Assembly (NCBI GenBank): GCA_003224085.1
Contig: QHYK01000049.1
Span: 62,001 to 126,000, forward strand
Source of the DNA: Acidobacteriota bacterium
GTDB lineage: Bacteria > Acidobacteriota > Terriglobia > Acidiferrales > UBA7541
Length of the DNA stretch: 64,000 nt
Direction of reading: 5' to 3'
In this document: positions 1 to 64,000 of the stretch, piece by piece
Position numbering within the stretch: position 1 is the stretch's first letter
Layout: each line of letters begins with the position of its first letter
Position numbers and translations under genes: made by a program
Notes under the pieces: generated by a model
The model's database searches: none
What the model was told of the DNA's origin: nothing
What the model saw: only the letters and a program-made list of their open reading frames with translations

Positions 1-713
1 TCTAGGCCCAGCATGCCTGCCACAATTGTGCGCACCAGGTGCGGAATTTGCGTCGACGTATAGAGGTTGAGCTGGCGATCCGCGTTGCGCCACTCCGCCA
101 CCACTCCGCGCGTTTCCATGGCCATCGGCACAAGCCTTTGGCTGACGATGCGCTGTTTCACCACGACGTCCGCTTCGGCAAACGCTTTGTCCACGTTGCC
201 GCCGTCCTGGTGATAGGTAAACGCAATATTGTCCGGCCACTGCGGATGCACGGCGGGCGCCCCTTTTGCGAGCGCCTTTTCGGGATCGGCGACAGCTGGA
301 AGCACTTCGTAATCCACTTCAATCAAATCAGCAGCATCGCGCGCCAGGTAGCCGTCGCGCGCAACAACCACGGCAACGGGATGCCCCACGAAATAAACGC
401 GGTCCGTCGCGAGGATGGTGTGTTGCGGCACGCGCAAGTCCGGCATCGCAACGCCGCAGGGAACTGCGCCTACACCCTTGGTTTCCTTGCCAAGCAAGAC
501 GCAAACGACGCCGGGTGCGCTCTCTGCTTTCTTCGTGTCGATGGAGCGAATGCGCGCCGCGGCATGGGGACTGCGCAAAATCACGGCGTAGTGCATCCCC
601 GGCATCTGGATGTCTTCGACATAAGTCGCCGTGCCGGTGATAAGCCGCGGATCTTCGCGGCGGCGTATACGCTTTCCGACAAAAGTTTCGACTTTGGTTG
701 TTGTGGTGGCCAT
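1..713 (-). CDS. Xanthine dehydrogenase/CO dehydrogenase-family molybdopterin-binding large subunit (partial, N-terminal part)
   Basis: The first 237 residues are visible; the rest lies before the window. The N-terminus carries a VGKRIRRREDPRLITG stretch followed by TYVEDIQMPGMHYAV and RSPHAAARIRSID, the usual start of CoxL-like molybdenum hydroxylase large subunits (aldehyde oxidase/xanthine dehydrogenase domain 1). Such subunits bind the molybdenum cofactor and oxidise a carbon or heterocycle substrate using water. The ATG at 713 is preceded by a clear AGGAGG box. It starts 9 bases after the stop of the 2Fe-2S subunit, so the two are co-transcribed and probably co-assembled. The active-site region is not in the window, so the substrate (CO, aldehyde, purine or other) cannot be told. 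Confidence 0.88.
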   Translation of the reverse strand, partial: MATTTTKVETFVGKRIRRREDPRLITGTATYVEDIQMPGMHYAVILRSPHAAARIRSIDTKKAESAPGVVCVLLGKETKGVGAVPCGVAMPDLRVPQHTILATDRVYFVGHPVAVVVARDGYLARDAADLIEVDYEVLPAVADPEKALAKGAPAVHPQWPDNIAFTYHQDGGNVDKAFAEADVVVKQRIVSQRLVPMAMETRGVVAEWRNADRQLNLYTSTQIPHLVRTIVAGMLGL

Positions 714-722
714 GGTCGCCTC

Positions 723-1187
723 CTACTTTCCCGCGCCGGCTGCCGCGGCTTTCACGGCGTTGACGATGTGCTGGTATCCCGTACACCGGCACACGTTGCC
801 CTCGAGCCCATGACGAATTTCTTCTTCGGTCGGCGAAGGATTCCGCTCAATGATTTGCTTCGACGCCATGATCATGCCGGGGGTGCAGAATCCGCACTGC
901 AGTCCGTGCTCATTCCAGAATGCCTCCTGAACGGGATCGAGTTTTCCATTCGTCGCCAGGCCTTCCACGGTGACGATCTCCGCGCCGTTCGCCTGCACCG
1001 CAAACATCGTGCAGCTCTTGATGGCTTTGCCGTTCAGCTCTACGGTGCACGCACCGCAGAGCGAAGTCTCGCAGCCCATGTGCGTGCCCGTCAGGCCCGC
1101 TACGTCTCGTAAGAAATGAATGAGCAGCAGGCGTGGTTCGACGTCGGGGGAATAGCTCTTCCCATTGACTTTGAGATTGATGTTCAT
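723..1187 (-). CDS. (2Fe-2S)-binding subunit of a molybdenum hydroxylase (CoxS-like)
   Basis: This 154-residue protein has the two-cluster pattern of molybdenum hydroxylase small subunits. A plant-type ferredoxin motif ([19 protein letters not shown]) comes first, then the helical-bundle motif CGFCTPGMI and [11 protein letters not shown]. It passes electrons from the molybdenum subunit encoded just downstream to an FAD subunit or other acceptor. An upstream in-frame GTG/ATG-type extension exists to 1232. The ATG at 1187 is preferred because GGAGAAGG sits just before it and the protein then begins at the beta-grasp fold ([10 protein letters not shown]). No FAD (CoxM-like) subunit lies upstream; it may be elsewhere or absent. 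Confidence 0.93.
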
Positions 1188-1322
1188 GACCTTCTCCGGC
1201 GGGGACAAATCCAGCGTTGCGGGAGATATCAAAATTCTGGCTTAGGCGCACCCATCATACGCCAAATTTCGGCTGTCGGCGCAAGCGGATTTTGTTGCTT
1301 TATTTTGTTATGCTTACGCGGC

Positions 1323-2288
1323 GTGAAACCCAGCTTCCTGATTGATACCGACACCGCTTCTGACGACGCGGTGGCGTTAATCATGGCGCTGCGCACGCCG
1401 AATGTGCACGTTTGCGCGATCACAGTAGTGGCTGGGAATGTCGGTGTGCAGCAAGCGGCGCGAAATGCGCTCTACACTGCGGAACTCTGCGGTTCGAAGG
1501 CTCCCGTTTATGTTGGTGCCGAGAAACCGCTGCGACGTGAACATCAAAGCGCCGACTGGTTTCATGGACGCGACGGCTTGGGCGACCACGGCTATCCGGT
1601 GCCACGCCGTTCGTTGGAAGAGCAATCTGCTGTCGATGCCATGGTGCAAACAATCGAAGCGAACCCCGGCTTAGCCTTAGTAACGCTCGGGCCGCTGACC
1701 AACGTTGCGCTGGCGCTGCAACGAAAGCCCACTATCGCCGCCAAAGTCAGCCGCTGCGTGATTATGGGCGGCGCGCCTTGCTGCGAAGGCAACGTCACGC
1801 CCGCCGCGGAGTACAACATCTGGTGCGATCCCGAGGCCGCGCGCACGGTCTTCCTGAGTGGGCTGCCGGTGGAAATGATCGGTTGGCATCTTTGCCGCGG
1901 CGAAGCCGCTCTGAACTTAAGCGATATCGAACGCGTGCTCAGCCTGGACACCGCGCTGGCGCGCTTCGCCATCGAATGCAATAGCCGAGCCCAGGAAGCC
2001 TACTTCGAACAAACCGGCGAGCACGGCATTTCCTTGCCTGATCCCGTGGCCATGTCCATCGCCCTCGACCCTTCCATCGTGACAAGCCAAACCGAGCATT
2101 ACGTCCAGGTCGAAATGACAAGCGATCTCACCCGCGGCATGACTGTGGTCGACCGGCTCGGCGTAGCGGGGAACGACCGCAATAAACAGGTGTGGGCTCC
2201 GGTGCTAAAGGCGGGCGTTAGAGCCAAAGTGGCCTGGACCATCGACATCCCCCGGTGGAAGCAGGCCCTGTACCGCGCACTTCGCTAG
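1323..2288 (+). CDS. Nucleoside hydrolase (IU-NH/rihA-C type)
   Basis: The 321-residue protein opens with FLIDTDTASDDAVALIMAL, the Asp-rich calcium-binding motif of inosine-uridine nucleoside hydrolases (usual form DTDxGxDDAxAL). It continues with VTLGPLTNVALAL and IMGG further in, both typical of the family. These enzymes cleave the N-glycosidic bond of ribonucleosides in salvage. A Ser replaces the usual Gly in the first motif (DTASDD), a tolerated variant. The GTG at 1323 is chosen because it gives the family length and starts directly before the beta-strand; longer in-frame starts add unrelated residues. The gene is divergent from the hydroxylase pair and convergent with vapC, whose stop is only 6 bases away. 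Confidence 0.85.
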   Translation: MKPSFLIDTDTASDDAVALIMALRTPNVHVCAITVVAGNVGVQQAARNALYTAELCGSKAPVYVGAEKPLRREHQSADWFHGRDGLGDHGYPVPRRSLEEQSAVDAMVQTIEANPGLALVTLGPLTNVALALQRKPTIAAKVSRCVIMGGAPCCEGNVTPAAEYNIWCDPEAARTVFLSGLPVEMIGWHLCRGEAALNLSDIERVLSLDTALARFAIECNSRAQEAYFEQTGEHGISLPDPVAMSIALDPSIVTSQTEHYVQVEMTSDLTRGMTVVDRLGVAGNDRNKQVWAPVLKAGVRAKVAWTIDIPRWKQALYRALR

Positions 2289-2294
2289 GCGCCG

Positions 2295-2711
2295 CTAGCC
2301 CAGGAGGCTGACGCCTAATTTCTTTGCGATTTTGCGTAAGTCCTCGTCGAGCGTTGCGAGTGGCAAATTGCGCCGAACAGCCAGGTCGAGGTACATCGCG
2401 TCGTAGCTGATTAAGGAATGCACACGGCACAACGCAAGAAGGTGTGTAAACGCTCGATCAGGAGCAGCATGGTCTCGCTCGATTCCGAGTTTCTCCAGAT
2501 CGGCGATAAACGCATCAGTCTGGGCCGCTGTGATGCGCCCCTTGCGTTCGGCCATTGCCAAAACGTTCGCAATTTCGATGAACCACCAGGCCGGCACGAG
2601 TGCCGTCTCGTTTGCCAGTCGATTCAGCAAATCCGCGGTCTTCGGCGTGGCTTCGTCATGGAATAGCCAGGCCATTGCGACTGAGCAATCAACGACAAAC
2701 GCCGCACTCAC
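2295..2711 (-). CDS. vapC: Type II toxin, PIN-domain ribonuclease (VapC)
   Basis: This 138-residue PIN-domain protein shows the acidic residues of the metal-dependent RNase site. They are an Asp in VVDCSVAMAW near the start, a Glu in WFIEIANVL, and Asp residues in SYDAMYLDLA and LATLDEDL. VapC toxins cut tRNA or rRNA when not bound by their antitoxin. The GTG start at 2711 overlaps the antitoxin stop as GTGA, the classic coupled arrangement, and is preferred over an upstream in-frame start lying inside the antitoxin. The gene order antitoxin then toxin is standard. Confidence 0.9.
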   Translation of the reverse strand: MSAAFVVDCSVAMAWLFHDEATPKTADLLNRLANETALVPAWWFIEIANVLAMAERKGRITAAQTDAFIADLEKLGIERDHAAPDRAFTHLLALCRVHSLISYDAMYLDLAVRRNLPLATLDEDLRKIAKKLGVSLLG

Positions 2712-2968
2712 CGGCGGCCCTCGCGAATCAGGTCTTTGATCTTCCATTCGCCTAGGGATAGGCCGCTAGAAAGCTTTTGAATTCGTTGAATGGCCGCGGT
2801 GCGTTCCTCTGTGCTTACTTCCTTTGTTATAGGAACGAGCTTCGCCACGGGTGCGCCGTGCTTCGTGATGGTAATCTCTTCTCCGGCCTGCACTCTCTCC
2901 AGCAGTTCGGACAAATGCGTCTTTGCCTCATACGCGCCGACGGTATTGCGGCCTTGTTGCGCTCCCAC
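2708..2968 (-). CDS. vapB: Phd/VapB-family antitoxin
   Basis: The 86-residue protein has the Phd/YefM-like N-terminal fold: VGAYEAKTHLSELLERVQAGEEITITKHGAPVAKLVP is characteristic of the family. This part should bind DNA. The charged C-terminal tail (from about residue 55, ending LIREGRR) would wrap the toxin. The start is a GTG with a GGAGG box 5-6 bases upstream. It overlaps vapC by 4 bases. A perfect 10-bp palindrome lies upstream and could be the autoregulatory operator. Confidence 0.88.
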   Translation of the reverse strand: MGAQQGRNTVGAYEAKTHLSELLERVQAGEEITITKHGAPVAKLVPITKEVSTEERTAAIQRIQKLSSGLSLGEWKIKDLIREGRR

Positions 2969-2993
2969 AAATGCCTCCGGTTCGAATAGTGTA

Positions 2994-3003
2994 AGACTAG
3001 TCT
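2994..3003. promoter_or_regulatory. Palindrome, candidate VapB operator
   Basis: AGACTAGTCT is a perfect 10-bp inverted repeat about 25 bases upstream of the antitoxin start, in AT-rich DNA where its promoter should lie. A partial copy (CTAGACTAG) overlaps its edge on the minus strand. VapB/Phd proteins normally repress their own operon through such sites. The operator role is inferred from position only. Confidence 0.4.
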
Positions 3004-3255
3004 AGTTTGGTGGGTGCACAGCGTCAACAAGATCTAGCTGCTCGTCCGCACCTGCTTGGCCTTGGCCAATGCCTTTTGCGGACACCGTCCTGGCCAACCT
3101 CTGTGTCTCCGAAGGGTGGCACGTCAGAAGAGGTTTTTTGTTTTCAACGAGATAGAGATCTATCATCACGATGTGTGCGGTGTGCAACCCTTCAGGCAAC
3201 TGCTAGGTACCCGCCAGGCCATTGGTCGCGTCTTATTTATAAGCCCTGGCGGCTC

Positions 3256-3393
3256 AAAGAAGTTGCATCCCGAGCCGTATGGCAACTTCTTTCCCGGCTT
3301 GGGGTTTAAGAGAATGGGAGCCGCAAAGGTGTTAGGCTTCCCGTCGGAAGGACCTTCCCAGCAGGTCCGGTGCAAGTCGGACGTCCCTTCCGA
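3256..3393 (+). promoter_or_regulatory. Folded leader with possible pseudoknot upstream of the first FecR-fold gene
   Basis: The 444 bases between vapB and the next gene contain strong secondary structure. An 11-bp perfect stem pairs 3256-3266 (AAAGAAGTTGC) with 3282-3292. Its loop segment 3269-3277 (CCCGAGCCG) can pair with 3295-3303 (CGGCTTGGG), forming an H-type pseudoknot with one G-U pair. Further on, TCGGAAGG (3344-3351) pairs with CCTTCCGA (3386-3393), enclosing a hairpin GTCCG/CGGAC (3365-3369 with 3378-3382). The fold ends about 20 bases before the start codon. It could be a riboswitch-like or thermosensor leader; no known class was matched by eye. Confidence 0.45.
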
Positions 3394-3412
3394 GAACAGG
3401 GGATTGGTCATC

Positions 3413-5710
3413 ATGAAGACGACCGCATTTTCAAGATTTACTAGGCTAGACAAGTTTGGGATTTTGGCATGCCTTGCCTCTGTTTTGGTTTTGTTTGCGC
3501 CACCAGCGCGCGCGGATGATGAGGATGCGACCAAAGATCCGCCGAAGCGCGTCGCGCGCCTTAGTTTGGTCGATGGTTCCGTGTCCATGCAGCCCGGTGG
3601 GCAAGGGGACTGGGGAAACGCGGTTCGCAACCGTCCCGTGACCATCGCCGACAAGATTTGGGTGGACAAAGATTCTCGCGCCGAATTGCAGGCCGGAGAA
3701 GCGACCTTCCATCTTGGCAGCATGACGGCTTTCTCTTTTCTGAACCTGGATGAAGGCATCACTCAGGTTCGCATCCCCGAAGGTGCCGTTAATTTCCGCG
3801 TTCGCGAACTGCGCCAGGGCGACATCTACGAAGTGGATACTCCCAATGTGGTCTTCATCGTAAAAGGAGCCGGCGCGTTTCGCGTTGACATCAATGAAGC
3901 GGGCGATTCCTCGCGCATCACCGTGATTCGCGGCCAAGGCGAGATTACCGCCGACCGAAAAACCTACGAAGTGCATGCCGGTGAGCAAGCGGAATTCAGC
4001 GGCGCGGAAAATCCAAATTACTCCATCGGCCGCGCACCGGGTCCAGATGGCCTGGATCGCTGGGCCGAAGAGCGCGACCTGAAAGAGGACCGCTCCACGT
4101 CGGGAAACTACGTTTCGCGCGACATGCCCGGTTACGACGACCTCGATGAAAATGGTACTTGGCGCGATGAGCGCGAGTATGGCCATGTCTGGTATCCCAA
4201 TGACGTTGGGCCTGACTGGGCGCCCTACAGCGACGGCAATTGGGCCTGGGTCGCTCCGTGGGGCTGGACCTGGGTAGGCTACGAGCCCTGGGGTTTTGCC
4301 CCCTATCACTATGGCCGCTGGGCATTCATCGGCGGCGCGTGGGGTTGGTGCCCGGGACCGTATTTTGGTCCTCCGTGCTATGGCCCTGCATTCGTCAGCT
4401 TCCTCGGCGGAGGCTGGGGCTTTGGATTCGGCTTTGGCGTGGGCTGGTTCCCGCTGGGCTGGGGTGAACCGTTTTTCCCTTGGTTCCCCTGCAGCCATAC
4501 CTTCGTCAACGTAATCAACGTCCACAATACTTTCATCAACAATGTGAACGTGTTGAACGGAAACGGCCGGAACATTAATTTCGTGAACGCGCACAATCTG
4601 CGCGCCGTCACGGTTGCCAGTCGCAATGCGTTCGTGGGAGGTCAGCCCATTAATCGTGGCGCACAGCGCATTACGCAAGCCTCTTTGAACAACGCCAAAG
4701 TCACAACTTCGGTCGGTATCCGGCCCACCCAGCACAGCGCGCTGGGCAGCGCGAATATCAATCCTCGCGCGCCCCGGCCTCCTGCCGGAGTCCAGAATCG
4801 AACCGTGATGGCGCGCACTGCTCCTGCAGCTGCCGCCTCTCACCTCCCGGTGCAGCGCTTGAACGGCAGCTCGAGCGCTGACCGATTCGGCAATGCGCCA
4901 ATACATGGTTCGGCGAGGACGAACGCCGGCGTTGAGAGCAGACCTGGTAACGCGCAAGCGAACTCCGGAATGACCGCGCGCCAGCGGGAACTTTCGCAAA
5001 ACCGGCCGCCTTCGGCGACGCCTAACCGGCCCGTGAATGGTCCGGCGGGGAATAACTCATCGCGCCCCGGCAACAATTCGCGCACGTGGGAAGCGCAAAG
5101 CAACACTACCGACGGCGGCCGCGCGCCGCAAGGCTTCGGTTCGAACCGGCCAAGCAACCCGCCTGCACAAAACTCGCCTCGTTCCATGGGCGATCGCCCA
5201 ACGCAAGCGGGCGGCGGTTCGAATGCACCGGCGCATGCCCGCGTGATGAGCGATCGTCCGCCGTGGGCAGGCAGCGGTGCGCCGAGCAGCAACGGCGTAC
5301 CGGCGGTGCCGCACAACACCAACCCTCCGAATTATTCAAACGGCGGACGGTCGTATTCGCCGCAGCGAAGCTACAGCAGCCCATCCGAAGGAAACCGTGG
5401 CTACGCTCAGCAGCCCTCTTACACCCCTCGGACCTATTCCTCGCCAGGCCGCAGCTATCCAGCGCCTTCCCGCTCGTATTCACCTCCGAGCCGTAGCTAT
5501 TCGGCCCCGTCTCGCTCTTACTCTGCTCCGCCCAGCCGCAGTTATGGTGGCGGAGGCGGAAGCTACCACGGAGGAGGGGGCGGTGGATTCCACGGCGGCG
5601 CGGGCGGTGGAGGAGGCGGGCATGCCAGCAGCGGCGGAGGTGGCGGGCATGCCAGCAGCGGCGGAGGTGGTGGCTCTCATGGAGGTGGGGGCGGCCATCC
5701 GCATCGGTAG
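3413..5710 (+). CDS. Secreted FecR-fold protein with Trp/Gly-rich (DUF6600-type) repeats and Gly-rich tail
   Basis: This 765-residue protein has a signal peptide (cleavage expected after PPARA, about residue 34). A FecR-like beta region follows at residues 45-190 (RVARLSLVDGSVSMQPGG, GQGEITADRKTYEVHAGEQ). A Trp/Tyr/Gly-rich block runs through about residues 240-330 (WAWVAPWGWTWVGYEPWGF, YHYGRW), of the DUF6600 type. The rest is low complexity: Asn-rich FVNVINVHNTFINNVNV, then Ser/Tyr repeats (SRSYSAPSRSYS) and a C-terminal glycine run with two HASSGGGGG copies. Function is unknown; an extracytoplasmic or surface role is inferred. The ATG at 3413 is chosen because it starts the signal peptide, although the frame is open upstream. 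It is a paralogue of the gene at 7083. Confidence 0.8.
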   Translation: MKTTAFSRFTRLDKFGILACLASVLVLFAPPARADDEDATKDPPKRVARLSLVDGSVSMQPGGQGDWGNAVRNRPVTIADKIWVDKDSRAELQAGEATFHLGSMTAFSFLNLDEGITQVRIPEGAVNFRVRELRQGDIYEVDTPNVVFIVKGAGAFRVDINEAGDSSRITVIRGQGEITADRKTYEVHAGEQAEFSGAENPNYSIGRAPGPDGLDRWAEERDLKEDRSTSGNYVSRDMPGYDDLDENGTWRDEREYGHVWYPNDVGPDWAPYSDGNWAWVAPWGWTWVGYEPWGFAPYHYGRWAFIGGAWGWCPGPYFGPPCYGPAFVSFLGGGWGFGFGFGVGWFPLGWGEPFFPWFPCSHTFVNVINVHNTFINNVNVLNGNGRNINFVNAHNLRAVTVASRNAFVGGQPINRGAQRITQASLNNAKVTTSVGIRPTQHSALGSANINPRAPRPPAGVQNRTVMARTAPAAAASHLPVQRLNGSSSADRFGNAPIHGSARTNAGVESRPGNAQANSGMTARQRELSQNRPPSATPNRPVNGPAGNNSSRPGNNSRTWEAQSNTTDGGRAPQGFGSNRPSNPPAQNSPRSMGDRPTQAGGGSNAPAHARVMSDRPPWAGSGAPSSNGVPAVPHNTNPPNYSNGGRSYSPQRSYSSPSEGNRGYAQQPSYTPRTYSSPGRSYPAPSRSYSPPSRSYSAPSRSYSAPPSRSYGGGGGSYHGGGGGGFHGGAGGGGGGHASSGGGGGHASSGGGGGSHGGGGGHPHR

Positions 5711-5851
5711 TCCGTATTGCTAAATCACCTTTGCGAACGTCTCGCTCGACGAAAAAAAGCTCACCTTCCCCCCAGAATCGTCCGGGGGACGCAAACCGTG
5801 CGGCGCGAAAATTCGGGCACTTAGCTTAGCGCTGATAAGACCGAGAACGCA

Positions 5852-6202
5852 TCACCGGATCAGGCCCTTCAACTTCTCCAGCATGGATGACATCCCGGGG
5901 CTGCGCCGAAACTTCAACCCGACGACAAAACGACCCTCGGCCTGTTTCTGACAATAAACCACTTCGCCCCGCAAGGGTTGATCGCCGATTACCAGCTGTT
6001 TCCCCAATACCGGAGCAATCTCTACTTGCTCACCCGGTTGCCAAGGGCTGCTGGCGCAAAGGCGAGCACCGAGTGCGCTGATGTTCTCGACCTGCGCTCT
6101 TTCCTGTCGTTCACTTGCCCTCTCCGCAGGCGCGAGCTTCGCCTCCATCACGACGGGGAGCCTTTTTTCTTCTCTGCCGGTAAAACGGCTGTCCAGAGCC
6201 AT
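5852..6202 (-). CDS. PilZ-domain protein
   Basis: The 116-residue protein matches the PilZ fold of cyclic-di-GMP receptors. It has an RxxxR motif (REEKR) near the N-terminus and an NxSxxG motif (NISALGARL) some 30 residues later, followed by beta-strands ending VGLKF. Both ligand motifs look intact, so c-di-GMP binding is plausible. An in-frame GTG at 6247 would add 15 residues but has no ribosome site; the ATG at 6202 is therefore chosen, though its own site is weak. It lies tail-to-tail with the upstream FecR-fold gene. Confidence 0.75.
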   Translation of the reverse strand: MALDSRFTGREEKRLPVVMEAKLAPAERASERQERAQVENISALGARLCASSPWQPGEQVEIAPVLGKQLVIGDQPLRGEVVYCQKQAEGRFVVGLKFRRSPGMSSMLEKLKGLIR

Positions 6203-6574
6203 ATCTAACGCGCCTTTGCCGGACAAGTTCTGTTTACTACGTTGCACTAGGGCTGGACGGCCAACTTACGGAGGGTCTGCGCTCAGTTGTCGTGCATGGA
6301 TTACTGCTTCGTGCGGCCTCCCTTCGTCTTACACTCCTTTCGCGAGTATGTCCAAATAGACTATTGCAATTCTTCGAAATAACAATCCAGTGAAACCTTC
6401 AATCCTCCGTACCAAATCACCCCGAACCGAGGTGTCCCAGGCGAGACGAAAATTGACGACTGGCGTGCCAAACCATGCGCTCCGCGCAGGTCGGCAAGCA
6501 CGTCTAAGTAGAACCACCCAAACGGATTGCTCCCTGAACTTTTGAACCTTCACATCTTGACGGCGCTGGAATGC

Positions 6575-6754
6575 CGGGCGGCGCGTGGAGGCAACGGTGC
6601 GCTTTGTCGCTGAGCTGGCTACGAGGTCACGATGCTAAAAGAGGCGACCGCCCTCGACGTGAATATCCCAAACTACGCCAGCGCCATTTTGACCAGAAAT
6701 GAAGTCGTAGATTCGATCTCTTCTCTTAAAGCTTTAGCAATCAGCGCGCACTGA
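6575..6754 (+). pseudogene. Remnant of an isochorismatase-like cysteine hydrolase (C-terminal part)
   Basis: Two frames together read like the end of an isochorismatase-family hydrolase. One frame gives RRVEATVRFVAEL; after a shift of one base the next gives AGYEVTMLKEATALDVNIPNYASA and ILTRNEVVDSISSLKAL, ending at a TGA at 6752-6754. In this family the motif (C)VEATVRxAxELGY is followed by VTxVxDATA, then an acidic stretch that is missing here, then a helix and a TxxEVxxxL end. The Cys normally before VEAT is Arg here. A frameshift, an internal deletion and loss of the catalytic Cys point to decay. The match is by pattern only. Confidence 0.42.
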
Positions 6755-6794
6755 ATGTCTCAAAGGGGGGACACCTGCGCTTATCCTTACCGTT

Positions 6795-6839
6795 CTACGG
6801 TGAGCCTGGCACTGGCTCGTGTCCCAGGCCTTACCGTAG
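6795..6839. repeat. Long imperfect hairpin
   Basis: The left arm 6795-6812 (CTACGGTGAGCCTGGCAC) and right arm 6819-6839 can pair over nearly their whole length with a few bulges around a six-base loop (TGGCTC). There is no U-tract on either strand, so it does not look like a simple terminator. It could be a REP-type palindrome or the tip of an RNA. Confidence 0.5.
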
Positions 6840-7082
6840 ACCCACCGGCACAACTCTTTTTCTTCGCCCGTGTTAGATGCACGAGGGCCATTCGCAAACG
6901 CTATTTCCTCATTGGACATGAGGGAAGTCGCCGGACAAAGGCTCCGAAAAACGAAGTGTTAGGCTCAAGAGCAAACCCAAGCAACTGGCCCCTGATACAA
7001 ACGGGTTCATGATGTGACCGAGGATGTGCGAATAACACGGCAAAAATGAGCACTGCCGCTGGTATTTCAGGAGAGATTGGCC

Positions 7083-9386
7083 ATGAGAAAACAGGTTCTT
7101 CTCCAGATGCTGCGCCCTCAGATACTGCGAGGGATCAGTGCAGCTGGCGTCGCCCTTGCCGCATTTCTTTTTACTGCGCAGCGAGCCGCTGCCGATGAAG
7201 ACGATCCTCCGAGCCGCGTGGCGCGCCTGGCCTTCCTGCGCGGCAACGTTTCTTTCAACCCCGCGGGCACAGACGACTGGGTTTCAGCCGTGGTGAACCG
7301 CCCGATGACCACCGGTGACAAACTCTGGGCCGATGATGGCTCGCGCGCGGAACTGCATCTCGGCTCGGCCGCCATCCGGCTTTCTGACCACACTGGGTTT
7401 TCGTTTTTGAATTTGACCGACGAAGTTACGCAGGTCCTTTTGACCGAGGGCACGCTGAACATTCGCGTCCGCCGGCTCGGCGACGATGAAAACTTTGAAG
7501 TGGACACTCCGAATCTCGCGTTCTCCATTCTTCGCCCGGGCAGCTACCGCATCAACGTGAACGAAGCGGGCGACGCCACCCTGATCGCCGTTCGCGACGG
7601 TCAGGGAGAAATCACCGGCGGCGGTTCCGCTTATAACATCCGTGCACACGAAGAAGGCATGTTCAACGGAACCGATCAGTTGAACGCCGACATCCAACAA
7701 GGGCTTGAGGATGCGGACGATTTTGATCAGTGGTGTCTCGACCGCGATCGCCGCGCCGATCGTTCCACTTCGGCGCGCTACGTTTCGGATGACGTGGTCG
7801 GTTATGAAGATCTCGATGAATATGGCGGCTGGCGACCAGTTCCGGAATATGGAACCGTTTGGTTCCCGCACACGGTCATCGTTGGCTGGGCGCCGTATCG
7901 CTACGGTCATTGGGTTTGGATTGCGCCGTGGGGCTGGACCTGGGTGGACGACGCTCCTTGGGGATTCGCCCCATTCCACTACGGCCGTTGGGTAGCCGTT
8001 GGCGGAGTGTGGGGTTGGGTGCCCTGTCCACCGCGGCCGGTGGTTGCCGTGGCTTACGTGCGCCCGGTCTACGCGCCGGCGCTCGTAGCATGGGTTGGCG
8101 GCGCGCACTGGGGCGTTGGAGTGGCCGTTGGCGGCGCGCCTGCAGGTGTTGCGTGGTTCCCCCTGGGACCGCGTGACGTGTATTGCCCGTCGTACCGCGT
8201 AAGCCAGACCTATGTGACCAACGTCAACATCACGAACACCACCATCATCAACAAAACGCAAGTCACCAATGTCTACAACAACGTTTACGTGAACAAGACC
8301 GTGAACGTGACGAACGTCGCCTATCAGAACCAAAACGTGACCGGAGCCGTGACCGCCACCTCGCATCAGGCGTTCACCTCGGCGCAGCCCGTGCACAACA
8401 ACATGATTCGTGTGAACCAGCGCGAGATCGCTTCGGCCCCAGTTGCTCCAATGACTCCGACGGTTGCTCCGCAACAGCGCAGCGTCCTTGGTGCAGGCGC
8501 CGCGTCCCGTGTACGACCGCCGATCCCTATTCTGAGTCGGCCGGTTGTGGCCAAAACTGTTCCGCCGCCGGCCCCGGTGCCGTTCGCCAAGCAGCAAGAG
8601 ATCGCGCGTGAAAATGGCGGCCGGCCGCCCGCGATCTCTCAGATCCGGCAGGTACAACCGGAAGTTCCGGGGACCGCGCGCGGGAACGCCGGCGCGAATG
8701 CAAGCGTTCGAATTGCGCCTCCCGTCCTGCAGCGGCCTCAGCAGAACGTACCGGCCAACCGACCGGACGCAATAAAAGGCAATTTGAATCGGCCGGTGAC
8801 GACGCAACAGCAAAACAATTCGAATCGTCCGCCGCAGGGAAACGCCAACCCGCCGAATCCGTCAGTCCGGCAAGATGCGCCGAATCAAGGCAACCGGGCT
8901 GACACCATGCAGGGCAATTCGAATCGGCCGTCCAACACTCCGGCGAATCAAAATTCGAATCAGGGAAATTCCAAGACAGATCGGCCCCCCTCATCGCGGC
9001 CAGGCAACGCCGGCAATTCGAGTCCGCAACTCGATCAGAAACACCAACAACAACTCGAAGATTTGCGCATGAAACAGGACCAGGAACGCCAGAAAATCGA
9101 GCAGCAACAGGTTCGCGAGCGGCAGCAAATCGAGCAGAGAAATTCCGATGCGCAGCGGCAGCAGAACGCCGACCAAAGGCAACAGCAGCAGGCCGAGGGA
9201 AAACAGCGCCAAATTGAGCAAAAACAGCAGCAGCAACTCCAACAGCTCGAACAAAAACACGAACAGCAGCAGCAAAACTTAGAACAGAGACAGCAGCAAG
9301 AACGCCAGCGGCAGTCAAAGCAGGACAAGCCAGCCAAACAGGACAAGCCTGCGAAACCAGACAAGTCAGATAAGCCGCATCACTGA
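7083..9386 (+). CDS. Secreted FecR-fold protein with Trp/Gly-rich repeats and Gln-rich coiled-coil tail
   Basis: This 767-residue protein is a paralogue of the gene at 3413. It has a signal peptide (AAFLFTAQRAAADEDD), a FecR-like region (SRVARLAFLRGNVSFNP, DGQGEITGGGSAYNI) and a DUF6600-type block near residues 240-330 (WVWIAPWGWTWVDDAPWGF, FHYGRW). The tail differs. After Thr/Asn-rich strands (TNVNITNTTIINKTQVTN) comes a proline/asparagine linker, then a strongly Gln/Glu/Arg-rich coiled coil from about residue 655, and a Lys/Pro/Asp tail with KQDKPAK repeats. The ATG at 7083 has AGGAG upstream; a TTG two codons earlier is less likely. Role unknown; envelope-associated is inferred. Confidence 0.82.
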   Translation: MRKQVLLQMLRPQILRGISAAGVALAAFLFTAQRAAADEDDPPSRVARLAFLRGNVSFNPAGTDDWVSAVVNRPMTTGDKLWADDGSRAELHLGSAAIRLSDHTGFSFLNLTDEVTQVLLTEGTLNIRVRRLGDDENFEVDTPNLAFSILRPGSYRINVNEAGDATLIAVRDGQGEITGGGSAYNIRAHEEGMFNGTDQLNADIQQGLEDADDFDQWCLDRDRRADRSTSARYVSDDVVGYEDLDEYGGWRPVPEYGTVWFPHTVIVGWAPYRYGHWVWIAPWGWTWVDDAPWGFAPFHYGRWVAVGGVWGWVPCPPRPVVAVAYVRPVYAPALVAWVGGAHWGVGVAVGGAPAGVAWFPLGPRDVYCPSYRVSQTYVTNVNITNTTIINKTQVTNVYNNVYVNKTVNVTNVAYQNQNVTGAVTATSHQAFTSAQPVHNNMIRVNQREIASAPVAPMTPTVAPQQRSVLGAGAASRVRPPIPILSRPVVAKTVPPPAPVPFAKQQEIARENGGRPPAISQIRQVQPEVPGTARGNAGANASVRIAPPVLQRPQQNVPANRPDAIKGNLNRPVTTQQQNNSNRPPQGNANPPNPSVRQDAPNQGNRADTMQGNSNRPSNTPANQNSNQGNSKTDRPPSSRPGNAGNSSPQLDQKHQQQLEDLRMKQDQERQKIEQQQVRERQQIEQRNSDAQRQQNADQRQQQQAEGKQRQIEQKQQQQLQQLEQKHEQQQQNLEQRQQQERQRQSKQDKPAKQDKPAKPDKSDKPHH

Positions 9387-9459
9387 TCACATTTGACGGC
9401 GACGCTTTCCGACCGGCGCAATAAGCTTAGGCCCAGCGGAGAACAACGCGGCTTTCGAA

Positions 9460-9490
9460 AGAGGCGTCCGCTAAAATGGCGGGCGCCTCT
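9460..9490 (+). terminator. Candidate terminator after the second FecR-fold gene
   Basis: A 12-bp stem AGAGGCGTCCGC / GCGGGCGCCTCT (one G-U pair) with a seven-base loop lies 74 bases after the stop. It is followed by CTCGTTTC, only a weak U-tract, so termination may be partial. Confidence 0.4.
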
Positions 9491-9655
9491 CTCGTTTCAG
9501 GGTCGCGTACAGGATGATTGTGGATCACGTAATATTTCGGATTTTCGAAAAACCTCCACGAGTGCAAAGTTAAAGACTTAGACCCCGCGCGCAGTCCGTC
9601 CGAGTTTCTTGCGTGAAAGATGTGGTTGGGTCGCGTAGTATTTTGAGCCGCAACA

Positions 9656-10453
9656 ATGAAAAAAACTGCCAAAACGCGCGGGCGTTCCGCCACAGGGAGC
9701 TGCGGCGCTCGGGAATTAAGCCTGTTTCGAATTCCGGGGCTGCCGGAAATTCGAAAGGGCGAGGACCTGGCGAAGCAGATTGTGGGCGCGGCGAAAAAAA
9801 GTGGCCTCGGTTTTAAGGATGGCGACATTCTTGTGGTGGCTCAGAAGATTATTTCGAAGGCGGAAGGCTCAGTGGCTTCGCTGGAGACAGTAAAACCGTC
9901 GGAGAAGGCGCAAAAGCTGGCCGCGGATTTAAAAAAAGATCCGCGTGCGATGGAACTCGTTTTGCGGGAGTCGCGGCGCATTCTGCGCAGCGAGCGCGTG
10001 CTGATTACCGAGACGCATCACGGTTTTGTTTGTGCGAACGCGGGCGTGGATCATTCGAACGTACCGGGGGAGGGGGTGACCCTGCTTCCGCGCGATCCCG
10101 ATCGTTCCGCTGAAGAGCTGGCTGCGGCGTTGCGGAGGAAAACGGGGAAGCGCGTGGCTGTCATCATCAGCGACACGTTTGGCCGACCGTGGCGCCTGGG
10201 TCTGACCAATGTGGCGATTGGCGCGTCAGGCCTGCCGGTGCTTTTGGATTTGCGGGGCACGCGAGACCGGGAAGGGAAGTTGCTTACGGCAACAGTTCTT
10301 GCGGTGGCGGATGAGTTGGCGGCTGCTGCTGGACTGCTGATGGGCAAGTCGGAGGGGACACCCGTAGTGCTCGTCCGGGGGTACCGCTACAAATCCGCAA
10401 CTGAAAAAGCGGCGAGCATCATTCGTCCCGCTTCTGAAGATCTCTTCAGGTAA
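9656..10453 (+). CDS. cofE: Coenzyme F420-0:L-glutamate ligase (CofE)
   Basis: CofE adds L-glutamate (and often a second one) to F420-0 with GTP in coenzyme F420 biosynthesis. The 265-residue protein carries the family signatures: GLPEIRKGEDLA near the start, GDILVVAQKIISKAEG (about residues 55-71), THHGFVCANAGVDHSNVPG (about 120-140) and ISDTFGRPWRLGLTNVAIGASG (about 170-193). Length agrees with stand-alone CofE; there is no fused nitroreductase-like domain as in mycobacterial FbiB. The ATG at 9656 has only a weak ribosome site (GAGCCG). cofD lies 2 kb downstream on the same strand, separated by two secreted-protein genes. Confidence 0.93.
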   Translation: MKKTAKTRGRSATGSCGARELSLFRIPGLPEIRKGEDLAKQIVGAAKKSGLGFKDGDILVVAQKIISKAEGSVASLETVKPSEKAQKLAADLKKDPRAMELVLRESRRILRSERVLITETHHGFVCANAGVDHSNVPGEGVTLLPRDPDRSAEELAAALRRKTGKRVAVIISDTFGRPWRLGLTNVAIGASGLPVLLDLRGTRDREGKLLTATVLAVADELAAAAGLLMGKSEGTPVVLVRGYRYKSATEKAASIIRPASEDLFR

Positions 10454-10530
10454 AGGTGACGAAGTGGAGGTCCGCCTCGCGCGCAATGGCGCTTGAGAAG
10501 ATGGCGCATATTTTCGAGAAGTTCCACTTA

Positions 10531-10564
10531 CAAAAAACCGCACCCTTAAACCCGAAGGGTGCGG
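10531..10564 (-). terminator. Orphan intrinsic terminator reading the minus strand
   Basis: CCGCACCCTT (10538-10547) and AAGGGTGCGG (10555-10564) form a perfect 10-bp stem with a seven-base loop. Read on the minus strand it is followed at once by six U residues (plus-strand A tract 10532-10537), a textbook Rho-independent terminator. No minus-strand protein gene lies upstream (to the right) within 1 kb, which suggests an untranslated transcript. Confidence 0.65.
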
Positions 10565-10900
10565 CACCCCGTCATCTCGTCTTGGCTCGGTTAGCCCAAA
10601 GCAAAAGTGCTATGCCTCTCGTGTGTTCCCGTCAAAAGAACATCCCTGCGCCACCCGCCCATGAGAAATGCTTTTTCTCTATGCATGATCGTCGCTCTGC
10701 TTGCCGCCACTCAGCCACCCTCTACAGCGACGTAGGTAACCCCGAGGCGCTAGCTTGGTATTTTCATCATAGGCCCGAAGTCGCTACGTGCGAGTATCCG
10801 ATCGGGGGCTATCTCAAGGAAGGTGCGGAGCTTCCGCATCCCGGGCCCATCAGGGAGGAAGCACACCCTAACTGAGAAATTAGGGACCGCCAATACAAGT
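10565..10900 (-). ncRNA. Possible minus-strand structured RNA ending at the orphan terminator
   Basis: No convincing protein gene lies in 10454-11097. The segment right of the terminator contains several self-complementary pieces: TGCGGAAGCTCCGCA, CCTAA...TTAGG, and AGCGAC...GTCGCT, all on the minus strand. Together with the terminator this would fit a transcript of roughly 300-370 nt. It was compared by eye with the hallmarks of tmRNA, RNase P RNA, SRP RNA and common riboswitches, and none fitted. The start and identity are unknown. Confidence 0.3.
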
Positions 10901-11033
10901 ACAAGCTGGCTTAAGAAAAGCGGCCGCAGATCATAGCCCGCATCCGAAGACCCTCTATCGTATCGCTACGCAAAGATTGCAAGACGGAAACTTACAATTT
11001 TTGCGGGAAGCGAGGATAAATGTTCGTACGGAA

Positions 11034-11062
11034 TTGACAAGTCAGTGGCGCGAGGCTATTGG
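11034..11062 (+). promoter_or_regulatory. Sigma-70-type promoter, first secreted-protein unit
   Basis: TTGACA (11034-11039) and TATTGG (11057-11062) are separated by exactly 17 bases, 36 bases before the start codon. The same arrangement, including the GGAATTGACA context, recurs before the paralogous gene at 11854. Confidence 0.6.
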
Positions 11063-11097
11063 GAAAAAAGAAGTGACAATTTATTTAGTTTGACAGA

Positions 11098-11481
11098 ATG
11101 AAACTCAAAAGCCTCTTAATCGCCGCCGTTCTGGCGGTTGCATTCCTCGTTCTAGCCCATCCCGCTCATGCGCAGTGCAGTGCTTTGACGCTGACGGCAA
11201 ACGGCGCTGCGACTGCAACGGTAAGTCCAGGGAGCAAGCTGACGCTCGCCGGTACGGTAAGCAATTGCACTTCGCAGGCGGCGGACGTTTCCGTGACCTT
11301 CACCGTTACCCACAATGGGACCACGGTGAGTACGGACACGGACACGTTCCGGATGCAGGCGGGAGAAAGCCGTCCGATCAGCGATTCCTTCGAGATGTCG
11401 AAAGCAGGTACCGGCACGTATGTTGTGACGGCAGCGAGCAGCAACGGAGGAACAGCCAGCGCAACCGTCAACGTGCAGTGA
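11098..11481 (+). CDS. Small secreted Ig-like protein, paralogue 1
   Basis: The 127-residue product has a clear signal peptide ending at HPAHAQC. A single beta-sandwich-like domain follows, with alternating hydrophobic strands (ATVSPGSKLTLAGTVSNC, VSVTFTVTHNGTTV, GTYVVTAASSNGG). Two Cys (right after the signal sequence and in SNC) could form a disulfide; the Cys at the cleavage site is not in a good lipobox. The function is unknown. It is a close paralogue of the gene at 11854. It has its own promoter and a downstream hairpin, but no good Shine-Dalgarno sequence before its ATG. Confidence 0.78.
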   Translation: MKLKSLLIAAVLAVAFLVLAHPAHAQCSALTLTANGAATATVSPGSKLTLAGTVSNCTSQAADVSVTFTVTHNGTTVSTDTDTFRMQAGESRPISDSFEMSKAGTGTYVVTAASSNGGTASATVNVQ

Positions 11482-11545
11482 AGCGGGAAGTGAAGGGAAG
11501 GACTCACGGCCGCAAACCGCGGCGCGAGTTCCTGCTCTTGAGGCA

Positions 11546-11573
11546 GAGGAGTGCACACCCGGCTGCACTCCTC
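11546..11573 (+). terminator. Hairpin after secreted-protein paralogue 1
   Basis: GAGGAGTGCA and TGCACTCCTC form a perfect 10-bp stem with an eight-base loop 64 bases after the stop. No U-tract follows. The same AGGAGTGC...GCACTCCT arms are found after the second paralogue, so the hairpin was duplicated with the gene. Confidence 0.5.
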
Positions 11574-11780
11574 CAATCAGAGAGCAGCGATCAGTGACCG
11601 GAGATCAGAAAGCAGAAAGCGACACCTCGAAGGGATAGGAAGAATAGAGAGAAAAAGACACCCTTTTCCGCAGACGACGGCGGGCTTCGAGTCATAGCTC
11701 AAATCAACACACAGTGCATAGGAAAACAAGCTTGGCGCGGAGCCGAATTGCAAGACTCAGGCCGACAAATTCTTGCGGAA

Positions 11781-11809
11781 TTGACAGGGAAATCGCAGGC
11801 CGGTATTTG
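11781..11809 (+). promoter_or_regulatory. Sigma-70-type promoter, second secreted-protein unit
   Basis: TTGACA (11781-11786) and TATTTG (11804-11809) with a 17-base spacer lie 44 bases before the ATG. The GGAATTGACA context matches the promoter of paralogue 1. Confidence 0.6.
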
Positions 11810-11853
11810 TGTGGCAACACGGGGTGAAACTTAGTTGGATGAGGAGAAGAAAA

Positions 11854-12234
11854 ATGATTCGCAGAATCTTGTTGATGGCAGCAGTTCTTGCGCTCTCGTT
11901 CATCATCCCGATCCATTCCGCTCATGCACAATGCACTCCGCTGACCCTGACAGTGAACGGCAGCAGCAACGTGACCGTAAACCCCGGCGACACGGTGACG
12001 ATAGCCGGAAGCGTGAGCAATTGCGGCACGCAACCGGCTACAATCAGCGCGACTCTCACGATTACGCGCAACGGGATCCAGGTGGCTTCCTACACAAGGA
12101 GCTTTCCGCTGCAACCTGGCCAGACGTATCCCGTAAGCACTAGCATCCAAGTGCCAAATCTCCCCGGCACGTACGTCGGAACGGCGACGAGCAGCAACGG
12201 AGGCTCCGCAACGGCGACGGTCACAGTGACGTAG
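11854..12234 (+). CDS. Small secreted Ig-like protein, paralogue 2
   Basis: This 126-residue protein aligns end to end with the one at 11098: signal peptide ending SAHAQC, then TLTVNGSSNVTVNPGDTVTI, SVSNCGTQPATIS and PGTYVGTATSSNGGSATATV. The two conserved Cys are kept. The ATG at 11854 is chosen because AGGAGA lies 6-7 bases upstream; in-frame upstream starts would add a charged stretch before the signal peptide. The function is unknown. The fold resembles CARDB/Ig-like adhesive or accessory domains, but at one domain length it may act as a small periplasmic or extracellular protein. Confidence 0.82.
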   Translation: MIRRILLMAAVLALSFIIPIHSAHAQCTPLTLTVNGSSNVTVNPGDTVTIAGSVSNCGTQPATISATLTITRNGIQVASYTRSFPLQPGQTYPVSTSIQVPNLPGTYVGTATSSNGGSATATVTVT

Positions 12235-12286
12235 CCATTGCGGAACCGCCAAGGCAAAACAGCCGGGTGGGTTCTCACCGCTGAGA

Positions 12287-12320
12287 ATAGAGGAGTGCGT
12301 GCCTGGCGGCACTCCTCTAT
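12287..12320 (+). terminator. Hairpin after secreted-protein paralogue 2
   Basis: ATAGAGGAGTGC and GCACTCCTCTAT form a perfect 12-bp stem with a ten-base loop, 52 bases past the stop. There is no following U-tract. Its arms match those of the hairpin at 11546-11573. Confidence 0.5.
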
Positions 12321-12502
12321 CCAAGGCCAGATCATCTCCTCGACGTTCATTCGATGCCTCCGTTCGAGATTATAAGCGTTACCCAAGGTGGTAAGGGCGC
12401 ACGTCCTCAGCCCGAAAACGGAGAGCGCTTCTCTAGTTTTCGTGTTTCTGTGCGTCTTCTGTGTCCTGTGCTAGATTCGTTTGAGTGTTTCTCGGCCATT
12501 TC

Positions 12503-13456
12503 ATGCCTCCAGCCAAAGAGCAAAAGATCCGGGGCCAAAACATAACGGCGCTTGCCGGTGGAGTGGGCGCATCCAAACTGCTTCTCGGGCTTTATGAAGT
12601 GCTGGAGCCGGAGGCGCTGACCATCATCGTCAACACTGGGGACGATATCGTCCTTCACGGGCTGAAAATCTCGCCGGATCTCGACATCGTGACGTACACG
12701 TTGGCGGGAATTGTTGACCCAGCGAAAGGCTGGGGGATTCGGGGTGACACTTTTCATGCGTTGAAAGGCCTGGCTGGTTACGGCCGCGCCGACTGGTTCA
12801 ACCTGGGCGACCGGGACTTGGCTACGCACATTCACCGCAGCGCTCTGCTCGAAGAAGGGAGGAGACTGTCGGACGCGGCGGAATCCATTCGCGCGGCGCT
12901 CGGGGTGAAGGCGCGCATTTTGCCCATGTCCGATAATCCCGTGCCAACCATCATCGAGTCGGACGAGGGAACGCTGCATTTTCAGAAGTATTTGGTAAAG
13001 CGTCGGGCGGAGCCTATCGTGAAGGCGATTCGATTTGCCGGTGCGGAGTCGGCGCGAGCGGCGTCCGGGGTGCTCGAAGCGATCCGCGAGGCCACGCGGA
13101 TCATCGTGTGCCCGAGCAATCCTCTGATCAGCATCGGGCCGATTCTGGCCGTCCCCGGGGTGCGCGAACAATTGCGCGCCCGCCGGACGGACGTCTTTGC
13201 GGTCTGTCCCATCGTCGGCGGCAAGTCGCTCAAAGGACCGTCAGACAAAATGCTGGCGCAACTTGGGTATGAGGCGACGGCGTTGGGTGTGGCAAGGCTC
13301 TACAACGATTTCACGGGGACCTTGGTCATCGATCCTGCGGACAAGGGCCGAGCGGCGGCCATTACGGCGCTGGGAATGAAAGTTGCGATCTTACCTAGTG
13401 TGATGAAAACGCAGGCGCAGAAACGGCAATTGGCGCGGGCCCTTCTGGAACTGTAG
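12503..13456 (+). CDS. cofD: 2-phospho-L-lactate transferase (CofD)
   Basis: CofD transfers the phospholactyl-type side chain to Fo to make F420-0. The 317-residue protein shows the nucleotide-binding start ITALAGGVGASKLLLGL, the conserved NTGDDIVLHGLKISPDLD, GDRDLATHIHR (substrate region, near residue 110), CPSNPLISIGPIL (about 205) and PIVGGKSLKGPSDKML (about 240). An in-frame GTG at 12485 would add six residues; neither start has a clear ribosome site. Together with cofE it indicates F420 synthesis, though cofC and cofG/H are not in the window. Confidence 0.93.
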   Translation: MPPAKEQKIRGQNITALAGGVGASKLLLGLYEVLEPEALTIIVNTGDDIVLHGLKISPDLDIVTYTLAGIVDPAKGWGIRGDTFHALKGLAGYGRADWFNLGDRDLATHIHRSALLEEGRRLSDAAESIRAALGVKARILPMSDNPVPTIIESDEGTLHFQKYLVKRRAEPIVKAIRFAGAESARAASGVLEAIREATRIIVCPSNPLISIGPILAVPGVREQLRARRTDVFAVCPIVGGKSLKGPSDKMLAQLGYEATALGVARLYNDFTGTLVIDPADKGRAAAITALGMKVAILPSVMKTQAQKRQLARALLEL

Positions 13457-13470
13457 ACACTTCACGGGGT

Positions 13471-13577
13471 GGGAGTCAAAAGTTGAAGAGTCAAAGAGCT
13501 GAATAGTGGAAGGTTGCGGATTCAGGCTCTACCGGAACTTTTTTGGGGGCGGCTCAAGTTGAAGAGGACAAAGGAGA
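13471..13577. repeat. Purine-rich GAGTCAAAGAG-type intergenic repeats
   Basis: Degenerate direct repeats of the form AGTTGAAGAGTCAAAGAG fill the gap after cofD. Related copies occur at 14110-14160, 15240-15285 and 15366-15395. They contain no start codon with a ribosome site that opens a real gene. Confidence 0.5.
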
Positions 13578-13605
13578 GGAATGTGAGATCTTCAAAAATT
13601 CCAAG

Positions 13606-14106
13606 ATGATGGCGACCGCACTCACAGCGCGTGAATTTCGCAACGCCCTCGGCCAATTCGCCACGGGCGTCACGGTGGTTACCGTGGAGCGCGAACCGGG
13701 ATCCATTTTCGGCATGACCGCGAACGCCTTCACCTCCGTTTCGTTGAATCCCATGCTCATCCTGGTTTGTGTCGATGAACGCGCAAGAATCCTGCCGATG
13801 CTGCACAAGAGAAGGCGCTTCGGCATCAGTGTGCTCAAGCAAAGCCAACAAGGAGTGTCCGAGTATTTCGCTCAACCGGAGCAGGACGCGGAAGCGGAGC
13901 GGCGCCTGGCTCTGCGCTATCGCTGGACGCCGGAAGGTGTTCCGGTCTTGGAGGACGCTGTCGCGCAATTAAGTTGCAGCGTCGTTGCAACGCATGTCGC
14001 CGGAGATCACACGATTATCGTTGGCAAAGTCGAGGACGCGGAAATTCAGGGCGGGGAACCGCTGCTTTTTTTTCGCGGCGAGTACCGGCACATTGCCCGC
14101 CAGTAG
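13606..14106 (+). CDS. Flavin reductase-like (FMN-binding split-barrel) protein
   Basis: The 166-residue protein has the flavin reductase pattern: FRNALGQFATGVTVVTVE, then GMTANAFTSVSLNPMLILVCVD, which forms the FMN site. It ends GEPLLFFRGEYRHI. Family members reduce FMN or FAD with NAD(P)H or serve as oxidoreductase components. Being next to cofD it might handle a deazaflavin, but that is only inference. Two adjacent ATGs (13606, 13609) are possible starts. The better-looking AGGAGAGG at about 13571 serves another frame. Confidence 0.85.
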   Translation: MMATALTAREFRNALGQFATGVTVVTVEREPGSIFGMTANAFTSVSLNPMLILVCVDERARILPMLHKRRRFGISVLKQSQQGVSEYFAQPEQDAEAERRLALRYRWTPEGVPVLEDAVAQLSCSVVATHVAGDHTIIVGKVEDAEIQGGEPLLFFRGEYRHIARQ

Positions 14107-14350
14107 AACCAAATCAAAAGTCAAACGGTTAAAGAGTCCAAGAGTCGAATCTTTAAAATCTTTGGGCTTTTTTAAACCCCGGCTCTTGCAAGTTTGAGGC
14201 ATTCGCTCCCAGAGGCGTGCGCAAAAGCATGGTCTGCGGTGGCGGCCGGGAGTATACTCGCGCCCAATCACCGCATCCTAAACGGAGACCCCGACCCATT
14301 TACGGATTGCGTGGTATCCCTTCGGCATTTCCTTCAAGGAGGGAATCCCA

Positions 14351-14470
14351 ATGACAAGGCAAGAAATATTCAATCAAATTTCCCAGGCATGCGGCTTTCG
14401 TCCCCGGCTGCCTCGCGGCCATCGCAGAGACCAACTGGAAGAGCAGTGGGGTTTAGTGTCCTGGAGGGCA
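14351..14470 (+). pseudogene. Possible remnant of a carboxymuconolactone decarboxylase/AhpD-like gene
   Basis: A strong ribosome site (AAGGAGGG) precedes an ATG that begins MTRQEIFNQISQACGF. Farther on the same frame reads DQLEEQWGLVSW, while the piece between fits better in another frame (FVPGCLAAIA). This pattern (MTRxEIxxxIxxxLGFVPxxLxxxPxxxLExxW) is typical of small AhpD/CMD-like proteins, and the gene then runs into the 3' end of the next gene without its CxxC motif. Two compensating frameshifts and truncation suggest decay. The assignment is by eye. Confidence 0.35.
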
Positions 14471-14487
14471 AAACGCGGGCGCAGTGT

Positions 14488-15228
14488 TCAGTGGTGGCCG
14501 CCAAGGGGGTTGCGCTTCACTCCGTATTCGGCGCCCCATTTGTCGGTCATGCGCGTGCGGATCTCCCAGAGTTCGGAGAAAAACTTTTGCCCCATGCCCT
14601 CTTCCAGGATTTCCACGGGCCGGCCTTTCAGCGATTTGGCGTTAAACCCGATCGTCCGGTGAATCAGCTGCATGTGCTCGTGACGGAATTTCTGAAAGAG
14701 TTCGTCGAATTCCGCCAGCGCTTCAGCCACCACATATGCGTCGCTGTGCGAGTATTCGGTGTCGTAGATCTTCTCGATCGTTAGCCCATGCTTCTTCAGG
14801 TAGTGCGTTTCAAATGAATTCCATAGCGGCTGATGTATTTTGAGCAGCACGCGAAATCCCGGCGATTCCTGGCCGCTTCCGTTGCCAAGGCGCTTGCGAA
14901 TCTCCTGATATTCTTTAGGGGACATCGTTTCCAAAAGCGCGAGTTGCACGTTCATCAGCTTTTGTGCAATGTGCACGCGCCGGAATAGAGTGATCACTCG
15001 GTTGGTGTTTTCCTGCTGAAGGTATTCGTCAATGTCCAGCAACGTGTAGGCAATCAGTTTCATCCACAATTCCTCGACCTGATGCACGATCTGGAATTGG
15101 AGTTCGTCCTTGTTGCAGAACTCATGGAATTTGCCCTGGCAGGAAAGGAGCGTCTTGGTGTTCAGGTATAGTTCGTAGTCGAGCGTGCCTTCGCCGCCCA
15201 TCAACTCGTAAAAATGTTCCCGATTCAC
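14488..15228 (-). CDS. Tryptophan 2,3-dioxygenase-like heme protein
   Basis: The 246-residue helical protein resembles tryptophan 2,3-dioxygenase: DELQFQIVHQVEELWMKLI (about residues 40-58), KRLGNGSGQESPGFR (about 112-126) and FRHEHMQLIHRTIG (about 180-194), where the heme-ligand His is expected. The FFSELWEIRTRM end also fits. The glycine-rich substrate loop (GTGG) usually found after the IG motif is replaced by NAKSLKGRPVEI, so activity on tryptophan is uncertain. No other kynurenine-pathway gene is near. The start is a GTG with GGGAGG upstream. Confidence 0.75.
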   Translation of the reverse strand: MNREHFYELMGGEGTLDYELYLNTKTLLSCQGKFHEFCNKDELQFQIVHQVEELWMKLIAYTLLDIDEYLQQENTNRVITLFRRVHIAQKLMNVQLALLETMSPKEYQEIRKRLGNGSGQESPGFRVLLKIHQPLWNSFETHYLKKHGLTIEKIYDTEYSHSDAYVVAEALAEFDELFQKFRHEHMQLIHRTIGFNAKSLKGRPVEILEEGMGQKFFSELWEIRTRMTDKWGAEYGVKRNPLGGHH

Positions 15229-15399
15229 GGTACCTCCCTGGAGGAAGTGGAAGAGTCAAAGAGTTCAAGAATCCAAGAAAACAGGGAGCCGGGCGCTTGG
15301 ACCTTCCACTTTTCAACCGCCGTTAACTGCCGGCGACATGGCCGTGGGGAATTTTATCCGGAAGGGGGTCCAGGAGTCGAAGAGTTCAAGACGGAATCG

Positions 15400-16422
15400 T
15401 TAACGTTCGGAACTTCCGGAGGCGCGTGGGGATTCGGCGGAATCACCTGTTTCTTTGCGGTGGCTTTTGACTTCGCGCAGCGCGTAAATCGGCTTGTTCT
15501 GCGATTCGTAATAGGTTCGCGAGCTGATTTCTCCCAGTAATCCCAGGGACACGAGCTGCACGCCGCTGAGGAACAATACAACAGCGAGCAGCATCAGCGG
15601 TCCGTGTTCCGCGATCGTGTCGGTGTGATGCAACATCTTGTCAATTCCAAGATAAGCCGCGATCAGCACCCCGGCGGAGGCGCCGCCCATGCCCAACAGG
15701 CCGAAAAACTGCAGCGGGCGCGTGGAATAATCCAGCAAGAATTTCACGATCATCAAGTCCAGGAACACGCGGATGGTACGGCCGATTCCGTAATTGGACT
15801 TTCCATTCTTGCGGTGGGGGTTTTCGATCGGCACTTCGGCGATTTTCGCGCCGCTGGAACTGGCAAGAGCGGGAATGAAGCGGTGCAGTTCGCCGTAGAG
15901 CTGAATTTCCTGGATAATCTCGCGGCGGTAGGCCTTGAAAGTCGTCCCGAAGTCGTGCAGGTCGATTCCCGAAAGCTTGGCCATCATCCAATTGGCGACG
16001 CGGCTGGGAAGCTGGCGGGTCAGCCAGGCGTCGTTGCGCTGGTAGCGCCAGCCGCTGACGAGGTCGTAGCCTTCCTCGAGCTTTTCGACGAAGCGCGGAA
16101 TCTCTCCCGGATCGTGCTGTAAGTCGCCGTCCATCGAGATGATGACTTCGCCGCGCGCGAAATCAAATCCTGCCTTGAGGGCAGCGGTCTGGCCGAAATT
16201 GCGGCGCAGACGCACGATGTTGACGCGGCGGTCATGCTCGTAGATGTCGGAAAGCACCTTGAAGGTGTTGTCCTTGCTTCCGTCGTCCACAAACACCAGC
16301 TCATAGTGCTCGCCAATTCCGTCCATCACTTCGGTCAGCTTCATGTACAAGGGCGGGATGTTTTCCTGTTCGTTAAAGAAAGGAACGACAATCGAGAATT
16401 GGATGGGCGAATCGCTTCTCAT
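15400..16422 (-). CDS. GtrB/ArnC-like family 2 glycosyltransferase with two membrane segments
   Basis: The 340-residue protein has a GT2 domain: FSIVVPFFNEQENIPPLY, VFVDDGSKDNT and ISMDGDLQHDP (the metal-binding DxD-like region), and a QLPSRVANWMMAKLSG and GTTFKAYRRE segment. Two C-terminal transmembrane segments follow (FFGLLGMGGASAGVLIAAYL, LMLLAVVLFLSGVQLVSLGLL). This layout is that of polyisoprenyl-phosphate sugar transferases that load sugars for lipid A or wall modification. It ends 27 bases from the start of nothing else; it follows the HpnK-like gene closely (27-base gap) on the same strand, so the two probably act together. Confidence 0.88.
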   Translation of the reverse strand: MRSDSPIQFSIVVPFFNEQENIPPLYMKLTEVMDGIGEHYELVFVDDGSKDNTFKVLSDIYEHDRRVNIVRLRRNFGQTAALKAGFDFARGEVIISMDGDLQHDPGEIPRFVEKLEEGYDLVSGWRYQRNDAWLTRQLPSRVANWMMAKLSGIDLHDFGTTFKAYRREIIQEIQLYGELHRFIPALASSSGAKIAEVPIENPHRKNGKSNYGIGRTIRVFLDLMIVKFLLDYSTRPLQFFGLLGMGGASAGVLIAAYLGIDKMLHHTDTIAEHGPLMLLAVVLFLSGVQLVSLGLLGEISSRTYYESQNKPIYALREVKSHRKETGDSAESPRASGSSER

Positions 16423-16449
16423 TCTGATTTATTGCTACCCGCTGCAAGC

Positions 16450-17337
16450 TTACTGGGTCTGGGTGACGTAGCCATAGTCTATCAGGCGAATCCCCTGGGA
16501 AGCGACAAGATTCCGAACCCGCGGATCAGTAAGTATCTCCAGTTCTTTCTGGCGGGAAGCTTGCAGCCGCGTCGGCGACTTTTGCAGAGCCTTGTCTGCG
16601 TATCCGGGGTGGCACATCAGCTCGGTAGTGCCTTCAGGCAAGTTCATCAGCAAGCGTTCGAGGCCTTCGCGCGTAAGCTCGCCGGTATGAGAAATGCCGC
16701 AGAAGTAGTCAGCGGTGGCAATCCCCGCGCTCGCGGCTTGTGTTCGCGCGTTGCGGGCGAGCAGTTTGAGGCCGCGAGCCTGCACGCCTTGCTTTATCAA
16801 GTTGCCAGGGCGCTGTTTCGCACCAGCAAAGAGAGCGCCGCGCAGCCCGGAATCTTCCAGTGAAACCCGGATCGCATCGATACCGTGTTTTTTTGCTAAG
16901 CGCAGAGCAATCTCAAACAGTCCAGGAAGCATGTGCACGTGTTTATGTCCGTCCAGATGGGTCGGGCGGATGCCGGCGTCACGTACTGTCTGAATCTGGA
17001 TGTCCCATTCTTCCTCGACTTCGTCAAGAACGAGGCGGCGCCGTACCCGTTTGAGGAGCAACTTTTCCGGCCCGCCTGCAAAATGGCCGTCATCGTTCAA
17101 CAGACTTACGACGGTTTCCGGATCCGCGACGGGCGCGCCGTCGCTCAAATTCAAATGTACGCCCACACCAAGGCCGGGCGCTGACTTTGCGGCCTTGACG
17201 GCTTCTGCGAATGCCACGCCATTTGCCAGCAGTGAGCCGCTGGTGACGATTCCGCCTTGAAAAGCTTCCAGGATTCCCCGGTTCACCCCTTCCGTCCAAC
17301 CCAGGTCATCTGCGTTCACAATCAGGTTCTTTACCAC
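16450..17337 (-). CDS. hpnK: YdjC/ChbG-family deacetylase, HpnK-like
   Basis: The 295-residue protein has the YdjC metal-site pattern: LIVNADDLGWTEGVNRGI, then HLDGHKHVHMLPG (about residues 120-132) and MCHPGYAD (about 245). YdjC-like enzymes remove acetyl groups from N-acetylated sugars; HpnK is the hopanoid-linked member, acting on glycosylated bacteriohopanetetrol. Assignment to HpnK rather than to a general sugar deacetylase rests on overall pattern and genome context, and no hpnI or hpnJ is nearby. The GTG at 17337 is preferred over an ATG at 17412 because GGGAGC precedes it and the fold starts there. Confidence 0.75.
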   Translation of the reverse strand: MVKNLIVNADDLGWTEGVNRGILEAFQGGIVTSGSLLANGVAFAEAVKAAKSAPGLGVGVHLNLSDGAPVADPETVVSLLNDDGHFAGGPEKLLLKRVRRRLVLDEVEEEWDIQIQTVRDAGIRPTHLDGHKHVHMLPGLFEIALRLAKKHGIDAIRVSLEDSGLRGALFAGAKQRPGNLIKQGVQARGLKLLARNARTQAASAGIATADYFCGISHTGELTREGLERLLMNLPEGTTELMCHPGYADKALQKSPTRLQASRQKELEILTDPRVRNLVASQGIRLIDYGYVTQTQ

Positions 17338-17458
17338 CTGTCCCGCTCCCGGCGATTTCGCCTGTCCCTTTGTACAGCTATTCGTTTGCGCGTGCAGACA
17401 TTTTGGTACCATTGACCGGGTTGCTCGTCAACTCTAGCATGGCCCCTAAGAGGGACGA

Positions 17459-17803
17459 ATGCCCACAAAAGTAAGCGAAAGCAAACAGGCGCATGGGCAA
17501 TCCACGGAACGGCGCCGCGGCCGGCGCATGAATTCGCGCGTTCCGGTACGGTTGGAATGGGACGACGCTGGCGGAAAGCGGTCGAGCGCAGAAGCCCATA
17601 CGCGAATCATTAATCCTTACGGGTGTATGGTGGTTCTCCCGCATTCCTTGGTTCTCGAGCAACGTGTGGCGCTAACCAATCTGTCTACGCACTCGAGCAA
17701 CGCGGCCATCATCGTATGGAAAGGCCAGTCGCGTCCGGATGGATGGGAATATGGCGTGGAACTGGTCGCTCCGGAAATGGATTTCTGGGGACTCGAACTG
17801 TGA
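17459..17803 (+). CDS. PilZ-like domain protein, first of a coupled pair
   Basis: The 114-residue protein has the RxxxR motif (RMNSR) and then RVPVRLEW, but the second ligand motif is degenerate: NPYGCMVVL replaces NxSxxG. The C-terminus (WEYGVELVAPE) matches the last PilZ strands. c-di-GMP binding is therefore uncertain. Its TGA overlaps the GTG of the next PilZ gene (GTGA), so translation is coupled and the two may form a heterodimer. Confidence 0.7.
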   Translation: MPTKVSESKQAHGQSTERRRGRRMNSRVPVRLEWDDAGGKRSSAEAHTRIINPYGCMVVLPHSLVLEQRVALTNLSTHSSNAAIIVWKGQSRPDGWEYGVELVAPEMDFWGLEL

Positions 17804-18204
17804 AACCGCCGCAACCCGGGGCAAAGCCTGGAATGCACTATGCGAAGCCTGGCCAGACACCGGCCGTGCGCCCCGCTTTGCAACGCCAGCCAACGGCTGA
17901 GGAGAGGCGACGCGCACAACGCGTGCTGCTACGTATACCGGTCCTTGTTCACCTGAAAGACAAGCCCAAACCGATCGAGGGCATGACGCAGACGGTCAAC
18001 GCCACTGGTGGGACGATCATCCTTGCTCAGGGTTTGGCAGCAGGAACAAAATTCACCCTGGAGAATCCGCGGACGCATCAGAAGGTGGAGGTGCATGTCC
18101 AGCGGCCCTCGCAAATCAATCCGGAAGGCTCATTGGTCGCGGTCGAGTTTCTAGCGTCTGCGCCGCAGTTCTGGAATATCTTCTTCCCGACAAACACAAA
18201 TTAG
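17800..18204 (+). CDS. PilZ-like domain protein, second of a coupled pair
   Basis: The 134-residue protein starts with a proline-rich linker, then EERRRAQRVLLRIPVLVHL carrying an RxxxR motif (RVLLR), and VNATGGTIIL where NxSxxG is expected. VAVEFLASAPQFW closes the domain. The GTG start at 17800 overlaps the previous stop by 4 bases; an ATG at 17836 is an alternative. As in its partner, the second ligand motif departs from consensus. Confidence 0.7.
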   Translation: MKPPQPGAKPGMHYAKPGQTPAVRPALQRQPTAEERRRAQRVLLRIPVLVHLKDKPKPIEGMTQTVNATGGTIILAQGLAAGTKFTLENPRTHQKVEVHVQRPSQINPEGSLVAVEFLASAPQFWNIFFPTNTN

Positions 18205-18451
18205 CGCTTCTGAAAAAGTGTTGATGTTAAAGGTAGTTAAAGCCCTTTGTTTTCAACCACTTTTGCAAGTGTTGGTTCTAAAATAAGTTCATAGGTTCAT
18301 AGTGGGTGAGCACAAATTTTTCCATCCAGAATTAGCCTGAATCCGGAAGTTAAGAGCGATTTCTCCCCTCGCCACGGCAAAAGCGCCGTCCTTCCGGTCG
18401 AAATGACCGATTTTTTGCGCCACAAGTCGGACCAAAAATTCAACTTCGCGT

Positions 18452-21400
18452 CTACTGCACGGTGATCGTGATTGCGGGGGAAGTCGATCCCCCGTAGGTC
18501 GAGTCGCCGCTGTAAACGGCGGTGATGGTGTCGTAGTGTGTTCCTCCACCGCCACCGTAGTTACTGCCGCAGCCCGCAGCTAAGCCTGCCACGAGTCCTG
18601 CCAGCAACGCGAGGCCCGCGCAGGCGTACACGCGGCGGTACCTTGCCGGTACGCGCTTGAGACTGAGCAAAAAGAAGATCACAAGCGCAAATGCCAGCGG
18701 GAGTATCCACCTAACCCGGAGCGTGGGGATGCGATTCGGCCCGTATGGCGGCGCGAAGAACGATAAAGTGGTCATGAGCGTGGCCTTGCAGGTTGGCGGC
18801 GTCGCCCCGGAAACGGCGGAACACGTTTGCGCCGTCCCGAGCGCTGTGCTTCCATTCATGAATTGCACGGTCCCGGTCGGGCTGGCGCCTGTGCCGGCGC
18901 CGGCGACCGTCGCGGTCAGCGTAACATTGCCGCCCGAGGAGATGGTCGTGGCTGAACTGAGAACCATGGTCGTAGTGCTCTGGCCGACGGCCAGGGAAAC
19001 GGCGGAGGAAGTCGAAGTAGCGTAGTTTGTGTCTCCACCATAAACGGTCGTGAGGGAGTGAGAGCCGGCGGTGGTGAAAGTGTGCGTCAAGGAAGCGGTG
19101 CCGCTTGCGCCAGCGCTCGATGTAGCGCTCGCCGGAGTGACGGTTGCCGTCCCAATTGAGGTGCCTCCATCGTTGAAGGTCACGGTTCCAGTGGGGCCTT
19201 GGGTGCTGATGGCTTGCGAGCTAATGGCCACCGACAAGGTTACCGCCTGGTTTGTAGGCACGGGGTTGGGACTAGCCGTGAGGGAGGAGGATGTGGTGGC
19301 CGGAGTGACCGTCACCATGTCTGTCGCTGCGCTGCCTGGGGCGCTGTAGCTGATGTCCCCGGAATAGGTTGCGGAAAGCGTGTGTTGCCCGCCCGTTAGT
19401 TGAATTGGCTGGTCTTCGGCGCTGCCCTCGCTATTCACGGCGAAAGTCCCGCCGTCCAGCGGGGCTCCATTGTCCGTTAGTGTGATAGTCCCGGTAGCAT
19501 CCACGGCACAGCCTGCCGTCTGCCCCCCAAGAGCAGGATGGCAATTGCTGGTGGTTCCAGTGCTATTCAGGATGTCCATTCTGAGAATATAGGGCGACCC
19601 ATACGCGAAGTTAGTAGCGTTATCGTTGATTACCTGTCCGATTGAAGTGACAATGCCAATTTGTAGTTTGCTGGTTTCCTTATTCACAACCACGGGAACG
19701 CCCGTGGGGTCGTCGCTCGGAGCAAATGTGCCGTCGCCTTCATAGTGGGTCTTGAGGTTATAACTGCCGCCCGGCAGCGGAAAGGCGGTTGTTGATGGAG
19801 TGGTCAGGGTTGCAGTACCGCCGCTGAGTGTCGCGGCACCGATTCCGCCATTTACTGTCGTCGGAGCCAGGAACGAGACGTCGCCCGTGGGTGTTCCAGT
19901 TGCGGAAGTGACCGTGGCAGAGAGAGTCACCGACTGGCCGTGAGTAATCGTTACCGTGACGGTTCCGCCGTTGACCCTTGTGGCCGTGGTTGTGGCATTA
20001 AAGGCGCCCGCAGCGATTTTCCACGCAGCGGCCAGGTTCGTCACGTTTACCGAGCCCAGTCCCGTAGCCATGTCGTAGCCAGTCGAGGAAGTAAAAGCCG
20101 GTGTCGTACCCGTGACTAACACACCGTTGGTTCCGGTTGTGGCGCTGCTGCAGTTAGTGGAGCCTCCTGCGCAAGGAACCGCATTGGTGTTTTTGGTTGT
20201 GTCGTAAAAGACGCAGGTCGCGGAGCCGGTGAGGGGCATCGTTGTCGAGTTGCAGCTGGAAAAGGTCTCCGATTTTGCGATGGTGTAAAGGACGGGATTT
20301 GCATTCCCTTGCCGCCCGTTCTGCTGCTGATTGATAAGGGCCATGATACCTGCGAAGGCGGGGGAGGACGCTGAGGTGCCTCCTGCGCCCAAAAAGCTGA
20401 AGCCATTCGGCCCTGGCGCGCACGAAGGCGGGCTTCCCGCTGAGATCGCGTCCGCCTCGCAAATTAGATAGAAACTCTTGCTCTGCGGACCGTCGCTCGC
20501 AAAAAGGGAAACGTCTGGTAAATCGCGGTGGCTGTCGGCTGGTGTCAGGCCACTCTGCCAAGAGGGCTTCGCGTAAAGAGAACTTGGTCCACCGCTGCCG
20601 GCCGAGATGCCGTTTGCCGTGGTGCAGACAGTATTTAGATTCGAGCTTGTAGCTGTCGCCGCACAGGAATTATTCCACGGGATCTCATGAATGTAGCCCA
20701 GCGCCGATTCCCGAGTTCCCGTCGCATTTGTCGGGCTCCAGAATGTTGTTTGCGTGCCCGCGTCGTCAAAATCAGTTCCACCCACGGCGACGTTAAACGG
20801 CGTGGAAGCGGTTCCGCTCACGGCCAGGCCGTTCGAAGCGGTTGTTGCCGTCGTAAAGTTATCACAGCCTGCCGACCCGTTGTCGCCCGTAGAAACCATG
20901 ACGGTGATGCCCTGGGCCGCCGCCTGTTCCCATAGGAGGTTTTGGAACGGGTTGCTTGTTCCGAGCGCGGCCTCGCAGGCTCCAAAACTCTCGCTCATTA
21001 CATCCGCCATGTTGTTGTCTACAATGTAGAGCGCGGAGAGATCAACTCCCTCAGCAGTTAGCGTTGGTTCTGAAACCACCAGCTTTATGATCGCTCCGGG
21101 AGCGACCATTCCGGCGGTTTCCACATCTAAATCGGCTTCGCCCTCGTCTCCTGTGGGACCTGAGATCCCCGGATCTGGTCCGTCCACAATGATGTTCGCC
21201 GAAGTGAAATTTGCGGACAGGCCAAACAAGCTTCGGAAATCCGAAACATCCGTCGGGTTTATGTTGGAATCAGCGACAATCGCAAGGGTTACGCCCGTGC
21301 CGTCGACCGTCGTTGTGGGCGGCAAATTGTAAATCTTGGCGAAATCCGCGGGACCGACGATATAGTCGCCCGACGAAGTCGTGAACTGAGGTTTCACGAT

Positions 21401-22117
21401 GCCGTCCTTTGTCTTTATGAAAGTTCCGGCGTCACGCTTCATGGACTTCTTGCGGAAATTGTGGAGCGAAACGATTCCCGCAACCACCGGTGATAAGGCG
21501 GCGGGTATTTGGGGATCAGCCGAATTCGCTTGCTTCCTCTCGCCGTTGACCAGGTAGCCGTGTATCTCGGTGTGAAACGCATTCCGCACTTGGCCAACGT
21601 TTCCGGAGAACTCAATCGTCGTGCGGCCGTTGCTCACTTTGATTCCATGGAACCCTTGCCGGGTGAGCCAGTCGGTGATCGTCTGAATATCGGTGTCCGC
21701 CGGCCCAAACTGGGCGCCGAATTGCTGCGGCGTTAGCCATTTATGATAGTTGGGCGAATCCTTGCTCAATTGCTCATCCATCAGTTTCGTGAGGGCAGCT
21801 TGTTGCTCGGAGCTTCGCTGCAATAACAACAACATGCGGTTCATCGGCGTGGAATCAGACACGGCGCCTTGGTCGAATTCGGGGCGGGCGAGTGGATGGA
21901 CGTTGCCCTTCAGGCGCGCGAGTTGCGTTTCGTCGATGGTCTGCGTGATGCGCGCGGGAACCGCCGATGCCTGCGACAGCGCGGACTGACTTGCGGACGC
22001 GGATTCGCCGGCTGCGGCTTGCGCGTTCGATTGCGCGGCCACCTGCGGAGCGGCGATCAACAGCGACATCGAAGAAAACAGAAGTCCAGTGCGAACGAGC
22101 AAGGATCGGAGTTTCAT
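18452..22117 (-). CDS. Pro-kumamolisin (S53) secreted protease with Ig-like repeats
   Basis: This 1221-residue protein is a sedolisin-type acid serine-carboxyl peptidase. A signal peptide (AAPQVAAQ) is followed by the pro-domain (LPQF-like: HKWLTPQQFGAQFGPADTDIQ). The catalytic domain shows the E-x-x-x-D pair in GEADLDVETAGMVAPGA and the nucleophile in GGTSASSPAFAGIMALI. The C-terminal third has bacterial Ig-like repeats (VTLSATV, GTPTGDVSF, TYSGDISYSAPGS). Near the end a hydrophobic segment and a cysteine after AGLAAGCGS interrupt the last repeat. Such enzymes degrade protein at low pH outside the cell, in keeping with an acid-soil bacterium. Confidence 0.93.
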   Translation of the reverse strand: MKLRSLLVRTGLLFSSMSLLIAAPQVAAQSNAQAAAGESASASQSALSQASAVPARITQTIDETQLARLKGNVHPLARPEFDQGAVSDSTPMNRMLLLLQRSSEQQAALTKLMDEQLSKDSPNYHKWLTPQQFGAQFGPADTDIQTITDWLTRQGFHGIKVSNGRTTIEFSGNVGQVRNAFHTEIHGYLVNGERKQANSADPQIPAALSPVVAGIVSLHNFRKKSMKRDAGTFIKTKDGIVKPQFTTSSGDYIVGPADFAKIYNLPPTTTVDGTGVTLAIVADSNINPTDVSDFRSLFGLSANFTSANIIVDGPDPGISGPTGDEGEADLDVETAGMVAPGAIIKLVVSEPTLTAEGVDLSALYIVDNNMADVMSESFGACEAALGTSNPFQNLLWEQAAAQGITVMVSTGDNGSAGCDNFTTATTASNGLAVSGTASTPFNVAVGGTDFDDAGTQTTFWSPTNATGTRESALGYIHEIPWNNSCAATATSSNLNTVCTTANGISAGSGGPSSLYAKPSWQSGLTPADSHRDLPDVSLFASDGPQSKSFYLICEADAISAGSPPSCAPGPNGFSFLGAGGTSASSPAFAGIMALINQQQNGRQGNANPVLYTIAKSETFSSCNSTTMPLTGSATCVFYDTTKNTNAVPCAGGSTNCSSATTGTNGVLVTGTTPAFTSSTGYDMATGLGSVNVTNLAAAWKIAAGAFNATTTATRVNGGTVTVTITHGQSVTLSATVTSATGTPTGDVSFLAPTTVNGGIGAATLSGGTATLTTPSTTAFPLPGGSYNLKTHYEGDGTFAPSDDPTGVPVVVNKETSKLQIGIVTSIGQVINDNATNFAYGSPYILRMDILNSTGTTSNCHPALGGQTAGCAVDATGTITLTDNGAPLDGGTFAVNSEGSAEDQPIQLTGGQHTLSATYSGDISYSAPGSAATDMVTVTPATTSSSLTASPNPVPTNQAVTLSVAISSQAISTQGPTGTVTFNDGGTSIGTATVTPASATSSAGASGTASLTHTFTTAGSHSLTTVYGGDTNYATSTSSAVSLAVGQSTTTMVLSSATTISSGGNVTLTATVAGAGTGASPTGTVQFMNGSTALGTAQTCSAVSGATPPTCKATLMTTLSFFAPPYGPNRIPTLRVRWILPLAFALVIFFLLSLKRVPARYRRVYACAGLALLAGLVAGLAAGCGSNYGGGGGTHYDTITAVYSGDSTYGGSTSPAITITVQ

Positions 22118-22591
22118 TGTCTACCCACGCAGTAGATTTGAAGTTGACCGCAGCAAAACGCTTCCGGCGGGAGAGCGGCCGCGCTCACAGGGCATGATGT
22201 TTTGCGAGGCGACATTTCGCGAACTGGGAAGCGCGACGGAAACGGCTCACCGTATTGCACCAAAAGCGTATCACACTTCACCGGAGCACTCCCTAGTAGT
22301 TCAGGATTTAGAATTGCTTAATTGGCCAGCACGCGATTGAGTTGAGTCCGCTCGCCCGGCGGCGTCATGCCGATTCCGTCATGCTAACTCCGATGCGGTT
22401 CGCGCTATTGCGGATGCTTCCGGAGTTTATAAAATGACGACGCTGGTTCGACGGAACGCCGTCATCGGCGTTGACCACACAAACGCGTTACCAAAGCCTG
22501 TTTTGATGTTCGCTTATTCCCACAGTCTTGTGAAAAGTTGTTCGGGTGCAGCATAAATGGCAAGCGAGGGTGCGCGCTGCTTGCGCCGGCT
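22118..22591. other. Intergenic region, 474 bases
   Basis: No gene is supported here. It should hold the minus-strand promoter of the S53 protease. One small stem AACGCC/GGCGTT (22455-22460 with 22467-22472) was seen; no U-tract follows. Confidence 0.5.
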
Positions 22592-23962
22592 CTAGGGACT
22601 GCTTTTTTGCCGAACCGCAAAATCGCCGGAGCGACCTTCAGGAACCGCTCGCCAGTCCGGCTGCAACTCCAGAGTCCAGCCCTTGCCTGTAAGGGGAGTC
22701 TTGCTGGCATCGGTGGGCGCGGGGACTTGGACGCGCAAAATCTTGCCGCTTTCGCGACTAAAGAGCGCGCCGGACGCCTTCAGCAATCCCCACGAATCCG
22801 ACACTTGGATGTCGCCTTCGTACAGAGTGAGTTTGTCGTCGAGCGCCAGCACGGCGTTCGGATCGAAGGTGTAATTGAATTCCTCGCCCACCGGCAACAC
22901 GAGTACGGGCCCATCCACGAAAGTCTTTCTCGCTGCCGCGATGCGCGTCTGATGCTTTTCTTCCTTCGCCGTTTCGATGGCAATCACTTCACTGCCGTCG
23001 TAACGTTCCGCGCGGCGCATCGCTTCGGCTTTGTCCGGCGCGGGAATCTGGACTTCGTGGGCGCTCGCCAGCAATTGCCCGAGATCCGTTTTTGGCGTGA
23101 GGCCGGTGCGCCAATTCTTGCCCAGGGCGTCGAGCAATCCGCCGTACGCCGGACCCGAAGTATACGCGAAGGACCGGCTGTAACTTGGTGTACGCGTCGG
23201 GGCTGCGCGGAGCCATGCCGCCACGGCAACTGCGTATTCCTCGGGCGAGGACGTGCTGAGTTTGAATCCCGTGTACTCCGCCATTCCCTCGTTCATTTCC
23301 AGCGCATCTTCATTGGCTTTCGCCGCGGGAAAAAGCGATCGCCGGTAATTCCGAAAGTAAACTGCGTCAGCCACGTCGCGCTTGCGCTCTTCGCCCTGCT
23401 GCCAGAACGCCCGCTCGAGCGCGCGCCATTCCATCTGCAGCCAGATGCGCCCACCCAGAGAATCCAGGTGGCCGTTCTGCGCATCCGTTGCGTTCAATCC
23501 GATTTGTTCCTGCACGCGGTGAAAACATTCGTGCATGATGAGGCGCAAGCGCGGCTGCTTGTACTGCGGCAGCGGCCACCCCACCATGGTCCAGTGGACG
23601 CGCGCCCAGTTCGTGGCGGTATTCGCGACGCCCAACTCCGCGGGCGCGGTTCCGGTGAAGACGCCGTCGAGCGGCTTTAGCTTGCCTTCCGGGTCGGCTT
23701 GATTGGCGACGGTGTAGCGCGTTTCGGGGTCCACAAAGAGCAAAGGCCCCCACAACGGCACTCTCCAAAGCGCGCCGTTGTCTTTTTCGGAAAGCGCCTT
23801 GGCTTCCTCAAAGTACTGCTTCGCTTTCCTCGCGTCGATCGCAGGGGTTTGCGCCTGCAAATGCGCGGTGAAGGTTGACAGGGCAAGCGCAAGGAGCAGG
23901 GAAGCGGGAAACGGCAAAGTGCGAACCAACAAAACCCGAGCCAACGAATGTGGTTTTTTCAT
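22592..23962 (-). CDS. Secreted protein with HExxH motif, candidate zinc metallopeptidase
   Basis: The 456-residue protein begins with a signal peptide (LLLALALSTFTAHLQAQ). It contains HECFH at residues 144-148, the HExxH zinc motif of gluzincin-type peptidases, preceded by RLRLIM. NEGMAEYTG at 224-232 supplies a likely third ligand Glu (NExxxE, as in gluzincins). The C-terminal part (from about 330) is beta-rich (VLVLPVGEEFNYTFDPN, KLTLYEGDIQVSDSWG). I do not recognise the family. The ATG at 23962 starts the signal peptide; an upstream extension to 24013 is unlikely. Peptidase activity is inferred from the motif only. Confidence 0.6.
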   Translation of the reverse strand: MKKPHSLARVLLVRTLPFPASLLLALALSTFTAHLQAQTPAIDARKAKQYFEEAKALSEKDNGALWRVPLWGPLLFVDPETRYTVANQADPEGKLKPLDGVFTGTAPAELGVANTATNWARVHWTMVGWPLPQYKQPRLRLIMHECFHRVQEQIGLNATDAQNGHLDSLGGRIWLQMEWRALERAFWQQGEERKRDVADAVYFRNYRRSLFPAAKANEDALEMNEGMAEYTGFKLSTSSPEEYAVAVAAWLRAAPTRTPSYSRSFAYTSGPAYGGLLDALGKNWRTGLTPKTDLGQLLASAHEVQIPAPDKAEAMRRAERYDGSEVIAIETAKEEKHQTRIAAARKTFVDGPVLVLPVGEEFNYTFDPNAVLALDDKLTLYEGDIQVSDSWGLLKASGALFSRESGKILRVQVPAPTDASKTPLTGKGWTLELQPDWRAVPEGRSGDFAVRQKSSP

Positions 23963-24118
23963 TTCGGTCCAAGTTGCAATTTGAATTGGCGCACTTAACA
24001 GAGCCTCCCGCAATTATTCGACGCCGAGGCGGGCCCTTCCGAAAGCAAATCCGTTCTCATTTCCGGGGCCTGGGTTTGTCGCGTTAGCGAAGCAACCGTT
24101 TGTGGAATGGAATTATTG

Positions 24119-25204
24119 TCAATGGAATCTGCGATATCCAGATTCTTCGTAGAAGGCCACATAGGGATAGCACGGCCAGTAATCGCAGCCTGGCCTCCAC
24201 CAGGGCGGCGGGTAACCGGCCGCCCTGCGCGGCCGACGATGCTCGCGGAGCGGGCCATCAAAGTCCTGTTGCGTCACGGGGAAGAAGGCCATCCGGGCGC
24301 TAGTCGTATCCACAGTCACGGGGTCTACCAAGCGGAAGGTTAGCGGCGTCTCGGGTTCGATCTCGGTCGGTCGGCCGCGGGTCAGAAGCACGGCGGCAAT
24401 GCCCGCTGCCGCGCCAACGCCAGCACCAATCGCGGCACCGCGGCCCCAATCTGCGGCTGTGCCAATGATGGCGCCCAGCCCGGTCGTCCCAGCTATGGTG
24501 TTGGCGTCCTGGCCGTGCGACGTCCCGGCAGAACCTTTCCACAATTCCGTGAGAATGGGCAACTGCTGGCCGCTGACCACGCTTAAGTCGGTGAGTTCGA
24601 GGCCGAGCTGGGAGACCCCTTTCACTCGCCCGGCCTTCTGCGCCACCTTCACCTGCCCGATGAGCGTCTGGCCGCGGCGCGACACGACCCAGCCGTTTAC
24701 CACAACAGGCTGGTCCAGCACAGCGCAGAATTGGTCTCCAATTTGGTTGCGGTCGCTGGAAAGGAAGTCGTTGGTGAGAGTCAGCAGGATCGTTCCGGCG
24801 GGAATCACTAACTTATCAGGTAGCTCCGGGGCAGGCCTCGCTGCCTGAGCCTGATCCGTATCCATCTGCTGGGCTTGCGGCTGATCTGGCTGCGCCTGTC
24901 CGGTTGGCGAGATTGGCGCTCGTTTGTCCTTGGAATAAGGGGGCTTATCGGCATCCTGCGGCGGGTATTTCGGCTTCGAGCGCGGTTCCTGGGTGTCGGC
25001 TTGTTGCTGTTGTGACTGGCTTTGATCTTGAGATTGTGTCCCTTGCGCTTGTTGGGTCTGGCTCTGTCCCTGCTCCTGACTTTGCCCTTCCTGCCCCTGC
25101 TTTTGCGCCCTTATGATGGCCCCTAGGCACGCGGCTAAGGCCAGCGCCCCGCCGATTCGTCCTAAATAGGCCAACCCCCTAGACCGTTTCGGTTGGTTCT
25201 TCAT
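24119..25204 (-). CDS. Exported Gln-rich protein with a VirB10/TrbI-like beta region (uncharacterised)
   Basis: The 361-residue protein has an N-terminal membrane/signal segment (GALALAACLGAIIRAQ), then about 100 residues of Gln/Ser/Pro low complexity. A beta-rich region follows (KLVIPAGTILLTLTNDFLSS, IGDQFCAVLDQPVVVNGWVV, RRGQTLIGQVKVAQ). A glycine/alanine hydrophobic stretch (GRGAAIGAGVGAAAGIAAVLL) could be a second membrane segment. The IPAGT...G...A.L..PV.. pattern recalls VirB10/TrbI C-terminal domains, but no conjugation genes are near, so this is structural resemblance only. GGGAGAG precedes the ATG at 25204. Confidence 0.65.
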   Translation of the reverse strand: MKNQPKRSRGLAYLGRIGGALALAACLGAIIRAQKQGQEGQSQEQGQSQTQQAQGTQSQDQSQSQQQQADTQEPRSKPKYPPQDADKPPYSKDKRAPISPTGQAQPDQPQAQQMDTDQAQAARPAPELPDKLVIPAGTILLTLTNDFLSSDRNQIGDQFCAVLDQPVVVNGWVVSRRGQTLIGQVKVAQKAGRVKGVSQLGLELTDLSVVSGQQLPILTELWKGSAGTSHGQDANTIAGTTGLGAIIGTAADWGRGAAIGAGVGAAAGIAAVLLTRGRPTEIEPETPLTFRLVDPVTVDTTSARMAFFPVTQQDFDGPLREHRRPRRAAGYPPPWWRPGCDYWPCYPYVAFYEESGYRRFH

Positions 25205-25351
25205 GACGCTCTCCCTGGACCTGGGCATTTAAGCGCTGGGTGCCAGCGCCCTTCTGTCATTAACCCGTTCGATGGGCATTAGTTGTTGGGAGATGCCCAT
25301 GAGCTGCTCTTCAGGTTGCGCATGCTATGGGCCCTGAGGCGAGAGGCTTTG

Positions 25352-26224
25352 TTACACCTGCAGTTGCCGCAGGTAGGGCACGCTGGCCTTCATCAGGTCC
25401 AGACTCATTTCGACGAAATAATTCTTCACGCCGCCGATTTTCGCCGCGGTGAAAATTTTCTTCCAGTCGAGGCTGTCTTGTCCGAGCGCAACGATTTTCT
25501 TGTTTGGCGCGGACCAACCCTGCACATGCATCGAAATGAAGCGGCCCGGATATTTCGCGAAATATTCCGCCGCGTCGAAGCCTTCGGCGATGGTGGAAAC
25601 CTGGAACTGGAATTGCACAAGCTTTGGGTCGAGCAGGTCCAGCAACACGTCGTAAGTGCGCTTATCATCAACGGTCGAGGTCTCAAAGGTTTCGTTGTGC
25701 AAGCCTTGCTGGATGCCCGACATCGCTGCAAGTTCGCCCATTTTGTTGTATTCGTCGGCGGCGCGTTTGACGTCGTCCATCGTGGGCTTTTTGGGGCCGT
25801 CGAGGCTGGGCACAAGCATTTGCGTCAGCCCGAGATCTTTCGCCCAAGCGATCCGGCCCCCCTGATCTTTTCGCAACTCATCGATGCCGAAGTGCGAGCT
25901 GATACAGGAAAGCCCGGCGTCAGTGATGATTTTGCGAAGCTCTGCGCCGGAGTATCTAGCGAGGCCCGCGAAGCCCGAATCGGCGTAGCCAACCGGCGAG
26001 CACAACTCGATGTTTTGGAATCCCGACTCGGCAAGCGTCTTTAGCGTGCCGGGAAAATCTTTCTTGATCATTTGCCGCACCGGCCACGTTTGGCATCCGA
26101 TGGGAAGCCCCAGCGGATTCGCTCGCAGCTCGAAGGCCCGCGCAGCTCCTGCAGAAACCAATCCCGCCACTGCGGCCTGTTTCGCCGTGCTTTTCAGAAA
26201 CTCTCTTCTTGTCATCGCCGACAT
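25352..26224 (-). CDS. Tat-exported xylose-isomerase-like TIM-barrel protein (sugar phosphate isomerase/epimerase family)
   Basis: The 290-residue protein has a twin-arginine signal (TRREFLKSTAKQAAVAGLVSAGAARA). A TIM-barrel of the AP-endonuclease-2/xylose-isomerase-like type follows: FQNIELCSPVGY, GLSCISSHFGIDEL, HNETFE and FISMHVQGWS, which supply typical metal ligands (Glu, His, Asp). It is likely an exported sugar isomerase or epimerase of unknown substrate. The ATG at 26224 has GGAGG close upstream; longer in-frame starts are unsupported. Confidence 0.8.
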   Translation of the reverse strand: MSAMTRREFLKSTAKQAAVAGLVSAGAARAFELRANPLGLPIGCQTWPVRQMIKKDFPGTLKTLAESGFQNIELCSPVGYADSGFAGLARYSGAELRKIITDAGLSCISSHFGIDELRKDQGGRIAWAKDLGLTQMLVPSLDGPKKPTMDDVKRAADEYNKMGELAAMSGIQQGLHNETFETSTVDDKRTYDVLLDLLDPKLVQFQFQVSTIAEGFDAAEYFAKYPGRFISMHVQGWSAPNKKIVALGQDSLDWKKIFTAAKIGGVKNYFVEMSLDLMKASVPYLRQLQV

Positions 26225-26439
26225 TTGCCCCCTCCAAGGAGGCCTCCAAGATACACCGGAAGCCCGCCCAATGAGGAGGATGTTCGCATCCGAGACCACA
26301 AATCCCATGAGCGAACAAGACAGGCCGGGTTGACTGCTCGCGCCTGGATCTAAGCGCCAGACTTTAAAGGGGTTACGATATTATGGGGCAGGGTATTTTA
26401 CATGCGCTGAAAACTTAAATCCTCTCGAAAGGCCCGTTT

Positions 26440-28908
26440 ATGGCCGACTTTCTAAAGGACATCCGCTTCGCTCTCCGCACGCTCACGAAAAATCCTGGGT
26501 TTGCCACTATTGGAATTGTGACCCTCGCGCTCGGGATGGCCGTGAACACAACGGTTTTTAGCTTCGTCAATGGGTTTCTGCTGCGCCCACTTCCGGTACC
26601 GCATCCCGAGCAAATTGCGGTCTTGGCTCTGAAGCAAGCGTCAGCCAACGGCACTTACCGATTTTCTTATCCCACCTACGAGGATTTGCGCAATCAAACG
26701 GACTCCTTCAGCGACGTCTTCGCGTACCGGGTATCGCTTGGGGGGCTTTCCCTTGACCATAAATCCGACCACTGCCTGATTAGCCGGATTTCCAATAATT
26801 ATTTTTCGTCCCTCGGCGTCAAGCCTGCCTACGGACGCTTCATCCTCCCAACTGAGGGCCGCACTCCGGGTGCAGATCCCGTTCTTGTTCTTGGGCACGC
26901 GTACTGGCGGCGAAGATTCGCAGGCGATCCAAACATCGTGGGTCAAAGAGTGGAATTAAACGATCATCCTTTCACCGTCGTGGGTATCGCTCCGCGCGAA
27001 TTTCACGGCACGTTTTCGGTCATGGATATGGACGCCTACGTTCCTTTCAGCGCGGAAACCGGGGAAGATCCGGACAATCCGGTAGAGAAAATCTGGACCA
27101 GCCGCGGCTATCGCAGCCTTACCGTCATGGGTCGTCTCAAACCCGGGGTGACCATCAAGCAAGCCCAGGCTTCGCTCCATGTCGTCGCGGACCGCATTGC
27201 GCAGGCTCATCCGGACACCGAGAAAGGGATGACCGTGCAGCTCTACCCGGAAAGGCTGGCGCGGCCTGAGCCAGATGCGGAAAACCCCATTCCCGCCACC
27301 TCGATTGCTTTTATGTGCCTCGCTCTGCTGGTCCTCTTGGTTGCGTGTTTCAATATCGCCAACGTTCTCCTGGTGCGCGCGACGATCCGCCAGCGCGAAA
27401 TGGCCATTCGCGCCGCAATGGGTGCAAGCCAGGGTCACCTGGTCCGGCAGTATTTGACGGAAAGTCTCCTGCTTGCGCTTTTGGGCGGTGGCGCAGGACT
27501 GGTGCTCGCGTCGTGGGCTTCGGGATTCCTGAGCTCGCTTTCTCTCGGCACGGACTTGCCTTTGAGATTCGATTTCCGGCCTGACGCGCGGGTCTATCTT
27601 TTCGCCTTCGCTGCGGTTTTGTCTGCGGGCTTGTTTGTGGGGATGATGCCGGCTTTGCGTGCCGCCCGCGCGAATGTTAGTGCGGTCCTTCATGAAGGTG
27701 GGCGCGGGTCGTCGTCCGGCCCACGCCGTCAATTCGCAAGGAGTGTCCTGGTGGTTGCGCAGGTGGCGGGTTCTCTCGTGCTACTGATCGTAGCTGGTCT
27801 TTTCATCCGCAGTCTCGATAAGGCCGAGAAAATGAATCTTGGCTTCAATCCCGACCATGTGCTCGATCTCGCGGTGGACGTCCAGCAAATGGGGTACAAA
27901 GAACCCCGGGCTCGCGAAGCCTACCGCGATATCGACAACCGAATTCGCGCCCTTCCTGGTGTCAAGTCCGTCGCCGAAGCCTTCACCGTTCCCATGGGCT
28001 ACGTGGGCGCGGATGACCGCATTTGGATTGAAGAGCATCCGTACGCGGCCGGCCAGCAGCCTCCGGAAGTCTCCTACAACCAGGTCACGCCGTCATACTT
28101 CGACACTTTGCAGATGCCAGTCTTGCGTGGCCGCAAATTCTCCGATGCCGACAGCGAAAAGGCTCCGCCGGTCGCCATCATCAACGAAACCATGGCCAAA
28201 AAGTTCTGGCCCAACGAGGACGCGCTTGGCAAACATTTCGGCACCAAAGGCGCCAATGGCCCGTTCATGGAGGTCGTCGGCATCGTTCAGGAGGCGAAGT
28301 ATCAGAGCCTGGCGGAGGACCCTCGCGCTTTCTACTATGTGCCTTTCGAGCAGAGTTACAATTCTTTGCGCACCATCCATGTGCGCACAACTGTGCCGCC
28401 TGAATCTCTGGCCCTGCAGATTCAGTCAGTCATCCACGAGGCCGTTCCCGATGTGCCCATCACCCAAGTAAAAACCATGAACGAAGCCCTCGAGGGCGCC
28501 AACGGTTTCTTTCTTTTCCGTTTTGGGGCGCAGCTGACCTCAACAATGGGTCTTCTCGGTTTGCTTCTTGCGGTCGTTGGGATTTACAGCGTAGTTTCCT
28601 GCGCGGCCACGCAGCGCACGCAGGAAATCGGGATTCGCGTGGCGATGGGCGCTTTTCCGCAGGACATCCTCAAAATGGTTTTGCGCCAAGGGCTGACCGT
28701 GGTAGGCATCGGCCTGACGCTGGGCTTGGCTCTTGCGTTGGCGGGCACGCGCGCGTTGAGCGGGCTTATCGTTGGCATTAAGCCAACCGATCCCCTAACG
28801 TTCGCGGTTGTCGTTTGCCTGCTCACCGCGATTGCCCTTTTTGCATGTTGGGTCCCCGCGCACCGCGCCACGCGAATCGATCCTCTGGAGGCCCTGCGGT
28901 ATGAATGA
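26440..28908 (+). CDS. Long MacB/FtsX-type ABC transporter permease (Acidobacterial type)
   Basis: The 822-residue membrane protein starts with the conserved DIRFALRTLTKNPGFATIGIVTLALG. MacB-like periplasmic domains alternate with FtsX membrane blocks, including ALLVLLVACFNIANVLLVRATIRQREMAIRAAMGAS and the C-terminal ATQRTQEIGIRVAMGAFPQDI...PTDPLTF. This long double-domain permease is numerous in Acidobacteriota. Its ATPase partner is not adjacent. The substrate (peptide, lipoprotein, lipid or toxic compound) cannot be told. Confidence 0.9.
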   Translation: MADFLKDIRFALRTLTKNPGFATIGIVTLALGMAVNTTVFSFVNGFLLRPLPVPHPEQIAVLALKQASANGTYRFSYPTYEDLRNQTDSFSDVFAYRVSLGGLSLDHKSDHCLISRISNNYFSSLGVKPAYGRFILPTEGRTPGADPVLVLGHAYWRRRFAGDPNIVGQRVELNDHPFTVVGIAPREFHGTFSVMDMDAYVPFSAETGEDPDNPVEKIWTSRGYRSLTVMGRLKPGVTIKQAQASLHVVADRIAQAHPDTEKGMTVQLYPERLARPEPDAENPIPATSIAFMCLALLVLLVACFNIANVLLVRATIRQREMAIRAAMGASQGHLVRQYLTESLLLALLGGGAGLVLASWASGFLSSLSLGTDLPLRFDFRPDARVYLFAFAAVLSAGLFVGMMPALRAARANVSAVLHEGGRGSSSGPRRQFARSVLVVAQVAGSLVLLIVAGLFIRSLDKAEKMNLGFNPDHVLDLAVDVQQMGYKEPRAREAYRDIDNRIRALPGVKSVAEAFTVPMGYVGADDRIWIEEHPYAAGQQPPEVSYNQVTPSYFDTLQMPVLRGRKFSDADSEKAPPVAIINETMAKKFWPNEDALGKHFGTKGANGPFMEVVGIVQEAKYQSLAEDPRAFYYVPFEQSYNSLRTIHVRTTVPPESLALQIQSVIHEAVPDVPITQVKTMNEALEGANGFFLFRFGAQLTSTMGLLGLLLAVVGIYSVVSCAATQRTQEIGIRVAMGAFPQDILKMVLRQGLTVVGIGLTLGLALALAGTRALSGLIVGIKPTDPLTFAVVVCLLTAIALFACWVPAHRATRIDPLEALRYE

Positions 28909-29243
28909 ACGACCATTCCTTTTCACGAAGGTAAGGCGGCAGGAGTATTGATCGCGTGATGCGTCACGTGTCCCGGCCTTGCGTGTTTTTTCAGCCGGAG
29001 CTAAGAGGCTTTGCCAGTTGGTTTAAGTCTCCTTTGGTCTTCTTCGCGAGTCAAAGCCGCGACAATGAGATGAGACTGTCTCGCGAGGGGACCACAATTT
29101 ATTTTTGTATTCCTCTAAATTCGATGGCATGTGGTTGCCAAAGGGTTTTATGTGCCCCGGGCCGTCTGGAAGGAGTCTAAGACAAGCCTTCAAGCTCATG
29201 AGGCAGTGTATAATCGCTTACCCGATCCTGACTTGGAGGAGAT
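28909..29243. other. Intergenic region, 335 bases
   Basis: No gene was found. Near its right end TATAAT (29209-29214), 30 bases before the next ATG, is a likely -10 box; no good -35 hexamer is visible 17 bases upstream. Confidence 0.45.
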
Positions 29244-29495
29244 ATGGCCGAGCCAAGCTATGAAGAACTCAAGGCGCGCGTCGCCGAACTGGAGAAGAAA
29301 GGCACCGGCCGCCGCACCGGGTCACTGGAGTTCCGGGTGGGCGAAAAAGGCGGCGTGAGTGTCTATGGCCTCGGGCGTTTTCCCGTCACGCTTTATTACG
29401 AGCAGTGGGTCCGATTGTTGGACGCTGCTTCCGATCTGCGCAAGTTCCTGGAAGAGAACAAGGTAGAAGGCAAGCTGAAGCTCAAAGAGAAATAG
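29244..29495 (+). CDS. Small hypothetical protein with N-terminal coiled coil
   Basis: The 83-residue protein has a strong ribosome site (GGAGGAG, 4 bases before the ATG). It begins with a coiled-coil-like heptad pattern (YEELKARVAELEKKG) and contains FRVGEKGGVSVYGLGRFPVTLYYEQW, then a C-terminal helix (LLDAASDLRKFLEENK). I do not recognise the family. It is probably a soluble cytoplasmic protein and is transcribed alone. Confidence 0.75.
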   Translation: MAEPSYEELKARVAELEKKGTGRRTGSLEFRVGEKGGVSVYGLGRFPVTLYYEQWVRLLDAASDLRKFLEENKVEGKLKLKEK

Positions 29496-29547
29496 GCAGC
29501 ACGAGAATCCACCTTACTCACAGCCACTATGCCAACGTTCAAGTCCA

Positions 29548-29728
29548 GCGAGGATCCCTCGCGACGCCTGCCTCGGGCAGGCAGGCTCGAAGGACACGCG
29601 GTGGGTCTATTAAATTAAAACAAGCTACTAAATCCACGTCACAAACTTTGCTGCTGGATTTCTCGGTTTCTCGCGCTGGGTTTGGAAGAGGAAGAGGGGC
29701 CCCGGGCGTCTGTGGGGTAGACGCCCGG
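29548..29728. repeat. Cluster of three perfect hairpins
   Basis: Three separate inverted repeats lie in the 309-base gap after the 83-residue gene: GCGAGG-ATC-CCTCGC (29548-29562), GCCTGCC-TCG-GGCAGGC (29566-29582) and CCGGGCGTCT-GTGGGGT-AGACGCCCGG (29702-29728). None has a U-tract. They resemble mobile palindromic units rather than terminators. Confidence 0.55.
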
Positions 29729-29804
29729 AACCTAGGCGAGTTACTGGCAGGAAAGACTCAAAACTCCTTAAGTAGAAAATCTCCTCCAAGCGAACCGCGA
29801 ACGC

Positions 29805-30005
29805 TTACTTGGGAGATTGCGCCACCAGCAAGCAAATGCGCCGCAATTCTTCGTAAGTGAAAATCAACTTCTTCTGGCCGTTACTGTCGCTCTCGATGTG
29901 CCCCAGGCCGGAAAGCTGGGAATAACGGCGAAGCTCCGACTCCGGTATGCCGAGGAGTATCGCCGCGCGATGCTCGTCCACGCGATCTTGGCTGTGTCCG
30001 TCCAT
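29805..30005 (-). CDS. Small MerR-like helix-turn-helix protein (hypothetical)
   Basis: The 66-residue product from the ATG at 30005 reads like one DNA-binding unit: HRAAILLGIPESELRRYSQLSGLGH, which fits a helix-turn-helix, followed by IFTYEELRRICLLVAQ. The start lacks a good ribosome site, and an upstream in-frame extension exists. It resembles short MerR-type HTH proteins, but the DNA-binding role is inferred from the pattern alone. Confidence 0.55.
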   Translation of the reverse strand: MDGHSQDRVDEHRAAILLGIPESELRRYSQLSGLGHIESDSNGQKKLIFTYEELRRICLLVAQSPK

Positions 30006-30230
30006 CTGAGACTCAAAGTTACTGGACCAACTTCGCCGACGATACTGAACTGAGCAAGCGAGAAGCCAAACAGGGTGAACCCTAAGTCTTTGTTTTTCAA
30101 TAGGAACGAGATGCTCCGTTCGTTGGTTACGCAAGAGTGTTCATTTTTTTGCACAATCCGTCCACAGGCGTAGCCTTCTTTGGGTGGCGGTTTATCGCCG
30201 GTGTGCATACAACGTTTGCTCGCTGCAGGT

Positions 30231-31244
30231 CTAGGAAAGCCAGGGGAGGGCGTTGAGGTCCAGGTTGCCGCCTGAGAAGATTACACCAAGTTTGGGTGGT
30301 TGCCCATCAGCGCGAGAGTGCAGGTTGAGCGATTTGACCGCCGCGGGCTTAAGGAGAGGGGCAAGAGCTACGGAACTGGAAGGCTCGACAATGATCTTCA
30401 TGCGCTCCCAAACGAGGCGGGCCGTGGCAATAATTTCTTCTTCCGTGACCAGCAGAATGCGGTCTACATGCTTGCGCAGGATCGCGAAGGTGCGCGGCGA
30501 AAGGGAGGCGCGCAGGCCGTCGGCGATGGTGTCGCTAGACTCCAGAGATTGCAGTGTTCCCGTGGTGAGAGAGCGGTAGGCGTCGTCGGCGCGCGCAGGC
30601 TCGCAGCCGATGATTCGAATGTCCTTTCGAATGCCTATGGCACCGAGGCAGGTTCCACTGAGCAGTCCGCCACCGCTTACGGGCGCGAACACGGCATCCA
30701 GATCCGGCATTTCTTCGAGGAATTCCTTGGCGGCAGTGGCTTGCCCAGCGATGATGCGGTCGTCGTCATAGGGATGAACGAGGTGCGCGCCGGTTTCCGC
30801 CTGCACGCGGTCGCAGGTTTCCTTGCGCGAGGACACTTTGGGCTCGCAAAACGTGATTTTGCCGCCGTAAGCTTCGATGGCCTGGATTTTCACTTTGGGC
30901 GCATTCCTCGGCATGACGATGTAGGCGGGAACTCCGCGCCAAGCGGCCGCGCAGGCCACTGCCGCGCCGTGGTTGCCGCTTGACTGCGTGACGATGCCGC
31001 GGGCGGCTTGTTCGTTCGAAAGGGACAGGATGGCGTTGGCGGCGCCGCGAATCTTGAACGAGCCAGTTTTCTGAAGATTTTCGCATTTGAAGAAGAAGCG
31101 CGCGTCAGCCAGGGCATTGAGCGACATGGAAGCGAGGATGGGCGTGCGGTGAATCCGGGGCGCGATGCGCGTGTGGGCATCGACAATGGCCTCCCACGCG
31201 GGCGGCTGGTAATTCGTGGGTTCAAACGAAAGGGCGGTGCTCAT
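30231..31244 (-). CDS. Threonine/serine dehydratase-like PLP enzyme
   Basis: The 337-residue fold-type II PLP enzyme shows the Schiff-base Lys in KTGSFKIRGAANAI (about residue 64), SSGNHGAAVACAA (about 90) and the phosphate-binding SGGGLLSG (about 190). The C-terminus keeps SGGN. Family members deaminate L-threonine or L-serine, or racemise serine (no ACT regulatory domain here, unlike IlvA). The exact substrate is unknown. It is monocistronic between the HTH gene and a PilZ gene on the other strand. Confidence 0.88.
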   Translation of the reverse strand: MSTALSFEPTNYQPPAWEAIVDAHTRIAPRIHRTPILASMSLNALADARFFFKCENLQKTGSFKIRGAANAILSLSNEQAARGIVTQSSGNHGAAVACAAAWRGVPAYIVMPRNAPKVKIQAIEAYGGKITFCEPKVSSRKETCDRVQAETGAHLVHPYDDDRIIAGQATAAKEFLEEMPDLDAVFAPVSGGGLLSGTCLGAIGIRKDIRIIGCEPARADDAYRSLTTGTLQSLESSDTIADGLRASLSPRTFAILRKHVDRILLVTEEEIIATARLVWERMKIIVEPSSSVALAPLLKPAAVKSLNLHSRADGQPPKLGVIFSGGNLDLNALPWLS

Positions 31245-31512
31245 TCGGCTCGGTCTTGGCTGTCGGTTCTGGCTGAATTCCCAACTACCATGGTTATCGT
31301 GATTTACGGCTGGGTAAAAGAGGCATTATGGCAGGTTTGCAGAAAATGTGGATTGCTCTAGAAGCTGCCCGGTTCGCTGTAAAAAAGTACTGGTATTCCT
31401 TGGCCAGGCCATCTTTGGTACTTGACCCCGCGTAACTCTCTGATACGCTTAGATTAACCTCCGTTTTCGCGAGTCCTCGTCACAACGTTTTACTCGCGTG
31501 CAGGCGGACATC

Positions 31513-31860
31513 ATGAGATCTACTGAGCGTCGACAGCTGGCCCGGATAAACCACCGCACGCCTTTGCGCTTTCGGACGGTGGGGGTAGCCGCAGACAGGA
31601 CCGAGCACTTCACGGAAGCATTGAATGTCTCCCGGGGTGGGTTTTTCTTCGCGTCCTCGGCTCCCCTGCAAGTCGGGATGCCCATCGAAGCCGCCATTAG
31701 TATGCCTGCCGAGGTCACCGGAAACTCGGCCCAGGAGATGCGCTGCACGGCGCGCGTGGTTCACGTGCGCAATGAGCCCTACGGGGATGGCCGCATCGGC
31801 TTTGGCGTGGAAATCGAGAAGTATCAGACCGTGGCGGCGCAAGCGCGCTGGATGAGCTGA
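31513..31860 (+). CDS. PilZ-domain protein with intact ligand motifs
   Basis: The 115-residue protein begins with RSTERRQLARINHRTPLRF, containing RxxxR (RINHR). It continues LNVSRGGFFF, matching NxSxxG. The rest follows the PilZ barrel (RIGFGVEIEKY). Cyclic-di-GMP binding is plausible. The ATG at 31513 is preferred over a GTG at 31498, which has no ribosome site. Confidence 0.8.
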   Translation: MRSTERRQLARINHRTPLRFRTVGVAADRTEHFTEALNVSRGGFFFASSAPLQVGMPIEAAISMPAEVTGNSAQEMRCTARVVHVRNEPYGDGRIGFGVEIEKYQTVAAQARWMS

Positions 31861-32094
31861 ATAGAGTCCTCTCGACAGAGGGATGCGGAAAGCGCACCGG
31901 CGGGAGAAATGCGTGCACCGCTTGCCCGACGAGGCCTCACCCCAAATTTAGGTGGCGCATTATAGAGCGTCAGATAGCATGAGGGTCAATCATGCAAAAC
32001 CATTGGAGATTCAGAGAAAAATCAGGTCACAGGAAGCGAGCAACCAGGTCCACTCTCTCAAAACGGCATGTCTGGTGACAGCCTGCGTGCGGCG

Positions 32095-34674
32095 CTACTC
32101 GACCACTGGCTCGATTTCCACGTAATCAAGCGCGGCCAGTTCGCCGGCGTCAGGAATTCCCTCGATGCAAATCTCGTCTCCGGGACGCAATAGCACACCG
32201 GCAATCTGACGGCGGGTGGAAGTGTCGCCTCCAAGTTTCGCGCTGGGAAGAGTGTCGTCAGCAACCCATTCATCCAACACATGTCCGTTCAACAACACGA
32301 GGAGCTTCGCTTTACCATTGTTTTGGTCGAAGTATTGGACGTTCATTTCGTATCTTCCAGCGGTTCCCTTGAAATGGAACGTTGCAGCGCATTCTCGCGC
32401 GGGAGCGTTGCAGGCGATGGCTTTCCCTCCGGACGCGTTTTCCCATGGCTCAACATCTACTGGCACATAGCCGGTGAGCTGCATCGATTCTGCTTCCATG
32501 CGATTTGGGTAATGTCGGGCGCCACCTTTGGAATCCGGAATTCCGGAGATGCGTAGGAACCAATTACAGACGGCATCGCGCCAGACGATGGCGTGCCCTT
32601 CCTGGTATTTCAGCCGTGCCAACACAAATTCATACCGCTCATCGTCAATGTGGCCGCGAAGAGACTGCCATTGACGGACAAATTCGCGCACGCGTTCGAC
32701 GCCTTCATAGTGCGAGTCATAGGTGTGCTGGATGACAGTCTTGCCGGAGTGCAGCAGGTAGGTGTACGGCACATGATGGAAGAACAACAGCAGGGAATCG
32801 GGAGTGGCCTCCGGAGTTTCGAATTCCTTCTGAACCGCCGGCGAATACTGGCCCACGAAACCTGTGCCAGTGGCAACGCTGCGATCCATTCCAATGCCCT
32901 CGTGGTCAGCGCGGTGCCATTGGCCCCAGCCGTTTCCCTCGGAGGATTCCACACCGGGACCGTAGTGGCTGCCCAAAATGTCCGTGAGGGTACCTGCGCC
33001 GAGCGGACCGGTGTAACTTTCATAGGTGGGCCAGGACGCCAACAGCATGGTGCCAATGGTGCGGACCACCGCAGAGTCATTCCCGAATGTGAGGCGTGTC
33101 CACTCTTCCGCAATGCTTGCGGAGGAGAGATTCGGATTCCAGGCGAGGCGCGCGAAGCCGTAGAGATTTGCCATCGCCATGGGGTTGCCCAACCAGTTGG
33201 CATCGAGGCCGACGTTTGCAACGCCTGCAAATCCGCCGAGCGCGCGGTGAAAGACTTGGCTTGATACAATGTTTTTCACGGGAGTGCTGGGATCTTGTAC
33301 CCGGATGTCGAAATCAAGCGCTTCCTTCCACAGGGGAACGAGAAAACATAAATGGCGTTGTTGTCCCGTGTACTCCTGCGTGATTTGCAGTTCGATGGCT
33401 TCGTTGGTTTTCTCGAGGCCGCCTAAGAGCGGAGACACAGGCTCCCGAACCTGAAAATCTATCGGGCCATTCTTGATTTGCACGATGACGTTGTCGTTAA
33501 ATTTGCCGTCGAGGGGATGAAAAATGTCGTAAGCGGCCCGGGCGCGGTCGTTCTTGGAATTGCGCCAATCGAGATGATGGTCGTACACGAACGCGCGATA
33601 CATGACGATGCCACCGTGCGGTTGCAAAGCGCGAGCAACAACGTTCGCGGCGTCCGCCGGGGTGCGCCCGTAACGGGATGGGCCGGGACGGCCTTCGGAA
33701 TCGGCTTTGATAAGGAACCCCGCGAAGTCCGGAATCAAGCGATAAATCTCATCAGCCTTTTGCTTCCACCAGGACTGCACGCGCGGATCGAGAGGATCAA
33801 ACGTGTCCAGCCCACCAAGCGACTTTGGGCTACTCAGATCCACAGAAATGCCAAGCCGGACGCCCCAGGGACGAAACGCATAGGCAATGCGGGCAAGTTG
33901 CGCGAGAAAATCGGGAGCTAGCAGGCGAGGGTCCGCGTTCACGTTATTGACGACGCACGCGTTGATGCCGACCGAGGCGAGCAAGCGCGCATAAGCACTC
34001 GCGCGGGAGAGGTCCGCGCGAACGCTGCCGTTTTCAAAGAAGATGGAGCGCCCGCCGTAGCCGCGTTCGATGGTGCCGTCGAGTTTGCCCCACTCATTCA
34101 CCCAGCGTATGGGATTGGCGGGCTCCTGAGCCTCCCGCAAGTGGGTCAAGTCTCCGGCGAATACGATTTTGCGCAGCAGAGCGAATGCCCCATATAGGGT
34201 TCCACGATCGGTCGCGCCTGCGATGATGACGCAGTTGTGTCCGTTGATGCGGCCGTTCGCCAGCCAATAGCCGTCCTCGCGAAGCTCCTTCGAGGCGTGC
34301 CAATGAGGAGCGGTGGAATGCAGGTCTGCCAGGGTTCCCAAGACGATGGCGTTTTCCTGGGGCGGTCCTTTCTCCACGCGAAGCTTGCGCTGCAACATTC
34401 CACTTATGCCGCGCGTCAATTCCGCCTGCGCGGTTTGCAGCAGAGGCGAATCGCCCAACACAGTCACAGCCTTGGGAAGTGAATCGTACTTGGCACGCTC
34501 CACCGCAGTGAGCGGGGCGTAACGCAGCCAGGCGTCGTAACCGTTATCCGCGCGCAGGCTGCGCAAAGGGTGGACTTGAGTGACAAGCGCTGCGAGAAAG
34601 AGGACGCGTAGAAAAGCTGCCGCGCTCGAGCCGGATCGCGGCTGAGGCTCGGGTCCTTCGCTCCGCAAAAACAT
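32095..34674 (-). CDS. Exported alpha-glucuronidase (GH67) with C-terminal carbohydrate-binding-like domain
   Basis: GH67 enzymes remove 4-O-methyl-glucuronic acid from xylo-oligosaccharides. The catalytic motifs are intact: KADSEGRPGPSRYGRT contains the acid Glu, and NGPIDFQVREPVSPL and QITQEYTG contain the Asp and Glu of the base pair. At 859 residues it is longer than usual (about 680-710). The extra C-terminal 130 residues (GRYEMNVQYFDQNNGKAKL, DYVEIEP) look like a CBM6/35-type domain. An N-terminal signal-like segment (RVLFLAALVTQ) suggests export. The ATG at 34674 is the first usable start past the neighbouring stop; it sits inside a repeat element and lacks a ribosome site, so the true start is uncertain. 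Confidence 0.85.
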   Translation of the reverse strand: MFLRSEGPEPQPRSGSSAAAFLRVLFLAALVTQVHPLRSLRADNGYDAWLRYAPLTAVERAKYDSLPKAVTVLGDSPLLQTAQAELTRGISGMLQRKLRVEKGPPQENAIVLGTLADLHSTAPHWHASKELREDGYWLANGRINGHNCVIIAGATDRGTLYGAFALLRKIVFAGDLTHLREAQEPANPIRWVNEWGKLDGTIERGYGGRSIFFENGSVRADLSRASAYARLLASVGINACVVNNVNADPRLLAPDFLAQLARIAYAFRPWGVRLGISVDLSSPKSLGGLDTFDPLDPRVQSWWKQKADEIYRLIPDFAGFLIKADSEGRPGPSRYGRTPADAANVVARALQPHGGIVMYRAFVYDHHLDWRNSKNDRARAAYDIFHPLDGKFNDNVIVQIKNGPIDFQVREPVSPLLGGLEKTNEAIELQITQEYTGQQRHLCFLVPLWKEALDFDIRVQDPSTPVKNIVSSQVFHRALGGFAGVANVGLDANWLGNPMAMANLYGFARLAWNPNLSSASIAEEWTRLTFGNDSAVVRTIGTMLLASWPTYESYTGPLGAGTLTDILGSHYGPGVESSEGNGWGQWHRADHEGIGMDRSVATGTGFVGQYSPAVQKEFETPEATPDSLLLFFHHVPYTYLLHSGKTVIQHTYDSHYEGVERVREFVRQWQSLRGHIDDERYEFVLARLKYQEGHAIVWRDAVCNWFLRISGIPDSKGGARHYPNRMEAESMQLTGYVPVDVEPWENASGGKAIACNAPARECAATFHFKGTAGRYEMNVQYFDQNNGKAKLLVLLNGHVLDEWVADDTLPSAKLGGDTSTRRQIAGVLLRPGDEICIEGIPDAGELAALDYVEIEPVVE

Positions 34675-34710
34675 TCGGAGCGCAAAATGTGCGCTTCGCT
34701 CAGGATGACG
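34648..34710. repeat. Copy of a GAGCGAAGCGAAGGACC-type dispersed repeat
   Basis: On the minus strand the DNA reads CATCCTGAGCGAAGCG, then GGAGCGAAGGACCCGAG after an interruption. This is a familiar intergenic element in many acidobacterial genomes. Here it overlaps the proposed start and first codons of the GH67 gene. A related element lies before hpnC. Confidence 0.5.
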
Positions 34711-34732
34711 CAACGTGGCGTCGACTCCGCGC

Positions 34733-37126
34733 TCACGGCTTTGGAATGGTGAAGGTGAGCTTGGCACTGCCGACGTTTTCGAATTGGTCGTAGACGCGGA
34801 CGGCGAGGGTGTGCTCGCCGGGAGAAACCGCTGCAATTCCAAAGTCGTAGTGTTCGACCGGTGCATCGCTGATGCTGTTGCTCGGCGAGACGAGAATCCA
34901 ATCGCCGCCATCCAAACTATATTGCGCGCGGTCTACGGCGGACGTCGCATCGTGGGCCGTGAAAGAGACCGGATGTCCCCCGCTCATCTTGCCCGAAGCC
35001 GTCCCGACGCGCAGATCCTCTACTACCGGCGGCGTATTGTCCACTGCAAAACGCTCGCTTTCGCGTTCGGCCGTAAGCATAGCGGCAGGCGGATTTGCAG
35101 GAGAATCCAAGGCGACGATTTTCAAATAATAGGCGCCGTCCGGAAGCGCCGTGGTATCGAAGGAATAAAACCTCTGGTCCAGCTTGTCTTTCATCAACTT
35201 CCACGCGCTTTCATTTTCTCCGCGACAGTAAACGGCAAACTGGAGTTCATCCTCGTTGTCGTCATGAGCAGTCCAGACCACCGTTCGATAGCCTTTTTCC
35301 CTAAAACCTTGCGGCGGCTGTTCAAAGCGATTCGAGGAAGAACTCTGCGTGACGGTGACTCCGGCGACAGTGGGGGGAGCGGGCATTCTTATCGTAACGG
35401 GCGATGGCTGGCCAGAGGCCATCGCTTGCTGGCTCTGCGCGCGGATGCCAGGGTCCTGAATCGCGATGCCATCAATCACCGGGGCAACATTGCGCGGAAG
35501 ATACGCCAGGCTCACCCAATCAATGCCGTCACCGGGGCGGCCGTCGTGGATGACCGCTTTCCATTGCGCAAACCGCGCCGACGGAGCTTCCGAGGCTGTG
35601 CCCGACTTGGTGTAAGGGCCAAACCAGCGCGACCATTCCTTTCCGGGATCATCCGTGTTCCCGCTGCGCACAAAAAACTCGATGCTCGGATCGTTCCCGT
35701 GCGCGGCTGGGGCAGAACCTGCGCTTGACTTTGCCGCGGGAGTCGGCGGCGGACTCCACCATTGGATGCGGCCCCATTGCGAAAACAGCTGCGCGTCAAA
35801 GGAATGCGATTCGAATGTGCCTTCGGCTTCGTACTCCGGGCCGAGAGAAAAGACTTTTCCGGGATTGGACGTGCACAGGAAGATTTTTCCGGAAGAGTTC
35901 CCCGCGATGCCGGTGATTTGCGCAGAACCGGCTTTCGCAAGCTGCGCGAAAACGCCGCGGCCATCAATCGCGAGAAGCGCGCCGCTGTTGCCGGTGCCCG
36001 CCAGAAGGCGCCCGTCCGAAGCGAGTCCCAGCGCGTAGACCAAGTCTTCGCGCGAGGCCCAGAGTTCTTCCGGAGCGCCATCGGCGCTGATGCGGTAAAT
36101 GCTGCTGGTTAGAAGATTAGGGAAGGGAAGAAAAGGGGCTTGGATTTGCACCTGCGCTTGCCCCGCACCGATACCCGTTGCAATGGAGGTGGTTCCTTGG
36201 GGTGTGGCAACGACGGTCGTGGGGGCAGGCGCGCCGACTCGTGGTTTTTCGCCGATCGCGGAAGCGTATATGCTCCCGTCGGGAGCTACGGCGAGCGAAG
36301 TGACCTCCCGCTTCGACGTCTCGTAAAGAACGAACCCTTCTCCAGAACCCGAAGCGCCGGTTTTCGAGCTCTTGGCTGCGTTTTGTCCCGCGGAGCGAGA
36401 GATTCGAAGGATGCGCCCGCCCGGTTCGGTGCCGACGAGGAGGTTCTTGTTCGCGTCGAAGGCCAGAACGCGAATGTGCGCCTCGTCGCTAGAATAAAAC
36501 AGTTCGCCCTTGCCGTCGGGCGTCACGGCAAAAAGCTGGCCTTTGTCACCCGTGGCGACGTAAAGTGTCCCATCCGGGGCAAAGGCCAAATCCCAGATGT
36601 ATTTCGTTTTGGGGTCAAAGAAAACGGACTTCTCACCGGATGCAGAAACCTTGTAGACCTTGCCATCCGGAGAGGTGCCGACGTAAAGCGCGCCTTTCGA
36701 GTCGAAGACGATGGCTTGCGCAGACAGGTCCGTGGAATCGAACACGACCTTGGGCTTCGCATTGGAATCAAAGCGAAACACTTTTGCGGGAGAACCGCCT
36801 GCTGCGTAAAGCGCACCTTTCGGGTCGAGGCGAACGGCCCAGAGATAAGAGGCGTCGGCGTCGGTGAGCAAAGTGAATTTGGGAGCAAGTTCGAGACGAC
36901 CATCGCTGCGCACTGCGACACCGTGGGCCGTGCCCTTCAGGAATTCTTCGTAGGTGGATTGGCGCCAGCGGCGCGTGTGCTCCGCGAGAAGAGGTAAAGA
37001 AGAAAGAAGACAAAGAAGTGAGGAGAAAAAAAGAAGGCGGACAAAGCGTAAAGCAGAGTTGTGCGGGCGGCTAGTCAGGGCCGTACTTTTGCTTTGACGA
37101 GGGCTGATCGTAGACATTCTGGTCAC
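34733..37126 (-). CDS. Secreted beta-propeller protein with C-terminal beta-sandwich domains
   Basis: The 797-residue protein has a signal peptide (FVRLLFFSSLLCLLSSLPLLAE). NHL/SMP-30-like propeller blades follow, each with a D/PDGxLYVxT core: DPKGALYAAGG, DSKGALYVGTS, APDGTLYVATGDKG, DANKNLLVGTEPGG and SDGRLLAGTGNSG. The C-terminal 250 residues are Fn3/Ig-like (RFYSFDTTALPDGAYYLKIVALD, EHTLAVRVYDQFENVG). Function unknown; a surface protein-binding or sugar-sensing role is possible. The GTG at 37126 overlaps the upstream S55 gene stop (GTGA), so the two are coupled. An ATG three codons later is an alternative. Confidence 0.8.
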   Translation of the reverse strand: MTRMSTISPRQSKSTALTSRPHNSALRFVRLLFFSSLLCLLSSLPLLAEHTRRWRQSTYEEFLKGTAHGVAVRSDGRLELAPKFTLLTDADASYLWAVRLDPKGALYAAGGSPAKVFRFDSNAKPKVVFDSTDLSAQAIVFDSKGALYVGTSPDGKVYKVSASGEKSVFFDPKTKYIWDLAFAPDGTLYVATGDKGQLFAVTPDGKGELFYSSDEAHIRVLAFDANKNLLVGTEPGGRILRISRSAGQNAAKSSKTGASGSGEGFVLYETSKREVTSLAVAPDGSIYASAIGEKPRVGAPAPTTVVATPQGTTSIATGIGAGQAQVQIQAPFLPFPNLLTSSIYRISADGAPEELWASREDLVYALGLASDGRLLAGTGNSGALLAIDGRGVFAQLAKAGSAQITGIAGNSSGKIFLCTSNPGKVFSLGPEYEAEGTFESHSFDAQLFSQWGRIQWWSPPPTPAAKSSAGSAPAAHGNDPSIEFFVRSGNTDDPGKEWSRWFGPYTKSGTASEAPSARFAQWKAVIHDGRPGDGIDWVSLAYLPRNVAPVIDGIAIQDPGIRAQSQQAMASGQPSPVTIRMPAPPTVAGVTVTQSSSSNRFEQPPQGFREKGYRTVVWTAHDDNEDELQFAVYCRGENESAWKLMKDKLDQRFYSFDTTALPDGAYYLKIVALDSPANPPAAMLTAERESERFAVDNTPPVVEDLRVGTASGKMSGGHPVSFTAHDATSAVDRAQYSLDGGDWILVSPSNSISDAPVEHYDFGIAAVSPGEHTLAVRVYDQFENVGSAKLTFTIPKP

Positions 37127-38919
37127 CGGATTTGGAGATTCAGCGAGATGACGCCGGAAACGGGGCCTCCGAGCGGGATAGAAGCTTCGCTGGCAAGAGA
37201 TTCGCGAAGCACCTGCACGCTGCCCGGCGCAGGGCGGCCATCCACGATGTTGATTTGCGAAAGCGGAATGTTGGGAAGTTCCTTGTCGTCCCAGAGCATT
37301 GTTGGCGCTGGAACAAAAAGTCCAACGTAAAGGCGGTCGTTCCGGCGCTCGCGGTTCAAAAAAGAGATGAGCTGGTCTAGGCCAGCGGGGCCGCCGCCGG
37401 TTCCTCCGAAAGCGAAGCCGCGCGAGGCGCGGTTGAGCATGTCGCCGTCGCTGATCAGGACGCGGAGGGTGGTTCCCCGCGAAACCTGCTCGGGAATGCG
37501 AACGGTTGTTTCTTCAATTTGAGGTGCGCCGCGATAGGGCCGAAGAAGAACACGTACCCGAAGCATTTCGCCCGGAGCGGCCTCTCCTTTCTCCAGCCAG
37601 GCGCTTTCGATGCTAAACGATTTGCGTCCAGGAACGCTCTCGACATGCAGAGAAATGCCGTCGACTTTGGCGGGCTCAAACGTATTGGAAAAAAGTCGGC
37701 CAAAAACATTTTGCATCGTGAGAGCAATCGGAAAGCCATCGGGCGCCAGGGAATCGCCGGGCGCAAAGGTATTTTCAATTTCTACGGGCGCGTGGCCCTG
37801 GAGACGAATCTCCCCCCTGAAATGAAGCGTCGTACCTTCGCCATACGCCGAATTCTGTGTCAGGCCATTGAATGTGGTCAGTCCTACGAGAAGAGGCGTC
37901 AGCTTGGGATGGTTGACGATCTCAAAGTGCAGCTTTTTTTCGGAATTTGCACCGCGGAGCGACAGGTCCAACGGAATCATTGGGGGAGGCGCCCCGAGCT
38001 TGCCGGTGACGGCCGTTAGATGATCACTCGTGATTGTTCCGATGGGACCGGCGACGTTGACGATTTTCGTAGAGGCCAAATCGGACGACAGCGTCATAAC
38101 CACTTTGCTGCGCGCCATGGGAATCTGCACGTCGCCAAGATTCAGGAACGGATGGCCGCAAAGAAACACGCGATCTGACTCGACTGCCGTGACCGTACAA
38201 GCAGAATTGATGGAAGCGTCGCCTTGCACTAAAACCATACCAGCCATGTCGCCGGGCACAAGATGGCTGTCCTGCGGACTGGGAGTGGTTGTGCCGCCTT
38301 GTGTGGCGACAAGGCCGTAGCCCCGAATTTGACTGGCGAATTGCTGGAGGGTCGCGGGCTGAAACCCGGAAAAGACCAGTGGCGTTTCGATTGGCTCGAG
38401 AGCGGAATCCAAAGAAAGGCCCGTGCTTGCGGCCGGCTCAGTGGGAACTCCAAACTGCTGCCTTGGGAATTCCGCCGCTGCTGAGGGCGGAGGATTCAAC
38501 ACATCCTGAATGGGTGTGACTCCAGCGATAGGCTCCTTGGTGAACACACCTAGCTTCAGCGAGAGCGCCCCCGCGAGCTTGCCGTCAAGATAAACCGGGC
38601 TGCCACTCATTCCGGCGACGACACCGGTGTGCTCTACTTTAGGGCCTTTGAGTTGGACAAGGATGATAGATTGCTTCGGCCCAAGGAAATTGTTCACGAC
38701 GCCGATAACTTCCAGATCGAATTTTTCGATGTGGTCCCCTGCAAAGATGGTGTAGGCGTAGCCCTCCATACCGGGGCGAACCTGGCTCAGAGGAAGCGTT
38801 TCCAGGGGTTTCTGTGCCTCAAGCACGCGGGGAATCAGGCACAGCCCCGCGAGGAACGCGAGCGGAGCGAGGAATAGAGGAACTTGGCTATTCGAAGGAT
38901 GCGGCCCGACCGTATGCAT
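37123..38919 (-). CDS. Secreted SpoIVB-type (S55) peptidase-domain protein
   Basis: The 598-residue protein begins with a hydrophobic export segment and then the S55 core: RPGMEGYAYTIFAGDHIEKFDLEVIGVV and EHTGVVAGMSGSPVYLDG. The latter holds the serine nucleophile (GMSGSP, 103-108) and a nearby His. GHPFLNLGD is also typical. SpoIVB cleaves a membrane-protease regulator in Bacillus sporulation; homologues in non-sporulating Acidobacteria have unknown targets. The long C-terminal beta region is family-specific. GGAAGG lies 3 bases before the ATG. It starts an operon-like run into the propeller and GH67 genes. Confidence 0.85.
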   Translation of the reverse strand: MHTVGPHPSNSQVPLFLAPLAFLAGLCLIPRVLEAQKPLETLPLSQVRPGMEGYAYTIFAGDHIEKFDLEVIGVVNNFLGPKQSIILVQLKGPKVEHTGVVAGMSGSPVYLDGKLAGALSLKLGVFTKEPIAGVTPIQDVLNPPPSAAAEFPRQQFGVPTEPAASTGLSLDSALEPIETPLVFSGFQPATLQQFASQIRGYGLVATQGGTTTPSPQDSHLVPGDMAGMVLVQGDASINSACTVTAVESDRVFLCGHPFLNLGDVQIPMARSKVVMTLSSDLASTKIVNVAGPIGTITSDHLTAVTGKLGAPPPMIPLDLSLRGANSEKKLHFEIVNHPKLTPLLVGLTTFNGLTQNSAYGEGTTLHFRGEIRLQGHAPVEIENTFAPGDSLAPDGFPIALTMQNVFGRLFSNTFEPAKVDGISLHVESVPGRKSFSIESAWLEKGEAAPGEMLRVRVLLRPYRGAPQIEETTVRIPEQVSRGTTLRVLISDGDMLNRASRGFAFGGTGGGPAGLDQLISFLNRERRNDRLYVGLFVPAPTMLWDDKELPNIPLSQINIVDGRPAPGSVQVLRESLASEASIPLGGPVSGVISLNLQIR

Positions 38920-38947
38920 GAACCTTCCATAATACGCGGCACACGTA

Positions 38948-39154
38948 CTAGAGGCAATTGGACGGCAGGAAGTTGCCTTGGTGGGAAGATTCAGCTAGGC
39001 GTCCTATAACCCTGGTGAGAACCAGTTCCTCGCCCACCAGGACGGCAGCTCCCTCCATGGGTTCGCCTTTTTCATCTTGGACACGGCTGCGGACCACGTA
39101 GCGCAAGCGTTTGACCGGCCCTGGCGAATCCTTGGCGACTTGCAGTAGGCTCAT
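38948..39154 (-). CDS. Possible small hypothetical protein
   Basis: A 68-residue frame (RYVVRSRVQDEKGEPMEGAA is the most protein-like part) lies upstream of the S55 gene. No ribosome site and no recognisable fold are seen, and it may be a chance frame or a fragment of a former gene. The remaining 230 bases to the next gene show nothing. Confidence 0.25.
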   Translation of the reverse strand: MSLLQVAKDSPGPVKRLRYVVRSRVQDEKGEPMEGAAVLVGEELVLTRVIGRLAESSHQGNFLPSNCL

Positions 39155-39385
39155 CCGGGGAGAACCGTTTCCCGAAACGACGTGGAGAGATTGCTCACGT
39201 GCGGGCCCGTCCCTGAGAGCGTTTGGAAATAATTCACACTGGCATCGAAGCCATTTGTAATCTTCCGTGAAACCGAGAAATCCTCGGCCATGTTGCTTCG
39301 GTTTTCAAACGTCGACTAAAAAAACTCCGGCGCCGAACCGGAACTCGCGCCGCGAGTTTCATTCGGCTCGCTTCCGTTGGGGACC

Positions 39386-40219
39386 TCAGTCGTGATGGTG
39401 CATGGCGAAGATTTTGTCGGCCACATCTTCGTAAGGGTAGACGTGGACCATCCAGCCAAAAATGACGGGTTGGAAGCGTCCGCCCTCCGCGTCGCAAGCT
39501 TCTTGTGTGGCAATGGAGCCGCGCAGCCCGAACTTGGTCCAGTCTGCGCTGCGGCGCTGCGCCGGAGAAGGTATGCAGAGATTGGTGTGCAGATGCCAGG
39601 TCACAACACTCAGCGGCACTCGTTCATTGAGTTGATCTTCGGTTGCGCGCTTGGGCATGGTGTACATCGCGCCGACTAGTTCGTAGCCCGTCGCGGTTTT
39701 CTTGTAGAGCAGGGAAGTGGGACGTGACGGTTGGAAGGTGAAGCCCTCCAGGAAACCGTTCACGTAATTCGTGAAGTGATATTCAGGCTGAGGGAGATTT
39801 GGAAGGAAAATTTTATAACCGTCGGCAAGGGCCACGTGGTAGTCCTTGTATTTGGCGATTCCCTCGCGGAGCTGGTTCACGATTTGCTCGGCGCGCGCAA
39901 CGTCTTCAGGGGTCGGTGGGCGCGGCGCAGTCATGTGCATGTGCGGGTTGTGCGCCTGGTGATGGCCGGGCGTCATGTCGTGAACGGCGTGGGCTTCATT
40001 GGCCTTGGCATCGTCCATGTCCATCCCGGGCATGCTCGAATCCATTCCCGGTGATTGTTGTTGCGAGTGCGAAGCAGGCTGGTGCGGTGGCTCCTGAGAT
40101 TGCGCTACCGGTGTGTGGTGACCGGGCATCGCGGCAAGCAAAACGGTCACAACAAAGAGAGCGCCAACAAGGGTACCGAGTTTGGTGACGAGTTGCAGGA
40201 ACTGACTGCGCGCTGACAT
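39386..40219 (-). CDS. Exported Met/His-rich protein, possible metal-binding (uncharacterised)
   Basis: The 277-residue protein has a signal/membrane segment (LGTLVGALFVVTVLLAAMPG). A Met/His-rich stretch follows (MDSSMPGMDMDDAK, HDMTPGHHQAHNPHMHM), typical of periplasmic copper-binding regions. A conserved-looking globular domain comes next: YHFTNYVNGFLEGFTFQPSRP, MYTMPKRATEDQLNERVPLS and TWHLHTNLCIPS. It ends in HHHD. GAGGAG precedes the ATG by 9 bases. No copper-transport genes are adjacent, so the metal is inferred from composition only. Confidence 0.65.
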   Translation of the reverse strand: MSARSQFLQLVTKLGTLVGALFVVTVLLAAMPGHHTPVAQSQEPPHQPASHSQQQSPGMDSSMPGMDMDDAKANEAHAVHDMTPGHHQAHNPHMHMTAPRPPTPEDVARAEQIVNQLREGIAKYKDYHVALADGYKIFLPNLPQPEYHFTNYVNGFLEGFTFQPSRPTSLLYKKTATGYELVGAMYTMPKRATEDQLNERVPLSVVTWHLHTNLCIPSPAQRRSADWTKFGLRGSIATQEACDAEGGRFQPVIFGWMVHVYPYEDVADKIFAMHHHD

Positions 40220-40408
40220 TCGAATATTCTCCTCACGGGATAATACGTTGCGGCGAGTCCGGGGATTTCACGGCGAAGTACAGGCGGTGCGGCAAGACAA
40301 AACTGGCCGAAGGGACAGGGAAACGCTAGAAAATGGAAACGAGAAAATGGAAATTGAGTGCCTGAGGCGAAGTACAGACAAAATTATTTCGCGTGATAGA
40401 ATTTTGGC

Positions 40409-41719
40409 GTGAAGAAAGAAATTATCCAGCCCGTAAAGTACTTGACCGGAGCTGTGGAGCTGCCCGGGGACAAGTCTATTTCACACCGCTACGCGATGCT
40501 GGCTGCCTTGGCAGAAGGAACGAGCGAGTTGCGGCATTTCTCTGCCGCGGCGGATTGCCGCAGCACGCTTGACTGCATAAGCGCGCTGGGCGCAGACGTA
40601 AAGACAGACAACGACACGGTGCGCGTAACAGGGCACGGCCCGCGCGGGCTGAAGAGTAGTTGGCGGGCTCTGGACGCGGGAAATTCGGGGACGACCATGC
40701 GCCTGCTGGCAGGAATTCTGGCGGGCCAGAATTTTTCCTCCAAACTGACCGGCGACGATTCCCTGCGAAAGCGGCCCATGAAGCGCGTGATCGCCCCGCT
40801 GCGTGAAATGGGCGCAGATATCCGGGGCAGGGAAGACAATTTCGCGCCCCTGGACATCCGCGGGACAAAACTAAGCGCCATCAACTACAAAATGCCCATG
40901 GCCAGTGCGCAGGTGAAATCGGCGCTGCTGCTGGCAGGCTTGTTCGCGGAAGGCGTTACCAGCGTAACGGAACCGGCACGCACGAGGGATCACACCGAAC
41001 TCGCTCTGGAAGAATTTGGCGCGAGCGTCGAAAAAAATGGCCGGACCATCCGCGTAAACGGCTTAGGTGCTGGAAGCTGCAGTGGAAAGCTGACGGCGAA
41101 ATCGTTGGACGTGCCTGGGGACTTGTCTTCGGCGGTTTTTTTTCTCGCTGCGGCTTCTCTGTTTCCCGATTCGAATGTGCTGCTTCACAACGTCGGCTTG
41201 AATCCCACGCGCACGGCGATTCTCGACGTGTTTGCTGAAATGGGCGCTTCGAATCAGATGCTCGGGCTGAAAAGCTCTCAAGGTGAAATTATCGGCGACC
41301 TCGCGGTGAAGGGCGCTTCGCTGAAGGGTGGTGTGATTGCGGGCGAACGCATTCCTCTGGTGATTGATGAACTGCCGATGCTTGCGGCGCTCGGCCCCTA
41401 CACCGAAGAAGGCATCGAGATTCGTGATGCCGCGGAACTGCGCGTCAAAGAAAGCGACCGCATTGCCGCGTTGGCGGAGAATTTGCGGCGCATGGGCGCG
41501 AGTGTGGAAGAGCGGCCGGACGGTTTGAAAGTGGCGGGGCGCGCGGCGGGAAAACTACGCGGAGCAGAAATTGAACCGCGCGGCGACCATCGCATCGCCA
41601 TGGCGTTCGCCGTTGCCGGGCTGGCTGCCGAAGGGAACACCGTCATTCGCGACGCCGATTGCGCTGGTGTGTCCTTTCCCACATTTTTTGCGGAATTAAA
41701 CCGCTTGGCCGAGCGCTAG
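40409..41719 (+). CDS. aroA: 3-phosphoshikimate 1-carboxyvinyltransferase (EPSP synthase)
   Basis: AroA makes EPSP from shikimate-3-phosphate and phosphoenolpyruvate in the shikimate pathway. The 436-residue protein has the two-domain motifs: ELPGDKSISHRYAMLAAL, GNSGTTMRLLAG, SLRKRPM, PMASAQVKSALLLAG, RTRDHTELALEEFG, IDELPMLA and RVKESDRIAALA. The DKSISHR start and SAQVKSA motif are standard. The start is a GTG at 40409 with no clear ribosome site. It is transcribed alone. Confidence 0.96.
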   Translation: MKKEIIQPVKYLTGAVELPGDKSISHRYAMLAALAEGTSELRHFSAAADCRSTLDCISALGADVKTDNDTVRVTGHGPRGLKSSWRALDAGNSGTTMRLLAGILAGQNFSSKLTGDDSLRKRPMKRVIAPLREMGADIRGREDNFAPLDIRGTKLSAINYKMPMASAQVKSALLLAGLFAEGVTSVTEPARTRDHTELALEEFGASVEKNGRTIRVNGLGAGSCSGKLTAKSLDVPGDLSSAVFFLAAASLFPDSNVLLHNVGLNPTRTAILDVFAEMGASNQMLGLKSSQGEIIGDLAVKGASLKGGVIAGERIPLVIDELPMLAALGPYTEEGIEIRDAAELRVKESDRIAALAENLRRMGASVEERPDGLKVAGRAAGKLRGAEIEPRGDHRIAMAFAVAGLAAEGNTVIRDADCAGVSFPTFFAELNRLAER

Positions 41720-41899
41720 CCTCAGGTAAAGTTCCTATAACGCTAGGGGGTTCTATTCTTGAAGAATTTCTTCTCAGGTTTACACCCGATTGCCAGTTTT
41801 TCCCGATGATTTATCCTCCACTTCCCATCCAGCTCCCAGCCTCGGGGCGCTGTTGAACGCCCAAGAAATCCAAATCTCTTTTTTTCAGGGGGTGTGGTC

Positions 41900-43252
41900 A
41901 TGAGGATCAATCGTCGCGAATTGCTGAGAACTGCAGGGCTGGCCTCGGGCGCCCTGATGTTCGGAGCCGCCTGCCGCACACAGAGCCAACGATTTGTTTC
42001 GGCAACTCTACCGATCCTGCCCGATCCCACAACTTCCGGGATCGAGCACATCGTAGTGGTGACGATGGAAAACCGAAGCTTCGATCACTTTCTGGGCTGG
42101 CTTCCCAATGCCGACGGCATGCAAGCCGGTTTAACGTATACGGACAGCAGCGGCGTCTTGCATCCGACGTATTCGCTCTCAGGTGATAACACCGGCTGCC
42201 CGCATCCCGATCCCGACCATTCCTACAGCGGCGGGCGCGTGGAATACGACAACGGCGCGATGGATGGTTTTCTCCGTGCTGGAAGCAACGACGTGTACTG
42301 CATTGGTTATTATGGCCAAGCGGACATTCCGTTTTATGCCGCGCTGGCGCAAAACTATACGGTCTGCGATCGCTACTTTGCTTCGATTCTCGGCCCAACG
42401 TTTCCGAATCGCCTTTTTCTCCACGCCGCCCAAACGGATCGCCTGAGCAATACCACTGACTTCAGTTCTTTGCCCACGATTTGGGACGAACTTGCCGCCG
42501 CCGGCGTGAGCGGCGCTTACTACTATTCGAACGTGCCGTTCCTGGCGCTGTGGGGAACGAAGTATCTCGGGATATCGAAGCTCTATGACGAGTTTCTCGC
42601 GGCTGCGGGTGCGGGAACTCTTCCCGCTGTTTCTTTCGTGGACCCCCAATACACCGTTCTGGATGATGGCACAGGGAACGACGACCACCCGCACGCGGAC
42701 ATTCGCGAAGGTGATCAATTCCTGCACCGGACATTCCAAGCCGTCGCGAACGGGCCGAAGTGGGCGAACACGGTGTTTATTGTGAACTTCGACGAGTGGG
42801 GCGGCTTTTTCGAACACGTCACGCCGCCGCGCGCCACCGCGGCCAATCAAGTGGATACCGACACGGTGGATGGAAAAACGCTGCTGGGCATGCGCGTGCC
42901 CACGGTCGTCGCTTCACCGTTCACAAAAGGGAACCCCAATAATCCGGTAGTGAACGATTTGGTGTTCGATCACACTTCCGTGCTGAAGCTGATTGAATGG
43001 CGCTGGGGGCTAGCGCCGCTGACGCCCCGTGATGCCAGCAACGACATCCAAAATTTGGCGTACACAATGAATTTCAGCCGACCCGACGCCTCGGTGCCAA
43101 GTTTACCCTCTCCGGTAACTCCGCTGATTGCCGCACCGTGCCTGCAAAACTTGGTTGGAGGCTTTTTGCGTAGCGGCGGTTCATTCTCTTTGTCCGAGTG
43201 GCAGCAACTGAGCCAGACCGCGGCCAGCCTCGGTTTTCCGCTTATCTGGTAA
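41900..43252 (+). CDS. Tat-exported phospholipase C/phosphoesterase-family protein
   Basis: The 450-residue protein carries a Tat signal (RINRRELLRTAGLASGALMF). It then matches the PF04185 phosphoesterase family: HIVVVTMENRSFDHFLGWLP (the metal/active-site start), DRYFASILGPTFPNRLF and VNFDEWGGFFEHVTPP. These enzymes are phospholipases C or acid phosphatases (AcpA-like). AGGGGG lies upstream of the ATG at 41900. It probably acts in the periplasm or outside to release phosphate. Confidence 0.9.
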   Translation: MRINRRELLRTAGLASGALMFGAACRTQSQRFVSATLPILPDPTTSGIEHIVVVTMENRSFDHFLGWLPNADGMQAGLTYTDSSGVLHPTYSLSGDNTGCPHPDPDHSYSGGRVEYDNGAMDGFLRAGSNDVYCIGYYGQADIPFYAALAQNYTVCDRYFASILGPTFPNRLFLHAAQTDRLSNTTDFSSLPTIWDELAAAGVSGAYYYSNVPFLALWGTKYLGISKLYDEFLAAAGAGTLPAVSFVDPQYTVLDDGTGNDDHPHADIREGDQFLHRTFQAVANGPKWANTVFIVNFDEWGGFFEHVTPPRATAANQVDTDTVDGKTLLGMRVPTVVASPFTKGNPNNPVVNDLVFDHTSVLKLIEWRWGLAPLTPRDASNDIQNLAYTMNFSRPDASVPSLPSPVTPLIAAPCLQNLVGGFLRSGGSFSLSEWQQLSQTAASLGFPLIW

Positions 43253-43323
43253 TTTGCCGCGCGCCGCAAAGCGGCGCCCTCCCTCACGGGCTGCCGGAAC
43301 GAAGAATCGCGAAAAGCCGCAGG

Positions 43324-44682
43324 CTAGCTCGTTTTGCGAATGGAGATTGCCCCGTAGCTGGTCTTCAGTGTGATTTTCGGGCCACTGCCCTTGCCATATT
43401 TTCCTTCTAAATGCGAATCGCCGCCGGTGGTTGTCTGTTTCAGCGAATCCGCAGAAAACTCGGAATCGATGTCGCAGGAGTGGCAGTCGGCCGCGATGTC
43501 GAAGCTGGAAGATTCGGGAAGGCTCAAAGTAATGGGCGAGGAGGAGTTAGTAATCTCGATGGTTTCCTTGGGCGGAAGCGAAAAGCGCACTTCGACGTTG
43601 CCGTTGCGATTGTCCAGTTTCACTTTGCCGCCGGCATTTTCGACGGAAATGTCGTAGGAATTCGTGCGCAGGTTGAGATTGCCGGGCGCGTCGGCGATTT
43701 CGATGTTTCCGGAGCCAGTTTCCATGTGGCCGGCGAGCTGCGTGAGCGTGAGATCGGTACGCTGGGAGACGAAGCGCACGCCTTTGGCAATTTTGTCGGC
43801 GCGGATGGGACCAAAGAATTCTCCGTCAATGGTCAGCCGGCCTGTCGCTGACGACACATTGATTTCCCGGCCGTAGCCGGAAATCTTCACGTTGCCCTTG
43901 GCATCAGAGACGTTCACATTGCCTCTTTGGGTTTCCACGGTCACGTCGCCAGCCGTGTCGCGAACCTCGACATCGCCTCTCGTAGTGTTGACGACCACGG
44001 GCTTGCCCATGTCGGACACGGTCACATCTCCCCGATCGTTGCGAACCGTAAGCGAGGCGTTTTTCGGTACGGCAATGTCTAAATCCAGGCTAACGCGCGA
44101 GTCGCCTCTGCCCGCGTTCACCGGCTGAACGTCATATCCGTCGCCGTTTTTCGTGATTTGGACGGAGACGGCCGAAGAAATGTGTTCGGCATCGGTCTCA
44201 CTCCAAGCCTTGACCTTTTTCTTGCCGTCCACATGGATTTGTGCATCGTCTCCGGAGCGCACACTGACGTTGCCGCGAGCGTTGTGAATGGTGATTCGCG
44301 CATCGGCAGGAACGGGCCTCGGTTCCGCGATGAGGTCGAAGTCGAAGGTTTCGCCCCCCGAGGGCCAGTCCACCACTGTTCCCGGGATGCGGCTTTTTGC
44401 AAAGTCGACGGCCGCAACAAAGCCAAGAAGCGAAAGCAGGCCAATGACAAGCAGAACCTCGCCGCCAGAAATCGGCGAAGCGCTCGGTTGGCCTGAGCGG
44501 CTGGCTACAGCCCGCTCGTAGAGTTTGATGGCGCCCCAAGAGATGATCAGAAGAGGCCACCAACGCCACAGAAGATGGGGAATATCCAAGCCGCGATAGT
44601 TGTGCACCAAGATGAGCAGGCCAACAAAAATCAGGGCTAGACCAGGAAAGAGCGATCGGCGGGGTGGGAGAGCATTGGCCAT
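43324..44682 (-). CDS. Membrane-anchored DUF4097-type beta-helix protein
   Basis: The 452-residue protein has two or three N-terminal hydrophobic segments (FPGLALIFVGLLILVH, VLLVIGLLSLLGFVAAV), as in LiaI/LiaF-type membrane proteins. A long run of short repeated beta-strands follows (NDRGDVTVSDMGKPVVVNTTRGDVEVRDT, QRGNVNVSDAKGNVKI), the DUF4097 putative-adhesin pattern. It is the last gene of the sigma-factor operon, only 6 bases after the upstream stop. An envelope-stress role is inferred. Confidence 0.8.
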   Translation of the reverse strand: MANALPPRRSLFPGLALIFVGLLILVHNYRGLDIPHLLWRWWPLLIISWGAIKLYERAVASRSGQPSASPISGGEVLLVIGLLSLLGFVAAVDFAKSRIPGTVVDWPSGGETFDFDLIAEPRPVPADARITIHNARGNVSVRSGDDAQIHVDGKKKVKAWSETDAEHISSAVSVQITKNGDGYDVQPVNAGRGDSRVSLDLDIAVPKNASLTVRNDRGDVTVSDMGKPVVVNTTRGDVEVRDTAGDVTVETQRGNVNVSDAKGNVKISGYGREINVSSATGRLTIDGEFFGPIRADKIAKGVRFVSQRTDLTLTQLAGHMETGSGNIEIADAPGNLNLRTNSYDISVENAGGKVKLDNRNGNVEVRFSLPPKETIEITNSSSPITLSLPESSSFDIAADCHSCDIDSEFSADSLKQTTTGGDSHLEGKYGKGSGPKITLKTSYGAISIRKTS

Positions 44683-44688
44683 CGAGGG

Positions 44689-44976
44689 CTAGCGCGCCTG
44701 TCCTTGACCGGCATAAGGATTTTGCGGCGGAGGGGGCGCAGCTGCCGGCGCCGGTGGAACCGAATCCGAAACGTGGCCCTCAGTCGAAGCAAGGGCACTC
44801 GCGAGACTGATCAAGCCGATCACGATCAGTATGACGGGAAACGTATTCCCAAAGGAAAAGTATCCGCCGCGAAGCTGGTCGAGGAGAAACAAGATGCCCA
44901 GAGTCACAAGGATCGCCGGGCCCATGAGGCCCCGAATGGCACACTGCGGGCAATTGCAACGAACGCGATCACTCAT
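44689..44976 (-). CDS. Small LiaI/LiaF-like membrane protein
   Basis: The 95-residue protein has an N-terminal CNCPQC dithiol motif, two transmembrane segments (GPAILVTLGILFLLDQL, FPVILIVIGLISLASALA) and a proline-rich tail. This two-helix form is that of the LiaI-LiaF transmembrane region. It lies 26 bases after the B-box gene and 6 bases before the DUF4097 gene in the same operon. Confidence 0.75.
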   Translation of the reverse strand: MSDRVRCNCPQCAIRGLMGPAILVTLGILFLLDQLRGGYFSFGNTFPVILIVIGLISLASALASTEGHVSDSVPPAPAAAPPPPQNPYAGQGQAR

Positions 44977-45002
44977 CGAGATTCATCTTCTCCAATCCCG
45001 CC

Positions 45003-45647
45003 TCAAGGGCGGCCCAGCCGGTTGCGAAACATAAGCACACCTACGCCTATCAGAACCAATGGCCAAAGCCGAAAAATTCGATAAATCGGAACAAAATTGT
45101 TTAGGAGAAACAGAACGCCCAGCCCAATCAGAATCATCGGTCCAATAGGGCGGTTCTTGCTCCAGGATTCCAGTGGATCGAAAGGAGTTTCGCCCATGTT
45201 TTTGGCTTTCGCTACACGCATGGCATCAAAGGCCATATAAAGGATGAAACCCGTCAGAAGAAGGCTAAGCACGAGCTGCCCGCTGTCGCCAACGTAATCG
45301 CTATTCAGGCCAACAATGATGGAAATGAATACGACAATATGAATCAGCGCTTTGTTGTATTCCCCGTTGTAAACCGCGCCGAGCCCGGGGAAAAGACCGA
45401 GGACAAAAGCAACGCCAGGACTGCCTGGCGAGCGAGTAGGCGCAGGCGGAAGCGGCAAAGCGCCCGCAGGCGGAACGGCCCCGCCCGCCGCCGCTGACGG
45501 CGCTCCGGGAATTCCCATGATGCTGGCTAGGCAATCTTCGCAGTAAAGAACATCGCGCACCGGGCGCACGCACGTTGAGCACATAGGCTTGCCGCAGTTG
45601 CGGCAGTAACCGACAGCGTCCACATCGGAATGGACGGCACACTTCAT
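45003..45647 (-). CDS. B-box zinc-finger membrane protein
   Basis: The 214-residue protein begins with a B-box-type zinc finger: CAVHSDVDAVGYCRNCGKPMC, then YCEDC. Membrane segments follow (GVAFVLGLFPGLGAVY, LIHIVVFISIIVGL, LVLSLLLTGFILYMAFD) and a LiaF-like end (GPMILIGLGVLFLLNNFVPI). Its ATG overlaps the anti-sigma stop (ATGA) and GGAG precedes it. It may sense or transduce envelope signals; the zinc finger faces the cytoplasm. Confidence 0.8.
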   Translation of the reverse strand: MKCAVHSDVDAVGYCRNCGKPMCSTCVRPVRDVLYCEDCLASIMGIPGAPSAAAGGAVPPAGALPLPPAPTRSPGSPGVAFVLGLFPGLGAVYNGEYNKALIHIVVFISIIVGLNSDYVGDSGQLVLSLLLTGFILYMAFDAMRVAKAKNMGETPFDPLESWSKNRPIGPMILIGLGVLFLLNNFVPIYRIFRLWPLVLIGVGVLMFRNRLGRP

Positions 45648-46327
45648 GGCACTCTCCTGTCCGCCAGTGAGCCGCTCAAGACCGGGAATTCGCAAGCGAG
45701 CACGCGGAGATTTCTGCCAATTTCATTCGCGCGGTTCTGCTGCTTCGGGGAAGACGGATTCGTATTGTCGGTGCTGCCCGGCTCCTTCTTGGGAGAGGAC
45801 TGGGGAATCGTTTCTTCGCGCAGAGCGGGGTTTTGCTCCGTTTCATTGATGCGCGACTGAATTTCGTACACCACCCGCAGATCGCTGACGAATTTCGCGC
45901 TGCGGGCGTAGATCAGATGGATCCGGCTGTCCGCATTGCGGTAAATCGTTGCGGGAGCAAGGTCGGCCAGCTTGGGCTTGCGCCAGTTGAAGCCTGAGGC
46001 CGTCAGCAGCAGGATGAACGTGGCTGCTACCGAGACGGCGCTGTAGACAAAGCGCGGCGATTGCAAGCCACGCAGCCAGCGTTTTGCGTTGCGCCAGGTT
46101 TCTGGGCCTTGGGTGACAGTAAGGATCGAGTTCACGAGCCGCGGAGAAGGCTCGACCTGCTCGAGCTTGCGCAAACTGCCGAGGAGATGTGAAACGCTCG
46201 CAACCAGCGGAGTGCAGCGCGCACACGCGTTCACATGGAGATCGAACGCGGCTTGCTCGGCGGGTTCGAGAAGGCCGTCGAGGTAGTCGCTCAAACGCGC
46301 TTCGGTTTGTTCGCAAGTCCAAGTCAT
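45644..46327 (-). CDS. Anti-sigma factor with zf-HC2 (ZAS) motif
   Basis: The 227-residue protein has the zinc anti-sigma motif HVNACARC (HxxxCxxC) after a MTWTCEQTEARLSDYLDG start. A membrane segment follows (FVYSAVSVAATFILLLTASGF) and a periplasmic part (YARSAKFVSDLRVVYEI). It should hold the ECF sigma factor encoded just upstream until released by a signal. Gap to the sigma gene is 43 bases; it overlaps the next gene by 4 bases. Confidence 0.88.
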   Translation of the reverse strand: MTWTCEQTEARLSDYLDGLLEPAEQAAFDLHVNACARCTPLVASVSHLLGSLRKLEQVEPSPRLVNSILTVTQGPETWRNAKRWLRGLQSPRFVYSAVSVAATFILLLTASGFNWRKPKLADLAPATIYRNADSRIHLIYARSAKFVSDLRVVYEIQSRINETEQNPALREETIPQSSPKKEPGSTDNTNPSSPKQQNRANEIGRNLRVLACEFPVLSGSLADRRVP

Positions 46328-46370
46328 AGCCCTGCTCCGCCGCTCGCTCCGAAAGTGTTCACCACAGATC

Positions 46371-46940
46371 TCATGACGGGCGCACTCCCATCTGCTGGAG
46401 GATCCTGGCCAGTTCGATTCGTCCGCGATTGATGCGTGACTTCACCGTTCCTTCCGGCACCGCCAAGACCCTCTGAATCTCGCTGTACTCCAATTGCTGC
46501 AGGTCGCGCAATATGACCGCCTCGCGCAACTCCGGCGAAAGCCGCGTTAGCGCGCTTTGCACTTGCCCGCTCAGTTCGCCAATCAAGGCCTGCTCATCGG
46601 GCCTGCGCGCTACCGACTCCTTGTTCTCCACAACGGGCATGGCATCGTCGAGGGAGTCCGTCATGCGATCCCTCTTCGTTCTACGGTAATGGTCAATCAA
46701 CAAATTGCGCGTCACGCTGGTCATCCATGTTGCGAAACCGCCATAAGCCGACCGATAACTCCCCAAAGTTCGGTAGACCCGGAGGAACACGTCCTGCGTC
46801 AGGTCCTCGGCTTCCGTACGGTTGCCGGTGAACCGGTAGCAGATGTTAAGGATGCGCCGCGTATGCCGACGCACAAGTTCCTCCCAGGCCGACCCGTCGC
46901 CCTGGAGGCATTGCTGGACAAGTTGGGCGTCCTGCTCCAA
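46371..46940 (-). CDS. ECF RNA polymerase sigma factor
   Basis: The 189-residue protein has region 2 (LVRRHTRRILNICYRFTGNRTEAEDLTQDVFLRVYRTL) and region 4 (RLSPELREAVILRDLQQLEYSEI, VPEGTVKSRINRGR). It heads the five-gene operon with its anti-sigma factor. The start is a TTG with GAGG about 10 bases upstream; a stop codon just before removes any longer start. It is likely autoregulated, but no promoter motif was identified. Confidence 0.92.
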   Translation of the reverse strand: MEQDAQLVQQCLQGDGSAWEELVRRHTRRILNICYRFTGNRTEAEDLTQDVFLRVYRTLGSYRSAYGGFATWMTSVTRNLLIDHYRRTKRDRMTDSLDDAMPVVENKESVARRPDEQALIGELSGQVQSALTRLSPELREAVILRDLQQLEYSEIQRVLAVPEGTVKSRINRGRIELARILQQMGVRPS

Positions 46941-47141
46941 CGTATCATCAGCCTCTAAACCTACTTACGGTGCAAGGCGTGTCTGCGAGCCGGCTTCTCT
47001 TTCAAAAAACCGCTGGCAGTCCATCCCGGCCTGCCAACTATGGAACGAAAACTGCTAGTAAAATGTTCCCTCTGAATTCGACCGTCATTGGCAGGCATCT
47101 TACTCAGGGCATGAGACTTCCACAAGGGGCGGCCACCCAGT
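46941..47141. other. Intergenic region
   Basis: Upstream of the sigma factor gene. Nothing recognisable beyond the minus-strand promoter that must lie here. Confidence 0.4.
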
Positions 47142-47487
47142 TCAGGGTAAGGCCGCCAGCAGCGCTTCAATAGGGGCGTTGTCGCCGAAGGTCTTGCTGC
47201 CATGCTCGAACCGGTCCACGTCACCGGGGCCGAAGACAAAACTACCGCCCAACTGAAAAAGATTTCGCCCGAGCTTATGATTCGAATGCCCGGCGGCTTT
47301 AGCGCGAGCGCGCGCCTCGGCATTGTCGCTTCGCAGCAAGTGAAGCAAGTTAGCGCTTTTGAGCTCCATGGCGGAATAGGCTTCACGCTTCTCGTCAATC
47401 AGCAGGGGAAAGGTAATGCCCGTTTCCTTGCGGAAAGCGCCTGCATACACGCGATCACCAAGTTCAGCGTATTACCGAGCAAAACCG
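47142..47487 (-). pseudogene. Remnant of a peroxiredoxin-like (AhpC/TSA) gene
   Basis: The minus strand encodes YAGAFRKETGITFPLLIDEKREAY and further on QLGGSFVFGP, then NAPIEALLAALP. This is the pattern of the C-terminal half of peroxiredoxin-like AhpC/TSA_2 proteins. Just upstream the frame meets a TAA; the fitting piece (VLLGNT) lies in another frame. The N-terminal half with the active Cys is missing. A frameshift and truncation indicate a pseudogene. The full-length original is not in the window. Confidence 0.5.
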
Positions 47488-47692
47488 GCACAGGAATGGG
47501 GAGAGCCGGTTGGACAGGAAGCATGGTGAAGCAAGCGTAGGTTCCCGACGCCGGAGAGATACTCTGGATCGAGTTTTCACTACAGGTGGGCCGGTTGATC
47601 AATAACGGAAACGAATCGGAACGCTAATCGTACTCTGACATACCAGAGCCAAACTTGACGCGATGAAGTGCTCCGGATAGTCTGGCCAGCGG

Positions 47693-48781
47693 ATGCAAAC
47701 ATCATCGAGGAAAGTTCTGATTGTCCTGGCCGGTCTGATCCTGGCCGGGTTTGTTGTTTATCAGTCCTTCGGATTCATTCATAAAGCCAATTTCAGCGGA
47801 GAAAAACTGTTGCACGCCGTCGCGGGGGCAAAAGTCTCGCTGCTGCTGCTGTCCGTCGTCGTGATTTATGTCTGCTATGCCTTCCGAGCGCTGCGCTGGC
47901 AATTATTTCAAGGCAATCTCGGGTCTTCCCGTTTTTGGATTATCTACAAAATGACGCTTGCGGGATTCGCGGCCATTTTCATCCTGGGACGGCCCGGGGA
48001 ACCTGTTCGGCCTTTGTTGCTCTCTCGAAAAGAGAAGCTGCCTTTTGCAGATATGTTCGGCATTTACGCTCTGGAAAGAATATTTGACTTCGCGAGCACC
48101 GCCGTAATTGCGGCCTTGGCTCTGTTTTTTGTCAAATCGAACGGAGGCGCTGGGGACACCATGACGGCCCTGGGAGCAGCGGCAAAAACAGCAGCCGTTA
48201 TGCTATTTGCCGGAGTGGCCGGCGCCGTGATGTTTCTGGTGTATTTGCGACTGCATGGCACAGCGGCATTGGAAAGACGGCTCCAGGGCTGGCGCGAAAC
48301 ACACGGTTGGCGGCGATCCCTTGGAGGAATATTGCTTGGCTTCGTCCGGGGAGTCCAGGCCATCCGCAACACGGGCGAGCTGTTGCTAGCGGTTTTGTAT
48401 TCCGGCGTTCATTGGTTTCTTGTGCTGCTGGTGTATTACTGGGGGTCCCGCAGTTTTGGGGGAAGACTCGGAATGCTGAGCCTGGGCGAGGTGATGCTGG
48501 TCATGGCCTTCTCGCTCGTTGGCTCCGTTGCGCAATTGCCAGCGGTCGGCGGAGGTGCGCAGCTGGCCTCCGCGCTTGTGTTTACGAAGATATTTGGGGT
48601 AGAAACGGAACCGGCAACCGCCGCCGCCATTGTTATCTGGCTGATTGGTTTCGCGGCGTGCTGTTTTGCGGGTGTGCCGTTGCTGATTCAAGAAGGGTTG
48701 TCGCTCGGAAAATTGCGCGAACTTGCACAGGAAAAAGACCGGGAGGGCGAAGCAGCCCGACAAGGAGACCCAGCCTCGTGA
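47693..48781 (+). CDS. Lysylphosphatidylglycerol synthase/flippase-like membrane protein
   Basis: The 362-residue protein has about eight transmembrane segments and matches the LPG synthase transmembrane region (UPF0104): YAFRALRWQLF, then RPGEPVRPLLLSRKEK and YALERIFD. Members act as lipid flippases or are involved in hopanoid and glycolipid transport. The C-terminal synthase domain is absent. It ends overlapping nrdR (GTGA). The start lacks a good ribosome site. Confidence 0.85.
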   Translation: MQTSSRKVLIVLAGLILAGFVVYQSFGFIHKANFSGEKLLHAVAGAKVSLLLLSVVVIYVCYAFRALRWQLFQGNLGSSRFWIIYKMTLAGFAAIFILGRPGEPVRPLLLSRKEKLPFADMFGIYALERIFDFASTAVIAALALFFVKSNGGAGDTMTALGAAAKTAAVMLFAGVAGAVMFLVYLRLHGTAALERRLQGWRETHGWRRSLGGILLGFVRGVQAIRNTGELLLAVLYSGVHWFLVLLVYYWGSRSFGGRLGMLSLGEVMLVMAFSLVGSVAQLPAVGGGAQLASALVFTKIFGVETEPATAAAIVIWLIGFAACCFAGVPLLIQEGLSLGKLRELAQEKDREGEAARQGDPAS

Positions 48782-49245
48782 AGTGTCCTTTTTGCGCGCA
48801 CCTGGATGACAAAGTAATCGACTCACGCGAAGGCCGCGGCGGCGATACCATTCGCCGCCGGCGCGAGTGTCTGAAGTGCGGCCGCCGCTTCACCACGTAT
48901 GAGCGCATCGACGAAATCCCCTACATGGTCATCAAGAAAGACGGGCGGCGCGAGCGATTCGAACGGCAAAAGATTTTGCAGGGCCTTCTGAAGGCTAGCG
49001 AGAAGCGCCCCGTGGCCACCCCGAAATTGGAAAGCCTCGTGGACGAAGTGGAGGCTGTGGTGCACGAATCGACCGAGCGCGAACTGACGACCACGGAAAT
49101 CGGCGGAATGATCATGCTTAAGCTGAAAAAGCTCGACAAGGTGGCCTACGTGCGCTTCGCCTCGGTCTACCTGGATTTCAAGGACGTTCAAGAATTCATG
49201 ACCGAACTGAGAAACCTGCTGAAAGATCACGCGGTGAAGAAGTGA
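48778..49245 (+). CDS. nrdR: Transcriptional repressor NrdR
   Basis: NrdR represses ribonucleotide reductase genes when its ATP-cone binds ATP/dATP. The 155-residue protein has the zinc ribbon CPFCAHLDDKVIDSREG and CLKCGRRFTTYER. The ATP-cone follows (VIKKDGRRERFERQKILQGL). The GTG at 48778 overlaps the upstream stop by 4 bases with AAGGAG upstream. Length is typical. Confidence 0.95.
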   Translation: MKCPFCAHLDDKVIDSREGRGGDTIRRRRECLKCGRRFTTYERIDEIPYMVIKKDGRRERFERQKILQGLLKASEKRPVATPKLESLVDEVEAVVHESTERELTTTEIGGMIMLKLKKLDKVAYVRFASVYLDFKDVQEFMTELRNLLKDHAVKK

Positions 49246-49246
49246 T

Positions 49247-49524
49247 CGGAGACCAGAGATCGGAGCTCAGTTCAGAGCAAGTTCTTCTATTGTTAGAGTG
49301 TGAGAAACAACCGGCCGAGTCACGGGCCCAATATGGCCGAGCCACCGACGGTAAAGCACTTGAAGATCTGAAAGAGGTCTATTGATTTGGCAGAGGCTTC
49401 GTACAAGGCTTCGGCCCACTTCCCTCATGGAGAACGTTTTGGGCTTGTAGCGCAGATTCAGCGGGCAGCGTTAGCCCGATTGGTGACACAACGGCCTTGT
49501 CTAATTTCAGATCTCTGTTCTCCG
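49247..49524. repeat. Inverted repeat pair enclosing a gene remnant
   Basis: CGGAGACCAGAGATC at 49247-49261 is matched, inverted, at 49510-49524 (GATCTCTGTTCTCCG), 13 of 15 bases identical. The 250 bases between hold the four-helix-bundle remnant. Similar GGAGATCAGA runs occur at 11590-11610. The arrangement recalls a miniature mobile element or recombined repeat, but no target-site duplication was found. Confidence 0.4.
49353..49493 (+). pseudogene. Remnant of a four-helix-bundle (IVS-type) protein gene
   Basis: One frame reads ALEDLKEVY then stops; a shifted frame reads DLAEASYKASAHFPHGERFG and LVAQIQRAA. That is the core of the small four-helix-bundle proteins (23S intervening-sequence type), usually ...FEDLxVWQxAxxLxxxVYxxTxxFPxxExFGLxxQIRRAAVSI. 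Another shift continues SVSPIGD. Two frameshifts and no start mark it as decayed. The call is from pattern only. Confidence 0.5.
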
Positions 49525-49534
49525 GTCTTCCGCA

Positions 49535-50467
49535 TCAGCGCGGCCAGACGCCGGCGGTGAAGGACTTGATGGTCTGGAAGCCGAGCTTCTCGTAGAGTTG
49601 CACGGCTGTCCGATTTTCCGATGTGACCGTGAGTGTCAGCTCCCGGAATTTCATCGAGCGCAGCGCCTCCGCGGACGTTTGCATGAGCATGCGGCCGGTC
49701 CCGTGCCCCTGAAATCCAGGCAGGACACAGATCTGCGTGGTGTGACCCACGCCGGAGGAAACTTCACTAGTCAGCACCGCAGCTACGAGGTCATCGCTGC
49801 CCGGGTCGTGAAGGACAAAAGACGCGCCGGGAACGAACTGGCCGCATCCCGGCAGCAGGATAATGTTCTTTAAGAATTTCAGCGCGCCCGTACGGCTGCG
49901 GTATTGGTCGTTGATTTCGCCGTCTACGTGATTCGCATAGGCCAGGTAAATGAGCTTTGCGCAGGGTTCGAAGTAACGGTCGTTCCAACGCGCAAGGCGC
50001 AAGCTCCCGGAAGCGCCCGCCTTCGACTCCGCCATTCTGTGCAAATCCAAAAGCATGAATTGGCGCGTGTAGAGACGGAAACCATGGCTGAGCAGCGGCG
50101 GATCCACCGGGCCGCTAAAGGGCATGAGTTGCGCTTCGATGCGCATCAAATGCGGAATGGCCCGCATCGAGAAGAGCATTTCCTCCAGCAGCCTTCGTCC
50201 TAAAGCTTCCTGGGCGAACTTGCACGAGACATACAAACCGCCGATGAGGCCTTTCTGTTCTTCCAGGACGTAGAAGGAGTAGCCCGCCGCGGTGCCGCCT
50301 TCGAAAGCCACGCAGCCGGCAAGCGCCCGGGCTTCCATGAAGCGCTTGATCAGTTCGAGGGCACCGCGATAGTCCCAATGCAGTTCATCGCGCCAGTGCC
50401 GCGCCTCTTCCTCGAGGAGCGGTTCGATCTGGCGTACGGTGGTCTGGCGCAAGTCGACGATGTTCAT
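49535..50467 (-). CDS. GNAT-family N-acetyltransferase, two-domain
   Basis: The 310-residue protein has a C-terminal GNAT core: ICVLPGFQGHGTGRMLMQTSAEA, with the acetyl-CoA loop QGHGTGR, and ENRTAVQLYEKLGF. The N-terminal half also looks GNAT-like (AGYSFYVLEEQKGLIGGLYV). The substrate is unknown. The ATG at 50467 is preferred over a longer in-frame start. Confidence 0.85.
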   Translation of the reverse strand: MNIVDLRQTTVRQIEPLLEEEARHWRDELHWDYRGALELIKRFMEARALAGCVAFEGGTAAGYSFYVLEEQKGLIGGLYVSCKFAQEALGRRLLEEMLFSMRAIPHLMRIEAQLMPFSGPVDPPLLSHGFRLYTRQFMLLDLHRMAESKAGASGSLRLARWNDRYFEPCAKLIYLAYANHVDGEINDQYRSRTGALKFLKNIILLPGCGQFVPGASFVLHDPGSDDLVAAVLTSEVSSGVGHTTQICVLPGFQGHGTGRMLMQTSAEALRSMKFRELTLTVTSENRTAVQLYEKLGFQTIKSFTAGVWPR

Positions 50468-50699
50468 GGGTGCTCGGATTTGGTGAGCCCCTGCCAGGCT
50501 GCCTCTATCATAGCCGATTCGCGCGCGGGCGGTGGGAAAGGCCCTGGGCGCAGCTGATACGAATCCGACACAAAGGTAAAGGCTTCCCGCTGCGCGCAAA
50601 AGACGTTGTGCTACGATGTGGCCATCAAGGAAGGTGTCGAACTAAAAAAGAGAGGAACTAAACGCAAGAGGGCCGCAAACCCAGCGGCTCAAGCGACGC

Positions 50700-51641
50700 A
50701 TGCAAATCTTTTCGGAACTGCGGTATCCATCGCGCTGGTACACAAAGATATTGATGGTTCTTTTAGCGCTGGCGTTTTTTGCGCTGCTGGCAATATCGGC
50801 CATCGCTGGGTTTTTGGTCTACCGCATCGTCAAACCGCAGCGCAGCAGCGGTGAAATCAGCTTGAGCAGCTTTCCGGGGCGTCCGGAAATCGTGGACTTT
50901 CAGGTGCCGGAGCTGGGCCATCGCCAAGGATGGTTTTTCCCGGGCTTGCGGCGTGCTCCCACCATTGTTCTGTGCCACGGTTATGCGTCCAGCCGGGGCG
51001 AATTGCTGACGCTGGTCTCTGCTTTACAAGACCACCAATACAACGTGTTCGTTTTTGACTTTGCCGCGCACGGCGCCAATGCGGGTGTAACCACGCTTGG
51101 TTACCGCGAAGCGGAGGAGTTGCGTAAAGCTGTCGATACGCTCGCAGCCCGGGACGACCTGGATCCCGCGCGTTTCGGCTTGTGGGGCTACAACCTGGGT
51201 GCTTATGCTGCATTGCGCGAGGCCGAGGGCGACAAGCGCATCCGCGCCCTGATTCTGGATTCCGTGTACGACGAACCCGAGCAGATGGTCAAGGTGGGAG
51301 TCGAGCGCAATGGCCTGGGCACTTTTCCGCTTATGGTTCGTTCCACGCAGATCAGTTTCGAATACCTCAACAACGGCCACCGGAACGATCCGCCGCTTTC
51401 CGGCCAGCTTCTTGCGCTCAACGGCGTTCCCAAACTGTTCATTCAGGCGCAGGATGATCCAGAACTGGGCGCGACCACGCGCCAGATGTTTCTGCAGGCG
51501 CCCGAGCCGCGCGAGCAGGCTATCCTCCCGCACGGGGATTTTGTAAGTTTGAGCGATCAGGAAAAGCGCGATTACGAGAATCGCGTTGTGTCATTTTTTC
51601 TGCTGCGTTTGCCCCCCACCGCCGCCAAGCCTCTCCAATGA
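50700..51641 (+). CDS. Membrane-anchored alpha/beta-hydrolase-fold protein lacking the Ser nucleophile
   Basis: The 313-residue protein has an N-terminal transmembrane anchor (LLALAFFALLAISAIAGFLV). The hydrolase fold follows: TIVLCHGYASSRGE (oxyanion HG), VFVFDFAAHGANAG and GLWGYNLGAYAAL. In the last motif the nucleophile of GxSxG is Asn165 (GYNLG). The Asp (FIQAQDDPEL) and His (LPHGDFV) positions remain. It may be non-catalytic or use a different mechanism. Its 3' end overlaps the convergent gene by 51 bases. Confidence 0.85.
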   Translation: MQIFSELRYPSRWYTKILMVLLALAFFALLAISAIAGFLVYRIVKPQRSSGEISLSSFPGRPEIVDFQVPELGHRQGWFFPGLRRAPTIVLCHGYASSRGELLTLVSALQDHQYNVFVFDFAAHGANAGVTTLGYREAEELRKAVDTLAARDDLDPARFGLWGYNLGAYAALREAEGDKRIRALILDSVYDEPEQMVKVGVERNGLGTFPLMVRSTQISFEYLNNGHRNDPPLSGQLLALNGVPKLFIQAQDDPELGATTRQMFLQAPEPREQAILPHGDFVSLSDQEKRDYENRVVSFFLLRLPPTAAKPLQ

Positions 51642-53303
51642 ACCCGGCGTGACGATGTGATAGAGAAACATGCCCGTGGCCTGCTCATTGAAGGGCACGG
51701 GTTCACACGCGAAAGGGACCGGGGTCAAATTCCTGCAGCCGCGCACGTCCGTCAGGACATATTCTTTGCCAATATTCTCCTGATTCCAGTCTTTAATCTC
51801 TTCCCGGAGATAAAAATTCAAGCTGTAATGCTGGCCTCTGCTCATCCAGCCGACGGCCAATTCGCTCAAGGGAATGTTTTGCAGTTGAAGTTGCTTGGCG
51901 ATGGTTTTGCCGGATGGATCTATCTTGAAAAACGACGGCGCAATACGATAGGCGAGCACGGTGGCAGCCAGGATCGGCAAGACACAGCCCGCAGCGCGTA
52001 AGGTGAGAAAGCGCTTTTGTCCGGTTGCCGTGCCAAACAAGGCCAGGAGGAGATTAGCCGTCCCCATAAGGGCCACGACGGCAAATACGCCGATTACAAG
52101 CCTTTCGTTCCCTCCAGAAAAGTTCGGTTTTCGGAGCTCGACAAACACGAGAGGAAGTACGAGCGAGAGCGCGAACAGCGACAACGCTATGCGGAGCAAC
52201 CACCGTGGGATCTTTGTCATAGCGGTCAGCGAATGGGCCAATACCAAAACAACTGCGGGAAGCGCAGGAAGGATGTAGCCGGGAAGTTTGGACTGGGAAA
52301 AAGAAAAGAAGAGCAGGCAGAAGGCGGCCCAACAGGTCAGAAACAACGTAGATTCTCTCACTCGATGCGTCCTTAAGAGCTGGATGGCACCGTGCACGGT
52401 GTTCCAGAGAAATAGGGCCGTCCATGGGAGGATGGCGATGAGTATGACCGGGACATAAAACCAAAAAGGTTGAATGTGCTGGAATTCGGGTGTGAAGTAG
52501 CGCTTGAAATTGTGCTCGATGAGGAACGCGCGGAGGAAGTCGGGGTTACGGCGGGCGCAACGAACATACCAAGGGAGAGCTGTTGCGCAGAAAGCAGCAA
52601 CGGCTAGGGGATGGAGGAGGCGAAGCGCGTCGTGCCAGTGTTTGGTGCCAAGCGCCCAAAGCAGCACGGCTCCGCCGCACAGTACAATCGCCGCAGGGCC
52701 TTTGGCAAGAACCGCCAGTCCAAGGAAGAAACCGAACAAAGTCAGCGCCAGCCATGGTGTGCGCGGAAGAATCGGCATGTCCTCGTTGCGTGTCAGGCCC
52801 AGGACTTCGGCGGCGCAGACCATGCCGATGGTGAGCATGGCGCTGAACGGCATGTCGGTTGCCGCGGCGTGTGAGAAGCCGATCATGCCCACGGTGGCGG
52901 GCAGCAAAAGCACAACCCATCGCGCGGCCTGCCCGCCCCAAAACCGCAAGCCGAGCCATCCCATAGCCAAGGTGGCCAGCAGGGCCGAGATTGCGCTGGG
53001 CAATCGCGCCGTGGCCTCCCGCACGCCAAACCACTTAAAGCAGAGCCCGGCGCCCCAATAATAGAGCGGAGGTTTCTCGAACCACGGCTTTCCATAGAGC
53101 CGCGGCGTGACCCAATCGCGCGTCTCCATCATGGCGCGCGCGATCCAGGCGTAGCGTGGTTCATCGGGGCCGATAAATCCCGGTACACCGAGATGGCTGA
53201 AGTAGCAGACGTACAGCGTGGCGCAAGTGAGCACGCTCCAAGCAATGAAGGCGCCCCTGGTTATGGGCGGATTCTCGAATCTGGGCCTGTGTGGTTTCGT
53301 CAC
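51591..53303 (-). CDS. ArnT-like family 39 glycosyltransferase
   Basis: The 570-residue membrane protein carries the GT39 start: VPGFIGPDEPRYAWIARAMMETRDWVTPRLYGKPWFEKPPLYYW, with the catalytic-type Asp-Glu in GPDEPRY. Multiple transmembrane helices follow. It resembles ArnT, which transfers a sugar from a polyprenyl carrier to lipid A. The GTG at 53303 begins the first helix region. It is divergent from the acyltransferase/lpxD genes and may modify the same lipid A. Confidence 0.88.
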   Translation of the reverse strand: MTKPHRPRFENPPITRGAFIAWSVLTCATLYVCYFSHLGVPGFIGPDEPRYAWIARAMMETRDWVTPRLYGKPWFEKPPLYYWGAGLCFKWFGVREATARLPSAISALLATLAMGWLGLRFWGGQAARWVVLLLPATVGMIGFSHAAATDMPFSAMLTIGMVCAAEVLGLTRNEDMPILPRTPWLALTLFGFFLGLAVLAKGPAAIVLCGGAVLLWALGTKHWHDALRLLHPLAVAAFCATALPWYVRCARRNPDFLRAFLIEHNFKRYFTPEFQHIQPFWFYVPVILIAILPWTALFLWNTVHGAIQLLRTHRVRESTLFLTCWAAFCLLFFSFSQSKLPGYILPALPAVVLVLAHSLTAMTKIPRWLLRIALSLFALSLVLPLVFVELRKPNFSGGNERLVIGVFAVVALMGTANLLLALFGTATGQKRFLTLRAAGCVLPILAATVLAYRIAPSFFKIDPSGKTIAKQLQLQNIPLSELAVGWMSRGQHYSLNFYLREEIKDWNQENIGKEYVLTDVRGCRNLTPVPFACEPVPFNEQATGMFLYHIVTPGSLERLGGGGGQTQQKK

Positions 53304-53398
53304 AAAGCGTTGAGTCTAACATTGAAAGACTTTCTTCCGCCGCGGGACCTCTTGCATACTGTGGCGCAATGGTTCACTTCTTCGGAATGGGCGCGGCG

Positions 53399-54319
53399 AT
53401 GAAAGAATGGCTCGAATACGCGGCAGTGTGGCTTATCGTAAAGTGGCTGGGTGTGTTACCGCGGCCAACCGCGCGAGGGTTTGCCGCTGCTCTCACGCAA
53501 TCGGTCTATGTGTTTCTTCCGCGATGGCAGAAGACAGCTCAAATCAACCTGAGCATTGCCTTTCCGGAGTGGAGTGACGCGCAACGCAAGTCCGTTCTCC
53601 GCGGGATGCTCCGCAACCTCGGCTGGATGGCGGCGGAATTCGCGCGCTTTCCCAAATATTCGAAGGAAAACGTTGGTGGAATCATCGTTCTGGACGGGCA
53701 TGAAAACTTTCTCGAAGGTCAGCGCCGTGGTAAAGGCGTGCTTTATCTGACCGGGCACATCGGCGCATGGGAACTCTCCTCTTTTGCCCATGCTCTCTAC
53801 GGCTTCCCGCTGCATTACATGGCGCGCCCCATCGAAAATCGCAGAATCGATGCGTTTGTGAATTCGAATCGCTGTCTATCAGGGAACAGGCCGATCTTCA
53901 AGAACGAATCGGCGCGCCTCACACTCAAAGTTATGAAAGAAGCGGGAACCATTGGGATCCTGGCGGACCACAATACAATGCCATCGGAAGCAGTTTTCGT
54001 AGATTTCTTTGGAAGGCTGGCCAGCACTACCACGGGGATTGCCCGCCTCGCGCTGCATACTGACGCTGCCGTGGTGCCGGGTTATGCGGTCTGGGATGAG
54101 CGTCTGGGCAAATATCGGTTGCGGTTCGAGCCTCCGGTAGAACTCATTCGAACTGGGGATGCGGAACGCGATATCCTCGAAAACACGCAGAAATTTACTA
54201 AAATCCTGGAAGATATCATTCGAAAATACCCGGACCAATGGATTTGGGTGCATGGGCGGTGGAACACGCGGCCGAGCGGCGAGCCGCCCGTTTACGATTT
54301 TTCGCGAGGCGGAGCATGA
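53399..54319 (+). CDS. LpxL-like lysophospholipid/lipid A acyltransferase
   Basis: The 306-residue protein matches the LpxL/HtrB family: [10 protein letters not shown] carries the catalytic HxxxxE (H-IGAW-E), and [10 protein letters not shown] and [22 protein letters not shown] fit the family. The C-terminus ends HGRWNTRP, close to the conserved HxRW. It should acylate lipid A or a precursor. In-frame ATGs at 53369 and 53387 are alternative starts. It overlaps lpxD (ATGA). Confidence 0.85.
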
Positions 54320-55335
54320 AACGAACAGCAAAAGAATTGGCGGAAGCAATTCACGCAACACTCGAAGGCGACGGCAATCTGGAAATCATCGGAGTGGCCG
54401 CTCCGGAGCGCGCCGCCTCACGCGAGTTGATTTACGTGGATTCCGCGAAGTACGCCGGGAGAGCAGCTGCTTCTGCCGCGCTTTGCGTGATTGCCACCGA
54501 GGGCGTGCGCTTCCCGGCCAAGACGGTCCTGCGGAGCGCGCACCCCAAGCTGGCGTTTGCCAAAGCTGCCGCCCTGCTCCTGGATCGCGCCCCGATTGCT
54601 TCGGGGATTCATCCGACTGCAGTTGTGGCACCTCTGGCAAGGGTTTCAACGGGCGCCAGCATCGGGGCCTACGCCGTGATTGGTGAAGATGCGCACATTG
54701 GTGAAAACACGCAGATTGGCGGGCATTGCGTCATCAGCGCGGGCTGTTGGATTGGCGAAAATTGCCGCATTCACCCGCGCGTGACGCTGTATCACCATGT
54801 GCGTATTGGCCATCGCGTGGAAATTCATTCCGGTGCGGTAATTGGGGCAGACGGATTTGGCTACGCTTTCGGGGAAGGGAAGCATTGGAAATTCCCACAG
54901 GCTGGGATTGTGGAGATTGGCGACGACGTCGAAATTGGCGCGAACACCACGATTGACCGCGGCTCGCTCGACGACACGCGAATTGCCGAAGGAGTTAAGC
55001 TCGACAACCTGGTGCACGTCGGCCACAACTGCCAGGTCGGTGCACACACCGTCGTGGCGGCCCAAGTGGGATTTTCTGGCTCGTGCATTGTCGGCAAGAA
55101 TGTGGTCATCGGCGGACAGGCCGGATTTGGCGAGCGCTGTGAACTGGGAGACGGCGCGGTGATTGGGGGACAATCGGGAGTGCTCGGCGGGAAGATCATT
55201 CGCGCCGGACAAACCGTCTGGGGAACGCCGGCTCGTGCGCTCGAAAAGTTCAAAGAGCAGTACGCTTTCTACGGCCGCCTCCCCGAGCTGGCAGCGCGCA
55301 TCAAAGACCTTGAGGCCAAACTTGGCGCCAAATGA
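54316..55335 (+). CDS. lpxD: UDP-3-O-acylglucosamine N-acyltransferase (LpxD)
   Basis: LpxD adds the second acyl chain in lipid A synthesis. The 339-residue protein has the N-terminal uridine-binding domain, then the left-handed beta-helix ([20 protein letters not shown], hexapeptide repeats). HVGHNCQVG includes the catalytic His, and GGQAGFG follows. The ATG overlaps the acyltransferase stop, with AGGCGGAG upstream. Other lpx genes are not in the window. Confidence 0.94.
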
Positions 55336-56011
55336 AAAAGACGGCTCGCCACGCTGGCGCGTAATTGTCATTGGCGGCCACACGCGCAGCATCGGAAAGA
55401 CCCAGCTCGTGTGCGACGTCATTGCTGCGTTTCCCGAGGCCAACTGGATTGCTGGGAAAATCACGCAATATGGCCACGGTGTCTGCGCGCAAAACGGCGA
55501 GAATTGCCCCTGCGCGCCCACGGAGCATGCCTGCGCGCTGGACTGGGAAAGGCAGTCGGACAGCGGTACCGACAGCGCGCGCTTTCTCGGTGCCGGCGCA
55601 CGCCGCTCGTTTTGGCTTCGCACCAAACAGGGATACCTGGCCGAAGGGCTTCCTTTGTTGAGAGCTGCGGTCAAGGAAGCGCAAACGGCATCGTACGGTG
55701 AGCTGCCGACGCTTATTTTGGAGAGCAATTCCTTGCTGCAATTTTTGAAGCCTAGCCTGTATTTCGCTGTGCTCGATCCGGCGAAGGAAGATTTCAAGGA
55801 TTCTGCTCGAGTGGCGCTGGATCGCGCGGATGCGCTGGTACTTCGCGGCTCTCAGGGCAGGTTTTCGGCTGCTCCGGCATGGACGCGGCTGCCCTCGCAA
55901 CTGCTGCGCGAAAAGCCTTCCGTCACCCAGCAAGAGGGCGAGCCGCTTCCGCAACCTTTGCACGTCCTGGTTCAGCGCGTGCTGGAGTCGCCCGGGACCG
56001 TCTCATTTTGA
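55322..56011 (+). CDS. MobB-like P-loop NTPase with Cys cluster (uncharacterised)
   Basis: The 229-residue frame starts within the lpxD end. Near residue 18 it has [12 protein letters not shown], a Walker A-like loop with one extra residue between the Gly and GKT. It then has [18 protein letters not shown] and a further Cys (CALDW), a possible metal site, and [21 protein letters not shown], a pattern seen in MobB-type proteins (molybdopterin guanine dinucleotide synthesis). No ATG fits; TTG at 55322 (or 55310) is assumed. Function is unknown, and membership in the MobB group is inferred. Confidence 0.65.
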
Positions 56012-56044
56012 CAACTCAGCGTTTACCCGACTGCATCTTAAGCG

Positions 56045-56073
56045 TTGACCCCCAGCGTCGTGGCGGCGATAAT
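56045..56073 (+). promoter_or_regulatory. Candidate promoter of the hopanoid operon
   Basis: TTGACC (56045-56050) and GATAAT (56068-56073) with a 17-base spacer lie about 170 bases upstream of shc, just after the preceding gene ends. It is the best sigma-70-type match in this gap. Confidence 0.55.
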
Positions 56074-56241
56074 CAGGAGTACCAACGTTACTGGAACTCT
56101 TATCGCTTCTTAGCTTTGGCCGGTGCAAGTGACAGGGATCAAGGCCGTTAGATCAGTTATGTAGTTGGGTGAAGTTGACGCGCGGCGGGTTCGACCGGCC
56201 TAGTTATGCCCGTCAATCTTACATGCTCTGGGGGAGCATTT

Positions 56242-58257
56242 ATGGCCTCATTTGCCCGCATCGGAGAGGAACCGGCGGTCGCGCCAGCGCAGGCGCCGTT
56301 GCAAGAGCAAGACTGGGCCGAGCGCATCGAAAAAGCCATTGAGCGAGGCGCCAATCATCTTCTTTCTCTTCAAGCCGAGCAGGGCTACTGGCAGGGCGAA
56401 CTCGAAGCCGATTCCACTCTGGAATCCGATTACATTTACTACCTGCACGTTCTGGGCAAGGCCGATCCCGAGCGCATTGCCAAGCTCGCAAATTATGTCC
56501 GCCAGCGCCAACTGCCCGACGGCGGCTGGAGCATTTATCCCGGCGGACCTTCGGAGCTGAATGCCACTTGCAAAGCATACTTCGCGTTGAAACTCGCGGG
56601 AGAGTCGCCTTACGCGCCGAACTTGGTGCGCGCGCGCGAAATGGTGCATCGCCTTGGCGGTCTTGAGCATTCCAATTCTTATGTTCGCTTTTACCTGGCG
56701 CTCGTGGGCGCGGTGAGTTGGGACCTCGTTCCGTCGATTCCTCCGGAATTAATGCTGATTCCCCACTGGTTCATCTTCAACATTTACGAGATGTCTTCGT
56801 GGACTCGCGGCATTGTGATCCCCATGGCAATTCTGTCGGTGTTGCGCCCCAACTGGAAGTTGCCGGAGCGCGCTCACGTTGACGAACTGTTCAAGGATCC
56901 TGAGCACAAGACAGCTGCTCTGGATTGGAGCGACCAACTCCTTTCCTGGAAAAACGTCTTCCTGGCCGTGGACCGCGGATTCAAACTGTACGAAAAGTTT
57001 CCCTGGAAGCCATTCCGTAGTCGAGCGATTCGCGAAGCCAAATCCTGGATGCTGAATCATCTTGAACGCACGGAAGGGCTCGCCGCCATCTACCCTGCGA
57101 TAATGAACTCGATTTTCGCCCTGATGGCGCTTGGCCACGGCCCGGAAGATCCTCTCACTTACCGCGAGATCAAAGAATTCTCGCGCTTTGAAATTGAAGA
57201 GCGCGACACGATTCGTATGCAGCCGTGCGTTTCACCTGTTTGGGATACCTGCATCGCCATGGTCGCCCTGGAAGAAGCGGGGCTTCCGCCGGACCATCCG
57301 GCTCTGGTCAAGGCCGCGGAGTGGCTCCTCTCGAAACAAGTGCTCGGCCCTGGTGACTGGCAGGTCAAGGACAAAGACGCCGAGCCCGGCGGCTGGGCCT
57401 TTGAATTTCGCAACGATTTTTATCCTGATGTCGACGACACCGCCTTTGTTCTGATGGCTCTCCAGCGCGTAAAGTATCCCGAGCCTGCGCGCATGGAAGC
57501 CGCGATGTGCCGCGGCATTCAATGGCTCCTCAGCATGCAGAATCGGGACGGTGGCTGGGGTGCGTTCGACCGCGACAATGACAGAAAATTCCTCTGCAAC
57601 ATTCCCTTTGCCGATCACAACGCTATGATTGACCCTTCGACAGCCGACGTCACCGCTCGTGTCGTTGAGTGCCTCGGCCGCTATGGCTGGCCTGCCGACC
57701 ACCCCGTCATTCAGCGCGCGGTGAGGTTTCTGCTGCAAGATCAATGCAAAGACGGTTCGTGGTTCGGCCGCTGGGGCGTCAACTACATTTACGGAACGAG
57801 CGGGGTCCTGCGCGCTCTGGAAACCGTTTCGCTCGCCACGCGAGAATTCTGCCAGCGCGCGGTCAACTGGCTCCGCAGCGTCCAGAAAGTGGACGGCAGC
57901 TTTGGCGAATCGCTTCTCAGCTACGATTTGCCTGCCGCCAAGGGGCAGGGCCCCAGCACCGCCTCGCAAACCGCGTGGGGACTCATCGGCCTGCTCGCGA
58001 GCGCGGGAGTGGAAGACTCTGCGGTCAAGAAAGCAGTGGCTTACCTGGTTCATCGCCAGGAAGCGGATGGTTCCTGGAGCGAGCCGGAATTTACCGGCAC
58101 CGGTTTCCCCGGCGTCTTTTACCTGAAGTACCATCTTTACCGGAATTCGTTTCCGGTTTACGCTCTCGCACGCTACTCCAATCAATCGCGCAAAGTGGAA
58201 GACTACGCGGCCGTGAAGTTCAAACCCAGCGAGTTCCGGCAGCGCAGCGGGATCTAA
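56242..58257 (+). CDS. shc: Squalene-hopene cyclase
   Basis: Shc turns squalene into hopene, the core of hopanoid lipids, at the membrane. The 671-residue protein has the protonating DXDD motif (DVDDTAF, about residues 396-402). QW repeats are present (for example QAEQGYWQGELEADSTLESDY, QNRDGGWGAFDRD, QEADGSWSEPEFTGTGFPGVFYLKYHLYR). The ATG at 56242 has GGGGGAG upstream; a start at 56206 is less likely. It heads the hopanoid operon, followed 5 bases later by the HpnH-like gene. Confidence 0.97.
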   Translation: MASFARIGEEPAVAPAQAPLQEQDWAERIEKAIERGANHLLSLQAEQGYWQGELEADSTLESDYIYYLHVLGKADPERIAKLANYVRQRQLPDGGWSIYPGGPSELNATCKAYFALKLAGESPYAPNLVRAREMVHRLGGLEHSNSYVRFYLALVGAVSWDLVPSIPPELMLIPHWFIFNIYEMSSWTRGIVIPMAILSVLRPNWKLPERAHVDELFKDPEHKTAALDWSDQLLSWKNVFLAVDRGFKLYEKFPWKPFRSRAIREAKSWMLNHLERTEGLAAIYPAIMNSIFALMALGHGPEDPLTYREIKEFSRFEIEERDTIRMQPCVSPVWDTCIAMVALEEAGLPPDHPALVKAAEWLLSKQVLGPGDWQVKDKDAEPGGWAFEFRNDFYPDVDDTAFVLMALQRVKYPEPARMEAAMCRGIQWLLSMQNRDGGWGAFDRDNDRKFLCNIPFADHNAMIDPSTADVTARVVECLGRYGWPADHPVIQRAVRFLLQDQCKDGSWFGRWGVNYIYGTSGVLRALETVSLATREFCQRAVNWLRSVQKVDGSFGESLLSYDLPAAKGQGPSTASQTAWGLIGLLASAGVEDSAVKKAVAYLVHRQEADGSWSEPEFTGTGFPGVFYLKYHLYRNSFPVYALARYSNQSRKVEDYAAVKFKPSEFRQRSGI

Positions 58258-58262
58258 AATAC

Positions 58263-58994
58263 ATGATGCGCTTGCCAGCGCGACTTACGGCAAAACTGGT
58301 GAAGGTCCGAGTCTCGCGGATTTTCGGTTCTGCGCCGGAGAGTCCTCTCGTTTATGGCGTGGATCCTGCGGAAGTTCTCCATCCCGGTTCTAACGCGCCG
58401 GTTTCCCGCGAAAAAATGCGGGAGCTTGTCGCGAACCCGGCCCCGGTAATCTGGATTGGCGACAGCGAACCGCTGCTCCACGCGGGTGTTGGCCACTTTG
58501 TGCGCGCGATTGTGCAGAGCCGGCACTGTGTTTTCCTTGAGACCGACGGGACCCTCCTGCGGCGCCGCGTTCACGAATTTCAGCCGCTCGCTGAATTGTT
58601 TTTGACCGTTCGCCTCAACGCACTCGAAAGCCCTGAGCATGCCCCTGCTATCGAGGGACTGCGCGCGGCGCGGATGTCTGGCTTTTTCACGGTGATCCAC
58701 TCGATTGTTCGCGAAGATTCTGACCCTGCGCCCCTCCGAGCTCTCCGCACATTTGTTTTCGAGAAGGACATAGACGGTTGGTTGATTACCGCGGAATCCT
58801 CGGCCGAAGCCGCCACCCGCAAAACCATTGAAGCTCGTGGCTTGATCCCAAGCACTTTCTGGCGTCAATTCTCGAAGCACGTCGAAGAGGCGCTCCTATC
58901 ACAAACCCAGGGTCGGGAATCGCGCGTTACTTCTGCTCCGCTCGCGGAGAGTTCGCCCGCAGAGGTGCACGAAGAAGGCGTGGAGATCGCATGA
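58263..58994 (+). CDS. HpnH-like protein lacking the radical SAM cysteines
   Basis: HpnH is the radical SAM enzyme that joins adenosine to hopene. The 243-residue protein here keeps much of the pattern after the iron-sulfur region: APVIWIGDSEPLLHAGVGHF (from about residue 60; GxxEPL as in GGEPL), CVFLETDGTLLRRRVHEFQP and FLTVRLNALESPEHAPAIEG. The segment that should hold CxxxCxxC is reduced to YGVDPAEVLHPGSNAPVSRE. The protein has one Cys only (Cys89). It cannot bind a 4Fe-4S cluster as radical SAM proteins do. It may be a non-catalytic partner or a reused fold. It overlaps hpnA (ATGA) and follows shc by 5 bases. Confidence 0.75.
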   Translation: MMRLPARLTAKLVKVRVSRIFGSAPESPLVYGVDPAEVLHPGSNAPVSREKMRELVANPAPVIWIGDSEPLLHAGVGHFVRAIVQSRHCVFLETDGTLLRRRVHEFQPLAELFLTVRLNALESPEHAPAIEGLRAARMSGFFTVIHSIVREDSDPAPLRALRTFVFEKDIDGWLITAESSAEAATRKTIEARGLIPSTFWRQFSKHVEEALLSQTQGRESRVTSAPLAESSPAEVHEEGVEIA

Positions 58995-60019
58995 CTACGC
59001 TGGTCACGGGCGCTTCGGGCTTCCTGGGGAGCCACGTAGCGCGACAGCTCGTGGCGCGCGGCGAAGACGTGCGCGTGATCATGCGCCCTTCGAGCACCAA
59101 TCGCGCCGTCGCGGATCTGTCCCTTGAGTATGTCACCGGCGATTTGCGCGACGCAGCTTCGGTCGCGCGCGCCATGCAGGGAGCCAAGCGCGTCTTCCAT
59201 GTCGCCGCTGACTACCGCTTGTGGGCCAGGTGCAAACAGGACATTTACGATTCCAACGTAGGTGGCACGAAAAATCTTCTGGACGCTGCCATGCGCGCCG
59301 GGGTCGAGCAGTTCATCTACACCAGCACCGTCGCCACAATCGCCGTGGACCGTCCGCAGCATCCCAACGAATTCACTGACGCCCGCCTGGAAGAAATGGT
59401 CGGCCACTACAAGCGCTCCAAGTGGATGGCCGAGCAGGAGGCGCTCAAAGCCGCGAAGGCCGGCTTGCCCGTTATTGTCGTGATGCCTACCACGCCTGTC
59501 GGCCCTTGGGATTGGAAGCCCACGCCGACTGGCAAAATCATCCTGGATTTTCTCAACGGCAAAATGCCGGGCTACGTGGAAACCGGTTTGAACTTCGTCG
59601 CCGTCGAAGAGTGCGCCGCCGGCCACTTACTGGCGGCCGAAAAAGGCAAAGTCGGCGAGCGTTATCTCCTTGGCGGCGAAAATCTGACGCTGAAACAGTT
59701 GCTTGAGACACTTTCTCGAATCGCTGGCCTGCCCGCGCCCAGGATGAAAATACCTCATGGCCTCGCATTAGGTGTAGCCTATGCCAATACTGTTTTTTCC
59801 CGACTTCTCGGCCGCGAGCCCGGAATCCCCATCGAAGGCGTGAAGATTGCCCGGCACTTGATGTTTGTGGATTGCTCGCGCGCGAAGCGCGAGTTAGGTT
59901 TCAAGGCAGGTCCGGTCGCGGCCGGGCTCGAGCGCGCCGTGCGCTGGTACGAAAGGAATGGCTACGTTTTGCCGCATCGCGCCAAGCGGATGGCCCGTGC
60001 GCGCGCCCGCGCCGCCTAG
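58991..60019 (+). CDS. hpnA: Hopanoid-associated sugar epimerase (HpnA)
   Basis: The 342-residue protein is a short-chain NAD-dependent epimerase: MTTLVTGASGFLGSHVARQL (Rossmann), then VFHVAADYRLWAR, YTSTVATIAV and the catalytic YKRSK (YxxxK). HpnA is the hopanoid-linked member, whose exact substrate is unsettled. It ends in a run of Ala/Arg (RMARARARAA). The ATG overlaps the stop of the HpnH-like gene; the next gene lies 122 bases on. Confidence 0.92.
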   Translation: MTTLVTGASGFLGSHVARQLVARGEDVRVIMRPSSTNRAVADLSLEYVTGDLRDAASVARAMQGAKRVFHVAADYRLWARCKQDIYDSNVGGTKNLLDAAMRAGVEQFIYTSTVATIAVDRPQHPNEFTDARLEEMVGHYKRSKWMAEQEALKAAKAGLPVIVVMPTTPVGPWDWKPTPTGKIILDFLNGKMPGYVETGLNFVAVEECAAGHLLAAEKGKVGERYLLGGENLTLKQLLETLSRIAGLPAPRMKIPHGLALGVAYANTVFSRLLGREPGIPIEGVKIARHLMFVDCSRAKRELGFKAGPVAAGLERAVRWYERNGYVLPHRAKRMARARARAA

Positions 60020-60103
60020 GGTTCGGCCCGGGCCGTGCCCAAGCACCATCAGCGCGGAATTTATTACTTCTGTCGGCCATGGGTGGTCTGGGTTTGTAGT
60101 GGC

Positions 60104-60118
60104 CGGTCTTTAAGACCG
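60104..60118 (+). terminator. Short hairpin between hpnA and hpnG
   Basis: CGGTCT and AGACCG enclose a three-base loop, followed by TTGATTTTCTC. The stem is short and the U-tract loose; it could be a weak terminator or attenuator, or a copy of an intergenic repeat. Confidence 0.3.
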
Positions 60119-60141
60119 TTGATTTTCTCTTGCGGAGCCCG

Positions 60142-60921
60142 ATGCGAGTCCTCGTAACATTTGCCGTGGAAGGCGAATTCGCCCCTTGGCTGGCCCTACG
60201 CAAGTTTCACGTGCGAAGGTTGGTCCCGGACCAGGGGTCGGGCGGCTTAAAAGTGTATGAGGCGGAATCGGGCGGCAACACCGTTTGGGTCCATCTCACG
60301 GGCATTGGTGCAGGAATGCGTAAGGGCCTGTTCCCGCTCGGCATTTGTGCGAGACAAGCTGGTGTAGATGTGCTCATTTCTTCCGGGTTGGCGGGGTCTT
60401 TGAAGAAGGAACTGGAAGTCGGAGAGGTCATTGTTCCGCGCCGCGTCGGGACTCTCCGTGATGCAGCTGGTGTAGAGGCGCATGCTGGTCTGGTGCAAAT
60501 TGCCGCGCACAGCGGCTCAAAATTGGTTGAGGTCTTACTAACGGCAGATCACATCGTGGAGACGAGCGAGGAGAAGAACAGACTGGCATCTTGGGGAGAC
60601 GCCGTCGACATGGAGTCGTATGCAATTATGCGCGATCTTTCGGGCGAAGGAATCCCTGCTGTCACTATCCGCGCCGTCAGTGATGCAAGCGACGAAGATC
60701 TGCCGATTGATTTCAGTGCATGCCTGACGACAGAAGGCAACGTCAAGCCTTTACCGCTCCTGATGCGTCTGCTGAGGCGGCCAGCGAAGACTGTTGATTT
60801 AGTTGGCTTCGGTGTAAGGAGCAAAAGAGCCGCCCGCAATCTAGCCGAATTCTTAGACTCTTTTGTTGCCGCGCTCAATCCCGAGGCAATTAGGAAAGAT
60901 ATCGGAGTCGCCGCCCAATGA
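60142..60921 (+). CDS. hpnG: Adenosylhopane phosphorylase-type nucleoside phosphorylase (HpnG)
   Basis: HpnG removes adenine from adenosylhopane to give ribosylhopane phosphate. The 259-residue protein has the PNP/MTAN fold: VLVTFAVEGEFAPWL, GIGAGMRKG and SSGLAGSLKKELEVGEVIVP. VDMESYAIMRD (about residues 154-164) supplies the ligand Glu pattern, followed by RAVSDASDEDLPIDF. The ATG at 60142 has GGAG 5 bases upstream. It overlaps the next gene (ATGA). Identity as HpnG relies on operon context as well as fold. Confidence 0.88.
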   Translation: MRVLVTFAVEGEFAPWLALRKFHVRRLVPDQGSGGLKVYEAESGGNTVWVHLTGIGAGMRKGLFPLGICARQAGVDVLISSGLAGSLKKELEVGEVIVPRRVGTLRDAAGVEAHAGLVQIAAHSGSKLVEVLLTADHIVETSEEKNRLASWGDAVDMESYAIMRDLSGEGIPAVTIRAVSDASDEDLPIDFSACLTTEGNVKPLPLLMRLLRRPAKTVDLVGFGVRSKRAARNLAEFLDSFVAALNPEAIRKDIGVAAQ

Positions 60922-62024
60922 GTAGCGCCTCAAGCATCGCCACGGAATCGGGTGTACCCGGTCCCATCCCCAAGACCATGCGCGCTGGCGTCTTCCGTGA
61001 CAAGGGCATCGTGCGCGTCGAAGAAGTTCCTGTGCCCGAAGTTGGCGATGGCGAAGTGCTCATCAAAGTTGCCGCCTGCGGTGTCTGCGGCACCGACATC
61101 AAGAAGATTTTCCATCGCTATGTCGAGCCGCCGCAAATCCTTGGCCACGAGCTTGCCGGCACCGTCGTCGCAGTCGGCGTGGGGGTCACGCAATGGAAGC
61201 CCGGCGACCGCGTCATGAGCTTTCATCACACCCCTTGCGGCAAGTGCTTTTATTGCGACCGTCGCCTGTTCTCCCAATGCAAGCAATACAAAACCACTGG
61301 CCTGACCGCCGGTTTCACGCCCAACGGCGGCGGCTTCGCCGAATACGTCAAGGCCATGCCTTGGGTCGCCGAACGCGGCATCGTGGTGCTTCCGGATAGC
61401 GTTACCTTCGAAGAAGCCACGTTCATCGAGCCCATCAACACCATTCTGAAAGCCGTCCAAAAGGCTCGCGTCGCCGCCGGAGAAACGGTCCTTGTCATCG
61501 GCTGCGGTCCTATCGGCCTCCAGCTCCTCATGGTCGCGAAGCTCGCCGGTTCTCTTCTTTACACCAGCGACCCCATGGCCGTCCGCCGTGCCAAGAGTCT
61601 TACCCTGGGAGCGATTGAGTCGTTTGACCCCAGTGGTGGTAAGCTGGTGCAGGAGATAAAGGCCCGTACGGAGGGCCGGGGGGCTGATGCCGTTCTGGTG
61701 GCGGTGGCGCATCCCGCGGTGGTCGTGGAGGCGCTGGCTGCGGCGAGGCCCGGTGGGCGAGTCCTTTTGTTTGCCGCGAACGATCCTGTCACCAAGATCG
61801 AATTTCCTGCAGCCGCTGTGGGGATTGACGAAAAAGAAATCCTGGGCAGCTATAGCGCCGCCGTGGACATCCAACAGGCGGCGGCGGAATTGGTGCTCCA
61901 CAAGAAGCTTCCAGTCATAGATATTGTGACGCACCGTTTTCCTCTGGATAGAATTCAAGAGGCCTTGGAGCTAGCGGCCCGGCCCACGGAGGAGTCACTC
62001 AAGGTTCTGATCACACACAAATGA
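60918..62024 (+). CDS. Zinc-dependent medium-chain dehydrogenase, first of a tandem pair
   Basis: The 368-residue MDR protein has the catalytic zinc Cys (CGVCGTDIKK, Cys57), LGHELAGTVV, a structural zinc cluster (CGKCFYCDRRLFSQC) and a Rossmann loop VIGCGPIGLQL. MDR enzymes oxidise alcohols or sugars with NAD(P). The substrate here is unknown; a step on the hopanoid side chain is inferred from position only. ATGA overlaps with both neighbours. Confidence 0.88.
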   Translation: MSSASSIATESGVPGPIPKTMRAGVFRDKGIVRVEEVPVPEVGDGEVLIKVAACGVCGTDIKKIFHRYVEPPQILGHELAGTVVAVGVGVTQWKPGDRVMSFHHTPCGKCFYCDRRLFSQCKQYKTTGLTAGFTPNGGGFAEYVKAMPWVAERGIVVLPDSVTFEEATFIEPINTILKAVQKARVAAGETVLVIGCGPIGLQLLMVAKLAGSLLYTSDPMAVRRAKSLTLGAIESFDPSGGKLVQEIKARTEGRGADAVLVAVAHPAVVVEALAAARPGGRVLLFAANDPVTKIEFPAAAVGIDEKEILGSYSAAVDIQQAAAELVLHKKLPVIDIVTHRFPLDRIQEALELAARPTEESLKVLITHK

Positions 62025-63133
62025 GGATCACCACCAAGAAGACGGAAATAGGCGAAGAATTGAAAACTGCTGCCACACGCGCCGCGGTTCCATCCAAAAT
62101 GACCGCTGCCGTTCTCTACGGTAGCGAGGATCTTCGTATCGAAATGATCGACGTGCCTTCGCTGGCCGCCGGCGAAGTGCTTCTCCGCGTGCGCCTCGCG
62201 CTCACAGATGGCACCGATCTCAAAGTCTGGAAGCGCGGTTACCACGCCCGCATGATCCAGCCCCCGGCAGTTTTCGGCCATGAACTCGTCGGCGACATCG
62301 TCGCCTTTGGCAAGCGCGTTGACCCTCGATGGCGAATCGGCATGCGCGTGGTCGCGGCAAATTCCGCGCCCTGTCTGCGCTGTTACCACTGTCGGCGTGG
62401 CCAGGAGAATCTTTGCGACGATTTGCTCTTCAACAACGGCGCCTATGCCGAATACATGCGTATCCCCGGCCGCATCGCCGTGGAAAACATGCTCGAAGTG
62501 CCCCACTCCGTGGATGATCAAAGCGCTGCGCTTGCAGAGCCTCTTGCCTGCGTGCTTCGTGGCATCCACGAAATGGAGTTGCGCACCGGTGACACCGTTG
62601 CCGTGATTGGCTGCGGGCCAATTGGGCTGAAATTCGTGCGCATGCTTTCGCGGCGCGGGATCCGCGTTATCGCCGTTGCGCGCCGCACGGCGCCTCTCGA
62701 CGTGGCTCAACGACTCGGCGCCGTCGACACCATCAACGTGAATGAGGTTGAAGACGTGGTTGCGGCGGTGAAGAATCTTACGGAAGATCAGCGCGGCCCG
62801 GACGCCGTGGTCGAAGCGGCCGGCAATCCCGCGACTTGGAGTCTGGCGCTGGCCATGGTGCGCCGCGGTGGCGTGGTGAATTTCTTCAGCGGGCTGCCTT
62901 CCGGCACCCACGTCGAAATCGAGCCTGCCGCTATTCACTATTCCGAAATCAAGCTCATCTCCACGTTCCATCACACACCTCGCTTTTTCCGCGAAGCCCT
63001 GGAAGCCATTCGCCACGGGGACATTTCCGCGCATGACTTTGTCACCGAAGAAATTCGTCTGGCGGACTTGCCGCAGGCCTTCGAGCGCATGAAGACCCGC
63101 AGCGGCGAGATCAAGCTGGCCGTCCGGCCCTAG
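62021..63133 (+). CDS. Medium-chain dehydrogenase with altered catalytic zinc site, second of a tandem pair
   Basis: The 370-residue protein keeps the structural zinc cluster (CLRCYHCRRGQENLC), FGHELVG (His87, Glu88) and the Rossmann loop VIGCGPIGLK. The first catalytic ligand is Asp: ALTDGTDLK has Asp63 where Cys is usual. Whether Asp can replace it is unknown. About 25 extra N-terminal residues precede the fold. It may form a heteromer with its upstream neighbour. The repeat element and hpnC follow after 60 bases. Confidence 0.85.
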   Translation: MRITTKKTEIGEELKTAATRAAVPSKMTAAVLYGSEDLRIEMIDVPSLAAGEVLLRVRLALTDGTDLKVWKRGYHARMIQPPAVFGHELVGDIVAFGKRVDPRWRIGMRVVAANSAPCLRCYHCRRGQENLCDDLLFNNGAYAEYMRIPGRIAVENMLEVPHSVDDQSAALAEPLACVLRGIHEMELRTGDTVAVIGCGPIGLKFVRMLSRRGIRVIAVARRTAPLDVAQRLGAVDTINVNEVEDVVAAVKNLTEDQRGPDAVVEAAGNPATWSLALAMVRRGGVVNFFSGLPSGTHVEIEPAAIHYSEIKLISTFHHTPRFFREALEAIRHGDISAHDFVTEEIRLADLPQAFERMKTRSGEIKLAVRP

Positions 63134-63161
63134 TTTGCACGTGCACACCGTGCCCACCCGC

Positions 63162-63188
63162 CATTCCGAGCGAAGCGAGGAATCTCCC
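63162..63188. repeat. Dispersed repeat (CATTCCGAGCGAAGCGAGGA type) before hpnC
   Basis: A 27-base copy of the element starting CATTCCGAGCGAAGCGAG and ending ATCTCCC lies 6 bases before the hpnC start. It occupies the place where the ribosome site would be. It is related to the element at 34648-34710. Confidence 0.55.
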
Positions 63189-63193
63189 TTCTA

Positions 63194-64000
63194 ATGCTTG
63201 TTCCTGGCGAACTCGAAATCATGCGTAACGCGCCAACAGCCGGCTGCTCGCCGCAGTCCGCGCAAGAGTACACTCGCTGGCTCGCCACCCACCATTACGA
63301 AAACTTTAACGTGGTCTCATGGCTTCTCCCCAAGTCCCTTCATCAGCATTTCCATAACGTCTACGCTTACTGCCGCTGGGCCGACGATCTCGGCGACGAA
63401 GTGCCCGATCCTATGCGGGCGCTTCAGCTTCTCGATTGGTGGGAGCGCGAACTCGATCTTTGCTACGGAGGCAAGCCATCTCATCCAGTGTTTGTCGCAC
63501 TGCGCCAAACCGTTCTCGCCAAAGACATCCCTAAGCAGCCCTTCGCTGATCTGCTAAAAGCGTTTCGCCAGGATCAAACCAGGAAACGCTATCCGGATTG
63601 GGGCTCGGTTCTCGGTTACTGCGTCTATTCTGCCAACCCTGTCGGCCGCCTGGTTCTCTGCCTTTGTGGCTATCGCGACCATCAACGTCAGCGCCTTTCC
63701 GACGCCACCTGCACCGCCTTGCAGCTTGCAAATTTTTGGCAGGACGTTTCGCGCGACCTCGACAAAGGCCGCATCTACATTCCGCTCGATGCTGCTGCCG
63801 CTCAGGGGCTTACCGAGAACGATATCGTCGAGCGCCGCTTTGACGACCGCTACGTGCGCTTGATGCGGGATCTCATTGCTCGCACGCGCGCTCTTTTTGC
63901 CGAGGGCTTGCCTCTCGCGAAAATCGTCGACAAGCGCCTCAGCGTTGACCTGGAAATGTTCAGCGGCGGCGGCCTCGCCGTTCTCGACGCCATTGAAGCC
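63194..64000 (+). CDS. hpnC: Squalene-synthase-like protein HpnC (partial)
   Basis: HpnC belongs to the HpnCDE route from farnesyl diphosphate to squalene. The 269 visible residues show AYCRWADDLGDEVPD (first Asp-rich motif) and NFWQDVSRDLDKGRIYIPLD (second), with LGYCVYSANPVGRLVL between. The reading frame runs off the window; its end, and hpnD and hpnE, should lie beyond. The ATG at 63194 has no clear ribosome site because a repeat element precedes it; an ATG at 63221 is an alternative. Confidence 0.93.
   Translation, partial: MLVPGELEIMRNAPTAGCSPQSAQEYTRWLATHHYENFNVVSWLLPKSLHQHFHNVYAYCRWADDLGDEVPDPMRALQLLDWWERELDLCYGGKPSHPVFVALRQTVLAKDIPKQPFADLLKAFRQDQTRKRYPDWGSVLGYCVYSANPVGRLVLCLCGYRDHQRQRLSDATCTALQLANFWQDVSRDLDKGRIYIPLDAAAAQGLTENDIVERRFDDRYVRLMRDLIARTRALFAEGLPLAKIVDKRLSVDLEMFSGGGLAVLDAIEA

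Follow-up and report, generated by a model that had tools for sequence, protein, structure and literature searches.

The gene between shc and hpnA in the hopanoid operon of a soil acidobacterium encodes pseudo-HpnH, a short descendant of the shc-linked form (type A) of the radical SAM protein HpnH that has lost its iron-sulfur cluster motif. It occupies positions 58263 to 58994 (+ strand) of the window, i.e. the whole stretch of 64,000 nucleotides analyzed here, which belongs to a source genome of 6.8 Mb in 159 contigs. The identification is based on translation, NCBIfam, the corresponding slot in relatives, an AlphaFold model and profile comparison by hhalign. On balance, we lean towards the reading that a second HpnH (type B), encoded elsewhere in the genome, took over from the operon copy, and that the remnant in the operon is a selected non-radical accessory of the hopanoid pathway.

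All features of the window described below are located on the + strand. The reading frame of pseudo-HpnH starts 5 bases 3' of the stop codon of shc (squalene-hopene cyclase, 56206 to 58257; over the cut-off of NCBIfam TIGR01507), and its own stop codon overlaps the start of hpnA (hopanoid-associated sugar epimerase, 58991 to 60019; over the cut-off of NCBIfam TIGR03466) as ATGA. Further downstream follow an hpnG-like phosphorylase gene (60130 to 60921; 116.8 bits, under the cut-off of 187.1) and two overlapping alcohol-dehydrogenase-like genes (60918 to 62024 and 62021 to 63133, together 60918 to 63133; matches under the cut-offs). The hpnG-like gene is fast-evolving, with a mean identity of 40% versus 89% for hpnA in a clade of seven genomes, and of 53% versus 83% in three genomes with intact HpnH. 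The initial annotation, made from the window sequence, had described the product encoded between shc and hpnA as a protein of 243 residues with Cys89 as its single cysteine and without CxxxCxxC, and translation confirmed this description in full.

Radical SAM enzymes are characterized by a motif of three cluster cysteines and a GGE loop. The window protein has none of the three cysteines and carries a GDSE region in place of GGE, and CxxxCxxC is absent from all 25 short forms found in the genus (see below), the window protein included. The NCBIfam HpnH model TIGR03470 matched the window protein over profile positions 63 to 209 of 318 (E = 6e-13), with a score of 48.5 bits that lies under the equivalog cut-off of 225.05 bits. 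Comparison by hhalign of a profile of 23 short forms with one built from 10 intact type A HpnH proteins gave a probability of 100% (E = 1.5e-40) over 216 aligned columns at 22% identity, and paired GDSEPLLH with CGGEPLIY and LETDGTLL with LCTNGMFI. Together with the TIGR03470 match, this alignment indicates that the stretches GDSEPLLH and LETDGTLL, previously matched to HpnH by eye, are real. Both the sequence alignment and hhalign place the missing cluster loop at residues 35 to 48 (58365 to 58406), where intact type A has CNLTCTGCGRIREY. By the same evidence, VIWIGDSEPLLH (residues 62 to 73; 58446 to 58481) is the counterpart of IVSICGGEPLIY, and VFLETDGTLLRRRVHEF (residues 90 to 106; 58530 to 58580) that of IYLCTNGMFIRKRMHEF, with Glu93 standing for the cysteine of CTNG that is invariant in intact type A.

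HpnH is described in passages of PMC12583986, citing Sato et al. 2020 and 2021, as the adenosylhopane synthase, and the catalytic cysteine of Zymomonas HpnH is reported as Cys106; we infer that the CTNG cysteine is its counterpart. The window protein is homologous to HpnH over residues 2 to 196 and has the same place after shc as type A of relatives, but it is shorter (243 versus 333 to 385 residues) and lacks, besides CxxxCxxC, the CTNG cysteine and a C-terminal region with four cysteines, a loss additional to those described initially. Since it has neither the cluster motif nor the C-terminal cysteines, and Glu for the CTNG cysteine, it would not be expected to make adenosylhopane from hopene by any known route.

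An AlphaFold2 model computed from cluster-less sequences alone reached a mean pLDDT of 85.6 and a pTM of 0.82 and displayed six strand-helix units; the tail (residues 224 to 243; 58932 to 58994) had a pLDDT below 50. Searched with Foldseek, the model retrieved radical SAM proteins at ranks 1 to 22, with BlsE as the best (7.9e-09), and pyruvate kinase at rank 23, at modest TM-scores of 0.37 to 0.54 by query length. VIA-align 2, used for a second look at Foldseek's own matches, ranked 7bi7, which we take to be a NifB entry, at the top (Z = 13.0, rmsd 3.8 over 197 residues), and its first row outside the radical SAM proteins was a designed protein (Z = 10.4). Searches by sequence gave a weak radical SAM match alone in Pfam (E = 0.01, under the gathering score) and one chance-level match among solved structures (E = 1). 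From the model and the alignments, the window protein is predicted to fold into a partial barrel of six strands that is homologous to that of radical SAM proteins. The degenerate radical SAM fold that had been proposed is thus supported by AlphaFold, Foldseek, VIA-align 2 and hhalign, and the profile and Foldseek searches suggested along with it placed the protein among radical SAM and HpnH proteins and not in an unrelated family. An unrelated family with a chance resemblance was ruled out by hhalign, Foldseek and genomic position.

We surveyed the slot between shc and hpnA in 36 genomes of the genus. An intact copy is present in three of them (G007, G009 and G010; 384 to 385 residues, CNLTCTGC) and a full-length copy with a broken motif in four (G020, G021, G034 and G035; 347 to 350 residues), the cluster motif being altered to CVSPCNGT, WASSCGGA, CMGNCGGS or RAGACGGS. 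All four broken copies keep all four C-terminal cysteines. Twenty-five genomes, including that of the window, have a short form of 204 to 289 residues (204 for the frameshifted copy of G011) with neither the cluster nor the C-terminal cysteine region; the short forms share the slot and an MRFP-like start with intact type A. By position, the window gene corresponds to the type A HpnH that relatives carry between shc and hpnA. Three genomes no longer have the gene: hpnA begins 9 to 10 positions after shc in G022 and G033, and 29 positions after it in G005, as extrapolated from an hpnA match starting at residue 38. A search of these three genomes with the A1 profile found type B alone and no slot gene elsewhere. 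In the remaining genome, G015, the contig starts inside hpnA and the slot is unreadable. The broken full-length copies (L038:3850-4899, L037:4072-5115, L034:4795-5835 and L035:4032-5072) score 253 to 262 bits against the NCBIfam HpnH cut-off of 225, so that automatic annotation would call them HpnH.

A sequencing or assembly artefact was ruled out, because in 24 other genomes of the genus the slot likewise holds a short form without the cluster motif. The initial annotation had named as a sign of such an artefact that orthologues in related genomes carry the cysteines; some relatives do carry them, but the artefact itself is refuted by the loss being common to 25 genomes. For the same reason the loss is old, and not recent as had been considered.

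Outside the genus, eight of nine loci with shc or hpnA nearby have type A with CNLTCTGC (G036, G037, G046, G047, G051, G053, G059 and G060; both flanking genes visible in five of the eight), and G050 has type B after shc. No short form was found among 53 other genomes of the family (E = 1e-8). Among 399 sampled genomes of the class and 396 of the phylum, matches over 200 bits occurred in the genus only, among the matches listed (to E = 1e-45 and 1e-53).

The second, cysteine-bearing hpnH that the initial annotation proposed to look for is present in the source genome. It encodes a type B protein of 375 residues with CNLACAGC and lies on contig C43, outside the hopanoid operon, next to what appear by eye to be a lipA-like and an AMP-ligase-like gene. 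Type B was found in 32 of the 36 genomes of the genus, with CNLACAGC in every case; it was not matched in the three genomes with intact type A, or in G016, which carries a short form and is 86% complete. Within the genus, a genome whose operon copy is damaged, shortened or absent nearly always has a type B with the cluster motif elsewhere. The type B of G005, which has no operon copy, matches profile positions 3 to 288 of 318 only, and neither it nor the type B of G033 passed a pattern check for the C-terminal cysteines. Typing of the 53 other family genomes by bit score with the A1 profile assigned 34 to type A (two as split genes) and 11 to type B, with one ambiguous (G292) and seven without a match; both types together were found in none of them. 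As intact genes, types A and B look mutually exclusive within the family. Within genus g26, the bit score assigns some species to A and others to B, suggesting that replacement happened repeatedly. One genome of 4% contamination (G002) carries a third HpnH, distinct from the others, in which CNLTCTGC is accompanied by a long insert (L119:1474-2835, on a contig of 3,253 bases); it stands upstream of another shc-like gene and is possibly foreign or contamination.

Residue conservation was evaluated in 21 of the 25 short forms (alignment A2, without G011, which is frameshifted, G029, which contains a run of N, G003 and G027). The 10 intact type A proteins have 132 invariant positions in common. 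At 15 of these the residue survives in 17 or more of the 21 short forms, and at 86 it survives in two or fewer. No invariant cysteine of intact type A is kept in more than two short forms, and C252, C269, C300 and C303 (numbering of intact G010), the C-terminal cysteines read from the alignment as HpnH-defining, are kept in none. The kept positions appear to be mostly Pro, Gly and others that are likely structural. Almost every polar position that does not vary in intact HpnH has changed, so that conservation lends no support to hopene or SAM binding at the former site.

At 20 positions, a residue found in no more than one of the 10 intact proteins is present in at least 17 of the 21 short forms; these new residues include W64, H73, E93, H146 and W200. 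W64 and W200 are invariant in all 21 short forms, and the position of W64 is occupied by Ser in all 10 intact proteins. Some of the 20 changes are mild (e.g. K to R), one sits in the tail, and F91, R101 and S204 also occur in broken forms. The new residues might belong to a repurposed non-radical enzyme, such as an isomerase or a hydrolase, in which W64, H73, E93 and H146 would mark a new active site: these four are fixed in 21, 20, 17 and 18 of the 21 short forms, respectively, unlike in all 10 intact proteins, and their residue numbers put them in strands 2, 3 or 5 of the model or in the loop after strand 2. However, no catalytic family was found beyond the faint Pfam radical SAM match and the chance-level hit to a solved structure mentioned above, and we regard a new enzyme of this kind as quite unlikely.

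The order of the losses was approached with three trees. In a tree of 74 HpnH proteins, built like alignment A1 without G011 and G029 and by a quick method that carries a long-branch warning, type B lies on one side of a branch and the short forms on another, and the broken full-length forms branch off between the short forms and all others; B is separate from the intact A, the broken full-length and the short forms alike. F91 and S204 are common to all 21 short and all four broken full-length forms, whereas W64 and W200 occur in the short forms only, and this pattern of sharing suggests one shared step. Loss of the cluster first and truncation later fits both this tree and the shared residues. 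In a tree of shc plus hpnA, the broken full-length group is placed inside the short-form group, and AU tests, which left out G015, rejected a grouping of the short forms, whether the genomes lacking the gene were added to it or not (p = 0.001 to 0.01). With an rpoB tree of 23 of the 27 genomes asked, which is less clear, a clade of the short forms alone was rejected (p = 0.016), and one of the short forms with G033 was not (p = 0.069); in the protein version of this tree, the broken full-length group lies near the base. Given the disagreement between the three trees, there may have been one truncation or several.

Selection was evaluated by a codon model in 14 of the 32 genomes with a slot gene, arranged in three clades (7, 3 and 4 genomes), with the last 10 codons left out. 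In two clades in which all members carry the short form, omega was 0.221 (7 genomes) and 0.319 (3 genomes). Fixing omega at 1, with kappa held at its freely fitted value, lowered lnL by 169 and 27 units (a doubled difference of 338 and 53), and omega = 1 was thus rejected; pairwise estimates agreed in direction. The retention of the gene in the operon pointed out initially hence corresponds to purifying selection. For hpnA, shc and type B in the same genomes omega was 0.022 to 0.059, i.e. the short form is under roughly 4- to 15-fold weaker constraint than its neighbours. The broken full-length forms gave an omega of 0.104, compared with 0.042 to 0.043 for the comparison genes.

When the window gene was subjected to simulated neutral evolution at 0.63 substitutions per site (the mean pairwise dS within the 7-genome clade, divided by two), it acquired 6.6 stops on average and remained stop-free in none of 500 runs; at 0.1 substitutions per site, the figures were 1.7 stops and 18% stop-free. 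Among the 24 readable short frames 23 are open, the 25th (G029) containing the run of N. The frame of G011 is shifted near residue 36, between FVDAAP and SPVIWIGG (L117, just upstream of 4243, - strand), by either real decay or an assembly error. The short form is no plain pseudogene. The gene is dispensable, as three of the 36 genomes are without it and one has it frameshifted. These missing and frameshifted copies, the relaxed omega and the survival of 15 out of 132 positions are what might be seen if the gene were a slowly decaying, functionless relic heading for deletion, a course apparently completed in three relatives. Such a relic is unlikely in view of the rejection of omega = 1 in the all-short-form clades, the neutral simulation, the open frames and the fixation of new residues.

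A stop-start overlap (ATGA or GTGA, in frame with hpnA) is present in 23 of 25 short, four of four broken full-length and three of three intact copies; in G001, G003 and G025 it uses a start slightly upstream of the extrapolated hpnA start. In the window, the DNA of the tail also holds GGAG (58982 to 58985) before the hpnA start, together with the ATGA overlap, and conservation of the tail (EEGV.IA) therefore says little about the protein. Both features would be expected if the frame were a ribosome path only, its translation feeding hpnA through the overlap and its amino acid sequence being irrelevant. The constraint on amino acids, however, lies well upstream of the tail, as the omega values without the last 10 codons indicate, G004 and G006 keep the frame without the overlap, and in G022 and G033 hpnA directly follows shc with no frame between; we thus judge a mere ribosome path to be very improbable. 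Both the functionless relic and the ribosome path are weaker explanations than an accessory protein.

For the accessory protein that we favor, we propose the following course of events. The type B HpnH would have taken over adenosylhopane synthesis, and the operon copy would then have lost its cluster first and its C-terminal cysteine region later. The remnant would no longer cleave SAM and would serve as a non-catalytic accessory of hopanoid synthesis, a role we infer because its core is constrained, new residues have been fixed and its place in the operon has been kept. It may bind hopene or adenosylhopane, or dock to Shc, HpnA, HpnG or HpnH-B, and the operon would tie its dose to that of its partners; binding or docking would be the simplest role that fits. 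The scaffold or regulator role put forward in the initial annotation is likewise hypothetical. A tentative and rather doubtful further proposal is that pseudo-HpnH serves HpnH-B, or a Shc-HpnA-HpnG assembly, as a cluster-less partner subunit that holds or hands over hopene or adenosylhopane. If so, a radical SAM pseudoenzyme would be regulating or channelling the very reaction once catalyzed by its ancestor.

Known systems resemble the proposed accessory in part. The heme chaperones HemW and CgdH2 are binding proteins with a radical SAM fold that act in the same pathway as their enzyme relatives, as proposed here for pseudo-HpnH, but they keep the cluster or its motif, CgdH2 (Cj0363c) having a typical CX3CX2CXC motif and E. 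coli HemW harbouring a [4Fe-4S] cluster (passages of PMC10320005), whereas the window protein is without the motif. A precedent for cooperation between two radical SAM subunits is the heterodimer Dph1-Dph2, with Fe-S clusters bound by both subunits (PMC11048331); a dimer of pseudo-HpnH with HpnH-B is hypothetical. Hopanoid cluster B (ispA, shc, hpnH) is described as fragmented in subdivision 2 in PMC5462960, the main text of which does not contain the words truncated and pseudogene. A full-text literature search yielded no paper about a cluster-less HpnH, as judged by titles and the starts of abstracts. Radical SAM proteins acting as chaperones were known already.

These findings bear on the prediction of bacteriohopanepolyols from hpnH calls, which can mislead, as the four broken full-length forms pass the NCBIfam cut-off. 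Moreover, one genus displays HpnH in the same slot as intact, as full-length without the motif, as short, selected and cluster-less, and as absent, and thus offers a natural series on cluster-free radical SAM folds.
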